In this document: positions 1 to 37,136 of the stretch, one piece after another | How positions within the stretch are numbered: the first letter of the stretch is position 1 | How the letters are laid out: the number at the start of each line of letters is the position of its first letter | NCBI GenBank assembly: GCA_903831255.1 | Contig: CAIKWZ010000005.1 | Coordinates: forward strand, 1 to 37,136 | DNA from: an uncultured Alphaproteobacteria bacterium | Lineage (GTDB): Bacteria; Pseudomonadota; Alphaproteobacteria; Caulobacterales; Hyphomonadaceae | Reading direction: 5' to 3' | DNA length: 37,136 bases | The notes under the pieces: model-generated | Told to the model about the DNA's origin: nothing | Database searches by the model: none | The model's input: only the letters and a program-made list of their open reading frames with translations | Position numbers and translations under genes: made by a program

Positions 1-1167
1 GCCCTTTTCATAGGCCCGATCCCCCTGGTCCCGCACCAGCTGCTCAGCCAGAGCCTCATAACGCACCTGTGCAGCCTCGTGCTGCAGGCGGACATCGTTC
101 AGACGATCAGAAAGTGTATCCCGCTCAACCGTCAGCGCAGAGACTTGCCGATGCCTGTCTTCAGCAAGCTGTGACGCAGCCAGACCATGAGAAACCAGCT
201 TCGCAAAGGCCGGTGCCGCAAGATCAAGTTCAGTTCGAATGCGATCAAGAGTTCCGTAGTCTGATGCGATTTCCTCGTTGTTCGACCAGCGCTCAAAAAC
301 TCCAAAAGCTGTACGCAACCAGACCGACAGCCTCGGGTTTTTATCGACGTCGTCTTCACGCCTTGCATGATGACGAAGATCACCCTCCAGAAAGTCAGTC
401 ACGTCATCTTCGAGGCGTGCCGAGAGCCGCGGAAGAGCAAGATCCAGTCGCTCCTGAAGACGCTCCAGGACCCTCGCCCAGCTTTCGAGTAGCCTCTCAT
501 ATGATGTGTAACAACGCGACCGGCCGCGCGATAGCACCTCCGCATCAAGCTGGTAGCGAAGCCATAGCAGGTGACCCAGCTCCGGAGCGAACCCGTTTCG
601 CCGGCTGAGAGACTCTCCCACCTCCAGAGGATTTCTCGTCGGCATCACAATTGATACCTCGATGCCTGCATCGTCGAGGACACTGAGCCAGAAGTCCAGC
701 AATAACGACACACGCGGGTCCTTCAGAACGAAGAGGCGTGAGGGTCCAAACTCCTGCTGCAGAAGCTGAAGCGCGCGCTCGCGAAATTCTTCGATCTTTG
801 GCGAGCGGACCCAATTCGCGTGCCTGCCTGTCCAATCGAACCAGCTAAGGCCTGCAGACTCAAGCAGGGCGTCGTTGAAATCAGCGATAGCGCTGGATTC
901 CCAGTGACCGGGATCGTTCCCCTTGCCGGCCGGCATCAGGGTCTTCGGCAGGTCGCATCCGGCCAAACTCAGAATACGCGTCAGCGCCGACGTACCCGAC
1001 CGGTGCATCCCAACTACCAGAACACATCTCCGGGGAGAGGATGCGCGACCCGTTACGTCCGGTCGGGATGTGACGCCAAGAGAGGCCGCTGCGGGCATCG
1101 GGTGCCTGCGCTTTTTTCGGGGCTTTGCAGGCGGAGGGATCTCCATGAACTGATCGTCCGCACCCAT
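1..1167 (-). CDS. Sulfotransferase-family protein (C-terminus beyond window)
   Basis: The reverse strand stays open from an ATG at 1167 to the window edge (389 codons, no stop), so this is the N-terminal part of a longer gene. Residues 51-60 read VVGMHRSGTS, the 5'-phosphosulfate loop typical of bacterial PAPS-dependent sulfotransferase-like proteins. The matching later region is around VLKDPRVSLLLDFWLSVL, followed by MPTRNPLEVGESLSRR. Family knowledge: such proteins transfer sulfate from PAPS to glycans, or serve as the first module of larger glycosyltransferase fusions. The tail in the window (about residues 330-389) is rich in charged and Gln residues and looks like a coiled coil, which would suit a linker to a further domain outside the window. 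The first 40 residues are basic and low in complexity, and a later start near residue 49 is possible. Its position beside glycosyltransferase genes fits a role in surface-glycan decoration. Confidence 0.8.
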   Translation of the reverse strand, partial: MGADDQFMEIPPPAKPRKKRRHPMPAAASLGVTSRPDVTGRASSPRRCVLVVGMHRSGTSALTRILSLAGCDLPKTLMPAGKGNDPGHWESSAIADFNDALLESAGLSWFDWTGRHANWVRSPKIEEFRERALQLLQQEFGPSRLFVLKDPRVSLLLDFWLSVLDDAGIEVSIVMPTRNPLEVGESLSRRNGFAPELGHLLWLRYQLDAEVLSRGRSRCYTSYERLLESWARVLERLQERLDLALPRLSARLEDDVTDFLEGDLRHHARREDDVDKNPRLSVWLRTAFGVFERWSNNEEIASDYGTLDRIRTELDLAAPAFAKLVSHGLAASQLAEDRHRQVSALTVERDTLSDRLNDVRLQHEAAQVRYEALAEQLVRDQGDRAYEKG

Positions 1168-1315
1168 TAAATCACGCTAACCCCGATCCGCCCCAGAAAC
1201 CTGAATATCACTGATAATGGAGCGGAATGGTAAAGACTGTTGAGTATAACCAGCACTTTCCTCTTTTTATCGTCTCGCTTGGCGATCACAAGGACTCATT
1301 CAGTCATTTTCACGG

Positions 1316-2290
1316 CTATCGCATTTGGCCGAGGATGGTTCTGGCAAATTCGTCGGACTAGTGTGATCTCTTTGGCTTTCGACGGATGGAGATTTTTTTG
1401 CGTGCGGCCTGAAGAAAGTTGAGAGCGAGCTTACGCAGGATTGCAAGGTTCTCCTGTCCGTGATCTTTGCGGGCTTTGGCGGGTTCTTCGTCGAAAGTGG
1501 TGTTGAGAACGTCGGGAGAACTGTTCTCAATTGACCGATAGGCGCGTGCAGCCTCTGCAAAAGGTGACGCCGTGAGAACGGCGAAGGACACATAATAGCG
1601 GCAACTGAGGCTTGTTTTGCCGTCGAGGGTCACCTAGGCTTGGACGGGGTACAGCGTTTTCAACCCTGGCAGTCGCGGCTTGTCCTTTTGGCGTCGATCC
1701 GAGAATAGCCAGCTGACATCCCCGCTCCTCCAATGGCGGCGGATCTCCAGCCGGGCCGTGATCGGCGTCGGTTGTCCCATGAGCTTCTCCCAAGTCCCTG
1801 TCGGGATGACAGAAAAAGGCCTCTAAGTCAGCATACATGGCGGGCCGGTTCGTTTTATGCGCGAACAACCAGTCTCTTCCTGTCTGTGCGATCAGAGTGC
1901 AGGTGTCGTTCTGGCAGTGGATCGCATCGCCCGTCACCAGCAAGCCGGTGCGGTAAAGAAGGGCCAGCAGCTTGCGAGCAGCGACAATTTCGTTGCCGCC
2001 CTTCGCCACTGCCGCCTGGCCGAGCACCAGATGCCGGCCAGAAGCAATTGCGCTCGCCACATGTAAGGCCGAGCCGCCAGCAGCCTTGTCGAATGACCGG
2101 CGCAACGTCTTGCCGTCGATAGCCAGGACCCCGGGGCCTTTTTCGTCCAACTGATAAAGAAACGATGAGAAGTCGGTATTAAGCTACCCAGATTCGATCA
2201 ACCGGAAAATCCGCGAGAACATTTCAGAACTGGGAAGTCCGTGCGCCAGGACAAGAAACGACCTGAACAGAGAGGTGCTCCAGGAAATCT
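1316..2290 (-). pseudogene. ISAs1-family transposase remnant
   Basis: Reading the reverse strand from about 2290, the pieces HGLPSSEMFSRIFRLIE, then an in-frame TAG, then GVLAIDGKTLRRSFDKAAGG (with the preceding LDEKG) and LLVTGDAIHCQ match the DDE core of ISAs1 transposases. The C-terminal part continues in a second frame (1358-1633, around SFAVLTASPFAEAARAYRSI and ALNFLQAARKKISIRRK). The last residues SDEFARTILGQMR and the natural stop (1316-1318) lie in a third frame. One stop and at least two frameshifts show that it is dead. The extreme N-terminus is missing: recognisable homology stops near 2290, next to the IS1202-like end at 2386. No convincing terminal inverted repeats were found. 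Confidence 0.8.
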
Positions 2291-2385
2291 GAACAGGGGT
2301 TTAGGTGGAATTGTCGCCTGAGATCGGCATGATCGCCGAGAACAGGAGAGACCAAGGCAGGACGATCCCCCCCCAGGTTCAAACT

Positions 2386-2409
2386 GGACATATCGAGTGG
2401 CCCCGACAC
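2386..2409 (-). repeat. Solo end of an IS1202-like element
   Basis: The reverse complement of these 24 bases matches 8371-8394, the left end of the IS1202-like element downstream, at 23 of 24 positions. The single difference is the eighth base (G here, C there). Further inward, a G-run followed by ATCGT resembles the corresponding G-run followed by TCGT in the complete element, so the remnant probably continues to about 2340. Here the outer end points right and the element body would lie to the left, but no transposase of this type follows. It is a truncated relic of a related copy. Confidence 0.75.
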
Positions 2410-2461
2410 GCGGCGAAGCCCCGGCGGTGTTTGTCAGGGCAGTTGACGCATGAAGTTATTG

Positions 2462-3588
2462 TCATGCTGCCTGTTCCGTGGTGCCGGCCATGGGGCCGCC
2501 GCCGCGAGCTCTGTGGGGGAGCGCAGCGTCGTCCCCATGGCCTTTGGAGAGGGTTTCGGTTCTTTCCGGATTGAGCCAGACCGATCCTATGAGCCGGCAG
2601 TTGCGCGTGCTGCCTGACCAGAGGGTGGGGTGACGCTTTTGAGCCGATTTATAGACATGGTCGGGCTGGGCAAGCTGTCGCCGGTCATCCCCACGATGAC
2701 GGGCCTCAGGCGTAACGAATCGGATGGCGCTGTGACGGTGCTCGGTGGTGTACCAGCGGACGAACGCTTTGACCTAGGCGCGCGCCTCATCGATCGATGG
2801 GAAAGCCCTTCGAGGGCCGGCCGGGGACATATTTGCAGGTCCGGAACAGGGCTTCGGAGAAGGGAGCTGTCATTGCTGACCCTCGGACGACTGAACGAAG
2901 GGATCACCCCGAGCCGCTCCATGGTGACCTTCATCGTCGCCCCTTTCATGGAACTGCCATTGTCAGCGCTCAGGACCACGGGGCGGATGAGACAGCCCTC
3001 CGCCCAGACGGTTTTTTCCAGAACGCGGGCGGCGTGCGCTGCGCTCTCGCTCTCATTAACCTCCCAGCCGACAGCCTTTCGGCTGTAGATGTCGACGATC
3101 AGGTAGAGATAGAAGAACTCACCCGCGATCGGGCCTGGAACCCAGGTGATATCCCATGACCGGACCTGGCAGGAGCCTTTTGCTTAAAAGCTGGTGGGAG
3201 GGACACGCCGGATGGCGAGACGCGCACGCCCCCGGCGATGATTGAGCCCGTGTTCGCGTATCGCCCGATAGAAGCTTGATTCCGAGGCGATGTAGCAGCC
3301 CCTGTCGGCCAGACGCGGGACGATCTGGCTCGGAGGAAGGCTTGCAAACGCCTTGTCATGACAGGTGGCCACGATCCTCTCGCGTTCATCCTCACTCAGC
3401 CGGTCGGCCGGCGCCGGACGTTCAGCTTCTGGCCGGGTGCCCGCCGTCACGTCGTATGGGCCTTTCCAGTGCTGGAGGGTTCTTGCCGACAGACCCAGCT
3501 CCTCGCAGGCGTTCTCCTGTCATGCGCCAGCGACAAAAGCTTCATCAATGAGGGCAACAATCTCCCTGGGATCCGGGGCAGAGGTCAT
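2462..3588 (-). pseudogene. IS3-family orfB (DDE transposase), broken
   Basis: The frame starts at ATG 3588 and overlaps the orfA stop as ATGA. It reads MTSAPDPREIVALIDEAFVA, then an in-frame TGA where an Arg codon is expected. It continues with ENACEELGLSARTLQHWKGP and LSEDERERIVATCHDKAFA, and then loses frame near RRVPPTSF (about 3184). The integrase core follows in other frames: WDITWVPGPIAGEFFYLYL, VDIYSRKAVGWEVNE, ADNGSSMKGATMKVTMERLG and PSFSRPRVSND. This gives the WD and ADNGSS parts of the DDE triad. Another frameshift comes just after PRVSND, and there is an in-frame TAG near 2770. The last frame ends at TGA 2462-2464, close to the left terminal repeat. At least two frameshifts and two stops rule out function. 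Confidence 0.8.
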
Positions 3589-4115
3589 TCGCCCTCTCCC
3601 CCCCGCGCGGCCCCAGATCGCATGGCTTTTTTTCTAAGGATAATCAGGGCTGCGGCTTCCGAGAGCGCCTTCTCCTTGCGGGCCAGCTCCCGTTCAAGCG
3701 CGTGTATACGCTTGCCTTGATCCCGGGTCTCGCGGGCAATCCGGCTTGTGGCGGTGCGCTCTCAGTCATTGGCTCTCTCGCAGGCTTCCCGCCAGACAGA
3801 GATCTGTTCGGGATAAAGCCCCCTAAAGCCCCCTCTGGCGACAATACTCGGCCAGCGCAGTCAAGTTCATGGAGGCTGTCTCGATAACCGCGGCAAACTT
3901 GTCCCGAGCGGTCCAGCCCTCGGGGGTCACGTCGGCGTCAGGCAGGAACATGCCCTTCTCCCGGGCCTCAGCCCGCCATTTTGAGAGGGTCATCTCCGAG
4001 ATCCCTTATTCCTGCGACAGCCTGCGAAGGGAGATCGTGTTCGGAGGCAGCATCTTCTTCAGCACAGCCGCATTACGTTGGGGTGAGTAAGCCAATGCGT
4101 CATTCTGTTCCGCCC
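3586..4115 (-). pseudogene. IS3-family orfA (helix-turn-helix protein), broken
   Basis: The reverse strand reads AYSPQRNAAVLKKMLPPNTI, a stop in place of a Gln codon (after RRLSQE), then GISEMTLSKWRAEAREKGMF and LPDADVTPEGWTARDKFAAV. This is the helix-turn-helix region of the transposase accessory protein. At 3814-3833 the ten bases TAAAGCCCCC occur twice in tandem. The extra copy breaks the frame inside what was RQRGLYPEQISVWREACERA. The rest (residues like RIHALERELARKEKALSEAA) is a Leu-zipper-like coiled coil ending at the ATGA overlap with orfB. Start position uncertain. Confidence 0.7.
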
Positions 4116-4318
4116 GCCTGAGCCTATACGTTCATACCAAACTCAGACGACAACTTCCCTGACACAGGGGACGGCGCGCGTCAGATCTGATGATGAACTA
4201 ACTTCGACTTGGACCACTCGGTGGGGGCCGATCAACATTTGACTGCGGAACGTCCTCTAACTCCGATTGGCGCAAGGCCGCCACCGCAGATTTTGTATGA
4301 ACTGGATGCGGATCGACT

Positions 4319-4999
4319 ATGGCGCAGACCTGTAAATTGCGCGAAAGTGTGCTTCCCTGTTCGAGGCGACTAAGTCTTAATATCGGGCTTGGCTCCGGAC
4401 GGGGGCTAGGCATTTTTGGAACTCTGCCCGTGAAGTTTCCTGTTTTCGCGCTCCTCGCAGCCTGCATGACTGCTCTCTCCATGGGACTGGCTGGATCGTT
4501 TTTGTCAGCAGCGGCGCAGAAAGCACATTCAAAGCCGCTTGAGTTGACCTGGGAGGAGCTGATGCCCGAGGGAGAGGAAGAGCGCATCCTCCAGCTTTAT
4601 GAAGCTTACTACGCTACTGTCGGGGCCAAAGGCGAGGCTGGAGACATAGCAGAGGGCAGCGCCGCCGACTCCATGCCGCAGATCGGAACATTCAACACCG
4701 TCAAAGCCCTGGACAAAAGGCTTGTTCGTATCCCTGGCTATATCGTCCCATTCGATTTCAGCTCCAAGGAGACTTATAAAGAATTCCTGCTGGTGCCGTA
4801 TTTTGGAGCCTGCATTCATACCCCTCCGCCCCCGCCGAACCAGATCGTTTACGTCTCGGTTAAGGCTGGCGTGAAGATCAAAGACATCTGGGCGCCTGTT
4901 TGGATCGAAGGCGTTTTGTCAACTGCCAGGAAAGAAAACAGCCTCGGCAACGCCGCTTACTCGCTCGAGATGACCCGCCTTCAGCCCTATGATCAATAA
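4319..4999 (+). CDS. DUF3299 family exported protein
   Basis: The 226-residue reading frame has a hydrophobic segment (about residues 38-66, VKFPVFALLAACMTALSMGL onward) that acts as signal peptide or membrane anchor. The conserved C-terminal domain has the hallmark YFGACIHTPPPPPNQIVYV at about 161-179, preceded by VRIPGYIVPFDF. This is the DUF3299 signature. The family's function is not established; members are often found near ABC-type transporters and lipoproteins. The first 37 residues look unlike a signal peptide n-region. A GTG at 4430 (residue 38) would place the hydrophobic segment at the very N-terminus and may be the real start, although neither start has a strong ribosome site. The gene reads into the glycosyltransferase at 5084 on the same strand, and a shared transcript is plausible. 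Confidence 0.82.
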   Translation: MAQTCKLRESVLPCSRRLSLNIGLGSGRGLGIFGTLPVKFPVFALLAACMTALSMGLAGSFLSAAAQKAHSKPLELTWEELMPEGEEERILQLYEAYYATVGAKGEAGDIAEGSAADSMPQIGTFNTVKALDKRLVRIPGYIVPFDFSSKETYKEFLLVPYFGACIHTPPPPPNQIVYVSVKAGVKIKDIWAPVWIEGVLSTARKENSLGNAAYSLEMTRLQPYDQ

Positions 5000-5083
5000 A
5001 TGGCAAGGTCGTCTTCATGATCTCCTTCCACGGACCTTCTGATCGGGCAGTCGCCACGGATCCTTGATGGACACTGAAACCAA

Positions 5084-6370
5084 ATGATCCGATCCGGCCC
5101 CATTGTGCTGTTAGATGGCGATGTTGGACGGCTCAGGCGTGGGTCGGGCCTTTCAACATATGCGAGAACACTCTCCACGATCCTGGAATCGCTTGGGATG
5201 CGGGTAGGATCTTTGATCGGTTCTCCAGCGCCTAAAAGAGGGGACGAACTTCTTGACGCCGTCAGCGTAGCTGACCCGCAGCCGTCTACCTCTGGCGTGC
5301 GGCAACGCACTGAAACCCTATTCAGAATGGTGGACGGCCTCTCGTCGCCGGTAGCCCGCGCCAGGCGGCTCCCAGATCTTGCGGTGTCGCTCAATCCTAC
5401 TGAATGGAATGGACTCGGACCGGATTATCTGGCTCCTCACCTGTTCCGAAACGCCCATTACAGGCACATGTTCCTCCGTCAGTTCACGGAAGTTCACACA
5501 ACGGACCCCGTCGACATCCTGCATCTGACATCGCCCCTGCCGATTCAGATGCGGAATGTCAAAACCGTCACAACAATTCACGACCTCATACCGATACGGC
5601 TTCCTCAAACCACCACGGACAACAAGGCGGAGTATGTCAGCCGTGTGCGGACTTCCGTCAAAAACTCAGATCTGATTGTCACAGTATCTGAGTTCTCGAA
5701 GCGTGAGATTGTCGAGATCCTGAATGTCGATCCTGAAAAGGTCGTCGTTACCTACCAGCCGCCCACCATCGCCCCGCTTACAGAGGATGAAAACTCCACG
5801 CTCGCCTCCCGCCTCTTCAAGTACGGCCTCGATAAAGACGGGTATCTGCTGTTCGTGGGAGCGATCGAGCCTAAGAAAAACGTTCGGCGACTGATTGAAG
5901 CCTATCTCGAAATCGACACAACATATCCTCTCGTCCTCGCCGGACCGTTGGCCTGGTTGTGGAAGGATGAAATTGGCGACCTGAACACTGTTCTTGGGGA
6001 TGGTGCCAGGAAGCGTATCCGCTTACTTGGATATGTATCCCGCACAGATCTTCGCTGGCTCTACGCAGGAGCAAGAGGGTTCGCCTTTCCATCGCTGTTT
6101 GAGGGCTATGGCCTGCCGCCGCTTGATGCCTTGAACATGGGGGTCCCAACCCTTGTGTCCAATACATCTTCTCTGCCGGAGGTTTGCGGCAATGCGGCGC
6201 TCTACGTCGACCCTTACGACCGTTCAGCTATCACCGCAGGCCTTGAGAAGATTTTGGAGGACCAGGACCTTCGCGACAAGCTCAGATGCGAGGGTCCGCG
6301 ACAGGCGGGTCTGAGAAGTCTTTCGGACTATCGCGAAGCACTGGCCCGGGCCTATGCATGCCTCGCCTGA
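5084..6370 (+). CDS. Glycosyltransferase family 4 (GT-B fold)
   Basis: This 428-residue protein is a retaining GT-B glycosyltransferase of the GT4/group 1 type. The N-terminal Rossmann half contains TTIHDLIPIRLPQ (163-175) and DLIVTVSEFSKREI (196-209). The C-terminal nucleotide-sugar half begins at LLFVGAIEPKKNVRRLIEAY (255-274) and contains RIRLLGYVSRTDLRWLYAGA (311-330). The donor-site motif is FPSLFEGYGLPPLDAL: Glu340 is the first acidic residue, but the second, normally Glu, is Asp348 (E-x7-D). Start: the TGA of a six-codon mini-frame overlaps this ATG, and the ribosome site is weak. The last 89 bases overlap the 3' end of the opposite-strand gene at 6282-8219. It probably adds one sugar of the surface glycan; donor and acceptor cannot be read from sequence. 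Confidence 0.9.
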   Translation: MIRSGPIVLLDGDVGRLRRGSGLSTYARTLSTILESLGMRVGSLIGSPAPKRGDELLDAVSVADPQPSTSGVRQRTETLFRMVDGLSSPVARARRLPDLAVSLNPTEWNGLGPDYLAPHLFRNAHYRHMFLRQFTEVHTTDPVDILHLTSPLPIQMRNVKTVTTIHDLIPIRLPQTTTDNKAEYVSRVRTSVKNSDLIVTVSEFSKREIVEILNVDPEKVVVTYQPPTIAPLTEDENSTLASRLFKYGLDKDGYLLFVGAIEPKKNVRRLIEAYLEIDTTYPLVLAGPLAWLWKDEIGDLNTVLGDGARKRIRLLGYVSRTDLRWLYAGARGFAFPSLFEGYGLPPLDALNMGVPTLVSNTSSLPEVCGNAALYVDPYDRSAITAGLEKILEDQDLRDKLRCEGPRQAGLRSLSDYREALARAYACLA

Positions 6371-8219
6371 CAGGCCAATCCGCAGCCAACCAAGCGTAAA
6401 CGGCCCCACTGTCTCTGGTGGGGTCAAACGCCTGAGAGCCATAGGGATCAGACCTGAAAACACCCCACCTTTCCCGAAATAGACCAATCTCCTTCGCAAG
6501 TCGCCGTCGTCTCGCGACTGATGCATCGTCGGCACCGCGCGACTGACTTTCATGATGTGTGAGAACGACATCCCCGCGATACAGGATGCCCAGTCCCCTC
6601 GCCTCAAGGCGCAGACAGAAATCAAGATCGTTGAAGGCTACGGCGAAACTCTCGTCAAAACCGTACACCATGTCGAAGGCGTTCCTCCGAAACGCCATAC
6701 AGGCGCCGGTGACCGCCCGACGACGGGATGGATAGATGACCATTGGATTGCCTGTGGCTTCCTCCGGCGAGAGTCCCTTCCAGAGATGGGCCGCCACACC
6801 CCCAATTCCGAATGTCACGCCCCCATGCTGGAGAGTTCCGTCTCCGTAAAGCAGGCGGCAGCCCACCACTCCGATCTCAGGGCGAAGAGCTGAGTCCACA
6901 AGGGATTCCAACCATCCCGGGTCCATTGCCTCAACATCATCATTCAGGCTCATGATGATCCCGCCTGAAGCCTCGCGAACACCCCTGTTGACGAGACGGG
7001 AATAGTTGAAGGCCTCTTCCACTCTCAACACGCGCAAATCCAGATATTGAGTGTATTGTTTATAAAGAGCCTCGTATCTCAGATCCGTGCTGCCGTTATC
7101 AACGATAATGACTTCAAGGTTGGGATAGTCCGTTTGCCTCGATAAACCTCCGAGACAGCGGTCCAAAAGGTCGGGTCGATACCGTGTCGGGATCACCGCC
7201 GAAACTAGGGGGCGAACGACGGCCCGTCGAATCATCGCGACAGATTTCGGCCGAGTTCTAGGCTTGTCCCCTCTCACTAATGGCAGGGAAATCCTCGACG
7301 ATCTGGACGGCCCCACCTCGCGCAGTATGTCGCCCAAAGACCGATTGAGTCCATCAATGGATAACGGAGTTCCAGCTCTGAGGAAGACCGGCGCATCGGG
7401 GAACACCCCTCCTTCCAGAAGTTCGGGGTCCCACGCGGGGACAGGAGCGATCAAGCGGTCGACCCATGCATCTGAATAGATCGCCAGAAGATCGCAATTG
7501 CGACGAAACTCTCCGTTGACGATAGACATCGCCTCCGGATGAAGCCTCTCATCTGCTTCGAGCCGTATGACAGCCTGATCGTACTCTTCGATCCGGGCGC
7601 TCAGCGTGCATGGCGGGTCCCGTTCATATGGCATCGATACGGGCCTAACGGCTTGTCGATCTGAAAATCGGGGTGATCCAGCCAGAGACAATCCCATAGC
7701 TTGCCCAGACCGCAGCCTTTGTCCCAGGGCCCACATCCGCTTCAGAATGCCGCCCCGGGTGAGCGCTCGAGAGAACCCTGACAGCAGACGTCGACTAGTC
7801 TCGCTGTAAGTCAGCCGGACCAGCTCGAGACAGGAGATCGCATATAGGCCTGGTAAGGCGCCTATCAGGACCTCGACGTCCCAGTGCGTCTTTTCCCGAA
7901 CGAACAGAATGTGCCGACCCGCATCATGACCCGCGAGGGTGACTAGCGGATCCAGATCTGAACGCAGGAAGACAGCAAGTTCGGCAATGTCACCCTGACA
8001 CCTGAGGGTCCACCAGCCCGGGGCAAGCACGACCTCGCCGAACCTCACCTTCAACCAAGGCGCCTCCGATCGAAACCCTCCGTGAACTCGTAACGCTGCT
8101 GACGCGTCTTGGATGGGATGCTTCGTCAGATCGAGATGCTTTAAACTGGCCGCTCTGCGATCCGGAACTGCCGGTCCTTGCCTCGCGAGCGCACGACGCG
8201 GACGGTTGAAGAGAGGCAT
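6282..8219 (-). CDS. Glycosyltransferase family 2 with long N-terminal region
   Basis: Of the 645 residues, the GT2 (GT-A) domain spans about 338-580. It opens with VSAVIPTRYRPDLLDRCLGG, has IIVDNGSTD at 371-379, and the metal-binding acidic stretch SLNDDVEAMDPGW near 424-436. Later come GACMAFRRNAF and FNDLDFCLRL. The N-terminal 330 residues do not show a second complete catalytic domain. One stretch (LLAIYSDAWVDRLIAPVPAW, about 244-263) resembles the segment that precedes the GT-A core in large polysaccharide GT2 proteins. Start: ATG 8219 with only a weak GGA upstream. The stop lies inside the 3' end of the GT4 gene on the other strand. It is oriented with the 9806-15273 genes and was probably their operon-mate before the IS1202-like element landed at 8370. 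Confidence 0.88.
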   Translation of the reverse strand: MPLFNRPRRALARQGPAVPDRRAASLKHLDLTKHPIQDASAALRVHGGFRSEAPWLKVRFGEVVLAPGWWTLRCQGDIAELAVFLRSDLDPLVTLAGHDAGRHILFVREKTHWDVEVLIGALPGLYAISCLELVRLTYSETSRRLLSGFSRALTRGGILKRMWALGQRLRSGQAMGLSLAGSPRFSDRQAVRPVSMPYERDPPCTLSARIEEYDQAVIRLEADERLHPEAMSIVNGEFRRNCDLLAIYSDAWVDRLIAPVPAWDPELLEGGVFPDAPVFLRAGTPLSIDGLNRSLGDILREVGPSRSSRISLPLVRGDKPRTRPKSVAMIRRAVVRPLVSAVIPTRYRPDLLDRCLGGLSRQTDYPNLEVIIVDNGSTDLRYEALYKQYTQYLDLRVLRVEEAFNYSRLVNRGVREASGGIIMSLNDDVEAMDPGWLESLVDSALRPEIGVVGCRLLYGDGTLQHGGVTFGIGGVAAHLWKGLSPEEATGNPMVIYPSRRRAVTGACMAFRRNAFDMVYGFDESFAVAFNDLDFCLRLEARGLGILYRGDVVLTHHESQSRGADDASVARRRRLAKEIGLFRERWGVFRSDPYGSQAFDPTRDSGAVYAWLAADWPVRRGMHRPGPVLRDSPKDFSDPPVADPRI

Positions 8220-8352
8220 CTGTAAATTCCGTGCGTCGGTTCAGTGTCGCATCTTTTGGACACTACAGCTCCCGCGATGACTTCCTAGGACGTCCATATC
8301 TGTCTCCCACCTTAAACGCGTTTGACCCTATCATCTATACCCAGCGCGCGGG

Positions 8353-8369
8353 AGCCTGCAGCCCATGAT
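8353..8369. repeat. Left target-site duplication of the IS1202-like element
   Basis: AGCCTGCAGCCCATGAT at 8353-8369 is repeated exactly at 9716-9732 and flanks the dead IS1202-like element. A 16-17 bp duplication is unusually long for insertion sequences; elements related to IS1202 are known for long duplications. The intact match means that no rearrangement has happened across this element since insertion. Confidence 0.88.
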
Positions 8370-9715
8370 TGTGTCGGCGCCACTCGATATGTCCGCTTTT
8401 GATAGCACACGATTTGTCCGGTTTTCACCGGGGGGGTCGTTTTGCTTTCGGAGGTTCGTATGGCTCGGATCGTTGATGCGATCGGACGGGTGAGAGAGAA
8501 GCGGCTCAGCTGTATAGAGGCGGCTGAGTTGCTGGGGATGAGCGAGCGGCATTTTCGCCGTTTGCGGGATAACTTCGAGGAGGGGGCGCCGAGGCGATCG
8601 TGGACAGGCGTCGCGGTCGGCCAGCTTCGAATAAGGCCCCTGATGAGACAGCGAATTTTGTCGCAGACCAGTACCAGACGAAGCATTTTCAACTTCACGC
8701 CGAAGCATTTTCATTAGGCGTTGTGCAAAGCCCATCGGGAGTTTCGATACGGCTACACGTGGACGAAGTCCGTGCTCTACCTGCGCGGGCTGGTGAAGCC
8801 CTCAAGCAAACGCGGGCCCCTCCGCAGGAGGCGTCCCCGCTCAGCGCTCCCAGGCATGCTGGTGTTTCAGGATTGCTCGACGCACGACTGGTTCTGCGGC
8901 AGGCGTGCGCCCTGCGACCTGATCGTAACGCTGGATGACACCACGGGGCGTATCCTCTCCGCCTTCTTCTGCGAGCAGGAGGGGACTGCATCGACGTTCC
9001 GCGGGCTTGCTGAGACGATCGAGAAACACGGCCTGTTTTCAGCCTTCTACACCGATCGGGGCAGCCATTACTTCAACACCCCAGAGGCTGGCGGGTAAGT
9101 CGACAAGAATAATCCCACACAGGTCGGCCTGGCTCTGGCCCAGTTGAGGATCAACCATATACCGTCCTACTCGCCTGAGGCGCGCGGTCGGATGGAGCGC
9201 GTCTTCGGCACGCTGCAGGGACGCTTGCCGCAGGATATGAGGCTGGCCCGGTTCAACGATATCGAGACGGCGAATGCGTGGCTCAGGGACGTCTACATAG
9301 CCCAACACAACGCCCGGTTCAGCGTCGCGGCGGAAGAGGACGGATCGGCTTTCATTCCTTTCGTCGGCGATCTGGCAAACATTCTCTGCATCCATGAAGA
9401 GCGCGTCGTCTCGAAGGACAATACCTTACGCTACGAACGACGCATCCTGCAGATCCCGGAGCACACGCACCGCCGGCACTTTGTAAAGGCATCCGTCCGG
9501 GTTCAGGAATACCCGGACGGACGCCTCGCCATCTTCCACGGACCAAGGCTCCTCGCCAGTTACGAGGCTATGCCCGCGCCCAAGACCCATCCCGGAGAGA
9601 AGAGCGAGACTTCAGCCGCCTAAGTCCGCCCGGCGGCCGAACCCTCATCAGGGGTCAGGTAAGAGGCGGACATTTACCTTGCTACGAAAACCGGACATCT
9701 GTGGTTGTCATTGAC
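8370..9715 (+). mobile_element. IS1202-like (ISNCY) insertion sequence, inactive
   Basis: About 1346 bp lie between two copies of a 17-bp direct repeat. Imperfect terminal inverted repeats are visible. At the left, ATGTCCGCTTTTGATAGCA starts at 8389. The reverse complement of the right end gives ATGTCCGGTTTTCGTAGCA, starting at 9698. Each is followed by a second TGTCCG about ten bases on, so each end carries a pair of TGTCCG subrepeats that could bind transposase. The element holds one transposase gene in the plus orientation, broken by frameshifts and a stop. It sits in the gap between two reverse-strand GT2 genes. Confidence 0.88.
8460..9623 (+). pseudogene. IS1202-like transposase, broken
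   Basis: The gene starts at ATG 8460 behind GGAGG. The N-terminal helix-turn-helix is ARIVDAIGRVREKRLSCIEA followed by ELLGMSERHFRRLRDNF. Frame then shifts: RRRGRPASNKAPDETANF is in a second frame (about 8606), and KAHREFRYGYTWTKSVLYLR is in a third (from 8721). The DDE/rve core continues with LVFQDCSTHDWF, LIVTLDDTTGRILSAFF and FYTDRGSHYFNTPEAGG. A TAA at about 9097 then interrupts, where a Lys codon is expected. After the stop the same frame goes on with VDKNNPTQVGLALAQLRI, YSPEARGRMERVFGTLQGRL and a C-terminal region ending at 9623. At least two frameshifts and one stop make it non-functional unless heavily recoded, for which there is no sign. Confidence 0.88.
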
Positions 9716-9732
9716 AGCCTGCAGCCCATGAT
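9716..9732. repeat. Right target-site duplication of the IS1202-like element
   Basis: This is an exact second copy of the 17 bases at 8353-8369. If the first A belongs to the element end, the duplication is 16 bp and both element ends begin with TGT. Confidence 0.88.
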
Positions 9733-9805
9733 CATGACCGGCCGAGCCAGCTTTGTAAAAGCGCGAGGCCCTTCGAATCCCGTCGAACTCGATCAGCTTT
9801 ATCCT

Positions 9806-10825
9806 TCAGTCAGCCTCAAAAGCACCCAATACGACCTGCCGCCTTAAATAGCTTATGGGGTTCCAGCAGAGGCTCGCGGCGATCTCCGCGACGCCAACGA
9901 CCCGTCTGCCGTTCATCTTCGCCCTCTCTATAAGTGCGTGGGGATAGCCCGCAAGACCTGCGCCGATACCTCGCCAGGTCGCGATGAAAGTTCCTCGAAA
10001 GCATCCCCTTACCAGAAAGGCGATCAGTCCCGCGGCCCATATAGGAAGGGTGAGGCACAGCAACTCCAAAGGCATATTCTTAAGATAAGTCCAGATACCG
10101 TTGCGAACACCATGAAACGTCGAAAACTCGCTTCGGCGTCCGGATATAGCCGAACCTGCATGCCGGATACGCGCTGTGGGAACGAACTGACAGCTCTCTC
10201 CCATCAAACGCAGCCGAAATCCTAAATCGACATCCTCATGGTAACAGAAGTATCTTTCGTCGAACCCGCCCGCATCAAGGAAAGCGTCTCTCGGATACAT
10301 AGCTGCAGCGCCGCACGGTGCAAAACAGATCCCGGCAGGCAGACATTGAGGGACGTGGTGTCCATGCCCCCCCCTCCACGCGAAGCCGTAGGCGAGATAA
10401 CAATCTCCCGCTCCGTCGAGTTGGTCGGGCGCGTCCATAGAGAGCTGAAGAGACGCTAGCATCCGATGGTCTGGACGACGTTCAGCAGCGCGGAGAAGTT
10501 CCTCCAGCCAATCGGGCAACGCCTCCGCGTCAGGGTTCAGGAGAACCAGCCACTCTCCTCTCGCCTGCTTCGCAGCCAGATTGTTTGCCGCCGCAAACCC
10601 GAGATTTCGATCGCTACGAATGATACGACATTCGGGAGGCAGACCGATCAGTCGGTCAAGAGACCCATCGGTTGACGCATTGTCGACAAGGATGGTCTCG
10701 AAATCCCGGAAAGTCTGCTCTGCTAGGGAATGCAGACACCCTTGGAGATAGTCACCACCGTTATAGTTCACCACCACGACCGTCATTCGGGGCGGCTTCA
10801 GATCTTCTGTCTCCAGACCGATCAT
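9806..10825 (-). CDS. Glycosyltransferase family 2, rhamnosyltransferase-like
   Basis: A 339-residue inverting GT-A glycosyltransferase. [20 protein letters not shown] (about 15-34) opens the nucleotide-binding fold, followed by [14 protein letters not shown] and the donor/metal motif [13 protein letters not shown] (about 93-105). Later [20 protein letters not shown] gives the ED-x-D acceptor-side signature common in rhamnosyl- and related transferases of O-antigen loci. Residues about 250-290 ([20 protein letters not shown]) are hydrophobic and probably associate with the inner membrane. The ATG overlaps the stop of the upstream aldolase gene as ATGA (10822-10825), so translation is likely coupled. 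Its 3' side faces the IS1202-like insertion. Confidence 0.92.
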
Positions 10826-11478
10826 TTCAAAATGGACTGCCCTGTCGATCGCCAGTCTTCAAGAAACGCCTGAAGGCCGGTGTCCGTCAGTATATGGCTA
10901 TAGAGCGCGTTGAAGATCTTGGGTGGAATGGTCGCGCAATCCGCGCCCAGAAGAGCTGCGTCTCGAACATGATTGATCGTCCGGATGGATGCGGCAAGAA
11001 TTCGGGTCGTGTAGCCATAATTGTCGTAGATCGTCCGGATTTCCCGGATCAGCTCCATCCCGTCAAGGCCGGCATCATCCAGACGCCCGATAAACGGCGA
11101 GATGAAGGTTGCTCCCGCCTTAGCAGCCAAGAGCGCCTGAACAGACGAGAAGCATAGAGTGACGTTGACCCTAATTCCATCCTGTACAAGGAGCTTACAG
11201 GCGGTGAGCCCAGCAGGGGTCAGGGGAAGCTTTACAACCACATTTTCAGCGATAGAGGCAAGATAACGTCCCTCCGCCAGCATGCCGTCGACGTCCGAGG
11301 CGACCGCTTCGGCGCTCACGGGCCCCGAAACAATGGAACAGATCTCCGCGATCGCCTCTTTCATGTCCCGACCGCTCCTCGCGATCAGTGAGGGATTGGT
11401 CGTGACTCCATCTACGAGGCCGCTCGCCGCTGCTGCGCGAAGGTCCCGCACGTCGGCCGAGTCAATAAAGATATCCAT
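10822..11478 (-). CDS. fsa: Fructose-6-phosphate aldolase / small-type transaldolase
   Basis: 218 residues, the usual length of the Fsa/TalC/MipB subfamily. [14 protein letters not shown] opens the barrel, [15 protein letters not shown] is the conserved second strand, and [15 protein letters not shown] carries the Schiff-base lysine. [30 protein letters not shown] and [11 protein letters not shown] complete the family pattern. The segment after NVTLCFS is closer to members acting as transaldolase than to E. coli FsaA, but one cannot tell aldolase from transaldolase by eye. Start: the ATG at 11478 is preceded by a good AGGGAGA site; an upstream in-frame extension is unlikely. The gene is translationally coupled to the following GT2 gene, which is odd for central metabolism and suggests precursor supply for the glycan, for example through sedoheptulose 7-phosphate. 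Confidence 0.88.
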
Positions 11479-11589
11479 CCGTCCCAATCTCCCTGTCCTC
11501 GTTGGTCCCGACCACCCGCAACGCGGATCGAGCGTCACGAAATCCCCGATATCCTGACTTCGTCGAACTCCTGAACGTCGTCTATCCTG

Positions 11590-12879
11590 TTACTGCTCAT
11601 CTATCCACTGACGCATAGGCATCTTATCCAGAGCGCCAGTTGACCAGTTGTCCGACAAAGCCATCACCGCACTTCGGCCCCGTCGGACAAGATCCGCCCT
11701 AAGTCTGGGGGAAGCCGCGAGGCGGCGAAGCTTGATCACGGCATCGTTTTCATCTGGTTCGGCCCAGAGGAGTTCACCTGACGGATAAACGCCAGTTTCA
11801 TCCTGAACCCGGATCTTGGCAAAATCGATCAGCAATTCGTCCAGCCCCTCCATGAACTCAAGGTTTCCTGACCAACCGGTAGCGAGCGGGGCGACCCCCA
11901 TCATGAAAGCTTCAGCCAGACTGAGACCGAACCCTTCGGACCGATGAGGAGACAAGAGAATGTCGCTTGAACCGATCAGAGAGACGACCTCATTTCTCGT
12001 CATCCGGGAGCTGACACATTCGATGTCCGGCCTCACGCCTATGCGCTTTTCAAGCTCTACCATGAAGGAACGTGCGCCCTCATGTGACTGACATTTTATG
12101 ATCAGGCGAACTGAGGTCGTCGGATCCGGGAAGGCGCGTCGATAGATCTCCACCGCGCCCAAGAGATTCTTTCGTACCCCGCTTGAAAGCAGGTCCCCCA
12201 TAACGAGGATCGTGGTCACGGAGTTGTCGGGACTGCCTGTGAGGGAACGATGTTTATCGAAGCGGCGTAAGCCTACGGGGTGAGGCATCCATCGCAAGGG
12301 AGTGCGCACGCCTGCGGATCGGATCGCCTCGAGAACGAAACGGCTCGGCGCCCATATCTCATCAAAAAGCTCGGCGGCGCGAACCCAGTCGTCAGGGATC
12401 GCCGGCAGCTCATAGGCCCAGTAGCCGATCCGGTAACGACCAGACCACCGTCGAGCTCCCAGTCGCGCAAAAAGAGCGATGGCTTCAGGCGGATTACAGT
12501 GGGTGAGCCATACTCCGCCTGGCCGGTCGAAGATTTCCTCGCGATTCGACCCAAAGGGTCGCTGGAACAGATGGCTGATGTCGTGACGATGCAGCTTAAA
12601 CCCTGCACCCTCAAGGCCTTCTGCGGTCAACCGCGCGGCCTCAGAAATACCTTTCGAATCCCCAAAGAAGCCTGAGACGATCAAAGGCCCCCGTGTATGA
12701 CCACCCGGCCCTCCTCTGATCTCCCTTAAAACCTGCCCCTCGTCCCACCTCCGGCGCCATCGGTTCACGTACGCACGGACGTCCTCCGGAACGCCGCCTC
12801 GCCACAGGCGAACGCCCCTATCCACCCAGCCTGTCGGGCGCACTTGAGGCTTCTGGGAGGTCCGGTCGACATCCGCCAC
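11590..12879 (-). CDS. Glycosyltransferase family 4
   Basis: The 429-residue product starts at GTG 12879, three bases after the preceding gene's stop and behind GGAAAGG. The first 60 residues are basic and not part of the fold. LIVSGFFGDSKGISEAARLT (about 66-85) is the N-terminal Gly-rich loop of a GT-B enzyme. YRIGYWAYELPAIPDDWV and EIWAPSRFVLEAIR follow the pattern of mannosyl- and related transferases. TTILVMGDLLSSGVRKNLLG begins the C-terminal domain. The SEGFGLSLAEAFMMG donor motif has both acidic residues (E-x7-E), unlike the GT4 at 5084. It is tightly spaced with the ligase-acyltransferase gene upstream, so the two are likely cotranslated. Role: one transfer step of glycan assembly on the cytoplasmic face. 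Confidence 0.9.
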   Translation of the reverse strand: MADVDRTSQKPQVRPTGWVDRGVRLWRGGVPEDVRAYVNRWRRRWDEGQVLREIRGGPGGHTRGPLIVSGFFGDSKGISEAARLTAEGLEGAGFKLHRHDISHLFQRPFGSNREEIFDRPGGVWLTHCNPPEAIALFARLGARRWSGRYRIGYWAYELPAIPDDWVRAAELFDEIWAPSRFVLEAIRSAGVRTPLRWMPHPVGLRRFDKHRSLTGSPDNSVTTILVMGDLLSSGVRKNLLGAVEIYRRAFPDPTTSVRLIIKCQSHEGARSFMVELEKRIGVRPDIECVSSRMTRNEVVSLIGSSDILLSPHRSEGFGLSLAEAFMMGVAPLATGWSGNLEFMEGLDELLIDFAKIRVQDETGVYPSGELLWAEPDENDAVIKLRRLAASPRLRADLVRRGRSAVMALSDNWSTGALDKMPMRQWIDEQ

Positions 12880-12882
12880 GTC

Positions 12883-15273
12883 TTAGACGCCTTTCCGATA
12901 GGCGCTGTCGGCACGAAGGGACGGCCGTTCGACCGCCCACCACATCAGCACGCTCCCGAGAAGGATAGCGGCGGCGGAAACCCCACTGGCAAGGGCGGGC
13001 GAGGAGGCAAACAGCCCAAGGGCGACTATGACCTGGAGGATCGGAAAGTGAATGATGTAAACTCCATAGGAGAGATCACCCCATCGCGCGGCGTCGAACA
13101 GCTGAGGCCAAGCGAGGGCGCACCAAAGGCTCGTAACACCAAGACCCAAAGCTCTTAAGGGTTCAGCGGCCGGGACGGTTACTGAAAGGAGAAAAAGACC
13201 AACACCCAGAGCCGGCAGCAATGACCTCCATGTTAAAGCCTCCCGCCAGAGATAGAACGCGACCCCGACGATGAAGAAACTCATTTGACCCGGCAACTGA
13301 CGCGAGAGCTCGATCCAAATCGCCTGCCCTGTCGAGGCGCCCACCTGTTCAAGACCGGCGCGCCAGATCTCGGCGCTCACATAGATCGCGACCAGAAGCA
13401 GCCACCGCATACCTCCAGCCACCCTCAAGATCCAGGCCAGTATCGGCAGGATAAGGTAGAACAGGACCTCGATCTTCAACGTCCATAGAGCGCCATTGAT
13501 CTCCGTCTGAGGGTTTCCCACAAACACCCCTGGAAGATTGGGCTCCATGAAGTTCAGAAAGGAGAGGTTCCAGACGATATAGCGAGCAACTGCGGACAAA
13601 TCCGCTCTCGCGTCGCCTACCCACCATAATGCCCCCAGAGCGCAAGCCAGAACGGTGACGACGTAAGCAGGCAAGACCCGTCGGACACGCTTTTCAGCAT
13701 AAGATGCGATCGAGGAAGATCGCTCAAGGCTCCCCATTACGAGATAACCTGAGAGAACGAAAAAGCCCTGAACTCCAATCTCGGCAGCAACGGAGAGCGG
13801 GGCTGTCAGAGGCGTCCAGGCGTCAACTCCGGAGAGCTTCACGCAGTGATAGACCGCCACCATCGAGGCGAACACTAAACGGAGCAGATTGAAGTTGTTC
13901 CGCGTCGTCTCATCGCGATCAATAGAAAGAGAACCGGGTACTCCCTCCTCGGAGATCGTCCAAGAACCCGAGGGCCGGCTCTCGTCTGTGTCAGGATCTC
14001 CTTTCACCGAAGACATTGTTATCGCAGACCCACCGCCGAAGGTGATCGTCCTCGGCTCACTCGCCTGCCTCGTCGTCTCCATCTCTCCCGGTTTTGGAAA
14101 CACCAGAGCCAGCAATCCGACAATCACGACCGCCGCCCACCACCACGCATTCCACAGATCGAACGAGACGCACGCAATCGCTGTGACGCCGCCAAACAAT
14201 CCGGCGATGGCGAGGCCTGAACGGCCCAAACGAGAGAAATCAGGCAAACGCCAAGCAACCAGGATCACAAACAGGGCGAGACAGACGGCGCCGACTGCTC
14301 CGGTTTCAACCCATAATTGAAGGAACATGTTATGCGAATGGTTGGGAACCAATAGCTCACCTGCGAACGTTCCTTCAGGAATTCGATCCTCAATTGTTCG
14401 GAGGACCCCCAGTCCGTTGCCGATGATGGGAGCTTCACTGATGAGGTCGGTGACGCGTCGCCAGATCGCCAGACGCCACTCCATTGAGGATGTCGCCAGC
14501 GAGGCGTCAGCGCCTCGGGCTATCCAGCCAAACAAGATCGGCGCCGAAAGTGTCAGAGCCGCCATACCGCAGCCCATAATTCGAAATCCGTACCTCGGGA
14601 GGATCGTCACCAACCCCATAGCGAGGCCAGCTCCCAACAGCGCGAGCAGGCCTGCATGAACACCCCGATGAAGCAATCCAAGCGCCTCGAGCGCGATCAC
14701 CAGGACAGCGATGATCAGTGTCCATCGCCCAGACCGGTTGAGGCTCGCCAGAAGTATCAGGGAGGGGGCGGCCATCGCCATGATCAGACTATTGCGGGAA
14801 ATGTTCTGAACCCCCTCACCTGAGCTGGCCATCAACGGCGCAAACAGTGCGAGCGCGTCAGTCTCAAAGGCGCTCAACAGGGCCACGATGACCGCCTGCG
14901 CGACCAGCGCGAGCAGCGCTGTGCGCCTTATGATCCGCTTTGTCCCTGATGTCGCCGATGAGAGAGTGACCCACAGAACCGCCATCGCCGGAACAAGGAG
15001 CCCCACACGGAGGGCCTCACTTTTGATGTTGAAACGCCCTTCCGAGAAGCTGATATCCGCCCAGACCATGGGTTGAGGCGACCAGCTCGAAGACGCTGCC
15101 GCAAAACCAAGGAATGCGAGAAGCGGCCACAGGTAAAGCGGCAGGCGCAACCTGGCGACACAAAATGGTATCAGAAGGATCGCAGCAAGACCGGCCAGAG
15201 GAGCAAGCGCGAGGCCCCCGGCGAGGGTTGCGATCGGCCATAACACCCACAAGGCGATATAAACGACCGGCAT
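12883..15273 (-). CDS. O-antigen ligase/polymerase-like protein fused to acyltransferase 3
   Basis: The 796-residue product joins two membrane proteins. Residues 1 to about 395 have about ten hydrophobic segments and the Wzy/WaaL-family signature NHSHNMFLQLWVETGAVG (about 311-328), preceded by IIGNGLGVLR. Residues about 396-458 are a polar linker (PKPGEMETTRQASE onward). From NNFNLLRLVFASMVAVYH (about 459) an acyltransferase-3 domain follows, with GFFVLSGYLVMGSLER, KRVRRVLPAY, INGALWTLKIEVLFYLILP and SYGVYIIHFPI. That family transfers acyl groups, usually acetyl, to sugars at the membrane. Start: ATG 15273 behind AGGGAAGAG; a TTG at 15345 has no such site. Both halves look complete. The likely job is to link or polymerise the exported glycan and acylate it. 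The organisation is unusual, and an internal ATG at 14016 in the linker has only a weak ribosome site. Confidence 0.87.
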   Translation of the reverse strand: MPVVYIALWVLWPIATLAGGLALAPLAGLAAILLIPFCVARLRLPLYLWPLLAFLGFAAASSSWSPQPMVWADISFSEGRFNIKSEALRVGLLVPAMAVLWVTLSSATSGTKRIIRRTALLALVAQAVIVALLSAFETDALALFAPLMASSGEGVQNISRNSLIMAMAAPSLILLASLNRSGRWTLIIAVLVIALEALGLLHRGVHAGLLALLGAGLAMGLVTILPRYGFRIMGCGMAALTLSAPILFGWIARGADASLATSSMEWRLAIWRRVTDLISEAPIIGNGLGVLRTIEDRIPEGTFAGELLVPNHSHNMFLQLWVETGAVGAVCLALFVILVAWRLPDFSRLGRSGLAIAGLFGGVTAIACVSFDLWNAWWWAAVVIVGLLALVFPKPGEMETTRQASEPRTITFGGGSAITMSSVKGDPDTDESRPSGSWTISEEGVPGSLSIDRDETTRNNFNLLRLVFASMVAVYHCVKLSGVDAWTPLTAPLSVAAEIGVQGFFVLSGYLVMGSLERSSSIASYAEKRVRRVLPAYVVTVLACALGALWWVGDARADLSAVARYIVWNLSFLNFMEPNLPGVFVGNPQTEINGALWTLKIEVLFYLILPILAWILRVAGGMRWLLLVAIYVSAEIWRAGLEQVGASTGQAIWIELSRQLPGQMSFFIVGVAFYLWREALTWRSLLPALGVGLFLLSVTVPAAEPLRALGLGVTSLWCALAWPQLFDAARWGDLSYGVYIIHFPILQVIVALGLFASSPALASGVSAAAILLGSVLMWWAVERPSLRADSAYRKGV

Positions 15274-15529
15274 AAATCTCTTCCCTGCCCCCGTCGTCGA
15301 GCGAAAGGCTATAATGAGGTCCCGTCTCACGACAGGGTGAAGCAATCAAGATGCCCGAGCATCGCCCGGCCCTCTTCAAGTCCCGACACGCTCAGATTGT
15401 CAGGCCCCATACAGATCAATTGGGACCTCTTTCATAACTTGCCCCATTCACCCGCCATTGACCATTCCCCCAACGGCAGGAAAGTATTCGTCTATCAGAG
15501 GGTCTCAGACGAGACGGACGGGAGGGACA

Positions 15530-17935
15530 ATGTCCAGGGGGAGAGATTCTATCTCGTCGTTTGGACAGACCGTCCGGACTGGCCTCCTCCTATCCCTGGC
15601 TTTGGCCGCTGGAGCGTGTGCCGGCGGCGGCGGCGACACTGGATCCGTTACGCCCTCTCCGCCCATTCTGCCACCTCCCCCTCCACCCCCGCCATCTCCC
15701 CCACCGCCGCCTCCCCCTCCTCCGCCGCCGGCGTCGTCCTTCGAGACGAACGAGTATTTCGGATCCTCGACGGGCGCCGCATCTCCAAACTCGGGCCTCG
15801 CACTGATCGGGGCCTCCTCGGCGTACGCCCGGGGCGCCAGCGGGCGCGGGATAAAGGTCGCCGTGATCGACACCAATCTTGACGTGACCGTTTCTGAGCT
15901 GTTCGGACAAACCAGTCTGGACTCCATCGATATCTGTTCTCTTGAGGCGGCCTGCGCCACCGCCCGATCAAGCTCAGATATCGACGCCAGCGGACACGGC
16001 ACCATGGTCTCGAGCCTCATCGCCGCGCAGAAAAACGGAATTGGAATGCACGGCGTCGCCTATAACTCGCAGATTGTTCATGTCAGGGCTGACCGACCAG
16101 GATCCTGCCAGGAAGTGGGGGCGGATAAGGGTTGCAAGTTCTCTGATTCGACGCTGGCTCGAGCCATCGACTACGCAATAGACAGGGGCGTCCGCGTCAT
16201 TAATCTGTCCCTAGGCGGCGAGATTGATAATGATCCGACCCTTGAAAACGCCATCCGTCGGGCGGCCGCGGCAGGCATTCTGGTCGTCATTTCGGCGGGG
16301 AATGAGGGTCAGGCGGCGACCGATACCGCGGTGCCAGAAGGACGATCACCGACCGAGCCGGCCTATATCGCCGGCGAGGCTGCATCTCTGGGCCGGGTTG
16401 TCGCTGTCGGGGCGATCGATCTCTCGAGGAAAATGGCTGATTTCTCAAACAGGGCCGGAGATACAAAGAGTTTCTACATTCTTGCTCCGGGCCGGCGCAT
16501 TATCGCTGCCGCCCCCGACGACAACATCATTACCCCTGATCTTCCAGCCTGCGAGCCTCCCAATACGCGAGACTGCAACGACACGGACACGGATGGCGAT
16601 TATTACCTTGTGTCCGGCACATCCTTTGCGGCTCCTTATGTTTCGGGAGCTCTCGCCCTTATGCTGGAGCTGTTTCCTAACCTGACCCCGGAAAATGCCC
16701 TGGCGGCTCTCCTGTCCTCGGCGGACGACTATATCGACACCGCGCCCGATATCATCCGAGGGGAGGCTGCAGGCGTCGGTATCGACGCCGTTTCAGGGGT
16801 CGGGATCCTCAATCTTACCCGGGCCTTTTCACCGATCGGCGCGACCAGCGCGTCCTTTGGCGCTGAACGCGTCGGCCTCGGCCAAATGCTGGCGCCTGCC
16901 AGCGGGGCCTTCGGAGACTGGGCGGTCCACTCAGGCGCCTTCGACGGTCTTATCGTGCAGGATCGATATGCACGCGGATTCCGGATCGATACCACACGCC
17001 TGATGGTGGGGCGGTCAGCCCTCTCGGACTTGGCCGATAGGGCCCGCTATGCGCGCTCACAAGCCTACGCAATCCGAGTTGGAGCGGCGTCGTTGTCCTG
17101 GTTCACCCCGCCCGCTGTTTCGACAGACCCACGCCGCCCCTGGGGTGAGCCGGAAGACCCTCTTTTTGCGATCGCCGTCGACGTTGACGGCACAAAGATT
17201 TCCGGGGGGCGCGGAGGATCTCCACCCGTGATGATGTCAGGCTTCAACCTGTTGTCCGACGCCTCGGAACCGGTGGAGAGCGCTGGAGGAGATTGGGCGC
17301 GTTTCGAGCAAACCTTAGGCGCTCTTACTTTTGACGGCAGCGCCTCAAGGAGCCGCCGGCAGGAGAGCCTTGACCTCGGCCTTACGCTGACGATCGACGG
17401 GGGCCTCATCCGCATAGGGCAGCGCTCCACGAGCGATATGACCTCGTCCATGGGAGGATACCTGCAGAGTCGGTTCGGCGGCATCGATCGCTCCCGATTG
17501 TCGGCAACCTCGCTACAGGCTGCCTATACCATCGGGAGCTGGACCTTGAAGGGAAGTTCCGAGATCGCTGAGGTCGACCTTGAGGGCGTCAGCACGTCCG
17601 GGGTTCGCACAACAGCCTGGATGACGACCGTCGAGAGAGCGGCCGGCGAAGGCTATGTCCGCCTCGCTGTCGGGCAACCCAGACGCGCCGAGACCGGCGC
17701 CCTCACCTTCATGGCGCCTGTCGAAATCGATGCGACAGGACATATCCGAATGGCCTCCAGAACCGCATCGCTGGCTCCAAGCGGACGCCAGATTGATGTC
17801 GAAGCCTCGTGGAGCTCCCCGCTTGGGCCGACCACAACACTCGAACTCGTCGCTGGCGTCTCAACGTCTCCACACCATGTCCGCGAGGCGCCGGCGGAAG
17901 GCGCAGTCTGGCTCGGCATTCGCGGGATCTGGTAA
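15530..17935 (+). CDS. Subtilisin-like (S8) serine protease, putative lipoprotein with polyproline stalk
   Basis: 801 residues from ATG 15530, behind a strong GGGAGGGAC site. An N-terminal signal (TVRTGLLLSLALAAGAC, Cys30) resembles a lipoprotein signal, although -3 is Ala rather than Leu. A stalk follows with eight Pro, Ser, eleven Pro (48-67). The peptidase domain (about 75-460) has all catalytic positions: Asp114 (VAVIDTN), His156 (SGHGTMVSSLIAA), oxyanion Asn258 (VISAGNEG) and Ser365 (VSGTSFAAPYVSGA). Cys-rich inserts (for example CEPPNTRDCND) may be disulphide-bonded or bind Ca2+. The last 330 residues are rich in alternating polar/nonpolar stretches and end in a Trp (GIRGIW), reminiscent of outer-membrane beta-barrel or autotransporter-type C-termini, but no known barrel motif is certain. 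It probably acts at the cell surface. It is divergent from the ligase-acyltransferase gene, with 256 bp between starts. Confidence 0.9.
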   Translation: MSRGRDSISSFGQTVRTGLLLSLALAAGACAGGGGDTGSVTPSPPILPPPPPPPPSPPPPPPPPPPPASSFETNEYFGSSTGAASPNSGLALIGASSAYARGASGRGIKVAVIDTNLDVTVSELFGQTSLDSIDICSLEAACATARSSSDIDASGHGTMVSSLIAAQKNGIGMHGVAYNSQIVHVRADRPGSCQEVGADKGCKFSDSTLARAIDYAIDRGVRVINLSLGGEIDNDPTLENAIRRAAAAGILVVISAGNEGQAATDTAVPEGRSPTEPAYIAGEAASLGRVVAVGAIDLSRKMADFSNRAGDTKSFYILAPGRRIIAAAPDDNIITPDLPACEPPNTRDCNDTDTDGDYYLVSGTSFAAPYVSGALALMLELFPNLTPENALAALLSSADDYIDTAPDIIRGEAAGVGIDAVSGVGILNLTRAFSPIGATSASFGAERVGLGQMLAPASGAFGDWAVHSGAFDGLIVQDRYARGFRIDTTRLMVGRSALSDLADRARYARSQAYAIRVGAASLSWFTPPAVSTDPRRPWGEPEDPLFAIAVDVDGTKISGGRGGSPPVMMSGFNLLSDASEPVESAGGDWARFEQTLGALTFDGSASRSRRQESLDLGLTLTIDGGLIRIGQRSTSDMTSSMGGYLQSRFGGIDRSRLSATSLQAAYTIGSWTLKGSSEIAEVDLEGVSTSGVRTTAWMTTVERAAGEGYVRLAVGQPRRAETGALTFMAPVEIDATGHIRMASRTASLAPSGRQIDVEASWSSPLGPTTTLELVAGVSTSPHHVREAPAEGAVWLGIRGIW

Positions 17936-18340
17936 ATGCAGGACTGCGCTCCCAGACCTTCGAAGACGTTCAGTCCTAAACGCCGGTTGATCCAACTGGC
18001 GGCGACCGGCTTCTGCCTTCTTCTCTCGGCCTGTTCAACGCCTGAAGGCGCGGCTCTACCTCCTCAAGACGAACCCGTTCGGAATCAACAAGCCTGCCCT
18101 TACGCCATTTCCCATTCCGCGGCATGGATCAATCTCATGCCGTCTATCGGCCCTGCGAGACGACCCCTTATCGTCTCGCTCACTCTTCGAGATCCAAAGG
18201 CCCGTGCCCGCCTGTTGACTTCTGTTACGCCAAGCCTGTCTTCGCTACACTTGGAGCTCACAGATGATCCAGACTCGACGACACCTGGTCGGGTCTCCTG
18301 GCGATCGGAGGCCTCTGGCGGGGATGTAAAAAAGTGGTGA
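17936..18340 (+). CDS. Small lipoprotein of unknown function
   Basis: 134 residues. The ATG follows the protease stop with no spacer (TAA then ATG), so translation probably depends on reinitiation. The N-terminus is basic, followed by LAATGFCLLLSACSTPEGA, a clear lipobox (LSAC) with Ser after the Cys. The mature part contains two further cysteines at most and no known domain; it ends SGGDVKKW. I do not recognise the family. Its attachment to the protease gene suggests a partner, inhibitor or anchor of the protease at the envelope, but that is inference. Confidence 0.65.
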   Translation: MQDCAPRPSKTFSPKRRLIQLAATGFCLLLSACSTPEGAALPPQDEPVRNQQACPYAISHSAAWINLMPSIGPARRPLIVSLTLRDPKARARLLTSVTPSLSSLHLELTDDPDSTTPGRVSWRSEASGGDVKKW

Positions 18341-18371
18341 TCACATGCCGCGGTGTTAATCTTCATGTGAT
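18340..18371. repeat. Inverted repeat downstream of the lipoprotein gene
   Basis: ATCACAT at 18340-18346 is the inverse of ATGTGAT at 18365-18371, with 18 bases between. It overlaps the end of the lipoprotein gene and lies in the 288-bp gap before nadE. It lacks a T-tract, so it is not a typical intrinsic terminator. It could be a weak hairpin or a protein site, and nothing else clear is seen in the gap. Confidence 0.3.
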
Positions 18372-18628
18372 TGAATCCGTTGAGATCGTTCAGTAACGGT
18401 CTTCCCGGTTTAAGACACGAACGGCTCAGAGGGCACTCTCCGCCATGACGCCCCTACCCGCCCCCACGATGGTCACCAGACAACCCTGGCGCTCCGTCTT
18501 GCATCCTCACCCTCCCGGCTCACTCAACCAGGATCAATCGACGGCTCCCCACGGCATTGTTTATTGGCATACGGAGTGCGCCTTTGCCGGTTCTCCGGTC
18601 GGCCCGTTAGGTCTACAGAGGGTGCGCA

Positions 18629-20674
18629 ATGTCTGAGTTCAACAACCTTTACGCGCATGGACTGGTGCGGGTTGCGGCCGCCTCGCCAAGGGTTCACCTG
18701 GCAGACCCTCTCTCGAACGCAAAAGAGACCATCTCCCTTATGCAGCTCGCCCACAATGAGCGAGCCGCCCTTCTCGTTTTTCCGGAGCTGGGGATCTCAG
18801 GATATTCGCTGGAGGACCTTCATCTTCAGTCGGCCCTTCTGGCATCCGTCGAGACTGCGATCTCAGACATCCTAACGGCCAGCAAAGAACTGTTTCCTGT
18901 CACCCTGATCGGCGCGCCTCTGCGGATTGACGGCGCCGTCTTTGGCTGCGCCATCGCCCTTCATCGCGGACGCATTCTTGGCGTCATCCCTAAAACCTAC
19001 CTTCCCAACTACCGAGAGTTCTACGAAAAGAGACAGTTCGCGTCCGCCTTCGACGTTCGAAATGACACAGCCCTGGTGTGCGGATCGCGCGTCCCCTTTG
19101 GGGCAAACCTCCTCTTTGCCGCAGACGATGTTCCCGACCTCGTGATCGGTGCGGAAATCTGTGAAGATGTCTGGTCTGCGCTTCCGCCATCGACTTATGC
19201 GGCCCTCGCCGGCGCCAGCGTGATCGCAAACCTCTCGGCCAGTAACATCACAATCGGCAAGCGGGACGAGCGGGACCTTTACTGTGCGTCTCAGTCCGCC
19301 CGTAGCCTCTGCGGTTATATCTATTCTGCAGCGGGTTATGGTGAGACGACGACCGACACGGCCTGGGACGGGCAGGTCGCCATCTATGAGCTGGGGGCCT
19401 GCCGCGCTCAGTCGGCTCGATTTGTCGATAACTCGGATCTTCTCTTCACAGACCTCGATCTTGAGATGATCGTTCAGGAGCGCATGCGGACCCCGACATT
19501 CAGAGACTGCGCGCGCAGCGTCTCAAGTCGTCTGGACCAGTTCCGAAAGGTCTCATTCCATCTCGATCCACCCCTCGAGCGGCCTCTTTCGACGGTTCGC
19601 AGCATCGCGCGTTTCCCCTACGTACCCGATGATGCGGAACGACTGGATCTAGACTGCTTCGAGGCCTGCAGCATTCAGGTTCAGGGACTGCGGCGGCGCC
19701 TTGAGAGCTCTCGGGTCCGCAAGGCGGTCATCGGCGTCTCCGGCGGCCTTGACTCCACTCAGGCCCTCCTCGTCGCCGTCCGCGCCTTTGATCTCATGGG
19801 CCGTCCACGATCCGACATCATAGCGGTCACCATGCCCGGTTTTGCGACGACCGAGGCGACCCGCTCGAGTGCGCACGCCTTGATGAAGGAATTGAGGGTA
19901 GACGGCCGAGAGGTGGACATCCGCCCCCTCGCCCAGCAGATGTTCAAGGACCTTGACCATCCCTTTGCGCGCGGCGAGCAGGTCTACGACGTGACCTTCG
20001 AGAATGTCCAGGCTGGCCTGAGGACCGATTATCTCTTTCGTCTCGCCAATCAGGAAGGCGGCCTCGTCGTTGGAACGGGAGACCTGTCCGAACTGGCGCT
20101 CGGATGGTGCACCTACGGTGTGGGCGACCATATGAGCCACTACAATGTCAACGCCTCGGTGCCCAAAACGCTCATTCAACACCTCATCCGGTGGAGTTCA
20201 GCGAGCGGCCATTATTCGAAGGCGGTCGCGAGGGTGCTCGCGGATATCCTGGCGACCGAGATTTCACCTGAACTCGTACCTCCCGGGACTGACGGCCGTA
20301 TTCAGAGCACAGAGACGCTGATCGGGCCCTACGCGCTCCACGACTTTTTCCTTTATTACATCCTTCGTCATGGCCTCTCGCCGCGCAAGATCGTGTTTCT
20401 TGCGCAGTCCGCATGGACGCAGGGTTCCCGGCCTGGCCAAACCTCTGACGACGGTTCGGCCGGCTATTCTGTCGCCGAGATTCTCCACTGGCTTGAGGTG
20501 TTCGTTCTCCGCTTTTTTGAGACAAGCCAATTCAAACGTTCTGTTGCGGTCAACGGGCCCAAGGTCACGCGTGGGGGCTCTCTTTCCCCCCGAGGCGACT
20601 GGAGAGCCCCTAGCGATTCCAGTGCTGCGCCCTGGCTGGCGGACATTCGTCGGCTAAGAGCTGAAATCGGCTAA
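18629..20674 (+). CDS. nadE: Glutamine-dependent NAD+ synthetase
   Basis: 681 residues, matching the long, Mycobacterium-type NadE. It converts nicotinic acid adenine dinucleotide to NAD+ with ATP and glutamine in the cytosol. The N-terminal nitrilase-type glutaminase has its triad: Glu53 (FPELGISGYS), Lys122 (IPKTYLPNYREFYEKRQF) and Cys178 (GAEICEDVWS). The C-terminal synthetase has the PP-loop VIGVSGGLDSTQALL (Ser371-Ser376) and the later VVGTGDLSELALGWCTYG and DHMSHYNVNASVPKTLI. Start: ATG 18629 behind GAGGGTG. The gene stands alone on its strand between the protease unit and small genes, as expected for housekeeping metabolism. No riboswitch was recognised in the leader. Confidence 0.96.
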   Translation: MSEFNNLYAHGLVRVAAASPRVHLADPLSNAKETISLMQLAHNERAALLVFPELGISGYSLEDLHLQSALLASVETAISDILTASKELFPVTLIGAPLRIDGAVFGCAIALHRGRILGVIPKTYLPNYREFYEKRQFASAFDVRNDTALVCGSRVPFGANLLFAADDVPDLVIGAEICEDVWSALPPSTYAALAGASVIANLSASNITIGKRDERDLYCASQSARSLCGYIYSAAGYGETTTDTAWDGQVAIYELGACRAQSARFVDNSDLLFTDLDLEMIVQERMRTPTFRDCARSVSSRLDQFRKVSFHLDPPLERPLSTVRSIARFPYVPDDAERLDLDCFEACSIQVQGLRRRLESSRVRKAVIGVSGGLDSTQALLVAVRAFDLMGRPRSDIIAVTMPGFATTEATRSSAHALMKELRVDGREVDIRPLAQQMFKDLDHPFARGEQVYDVTFENVQAGLRTDYLFRLANQEGGLVVGTGDLSELALGWCTYGVGDHMSHYNVNASVPKTLIQHLIRWSSASGHYSKAVARVLADILATEISPELVPPGTDGRIQSTETLIGPYALHDFFLYYILRHGLSPRKIVFLAQSAWTQGSRPGQTSDDGSAGYSVAEILHWLEVFVLRFFETSQFKRSVAVNGPKVTRGGSLSPRGDWRAPSDSSAAPWLADIRRLRAEIG

Positions 20675-20860
20675 GCGTCCAGAATTCCGTGCTTCAAATG
20701 AACGGAGTGCGAGGGGACTGCCCTGCTTCACACCTCGCCAGCAACGTCTCCGGGCTAAATGCGAATCCATCAAAAGACCCATCCGTGAACTGCGCCGTGA
20801 CGTAGGAAACGAGAAACTGACCCCCAAAATGTACTTTCCGTCCAGCCCGGAGAATGGCCG

Positions 20861-21076
20861 ATGTCTCCTGTTCACTCCCATAACCGCTCGGAAGCTTTCG
20901 GCGCCGCGCTCGCTTTAGTGGGTCAATATGGGGAAGATGCTGAAGTCATTGCGACCTTGCGAGCCGCTGAGCTTGCCGCTCTCAACGATGCTGAGGGTCT
21001 TGCCTATTGGGACGATGTCATCGCCTGCATTCAGGCGATTGGAGTAGCCCCCTCCTCAGGACAGGCGCTAAACTGA
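20861..21076 (+). CDS. Small conserved-looking hypothetical protein (71 aa)
   Basis: The ATG at 20861 follows a GGAGA about ten bases upstream. The 71 residues are acidic, alpha-helical in appearance and Ala-rich: EAFGAALALVGQYGEDAEVI, LRAAELAALNDAEGLAYWDD, VIACIQAIG. This resembles the pattern of short alphaproteobacterial proteins in the DUF6961-like group (helix, aromatic, GD-type turn, helix), but I cannot confirm membership. There is no signal peptide. It probably stands as its own gene between nadE and the SOUL gene. Confidence 0.5.
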   Translation: MSPVHSHNRSEAFGAALALVGQYGEDAEVIATLRAAELAALNDAEGLAYWDDVIACIQAIGVAPSSGQALN

Positions 21077-21193
21077 CGATCGCGGGCATCAGGTCCCTTG
21101 TTTAGATAACGGTAGCTGGAAATGAACCGGCGCGCCGTCAGTCTCATCCAATGCCGCTTCTGATCCGTACACAAAGAGTTACAGGAGGCGACA

Positions 21194-21811
21194 ATGAGAC
21201 GTATGCTGGCCGCGTTGGCGATCTTGATCCTGGGAGCTCCGTCAGCCATGGCGATCGAAGAGCCGTCGTTTCGTTTGATAAAGAAGGAAAAAGACTTCGA
21301 AATTCGTGACTACGCCCCCGTGATCGTGGCGGAGGTCACTCTTTCCGGAGATGCTGTCCGCGCCCGCAACGCCGGATTTCGTCCGTTAGCTGAGTACATT
21401 TTTGCGGAGGACCGGAAGGGTGAAAAAATCGCCATGACAGCCCCCGTCACTCAATCTCCAAGGGAAAAGATCGCCATGACAGCCCCGGTGACGCAGGCGG
21501 TCGGTCAAGGCGATAGCTGGACAATCGGTTTCACAATGCCAGCCAAGTACACAATGGCGACGTTACCACCTCCGGCCAATCCGAACGTGCGCCTCACCGA
21601 GCAGCCGACCAAGAGGATGGCCGTCATCCGTTTTTCAGGATCGGCTGGACCGGACCAGATGGAAAACAAGCGCCGGGAGCTTGCCGCTCGTCTCGAGGCA
21701 GAGGGTCTTAAAGCGGTCTCAGCGCCAACCTTCGCCTTCTACGACGCTCCATGGACGCCGCCGTTTATGCGACGAAACGAAGTGATGGTGGAGGTCGTTG
21801 TTCAGCCCTGA
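21194..21811 (+). CDS. SOUL-family heme-binding protein, exported
   Basis: 205 residues with a clear signal peptide (MRRMLAALAILILGAPSAMA, cleavage about residue 20) and a strong AGGAGG ribosome site just before ATG 21194. The body matches the SOUL/HBP fold: FRLIKKEKDFEIRDYAPVIV, RNAGFRPLAEYIFAEDR, FTMPAKYTM and KRMAVIRFSG near the middle and end. The element EKIAMTAPVTQ occurs twice, a duplication common in bacterial members. Family knowledge: these bind heme or related tetrapyrroles, and the bacterial physiological role is unclear. It probably acts in the periplasm. Confidence 0.9.
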   Translation: MRRMLAALAILILGAPSAMAIEEPSFRLIKKEKDFEIRDYAPVIVAEVTLSGDAVRARNAGFRPLAEYIFAEDRKGEKIAMTAPVTQSPREKIAMTAPVTQAVGQGDSWTIGFTMPAKYTMATLPPPANPNVRLTEQPTKRMAVIRFSGSAGPDQMENKRRELAARLEAEGLKAVSAPTFAFYDAPWTPPFMRRNEVMVEVVVQP

Positions 21812-21862
21812 GCGCAGTTTTTTGACGGACTGTCCGGCGATCACACCAAGCAGCTGAGATAT

Positions 21863-22303
21863 CTACTTTTGTGACGTCCGAACCGACAGCCGCCTTGCGA
21901 CGGACTGAAGGCGGGGCCGAACCTTCAAAAATTGTCGATAAATCGCCTCGAGGCCTGCTAGTATAACGGGGTGCCGAGCCATTTCTCCAATGGGTCTGAG
22001 CCAGGGGATCGCCCTCCACATCGCCGCAAAGGCAGCCGCGCCGGAGACGAGAGTCTGACCATTCTCGGAGGCATGAAATCGTTCCAGCAAAGTCGAGCGA
22101 TCAATCGGGCAACTCGTCTCTGCAGAACTCACATCGATAAAGGAAATTCGACCTTTTCGATCGAGCCTCCTGAAGAGTGCGATCTCCCGGTCACACAGCG
22201 GACACGCTCCATCGTACCAGACGGTGACGCTCGGAGAGATGAGGTCTTGTGAATGTTTCACTTTGCGGCAGTCATTCCCAGAGCCTCTCTCACGGTCTTC
22301 CAA
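21863..22303 (-). CDS. DCC-family (DUF393) thiol-oxidoreductase-like protein
   Basis: About 146 residues with VTVWYDGACPLCDREIALFR, the YDGxCxxC hallmark of the DCC family, which may carry thiol-disulphide chemistry. The rest (GAAAFAAMWRAIPWLRPIGE, and later a short basic tail) fits the family length. Start is uncertain: the frame opens at TTG 22303 without a good site, and a GTG at 22261 is an alternative. Neither changes the conserved region. It is convergent with the SOUL gene, with 51 bases between. Confidence 0.8.
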   Translation of the reverse strand: MEDRERGSGNDCRKVKHSQDLISPSVTVWYDGACPLCDREIALFRRLDRKGRISFIDVSSAETSCPIDRSTLLERFHASENGQTLVSGAAAFAAMWRAIPWLRPIGEMARHPVILAGLEAIYRQFLKVRPRLQSVARRLSVRTSQK

Positions 22304-22401
22304 AATAGCGGAGTCTTGCGATTTTTGAGGGAACTGCGAGAGCTTTTAGAGCTTCGGGGCGGGGGGGCCTCAGCGCTCCCGTCGGACAGTTCCAGCCTTT
22401 T

Positions 22402-23229
22402 TTACAGAGCGAAGACAACCTTTCGACCCGCTCTTAGTGAAACTACCCCTGCAACTAACCACAGGGCGGTCGTCCATATCGCCACCGTCACAAGACTATC
22501 CTCTCTCCACATGGTTCCGTGAATCAAAGGATCCCGAAACAGATCCAGTAAAGGCACGACTGGATTTGCGTACTTGAGAATGATCAACTGACCACTGTCG
22601 AGAATAGCCCGTTGAATAAAGACCGGAGACAGAAAAAACAGCGCGTTCAAAACCAGCGCCATGATGTGCTGCAAATCTCGCAGTTGAGCGCCAAGAACGG
22701 AAAAGATAATGGCGATCGGGGTCAGGAAAGCCAACAATACGCCGAGGCTCGCCGGTATGAGGGCTAGATGGAGCCCCATGGGCGGCCAAACCTGTAGCGC
22801 TGTCATCAGGATTGCCAGGCCGCTTAATCCAAACAGAAAATTGACGAGGCCGGAGAGCGGAATACGTACCTGAAAGATCAGAAGTGGGATCCGCGCCTGG
22901 CGCAGATAGCCCGAGGCGCCAATGAGACCCTGAAGTCCGCCAGTCACGGTATTGGCGAAATACTCCCACACCAGCATGCCGCTGAAGACGTAAACTGCGA
23001 ACTCCCAATAAGCCTCAACCTTGAAAATCGAACCCCAAGCCCATGCGATGATCAACGAAAATCCCAGAGGCTGGAGAATCGCCCAGAGAATTCCAAGATA
23101 GCTCTGACGAAAGCGTGACCGAAGATCGGAGCCAACGAGATTTCCACAGAGATGACTGAAGCGCCACAGATCGACAAGATAGACAAAGACGCCGGGCAGT
23201 TTGCGGCTTCTATAGTTGGCGTAACTCAT
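22402..23229 (-). CDS. wzm: Polysaccharide ABC transporter permease (Wzm-like)
   Basis: 275 residues with about six membrane segments of the ABC-2 type. RFRQSYLGILWAILQPLGFS (about 39-58) is the typical N-terminal motif of Wzm/KpsM-like permeases. Further segments run from LVWEYFANTVTGGLQGLIGA to the C-terminal WTTALWLVAGVVSLRAGRKV. The start ATG 23229 lies 14 bases after the stop of the ATPase gene, so the two form one operon. The pair exports a lipid-linked polysaccharide (O-antigen or capsule) across the inner membrane. Confidence 0.92.
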   Translation of the reverse strand: MSYANYRSRKLPGVFVYLVDLWRFSHLCGNLVGSDLRSRFRQSYLGILWAILQPLGFSLIIAWAWGSIFKVEAYWEFAVYVFSGMLVWEYFANTVTGGLQGLIGASGYLRQARIPLLIFQVRIPLSGLVNFLFGLSGLAILMTALQVWPPMGLHLALIPASLGVLLAFLTPIAIIFSVLGAQLRDLQHIMALVLNALFFLSPVFIQRAILDSGQLIILKYANPVVPLLDLFRDPLIHGTMWREDSLVTVAIWTTALWLVAGVVSLRAGRKVVFAL

Positions 23230-23243
23230 GATCTAGATACCTT

Positions 23244-24101
23244 TCACGCCGAGGCCGCGGCGCTGGTCATGTACTCAAGAAAACGGGGAATAACCGCCTC
23301 AGGAGATCCGTCCTGAACAAGACGACCGCGATCCATCCAGATGACGCGGGTACAGAAGGACGAGATCAGGCCAAGATCGTGACTGACGAGAACGACGATG
23401 CCAGCGGTCTCGACGATCCGGTTCATGCGCGCACGAGCGCGCTCGGCGAAGCTCGCATCGCCTGCACCGAACACTTCGTCGATCAGAAGCACGTCCGGCT
23501 GAAACTGGGTCGATACAGCGAAACCCAGACGCACATACATGCCCGCCGAATAGGTCCGCATGGGCAGATCGATGAACTCACCTAATGATGCGAAGTCCAC
23601 GATCTCAGATTCAAACTCACGGATCTGTTTGCGTGAATAGCCCATCACCATCCCGCGATAGTAGATATTCTCTCGTCCGGTCGATTCTGGTTCAAAGCCG
23701 AGCGAAATATCGAGGAGCGTGCCAATCTGGCCGGTCACCGAGATCGAACCGGAGCGGAGCGGATAGACACCCGCCATGGCGCGAAGAAGCGTCGACTTTC
23801 CTGACCCGTTCGAGCCGATCACACCGACGCGCTCGCCTGCCTGAATGCTGAGGTCGAGATTAGTGATGGCATCGACAAACTGAACCTGCGGGGCTTTTTC
23901 CCGATGACCCAGCAGACCGAACAGGCTCGACTTCAGACTACCTCGAACAAAGGCTCCGATCGGATATTGAAGCGTCGCACCCGTGATCTCAATTGCGAGC
24001 GACGGTTTGTCCGCGGAAGGCGCGGCCCTTGGTTCAAGAGATGCGGCTTCATCACTCGATGAAATGACCTTGAGCTTTCCAGAACGCTTAGTTCCGTACA
24101 T
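23244..24101 (-). CDS. wzt: Polysaccharide ABC transporter ATPase (Wzt-like)
   Basis: 285 residues. Walker A GSNGSGKST is at 96-104, signature YSAGM at 184-188, Walker B VLLIDE at 204-209 and the switch His at 241. The protein ends 40 residues after the H-loop, so it lacks the carbohydrate-binding C-terminal domain of longer Wzt proteins. Recognition of the glycan end may lie elsewhere. The first 35 residues are a polar extension before SLAIEITGATLQYPIG. Start ATG 24101 has only a weak site. Upstream is the 610-bp gap to imuA, which should hold its promoter. Confidence 0.92.
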   Translation of the reverse strand: MYGTKRSGKLKVISSSDEAASLEPRAAPSADKPSLAIEITGATLQYPIGAFVRGSLKSSLFGLLGHREKAPQVQFVDAITNLDLSIQAGERVGVIGSNGSGKSTLLRAMAGVYPLRSGSISVTGQIGTLLDISLGFEPESTGRENIYYRGMVMGYSRKQIREFESEIVDFASLGEFIDLPMRTYSAGMYVRLGFAVSTQFQPDVLLIDEVFGAGDASFAERARARMNRIVETAGIVVLVSHDLGLISSFCTRVIWMDRGRLVQDGSPEAVIPRFLEYMTSAAASA

Positions 24102-24549
24102 GATCGTCCGTCGCCCCCGCGCTGTATGAGCGCCCGTTCTCTAACCAACTCGCAAGACAGCCCGACAGACCGCTTGCGATTTTGAACCTAATACGCCCTT
24201 CGCGGCGAATAAACAGTTACAGTCTGCTCAGGCTGGCTTTCGGTTGTCATAACCATCTTTTGCAAACAGGGACGCAAACGCCGCCACATCGAGAGAAGCG
24301 GAAGTTGGCATGCAGGCCAGCGTCTGAAAAGTTTAATGCGCAGCGCCCAGAGTCTCCCTGTTGGATCCGACTTTCCCGGCTTCGATCTCCTCTCGTGTCG
24401 CTCCAAGCCGCCTGACGATCGTTCAACCACCATCCGCCTTGAGTTTAGCATCCGGCAGGGCCGACTAATTGACGCTCATCATGTCGACGCCTGAGCGATG
24501 AGATCCACTTTGACACTGTAACATATATCTTTTTTCTTTCACATCCTGA

Positions 24550-24575
24550 GGCCCTCATGATTTTCGATGAGGGCC
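24550..24575. repeat. Perfect 9-bp hairpin in the wzt-imuA gap
   Basis: GGCCCTCAT and ATGAGGGCC flank an 8-base loop. No T-tract follows on either strand, although a T-rich run lies 10-20 bases upstream on the plus strand. Possible roles are a transcript-end structure for a divergent or antisense RNA, or a protein-binding dyad. Function unknown. Confidence 0.4.
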
Positions 24576-24674
24576 GCAAGGCTATCAGCCGCGCCACGGC
24601 CTCATTTTGTTCCTAAGCGCTTCCGGTCATCAGGCACGCAACCTTCATGGAAGATTGACTCCAGACCCTCAAAA

Positions 24675-24689
24675 GAACAAAAAGCGAAC
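24675..24689 (+). promoter_or_regulatory. LexA (SOS) box before imuA
   Basis: GAAC, seven bases, GAAC: the direct-repeat LexA site used by Alphaproteobacteria. It ends 22 bases before the imuA start codon, where bound LexA would block transcription of the mutasome operon until RecA activation. Confidence 0.88.
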
Positions 24690-24711
24690 ATATCTTGTGC
24701 GAAGGTCTCTG

Positions 24712-25473
24712 ATGCCGCCGTCACTTCCTCGCCCCGCTCTCGATGACTTGCGCGCCCGGATCGCCCGGATCGGGCCAGTCGGACAGCGCGCAACCGGCGT
24801 CCTGCCGTTTGGCGTTCCCGACATCGATCGGCGCTTTCCAGAGGGCGGGCTGCCTCTCAGCGGTCTTCACGAAGTCGCCGGAGGGGGGCCGGGAACGCTG
24901 CATGCAGCAGCAGCGGCTCTCTTCGTCGCCGGCGTCATGGCGCGGAGTGCAGGACACGTCATCTGGTGTCTGACCCGGCCGGATCTCTTCGCTCCCGCTC
25001 TTGCTCAGGCCGGACTTGATGCCGACCGGGTGATCTATGTGGAGGCGGAACGAGAGGCGGCGCTTCTGACCTGCTTTGAAGACAGCCTGCGGCATGGGGG
25101 ACTCGGAGGGGTGGTCGCAGAAGTCGCCAAGCTGAGCATGGTTGCCTCCAGGCGCCTGCAGCTCGCCGCGGAGGCCTCCGGAACACCAGGGTTCGCACTT
25201 CGCCGCTGGAGGCGGCATGCAGACGCGACGGATTTCGGGCATCCGACGGCCGCCCTAACCCGCTGGCGGATCAGCGCCCTGCCTTCGACGCCGCTCGAGG
25301 GAGCCGGGATCGGGCGTGCGCGCTGGCTGGTTGAGCTCATTCGGCAACGAAACGGAGGGAGCGCGGATTTTATTGTTGAGGCGTGTGATGCAACGGGTCG
25401 TCTCGGTCTTTCTTCCAACATGGCCGGCAGACCGGCTGTTGCGACGCCTCGGGACAAACAGGCCTCCGCCTGA
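24712..25473 (+). CDS. imuA: ImuA, RecA-like mutasome protein
   Basis: 253 residues from ATG 24712, just after the LexA box. Upstream in-frame codons overlap that box and are unlikely to be translated. GVLPFGVPDIDRRFPEGGLP (about 29-48) and LSGLHEVAGGGPGTLHAAAA give the family's RecA-like N-terminus, with a degenerate Walker A. HVIWCLTRPDLFAPALAQAG (about 83-102) and the later HGGLGGVVAEV are also typical. In Alphaproteobacteria ImuA acts with ImuB and DnaE2 in SOS mutagenesis. The 3' end overlaps imuB by 86 bases. Confidence 0.93.
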   Translation: MPPSLPRPALDDLRARIARIGPVGQRATGVLPFGVPDIDRRFPEGGLPLSGLHEVAGGGPGTLHAAAAALFVAGVMARSAGHVIWCLTRPDLFAPALAQAGLDADRVIYVEAEREAALLTCFEDSLRHGGLGGVVAEVAKLSMVASRRLQLAAEASGTPGFALRRWRRHADATDFGHPTAALTRWRISALPSTPLEGAGIGRARWLVELIRQRNGGSADFIVEACDATGRLGLSSNMAGRPAVATPRDKQASA

Positions 25474-26911
25474 CGCGCTCGTCGTTCTCGTGGGGCGAGA
25501 TGTGCGAGGCCGTATCATTCAGGCCGCCAGCCGACAGGCGCTCCTGGCAGGTCTGCGTCCGGGCATGAGCCTTGCCCACGCCTCAGCTATCTTCGGCCAG
25601 CTGACCCATTACGAATTTGATCCGGCGGAGGACGCCGCCGCTCTCGAGCGGCTCGCCCAGTGGGCCCTCAGGCGCTATTCGCCCATCGTCATGCCTGATC
25701 CTCCCGCAGGCCTCGTCATTGACATCACCGGGGCCTCTCATCTGCACGGAGGAGAAACAGATCTTGTTACAGACCTCCGTCGACGGCTTCTCAACTCCCG
25801 GATCGATGCTCATGTGTGCGTCGCCGACACATGGGGCGCCGCCCATGCGGTGGCGCGGTTCAGCGGGCAAGGCGTCTTTTGCATTCCCAGCGGCGGGACG
25901 CCTGAGGCTCTCGGTTCTCTTCCCACGGAGGCGCTACGTCTCGACCCGGATCTTGCCGACGGGCTCAGACGCGTTGGGCTGGAGACGATCGGGGATCTGA
26001 TGACAACGCCGCGCGGCCCTCTCGAGCTGAGATTCGGCCCCGAACCCGGACGTCGCCTCGATCAGGCTCTGGGCAGGCGCCCCGACCTGATCACGCCGAT
26101 CCAGGCGCCCGAACGCATCGAGGTCGATCACCATTTTTCAGACCCCATTCTCACCTCAGATATCCTGTTGCAGGAGGTGGAACGCCTCTCCAGGTCCCTC
26201 TGCGAGGCGCTTGAGAGGCGCAGCCTCGGCGCTCTGGAGATCGACCTTCTGACGAATGCGGTCGGAGGGGAGTGGAACGCCCTGCGTGTCGGATTTTCCA
26301 GTCCGACACGTCATCCTGAGCGCTTCATGCGCCTTCTGAAGGACCGTCTGCAAAATACAGATCGAGGCTTCGGCATCGAGCGCCTGCATCTGTCCGCCTC
26401 CCGATCCACCCCTCTCATCGCTCAGCAGTGTGAAACGCTGACATCCTCGCCTCAGGTTCCGGACATCGGTCCCCTTCTTGATGTTCTTGAGGCGCGCACG
26501 GGCAAGCAGCGCCTCTACCGCATTCAGGCGGTCGAGAGCGACTGTCCTGAGCGCTCTGTGGAACGTGTCTCGCCTCTCGAGCCTCCCAACCGCGCCAGAT
26601 GGGACCCGCGCTGGCCGCGGCCGGCACGCCTTCTTGAGCCGCCTGATCCGATCGAAACGATCGCTCTCCTGCCAGACCAGCCTCCGGTCCAGTTCACCTG
26701 GAAGGGCGTCAGACGACGCGTACTCAGGGCCGATGGACCTGAGCGGATTCATGGAGAGTGGATCCGAGGCCAGGATGATTGGATGTCTGTCCGGGACTAT
26801 TTTTCGGTCGAGGACGAGACCGGAGAACGCTACTGGCTGTTCCGGGAGGGCGATGGAGTATCCTTGGAGACCGGCTCACACCGATGGTTCCTGCATGGAA
26901 TCTTCGGATGA
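25388..26911 (+). CDS. imuB: ImuB, catalytically inactive Y-family polymerase homologue
   Basis: 507 residues. The chosen start, ATG 25388 ([20 protein letters not shown]), follows GAGG and gives the standard N-terminus. It lies inside imu[21 protein letters not shown] and [16 protein letters not shown] correspond to the palm, but the acidic DE pair of active Y-family polymerases is replaced (LPTW and IDITGA), as in known ImuB. The thumb region contains [20 protein letters not shown]. Later [20 protein letters not shown] and the C-terminal [20 protein letters not shown] match ImuB family ends. It acts as an adaptor to the beta clamp and DnaE2. The stop overlaps the dnaE2 start as ATGA. Confidence 0.95.
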
Positions 26912-29900
26912 AATACGCTGAACTGAACTGCGCTTCCCATTTTTCATTCCTGAGGGGGGTCAGCTCCTGCGATGAGCTGTTTGCTCGCGGCGCCGAGCTC
27001 GGCCTTGAGGCCCTCGCCATAACTGATCGCAATACACTGTCGGGTATTGTCCGCGCTCATGAGGCGTCGCGCGCCTCCGGCCTGCGCCTCATTGTCGGCT
27101 GCCGACTGGATCTCTCCGAGGGAAGCACCCTCCTCGTCTACCCCAGAGACCGCACAGGCTATGCAGGCCTATGCCGCCTGCTTTCAACGGGCAAACGACG
27201 CGCCGGAAAGGGTGGGTGCCTCCTCGGATGGGAGGATGTCGCCGCCTATTCGTCCGGTCTTGTCGGGTGCCTGATCCCGGACATGCCCGATGAACGTCTC
27301 GAACAGCAGGCTCGCCTCATGAGAGATACCTTCGGCGATCGCGGGTATCTCTCCCTGACGCTTCGTCGTCGCCCGGGGGATCAGGTGCGCCTGCGCGCAC
27401 TGTCCGATATGGCCCGGCGTATGGGTCTTCTGTCCGTCGTAACAGGAGATGTTCTCTACCACCGACCGGACCGACGCCCCCTCCAGGATGTCGTCACCTG
27501 CATTCGGGAGGGCTGCACGATCGACACGCTGGGATTTCGCAGAGAGAGAATGGGCGATCAGACCCTCAACGATCCGGCGGAAGTCTACCGCCTCTATGCA
27601 GGCTTTCCGGATGCGATCGAGCGGACCGTCGAGATCGCCAAGGCCTGCCGGTTCTCGCTGGACGAGCTTGCCTATCAGTATCCCGACGAGCTGGACGGAT
27701 CGGGGCTCACTTCTCAGGAGACACTCGAGCGCCTGACCTGGACGGGGGCCGGGGAGCGCTATCCGGACGGAGTTCCGGAAGGCGTGCGCGCCACGCTTCG
27801 TCATGAGCTCGATCTGATCCGAACTCTTGATTACGCTCCCTATTTCCTGACCGTGAACTCCATCGTCCGGTTCGCCCGAGGTCAGGGCATTCTCTGTCAG
27901 GGCCGAGGATCGGCGGCCAACTCGGCCGTCTGTTATGTCCTCGGCATCACCTCCATCGATCCGGATCGAAACGATCTTCTGTTCGAGCGCTTCATCAGTC
28001 TCGAACGCAGGGAGCCTCCCGATATCGATGTCGATTTCGAACACGACCGGCGTGAGATCGTCATGCAATGGGTGTTCGATACCTATGGACGCAATCACGC
28101 GGCTCTCTGCTCGACCGTCATCCGGTATCGCGCACGCGGAGCAATACGCGATGTCGGCAAGGCTCTCGGCCTGTCGGAAGATATGATCCGCCTTCTTTCC
28201 TCCTCCATGTCCCGCGGCGCTGAAGGACGACTCGATCGTAGCCGACTTGAAGAGATAGGCCTCAATCCTGGCGATCGACGCCTGCGCCTTGCCCTCGACC
28301 TCGCCCATCAGCTGACCGGAGCGCCCCGTCATCTCTCCCAGCATCCGGGAGGATTTGTTCTCACCCGCGATCGTCTGGATGAGCTCTGCCCGATCGAGCC
28401 GGCAGCCATGGACAACCGACAGGTCATCGAGTGGGACAAAGACGACATCGACGCCCTGAAATTCATGAAGGTGGATTGCCTGGCTCTGGGCATGCTGAGC
28501 TGTATGAAACGGTGCTTCGACCTTCTTGCCGAGCACAAGGAAAGTCATCTCGACCTCGCACGCATCCCGCCAGAAGACCCCGCGACCTACGCCATGATCC
28601 GCAAGGCCGACACGATCGGCGTCTTCCAGATCGAGAGCCGGGCTCAGATGGCCATGCTGCCCCGTATCAAGCCGCGGACCTTCTATGATCTGGTGATCGA
28701 GGTAGCTATCGTTCGTCCGGGTCCCATTCAGGGCGACATGGTCCATCCCTATCTCCGACGCCGGGAAGGACGCGAGAAGATCGAGTATCCCACCCCCGAG
28801 CTCGAGCGCGTCCTTGGAAAGACACTCGGGGTTCCCCTCTTTCAGGAGCAGGCGATGCGCGTCGCCATCGAATGCGCGGGGTTCACACCCGGGGAGGCGG
28901 ACCAGCTGCGCCGGGCCATGGCGACGTTCAAGTTCACCGGCGGGGTCGGCCCCTTTCGTGAGAAACTCATTCATGGAATGATCGCCCGAGGCTATCCGCC
29001 AGCGTTCGCCGAGCGAACCTTCCGCCAGCTTGAGGGGTTTGGCTCCTATGGCTTTCCTGAAAGCCATGCAGCCTCCTTCGCCCTCATCGCCTACGCCTCG
29101 TCGTGGATGAAATGTCATCACCCGGACGTCTTCTGCGCAGGTCTTCTGAACGCCCAGCCCATGGGCTTTTACGCGCCGGCGCAGATTGTCCGGGATGCGC
29201 AGGAGCATGGTGTCGACATCCGCCCGGTCTGCCTCAACACATCGCAATGGGACTGCACGCTCGAAGAGACAGGCGGACCTCTGAAATCTGTTCGTCTCGG
29301 CATGAGGCTGGTGAAGGGTCTGGCCTCTCGCGACGCCAGAGCCCTGATCGCTGCGCGAGGCCTCAGGCCCTTCACCAGCCTTGAAGACCTCTGGCGACGA
29401 AGCGACCTTCCCAACGAGACTTTCCTGCATCTGGCCGAGGCCGATGCATTCTCGCCCTCCCTGGGTCTGTCACGCAGAGAGGCGCGGTGGGCGATCCGAT
29501 CCCGTCGTCCTTGCGCCCTGCCCCTCTTCGAGGCGGCTGACAGGCGAGAGACAACCTCCCGCCCGGAAATCGAGGAGCCGCAGGTCGCCCTCAAACCCAT
29601 GACCCTCGGTCAGGACGTCACCGAAGATTATCAGACCACCGGCCTCAGCCTGAAGCGACATCCGATCTCTTTTCTCAGAGACGATCTCGAGCGGATGGGG
29701 GTCAAACCCTGCGCGGCAGGGCTCGAGGGACGATCCGGGGCCTCCATGTCGGCAGCCGGCCTTGTTCTTATCCGTCAGCGCCCCGGCTCAGCCAAGGGCG
29801 TTATGTTCCTGACGCTTGAGGACGAAACCGGGATCCTGAATCTGATCATCTGGCCGAAGGTTTTCGAACGGAACCGCCGACTGATCCTGTCATCCTCCAT

Positions 29901-30147
29901 GCTGCTGGCTGAAGGGACCCTGCAAAAAGCAGGAGAGGTCGTTCATCTGATTGTCCGCCGGGTCGAGGACGGATCCGAAGCTCTCGCCGCGATCGGGAAA
30001 GCGCCTCTTCAGGCCAGGCTGGGTCGGGGGGACGAGTATCGGGGACAGGGGGCATCCAGCCCTCTGTCATTGCCGGCCCGACCGTCGGGACACTATGGCC
30101 AAACGGGCCGGGACGGCCTGCGCCCGCGCAGCCGGGATTTCCGCTGA
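26908..30147 (+). CDS. dnaE2: Error-prone DNA polymerase DnaE2 (ImuC)
   Basis: 1079 residues, the expected length. The start ATG 26908 overlaps the imuB stop and gives the standard [17 protein letters not shown]. The N-terminal PHP domain (to about 280) includes [20 protein letters not shown]. The polymerase core has [19 protein letters not shown] and the catalytic aspartates in [16 protein letters not shown], then [20 protein letters not shown]. The C-terminal OB-like part includes [20 protein letters not shown]. It carries out translesion synthesis and SOS mutagenesis with ImuA and ImuB. It ends 37 bp before the convergent PI-PLC-like gene. Confidence 0.97.
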
Positions 30148-30184
30148 ACCCGCTGCGGCATGTTCCATGACACGATAAGCCAGC

Positions 30185-31354
30185 TTACGGACAGCGCGCC
30201 GTCACAGCGTTGCAGCGAACATAAGGGCCCTCAAAACTCTGAACAAACCTAAGTCCTTCCGGATCCGGCACACCCGGATAGAGATCCGTGCTCACCAGTT
30301 GCGCTCCGGACCGGATTGCAGCCGCCATGCGCCCCCGGTCCTTTGATCTCGCCTCAGCCATCCCGGAATCCGCTCGCGTCCGCACCAGAAACCCCTCGCG
30401 AACCAGACGGCGGATCCGCTCCTCCTCCCGCACAGGGTCCTGGATGTTGAACGCGCTCGCTTCAGCATCCTCCTCGCCATACCAGGCGAACATGACACGC
30501 CCCGCAAGCGAGGGATGATTTTCACGATAGAGATTCGCATGCTCCGCCGAACCGTCCAGAATGAACACAAAGCGTCCCCTCGCCGCCTCCAGACGCGGCC
30601 AGAGACCCGCGCGCACCGCCTCGCGGAGGCTTGCACGGTTCCCGCGCACGTTATCGGGCGTGATCAGCCGCTCGCTCCCCATGACGGACAGGATATCCTC
30701 ATCCAGAGCATTCAGCCCCGCTGCATCGAAGCGCACCGCCGGTCGGGCCGGGCCATCCGCCGTGAAGTCACGGGCATTGATGAGGATCACCACCGGATCA
30801 TGCCCCTGATGCGCCTCCGACCAGCGCCTGAAGATCTCAAGACAGGTTCGCAAGGTAAGGCAGTGGGTCTCATAATCATTGACAGGAGAATGAAGGATCT
30901 TCGCCCCCGGAGCGCTCATCAGCGTCCGAACCTCTTTTCCCGCCGCCTCATAGGGACGCAGATAGCGCCCCCCCTGAGGGTCGGGCGCCACATCGAGTTC
31001 AAACTGCCGAAGACCCAGTTCGAGCTGGCTTTCCAGAGGCGGGTGCCCGTAGGCCAGTAAGGGCCAGGCGCGCGCCGAGGCGCTCTGGATCGCCTCGCGG
31101 ATCAACGGCGAGGGATACGGACGATAACTGTTGTGCGATCCCAGAATCTGAAGCTGATCCAGACGAAGATCGACGCTCTGGGCCGCTGCAGGCGTGACGC
31201 CGGACAGGAGACAGATTATTCCTGCAAAACAGCCGCGAACCCTCTGCGCCCATCCCGAGCGAGCCCAGACCAGTCCAGCCTCCTTCCAGGAATTCCCATG
31301 ATCGGCCGGGGCGGCGACCTGTCTCACTATAACGTCGATATCAGCCTTGTTCAT
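30185..31354 (-). CDS. Ca2+-dependent PI-PLC-like exported protein
   Basis: 389 residues from ATG 31354, behind AGGGAGAGG. A signal-like hydrophobic segment (CFAGIICLLSGVTPAAAQS, about 42-60) ends in a probable cleavage site, though the 40-residue n-region is long. The mature protein starts VDLRLDQLQILGSHNSYRPY: the His of GSHNSY and the acidic residues of LRQFELDVAPDPQGG are the catalytic and metal-binding pattern of the Ca2+-dependent PI-PLC C1-like family. ILHSPVNDYETHCLTLRTCL and PVVILINARDF follow. The usual chemistry is cleavage of a phosphodiester in a (glyco)phospholipid; the real substrate is unknown. It lies 80 bp after the PhoX-like gene, probably as one transcript. Confidence 0.85.
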   Translation of the reverse strand: MNKADIDVIVRQVAAPADHGNSWKEAGLVWARSGWAQRVRGCFAGIICLLSGVTPAAAQSVDLRLDQLQILGSHNSYRPYPSPLIREAIQSASARAWPLLAYGHPPLESQLELGLRQFELDVAPDPQGGRYLRPYEAAGKEVRTLMSAPGAKILHSPVNDYETHCLTLRTCLEIFRRWSEAHQGHDPVVILINARDFTADGPARPAVRFDAAGLNALDEDILSVMGSERLITPDNVRGNRASLREAVRAGLWPRLEAARGRFVFILDGSAEHANLYRENHPSLAGRVMFAWYGEEDAEASAFNIQDPVREEERIRRLVREGFLVRTRADSGMAEARSKDRGRMAAAIRSGAQLVSTDLYPGVPDPEGLRFVQSFEGPYVRCNAVTARCP

Positions 31355-31386
31355 TGACCTCTCCCTGCCCGATGGTCCAGCGCGCC

Positions 31387-31402
31387 ACGGGCTCACGCCC
31401 GT
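31387..31402 (-). repeat. Small GNRA-type hairpin between phoX-like and PI-PLC-like genes
   Basis: On the transcript strand ACGGGC, loop GTGA, GCCCGT. It lies in the 80-bp intercistronic gap without a T-run, so it may stabilise or process the mRNA rather than end it. Confidence 0.4.
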
Positions 31403-31434
31403 TACCCTCCAGGCGCGCATGAAGCGCGTACCTT

Positions 31435-32853
31435 TCAGACCGCCCGCACCAGAGAACCCCAGGGACCCCTGATCGCCAGGGTGACGCCTGGCTTCTGAAC
31501 ATTGACGAAGAGGACAGAACCATCCGGAGAAAAGCAAGGTCCGCAGAGCTCAGAGCGATCCGGGTGAGCGTTACGCGCCAGCGGAAAGACCCTGCCACCC
31601 GGGGTCACAAGGCGCAGGAAGTTATCTTCCCTGCCGTCCTCGGCGGTCACCAGAAACCCATGCGGGCTTGCGCAGATATTGTCGATGATCTCGAATTCCG
31701 AAGCGCTGCGTCCTTCGACGAAGAGCGACAATGCGCCGGGCTCGGTCCGCTCCTCCGCACGCCCCTCAAAACGGCTCGGTCGATAGCGCCAGATCTGTCC
31801 TAAACGGGCCGGGCCGCCCGAGGTGGAGACCAGATATACGGTCGGACGACCCTCCTCCATAGCGAGGGTCAGTCCCTCCCCGCGGGCGAAGATGGCGGCG
31901 CCAGCCTTACGACCCCGAAATCTCAGATCGCCGTCGGGCGCCTCGACATCATCAAGATCGACCCAGTCCACTATGAGAGAACGACCCGGCTCAATGGCAA
32001 GCCCGCCTGAACCGTTGCGCGTATCGGCGCCGGCCTGCTCGCGCAGGGCAAGCGCCTGGAGCCGCCCTCCCCTCTGGAGCTCGCCTGTTGCCTCCGGCAG
32101 ATATCGGTAGAACAGCCCCTCCTGATCGTCCTCAGAGAGATAGACAATCCCGGTTTCGGGATCGACCGCAGCGGCCTCATGGACGAACCGCCCCATCCCT
32201 TTAAGCGGAACCGGCGCCACAAGGCCAGGCGCTTGCGCGGGAACCTCAAAGACGAACCCATGGTCGCGTTGCGCATTGTCGCCCGCCCGTTCAACCGTTT
32301 CCTCGCAGGAGAGCCACGACCCCCAGGGCGTGGCTCCGCCAGCGCAGTTGGTCGCCGTCCCGGCAAGGCTCAAGTGGGAGCGCTCAAGACGGCCGGTTCG
32401 AAGGTTCACCAGGAGGGTTGTCGTTCCTCCTAGGAGGGGACGGCCCCCGGCGGTTCGATCATAAATCTGAGCCGCAGACAGCGAGCCGGCCCTCTCAAAG
32501 TTATCTCCGAACGCTCCACCCCTTGAACGCGATGCGCCGATTTCGTGATTGCGGACGAGAATACAGCGATCGGGATCTCCGGCGACCGGAAACGCAGCCA
32601 TCCCGTCATGCGCATCCGGCTCAAAGAGCCCGTCGGACATCACATCGCCCGCCTTCGAGATCCGGGTGCAGGAAAAGCCCTTTGGCAAATCCAGCCAACC
32701 GGCGGGGTCCGGTTCCAACGGAGGAAAGTCGGGCCTTCCCCCATCGCCCCGAACCGGTGCGCCCGGAGCGCAGGCGCTGAGAGCGCCAAGACCCTGAAGA
32801 GCCAGAGCTGCGCCAGCAGCCGTCCGGAGAAAAGCTCGTCTTGTGTCTGACAT
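31435..32853 (-). CDS. PhoX/DUF839-family exported phosphatase-like protein
   Basis: 472 residues. The signal is of the Tat type: MSDTRRAFLRTAAGAALAL with the twin-arginine RRAFLR, then GALSACA, a possible lipobox. The mature protein follows the PhoX pattern: GWLDLPKGFSCTRISKAGD, ILVRNHEIGAS, GATPWGSWLSCEETVERAGD, VHEAAAVDPETGIVYLSEDD and SPHGFLVTAEDGREDNFLRL. PhoX proteins are Ca2+/Fe-dependent alkaline phosphatases of the periplasm; whether this member is active cannot be told from sequence. Two adjacent ATGs exist (32856, 32853); the second is better spaced from GAGAG. It probably heads an operon with the PI-PLC-like gene. No convincing Pho box was found upstream. Confidence 0.85.
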   Translation of the reverse strand: MSDTRRAFLRTAAGAALALQGLGALSACAPGAPVRGDGGRPDFPPLEPDPAGWLDLPKGFSCTRISKAGDVMSDGLFEPDAHDGMAAFPVAGDPDRCILVRNHEIGASRSRGGAFGDNFERAGSLSAAQIYDRTAGGRPLLGGTTTLLVNLRTGRLERSHLSLAGTATNCAGGATPWGSWLSCEETVERAGDNAQRDHGFVFEVPAQAPGLVAPVPLKGMGRFVHEAAAVDPETGIVYLSEDDQEGLFYRYLPEATGELQRGGRLQALALREQAGADTRNGSGGLAIEPGRSLIVDWVDLDDVEAPDGDLRFRGRKAGAAIFARGEGLTLAMEEGRPTVYLVSTSGGPARLGQIWRYRPSRFEGRAEERTEPGALSLFVEGRSASEFEIIDNICASPHGFLVTAEDGREDNFLRLVTPGGRVFPLARNAHPDRSELCGPCFSPDGSVLFVNVQKPGVTLAIRGPWGSLVRAV

Positions 32854-33138
32854 CATGTCTCTCAACTTTATGCCGTGGTCGCCTTACGCAAGTCCTGGCA
32901 GTCACTCCGCAACGGCGCGGCGTCTGCCCGATCTATACGAAAAATGTTTATTGCCGACAGACTGACACTCTGACCACGCGGGGCCTAGCTGCTGAGCATG
33001 ACACGCCCGTGACACCGTCTTGTCAAAAGCGGTTCGATGAGAGGTCCGGCCCCCTTACAAGGGGGATGGATTGAAGCTGGTCAAACGGCCCCGTGTATGA
33101 CAGGAGGCGAAGAAATAGGTTCCAGCGAGTGACAGAGT

Positions 33139-35538
33139 ATGCGTCAGGCGGTCATTCTGGTCGGCGGTCGTGGAACACGGCTTGGCGCGCTTGCGCAGGA
33201 TACGCCCAAGCCCCTCATGCCGATTACGGGTGATATCCGGTTTCTGGATTACCTTGTTGAGAACATTGCACGACACGGCTTCGAGGAGATCCTACTTCTC
33301 GCAGGCCATCTCGCCCATAAGGTCGTTGAGCGTTACTCAGGTCGGACGGTTCGGGGGGCTCAACTTCATGTCATTCCCGAACCAGCTCCGGCCGGAACAG
33401 CCGGCGCCCTGATCCATGCCCGTGAGCGACTCGATGATGTCTTCCTCATGTCGAATGGCGACAGCTTTCTGGACATGAATTACCTGGCCCTGTCAGGCGC
33501 GCTTAAAGCCAACGTCGTCGGAGCGCTGGCTTTGCGCGAGGTTGACGATGCCAGACGTTTTGGCCGGGTGTCCCTTGAGGGGAACCATATCACTGCCTTT
33601 CATGAGAAGGACGCGTCGTGGACCGGTCCGGCCCTGATCTCAGGAGGGGTCTATGCGCTTCGTCGGTCCATCCTCGACCGGGTGAGCGAGCTTCCCTGCT
33701 CGATCGAGACCGATATCTTCCCTCAGCTTCTCGCTTCAGGTCAGCTTTCCGGCCTGAAGATCGACGGGTTTTTCATCGACATCGGTCTGCCCGAAACACT
33801 CCAGGAAGGCCGCATCAGTTTGCCCGACCGCATGCGCCGACCGGCCGTATTTTTCGACCGGGACGGCACGCTGAACGTTGACCACGGCTATACCCACAAA
33901 GTTGAAGATCTCGTCTTCCTCCCCGGAGCTATCGAGGCAATCCGGGCGGTGAACGATGCGGGAGCCCTTGCCATCGTGATCACCAATCAGGCCGGCCTCG
34001 CGAGAGGCCTTTACGAGGCCGCGGATGTCGATCGCTTTCATCGCGCCATGCAGGACCAACTTCGCGCGCATGGCGCGCATATCGATGCCTGGTATATGTG
34101 TCCGTTCCACGAGGACGGAGTTGTGTCTGACTTTCGGCGGAAGGGCCATCCGGACCGCAAGCCCGCCCCCGGCATGATCCGGCGCGCCATGCTTGACTGG
34201 CCGATCCGGACGATGGGATCATTCGCTGTCGGCGATCGCGAGCTGGACCGGGAGGCGGCCTCGAATGCCGGATTGCCTGGGTTCATTGTCCGGCCTGGCG
34301 AACTGCTGGGACAGGTTCAATCATCTCTGAGATCTCTGAACTCATCTTCGTCCCTGCATAACCTCTCACAGGAGAGCGCCGTGTCAGACTTTCAGCCCAT
34401 CATCGCCCGAGCCGCCCACGCCCGAGAGTGGCTTTTCAACCATGCCCTGCCGCTGTGGTGGCACATCGGTTTCGATCCCAAGGCCGCATGTTTCCATGAA
34501 CGCATTGCTCATGACGGCAGTCCGGTCATGCTTTCCCGACGAATTCGCGTTCAGGCGCGACAGACATTTGTCTACGCTATGGCAGGTCGACTTGGCTGGT
34601 CCGGTCCGTGGCGCGAGGCGGTTGAGGCGGGCACGAGGGTTCTGTTGGAGTGCGGACTGAGAAAAGATGGGGGAACGATTTATTCGCTCGACGAAAGAGG
34701 CAACCGCCTGGATGAGAGCAGAGATCTTTACGACACCGCCTTCGTCACATTCGCCCTAGCTCATGCAGGCGCCATTCTAAAACGTCAGGATTGTCTTGAG
34801 GCCGCCTCCTCTCTCGTGAACTGGACCTACGCCAACTGGTCGCACCCAAATGGAGGCTTTCTTGAGGGAGACATAGTGACCGTCCCTCCACGGCGTCAGA
34901 ATCCTCACATGCATATGCTCGAGGCGCTGCTCGCGCTTCATGAGGCGACTGGCGACGCCCTGGCCCTCAAGCGCGCCGGGGCGATCGTCGAGCTTTTCAC
35001 CACGCGCTTCATGAGTGAACGCTGGGGCGCGCTGCTGGAGTATTTCGACGAGGCCTGGGCGCCCGTCGCTGGAGATGAAGGCCGCATCAGCGAGCCCGGG
35101 CACCAGTTCGAATGGTCATGGCTCCTCGATCGCTATCGTCGTCTCTCCGGGGTCGATGTCTCGCAGGCCGCGCACCGGATTTATGTTCATGGCGAGGCCT
35201 ATGGCGTTCCAAGCGACGGATACACGGTTGATGAGGTATGGGCCGAGGGCGTCGTCCGAACGCCGACATCACGGCTGTGGCCGCATACGGAGCGCATCAA
35301 GGCGAACATCATCCGCGTGGAGACCCTTCGCGACCCGCGCGCGGCTGGTCACGTGGTTGAGGCGTTCGACGCCCTGATGACCTATTGCGACCTGCCCATA
35401 CCCGGCCTGTGGCGCGACCGAAGGCTTCCGGACGGATCCTTCCTAGAGGAGGCTGCGCCGGCGAGCTCTTTCTACCATATCATCCTCGCTCTCTCAGAAC
35501 TCATCCGGGTGGCCGATATGCTTGAGAGAGGCGGGTGA
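33139..35538 (+). CDS. Triple fusion: nucleotidyltransferase, HAD phosphatase, AGE epimerase/isomerase
   Basis: 799 residues with three enzymes in series. Residues 1 to about 228 are a sugar-1-phosphate nucleotidyltransferase (LVGGRGTRLGALAQDTPKPL, NGDSF at 106-110) like HddC. Residues 233 to about 390 are a HAD-IIIA phosphatase of GmhB/HisB type (FFDRDGTLN with Asp240 and Asp242, TNQAGLARG, RKPAPG, VGDRELD). Its Zn loop keeps CPFH, but the second Cys pair is replaced by GHPDRKP. Residues 391-414 are a Ser-rich linker. From 415 an AGE-type barrel follows, with the expected His in NPHMHMLEA, PGHQFEWSW and WPHTERIKA. Together they suggest dephosphorylation, NDP-sugar formation and sugar isomerisation or epimerisation, possibly for heptose- or mannose-type precursors. 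The main start has a weak ribosome site. An orphan AGGAGG lies 32 bases upstream, inside an 11-codon mini-frame. Confidence 0.88.
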   Translation: MRQAVILVGGRGTRLGALAQDTPKPLMPITGDIRFLDYLVENIARHGFEEILLLAGHLAHKVVERYSGRTVRGAQLHVIPEPAPAGTAGALIHARERLDDVFLMSNGDSFLDMNYLALSGALKANVVGALALREVDDARRFGRVSLEGNHITAFHEKDASWTGPALISGGVYALRRSILDRVSELPCSIETDIFPQLLASGQLSGLKIDGFFIDIGLPETLQEGRISLPDRMRRPAVFFDRDGTLNVDHGYTHKVEDLVFLPGAIEAIRAVNDAGALAIVITNQAGLARGLYEAADVDRFHRAMQDQLRAHGAHIDAWYMCPFHEDGVVSDFRRKGHPDRKPAPGMIRRAMLDWPIRTMGSFAVGDRELDREAASNAGLPGFIVRPGELLGQVQSSLRSLNSSSSLHNLSQESAVSDFQPIIARAAHAREWLFNHALPLWWHIGFDPKAACFHERIAHDGSPVMLSRRIRVQARQTFVYAMAGRLGWSGPWREAVEAGTRVLLECGLRKDGGTIYSLDERGNRLDESRDLYDTAFVTFALAHAGAILKRQDCLEAASSLVNWTYANWSHPNGGFLEGDIVTVPPRRQNPHMHMLEALLALHEATGDALALKRAGAIVELFTTRFMSERWGALLEYFDEAWAPVAGDEGRISEPGHQFEWSWLLDRYRRLSGVDVSQAAHRIYVHGEAYGVPSDGYTVDEVWAEGVVRTPTSRLWPHTERIKANIIRVETLRDPRAAGHVVEAFDALMTYCDLPIPGLWRDRRLPDGSFLEEAAPASSFYHIILALSELIRVADMLERGG
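34370..34383 (+). promoter_or_regulatory. Possible internal ribosome site and GTG start for the AGE domain
   Basis: AGGAGA at 34370-34375, five bases, then an in-frame GTG at 34381, which is residue 415 of the fusion and the first residue of the AGE domain (VSDFQPIIARAAHARE). This site is better than the one for the whole protein and may yield a free AGE enzyme. Confidence 0.55.
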
Positions 35539-35876
35539 CGCAGCCGAACGCTCTTTGATCCATCCTCCCAACGCACAGGCGGAGAGATGCCCCTCCTCCA
35601 CAATAAGTCGGCATTTCAAGGACTTCGGGTTGGGCCTTAGAACCACTTCGGTGGGACCGACAACCGCCCCAAAAGCTGGGCCGCGATCCCTTGATATGGT
35701 TTCGCGGCCCGACAAGGCGTACTGCGCAAGATGAGTTAAGGGATACCCCGACCTCGTGACACTGGAATGACAACCGGGGATATGGCGCCGCACGCAGCCC
35801 TTGCGCTCGGCTGGAGAAGCCCGACATAAAGACGTCGGTCAGCTCTCGGATCTCCCCAGGCTCGCCCGGGTGAGAC
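35539..35876. other. Intergenic region before the acyltransferase gene
   Basis: 338 bases with no convincing gene. Open frames on either strand here (for example 35501-35905 reverse) have no family resemblance. It contains a 9-bp perfect inverted repeat, GGGCCGCGA at 35678-35686 and TCGCGGCCC at 35702-35710, without a T-tract. Confidence 0.5.
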
Positions 35877-36509
35877 ATGATGAACAATCCAGTTGGCCGC
35901 CACATCCTCGTCGATCCGGCAACCGCAAGGCCCGCACCCTATCGGGGCGCTCTGTCCGAGATTATCCGGTGGGGATGCATGGCCTATCTCGCCCTCGCCG
36001 GATGGAAAATGAGGGGTGACTGGCCGAAGCTGGACAAATTCGTTCTGGTGGCGGCGCCCCACACATCGAATTGGGACGGAATCAATATGCTGGCGGCGGC
36101 GGCCTATTATCGCGTGCCGCTGCGATGGATGGGAAAGAAGAGCCTCACCACCGGTCCCTTCGGCTGGCTCGTCCGGGCTCTCGGATGCATCCCAATCGAC
36201 CGGTCCCGCGCCAACGACATCGTCCGGATCGTCGCCGACGAAATGATCGCCAGCAAGACCATGGTGCTGGCTGTTCCACCCGAAGGGACACGAAGCCTAG
36301 CTCGAGCCTGGAAGACCGGCTTCTACCATATCGCCCGCCTCGCGGGGGCGCCAATCGTGGTCGCCATTCTCGATTACGGAACGCGGACCATCTCGATCAG
36401 GGCTATTCTTTACCCGGGAGACGATGCTGAGGAAGACATCGCCCTGATCCGATCTCACTACCGGGAGGCGCGAGGGCTCCGAGACAACAAGTTCTCAGCC
36501 GAAGGATGA
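35877..36509 (+). CDS. PlsC-like lysophospholipid acyltransferase
   Basis: 210 residues. VLVAAPHTSNWDGINML carries the HX4D catalytic motif of glycerolipid acyltransferases. RWMGKKSLTTGPFGWLVRAL, GCIPIDRSRAND and VPPEGTRS supply the later conserved blocks, and PEGTRS is the acceptor-binding motif. One hydrophobic segment near residues 28-45 (EIIRWGCMAYLALAGWKM) can hold it at the membrane. It probably transfers a fatty acyl group to a lysophospholipid or another acceptor. Two ATGs (35877 and 35880) are equally possible starts. It is convergent with the serine hydrolase gene. Confidence 0.9.
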   Translation: MMNNPVGRHILVDPATARPAPYRGALSEIIRWGCMAYLALAGWKMRGDWPKLDKFVLVAAPHTSNWDGINMLAAAAYYRVPLRWMGKKSLTTGPFGWLVRALGCIPIDRSRANDIVRIVADEMIASKTMVLAVPPEGTRSLARAWKTGFYHIARLAGAPIVVAILDYGTRTISIRAILYPGDDAEEDIALIRSHYREARGLRDNKFSAEG

Positions 36510-36529
36510 TTGAAAGCGTTCGCTCGCGC

Positions 36530-37136
36530 CTATGCCGCCTCGTAAATCGATCTGAGCACAGGCCTGACAGCGTCCAGGGCATTCGTACGCGTGAGACCCA
36601 GGCGAACGATGACCAGCCTTTTGTCGGGAACGATCACAACGTACTGACCGTCATGACCGGAAAAGGCGAACACATCCGAGGGCAGCCCTGGAAACATTGG
36701 ATCCTCAGCATCCCCGTTCAGCCAGATATGAGCGCCATAGTCTCCTTTCGAGGCTGGAGCCGGACGCCTTGAATACTCCACCCACCCCTCCGGCAGCACT
36801 CGCTGTCCCGCCCACATTCCATCATCAAGATAAAGCTGGCCCAACCGCGCCCAGTCACGCGCTGTCGCGTAGAGGTAGGACGATCCGACCTGAACGCCTG
36901 AGGCGTCTGGTTCAAAGATTGCGGAACCTACGCCGATCCGATCGAACAACGCCTCATGGGCGAACGAGAGATAGGACCGGCCGTTCTCACTCAGACTGGC
37001 CCTCATCAGGCGCTGAAGAATGTTTGTCGTACCGCTCGAGTAGGCGAACACGGCGCCCGGATCATGGGCGAGAGCCTTTGAGGCGGCAAAGGCCGCCATG
37101 TCCGGAGAACGATACAGCATCGTCACAACGTCAGAC
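36530..37136 (-). CDS. Beta-lactamase-fold serine hydrolase (N-terminus beyond window)
   Basis: The reverse frame is open through the window edge, and the stop is at 36530. The visible part contains FAYSSGTTNIL, the Tyr-based YxS/N motif, then FSGHDGQYVVIVPDKRLVIV, the HxG third motif of class C/NylB-like enzymes. The SxxK nucleophile must lie outside. WARLGQLYLDDGMWAGQRVL and LPEGWVEYSRRPAPASKGDY are typical of this esterase/hydrolase group. It is most likely an exported esterase, peptidase or oligomer hydrolase rather than an antibiotic resistance enzyme. Confidence 0.87.
   Translation of the reverse strand, partial: SDVVTMLYRSPDMAAFAASKALAHDPGAVFAYSSGTTNILQRLMRASLSENGRSYLSFAHEALFDRIGVGSAIFEPDASGVQVGSSYLYATARDWARLGQLYLDDGMWAGQRVLPEGWVEYSRRPAPASKGDYGAHIWLNGDAEDPMFPGLPSDVFAFSGHDGQYVVIVPDKRLVIVRLGLTRTNALDAVRPVLRSIYEAA

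Follow-up and report, generated by a model that had tools for sequence, protein, structure and literature searches.

The window analysed here, a stretch of 37,136 nt from an uncultured member of the Hyphomonadaceae, contains a gene in which a nucleotidyltransferase (NT) module, a HAD-IIIA phosphatase module and an AGE-type epimerase/isomerase module are joined in one chain (Table 1). Gene context, fusions and absence patterns suggest that the AGE domain is a substitute sedoheptulose-7-phosphate (S7P) isomerase taking the place of GmhA, and that the chain covers steps 1, 3 and 4 of the GDP-heptose pathway, a reading that we consider likely. The earlier note on this DNA had pictured a single-chain assembly line. 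If the AGE domain stands in for GmhA, the chain would indeed hold three steps of one pathway, but it is not a self-contained line, since the kinase HddA is encoded separately in relatives and was undetected here.

Table 1. Features of the window, with the evidence for each assignment.
Feature	Position	Strand	Basis
Whole fusion gene NT-HAD-AGE, 799 aa	33139..35538	+	Open frame from ATG to stop; domain matches; intact homologues
NT module, residues 1-228, nucleotidyltransferase, HddC / mannose-1-phosphate guanylyltransferase-like	33139..33822	+	PF00483, 85 bits
HAD-IIIA module, residues 229-400, heptose-1,7-bisphosphate 7-phosphatase (GmhB)-like	33823..34338	+	TIGR01662, PRK08942, PDB GmhB
AGE module, residues 426-796, (alpha/alpha)6-barrel epimerase/isomerase, proposed sedoheptulose-7-phosphate isomerase	34414..35526	+	PF07221, 208 bits; model; fold search
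ABC-2 type O-antigen exporter permease-like (Wzm-like)	22402..23229	-	Named from sequence reading; no Pfam family at E 0.001
ABC transporter ATPase (Wzt-like by position)	23244..24101	-	PF00005
Transaldolase / F6P aldolase family protein, between two glycosyltransferase genes	10822..11538	-	PF00923, 204 bits

The presence of three modules in one polypeptide, as claimed earlier, was borne out by Pfam and NCBIfam searches of the 799 residues. Pfam matched NTP_transferase at residues 4-222 (E 8e-24), the HAD-type family Hydrolase_like at 340-387 (E 8e-6) and GlcNAc_2-epim at 453-784 (E 3e-61), while it found no SIS_2 domain, that of the SIS-fold S7P isomerase GmhA, in the protein. The HAD module matched the HAD-IIIA model TIGR01662 at 236-386 above its cut-off (93.2 against 44.6 bits) and the GmhB models below theirs (TIGR00213, 109.8 against 149.6 bits; PRK08942, 123 against 178); its PDB relatives are the GmhB structures 3l8e and 2gmw (E about 1e-29). 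The NT module also stayed below the cut-offs of the HddC model NF049965 (93 against 300 bits) and of the mannose-1-phosphate guanylyltransferase model NF052502 (109 against 440 bits). By sequence, its PDB relatives include 6jq8 and 5xhw, titled 'putative 6-deoxy-D-mannoheptose pathway protein', and also mannose-1-phosphate guanylyltransferases. The link of these families to heptose and mannose made in the earlier note holds up. Motifs of all three modules are present: GGRGTR at 9, PKPL at 23 and NGDS at 106 in NT; DRDGTL at 240, TNQ at 282, DRKP at 339 and VGD at 364 in HAD; QNPHMH at 587, GHQFEW at 654 and YH at 779-780 in AGE. D240, D242, K341 and D366 of the HAD module, with its DxD and GD motifs, are invariant across six fusions.

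The third module belongs to the AGE superfamily by its PF07221 score, far over the cut-off of 23.4 bits, and by its (alpha/alpha)6-barrel fold. The AlphaFold model of this part has a pLDDT of 97.7, and among PDB entries a glucose 2-epimerase fits it best (8h1l; TM 0.91 by query length). The full-chain model was set aside as a guide to domain arrangement, with a pLDDT of 73.7 and much of NT and the linker poor. H655 and H780 (H241 and H366 of the AGE domain, in the GH motif and the C-terminal YH) are invariant in 49 aligned homologues, and we take their equivalents to be the catalytic histidine pair of the superfamily. Cellobiose 2-epimerase, glucose 2-epimerase and YihS act on free or sulfonated sugars. 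They share the fold and the conserved His/Glu positions (PDB 3wkf, 8h1k, 2zbl) at 18-22% identity to the AGE module, whose PDB relatives by sequence include cellobiose 2-epimerases and N-acylglucosamine 2-epimerases.

The fusion is conserved, yet rarely met. Five more genomes carry the three-part frame unbroken, at identities of 89% (L034, the same sequence as L005 of G094), 63% (L035 of G103), 58% (L036), 63% (L038) and 60% (L040). In a sixth genome, G115, it is apparently split over two contigs, L221 stopping just inside AGE and L044 starting inside AGE. These intact homologues rule out a frameshift or assembly join, and with it the sequencing error that the earlier note had named as refuting. 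Its impression that the three-part order is not standard agrees with the rarity in the genome survey, where the fusion count is a lower bound, as the pattern scan took in 80 of 101 relatives. When 32 NT-HAD proteins are placed on a tree, the seven fusions group in a single clade with a support of 100/100. How such a fusion can arise is shown by Sinorhizobium fredii, in which the NT-HAD and AGE genes share a frame and the NT-HAD stop TAG directly abuts the AGE ATG. Two-domain NT-HAD proteins from other Alphaproteobacteria (Niveispirillum, Azospirillum, Allorhizobium) match the first two modules and their order at 45-51% identity and lack an AGE domain; of the 20 cases tabulated below, 19 are non-fused, and 15 of those have either GmhA or an AGE gene of its own in the locus.

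It is the gene surroundings in relatives that name the GDP-heptose pathway. Nine genomes of genus g5, together with Asticcacaulis, Novosphingobium and others, encode NT-HAD and AGE in two neighbouring genes, and most have a GHMP kinase less than 10 kb away (about 14 kb at L042 of G113). The Ensifer plasmid has the order AGE, NT-HAD, HddA, and on plasmids of S. fredii, Methylosinus and Allorhizobium the three genes lie within about 8 kb. HddA lies less than 10 kb from AGE in L006/L035, L036, L039, L040, L041, L043, L046 and the nine g5 loci L114-L122. HddA was the top NCBIfam match of the scanned kinases (L035, L036, L041, L114, L365, L368), all of them below NCBI's 600-bit cut-off, which no HddA match reached (0/22 and 0/385); by genome, kinases of this kind under the cut-off were found in G103, G107, G111 and G115, and a partial one in G109. 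Of 105 genomes from the window's family, 12 have NT-HAD, and 10 of these also have HddA (E < 1e-65); among the 93 that lack NT-HAD, HddA turned up once (Fisher p 2.5e-11, uncorrected for relatedness), two matches of E about 1e-5 to 1e-6 (G068, G070) being left out of the count. The sole genome with HddA and without NT-HAD is G099, where the kinase (11343-12383, within L188:5866-12383) shares its locus with an apparent GMD-like dehydratase and two transketolase halves; the 15.9-kb contig gave no NT-HAD, GmhA or AGE match. In the two loci tested, L035 and L041, neighbours best match models of GDP-mannose 4,6-dehydratase and GDP-fucose synthase, which would fit 6-deoxyheptose synthesis.

In Campylobacter jejuni, GDP-heptose synthesis follows the order GmhA, HddA, GmhB, HddC, according to an extract of PMC10680097. 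Set against that extract, relatives of the window genome resemble the pathway in showing HddA, GmhB-like and HddC-like proteins together, whereas the window genome shows the GmhB-like and HddC-like modules only; the proposed first enzyme would have the AGE fold rather than the SIS fold, and steps 1, 3 and 4 would be gathered in one chain. Under the scheme that we propose, the AGE domain would isomerise sedoheptulose 7-phosphate to heptose 7-phosphate in place of GmhA, as gene context suggests; a separate GHMP kinase, HddA, whose gene occurs in relatives and was undetected in the window genome, would phosphorylate C1; the HAD domain would remove the C7 phosphate, given its similarity to GmhB; and the NT domain, similar to HddC, would add GMP from GTP. 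The product may enter a surface polysaccharide as heptose or 6-deoxyheptose for export. Transaldolase reactions use or yield sedoheptulose 7-phosphate, and the transaldolase-family gene of Table 1 could affect its supply. The glycosyltransferase region of the window also holds a DDE transposase-like stretch (PF01609) at 1527-2150, and 9144-9623 reads like a transposase fragment but has no Pfam match.

The key test concerned the whereabouts of GmhA, and loci with NT-HAD were scored for it and for AGE. In a class sample of 385 genomes, 31 matched the NT-HAD query at E 1e-40, and in 19 of these the two modules occur together, with G411 encoding them in adjacent genes and G367 truncated by a contig end. 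The remaining 12 were set aside: most of them match through a single module, the modules of G254 are about 330 kb apart, and the match in G285 crosses a stop after NT. With G119 added, 20 genomes were tabulated. The stretches inspected were mostly 20 kb, and shorter near contig ends (8.6 kb for G220). GmhA was called with a profile built here, which left a clean gap (at least 132 bits against at most 44); a SIS_2 match in G110 was rejected as GmhA by this profile at 33 bits. GmhA lay in the NT-HAD or HddA locus in 10 genomes (G119, G219, G225, G296, G310, G318, G367, G391, G411, G478), AGE in six (G000, G036, G163, G290, G400, G481), both in none and neither in four (G180, G187, G220, G281), giving p 0.011, uncorrected for relatedness. 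Two of the GmhA scores span longer distances: in G391 GmhA is separated from NT-HAD by about 21 kb that include HddA, and in G225 a pair of GmhA and HddA sits about 50 kb away from NT-HAD. Among the four with neither, G180, G220 and G281 hold GmhA elsewhere in the genome; G187 has no GmhA and has an AGE adjoining ManC.

The same pattern appeared in 40 NT-HAD genomes, GmhA being present in 2 of the 25 with AGE in the locus against 13 of the 15 without (Fisher p 8e-7, uncorrected for relatedness and inflated by close relatives). The two exceptions with AGE are G290, whose GmhA is on another contig, and G481, whose GmhA is about 350 kb off beside a second HddA; the two GmhA-less genomes without AGE in the locus, G116 and G187, both hold AGE elsewhere. 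Leaving out the 12 genomes of the window's family, the counts were 2/13 against 13/15 (p 4e-4, uncorrected for relatedness). Twenty of the 40 genomes came from outside the class sample and were found via AGE or fusion similarity, a bias favouring AGE. The gmhA model TIGR00441 passed its cut-off in 0 of 105 genomes of the window's family, and our own profile gave one clear GmhA there, in G048 (ten loci scored); as GmhA is scarce across the family anyway, its absence there says little alone. A sister-pair test of five pairs on the NT-HAD tree gave none in the same direction, two or three opposite and two or three with no difference, which is not significant.

ADP-heptose synthesis uses GmhA, HldE, GmhB and RfaD, and AGE recurs there as well. 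Plasmids of Gluconobacter (HAD, HldE, AGE), Gemmobacter (HldE, HAD, AGE) and Rhizobium CB3090 (HldE, HAD, AGE) carry the three genes in the orders given, and a Sulfitobacter plasmid has HldE, AGE and HAD with overlapping ends and rfaD adjoining on the other strand. On a plasmid of Rhizobium sp. CC-CFT758 (L377:4798-7470), AGE is fused N-terminally to the bifunctional kinase/adenylyltransferase HldE in a protein of 890 aa; rfaD and a HAD gene lie close by. On a plasmid of Agrobacterium pusense (L382:5998-10268), both HldE and AGE are spread over two frames, with the C-terminal part of AGE joined to HAD, reflecting either a broken copy or sequencing errors. The HldE proteins of Gluconobacter and Gemmobacter pass both curated domain cut-offs and just miss the full-length one (511 and 498 against 521). 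Of 22 records with HldE, the 11 outside Enterobacterales and Aeromonas (10 Alphaproteobacteria, 1 planctomycete) were inspected; AGE was found in six loci, GmhA in two (Azospirillum brasilense, Sagittula), neither in three and both in none. Three of the AGE loci were known before the search, and the eight newly inspected loci (AGE 3, GmhA 2, neither 3, both 0) gave p 0.46, which is not significant. The position of AGE beside or fused to HldE, where GmhA would be, independently supports its reading as a substitute isomerase. Separately, in Brevundimonas loci including L066:9965-11580, the genes for AGE and a GmhB-like HAD protein share 4 bases, and no HddA lies nearby; three of four tested genomes with such an overlapping pair (one titled Bordetella sp.) had no SIS_2 match.

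An alternative reading, which we regard as unlikely, is that the protein supplies GDP-mannose, with AGE as mannose-6-phosphate isomerase, NT as mannose-1-phosphate guanylyltransferase and HAD in a side task. Of the 118 AGE rows collected, 30 have AGE overlapping, adjoining or fused to ManC (fused in L026, L127 and L348), and ManC lies less than 10 kb from AGE in two heptose loci (L036, 9.5 kb; L229, 1.4 kb), but the recurrent neighbour is HddA, not ManC, and no ManC-like gene was found in the window. The S. meliloti relative, 40% identical, is annotated Pmi, and the NT match to NF052502 points the same way. The GDP-mannose route employs a mutase, and a GmhB-like phosphatase is unexpected in it. 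In favour of the mannose reading, the window genome holds a single AGE at a threshold of E 1e-10; against it, the nine g5 genomes and G103 hold a second, though no ManC was seen near the second AGE in the five loci inspected. The association of AGE in the locus with GmhA absence and its recurrence in HldE operons also speak for the heptose step. On a tree of 49 AGE proteins, heptose-locus and mannose-locus members are interleaved and at least six label changes are needed, so phylogeny alone cannot assign the substrate; a single heptose-only clade was rejected (p-AU 3e-66). This interleaving argues for either repeated recruitment or enzymes active on both substrates. None of the residues examined distinguishes every heptose AGE lineage: R719/S777 was promising as a signature within one clade and does not hold up in the lineages of L048/L054/L060, L275 and L233. 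R719 is found in four heptose lineages and lacking in others, and it also turns up in two ManC-linked proteins (L069, L074) and two other proteins. Mannose-6-phosphate isomerisation and the heptose step are the same chemistry with one carbon more. The AGE proteins of this group probably derive from mannose-6-phosphate isomerase and may keep that activity; since relatives serve GDP-mannose, mannose 6-phosphate may also be a substrate here.

It is also conceivable, but quite unlikely in our judgement, that the window protein is a decayed or re-used relic, the genus having lost HddA, with NT and HAD drifting and AGE alone retained for another purpose. HddA was undetected in the window genome by two profile searches and one protein search, and in its nearest relative G094 by one of each; two GHMP matches in the window genome were rejected as candidates, reading from sequence as galactokinase (C13) and IspE (C42), and SIS_2 gave no match there at E 0.01. 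The gap reflects either another kinase, a gene missing from the assemblies or a decaying route. The NT signature of G094 is eroded (GGRETR; PKP changed to PNP), and together with the undetected kinase this means that the route may be decaying here; the window copy, by contrast, retains all the NT, HAD and AGE motifs listed above. Ka/Ks between the two copies is 0.11-0.47 in the segments computed, which speaks against drift, although the comparison is imperfect given mosaic divergence: between L034:10001-12391 and the window gene, Ks is 0.06 in HAD and AGE 591-799, 0.35 in NT 1-120 and 1.3 in AGE 431-590, a spread that makes recombination or mixed assembly likely. In G093 a lone AGE gene (L037:9995-11176) is nested within the fusion clade, its NT and HAD modules apparently lost; this accords with a re-used AGE, and genome searches of G093 gave no HddA match and no clear GmhA.

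Among known systems, the ManC-AGE fusions and pairs resemble the window protein in coupling an AGE domain to a sugar-1-phosphate guanylyltransferase, but they lack a HAD module and serve the mannose route, and their ManC presumably belongs to another subfamily than the NT module. Two such fusions, L127:9110-11353 (747 aa) and L364:2823-5027 (734 aa), form a GDP-mannose counterpart of NT-HAD-AGE. The bifunctional L-fucokinase/GDP-fucose pyrophosphorylase FKP, as described in an extract of PMC11982464, also fuses steps of a GDP-sugar route, with other enzymes and another sugar. In the open-access literature, the matches listed contained no description of the fusion and no link of AGE to heptose synthesis; the available portion of PMC12893687 has both 'AGE family epimerase' and 'heptose', used apart.

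GmhA catalyses the first step of bacterial heptose synthesis and is, according to extracts of PMC11056994 and PMC5387315, a studied drug target with a zinc site. We lean towards the view that AGE-family proteins form a second, unrelated class of S7P isomerase that Alphaproteobacteria have drawn into GDP- and ADP-heptose synthesis on several occasions, with repeated fusion to pathway partners (NT-HAD; HldE in a Rhizobium), and that bacteria seemingly without the first heptose enzyme make heptose with AGE. If true, such a non-homologous replacement would explain heptose operons without GmhA and sharpen many 'AGE family epimerase/isomerase' annotations, and the fusion would offer a compact enzyme for in-vitro GDP-heptose production.
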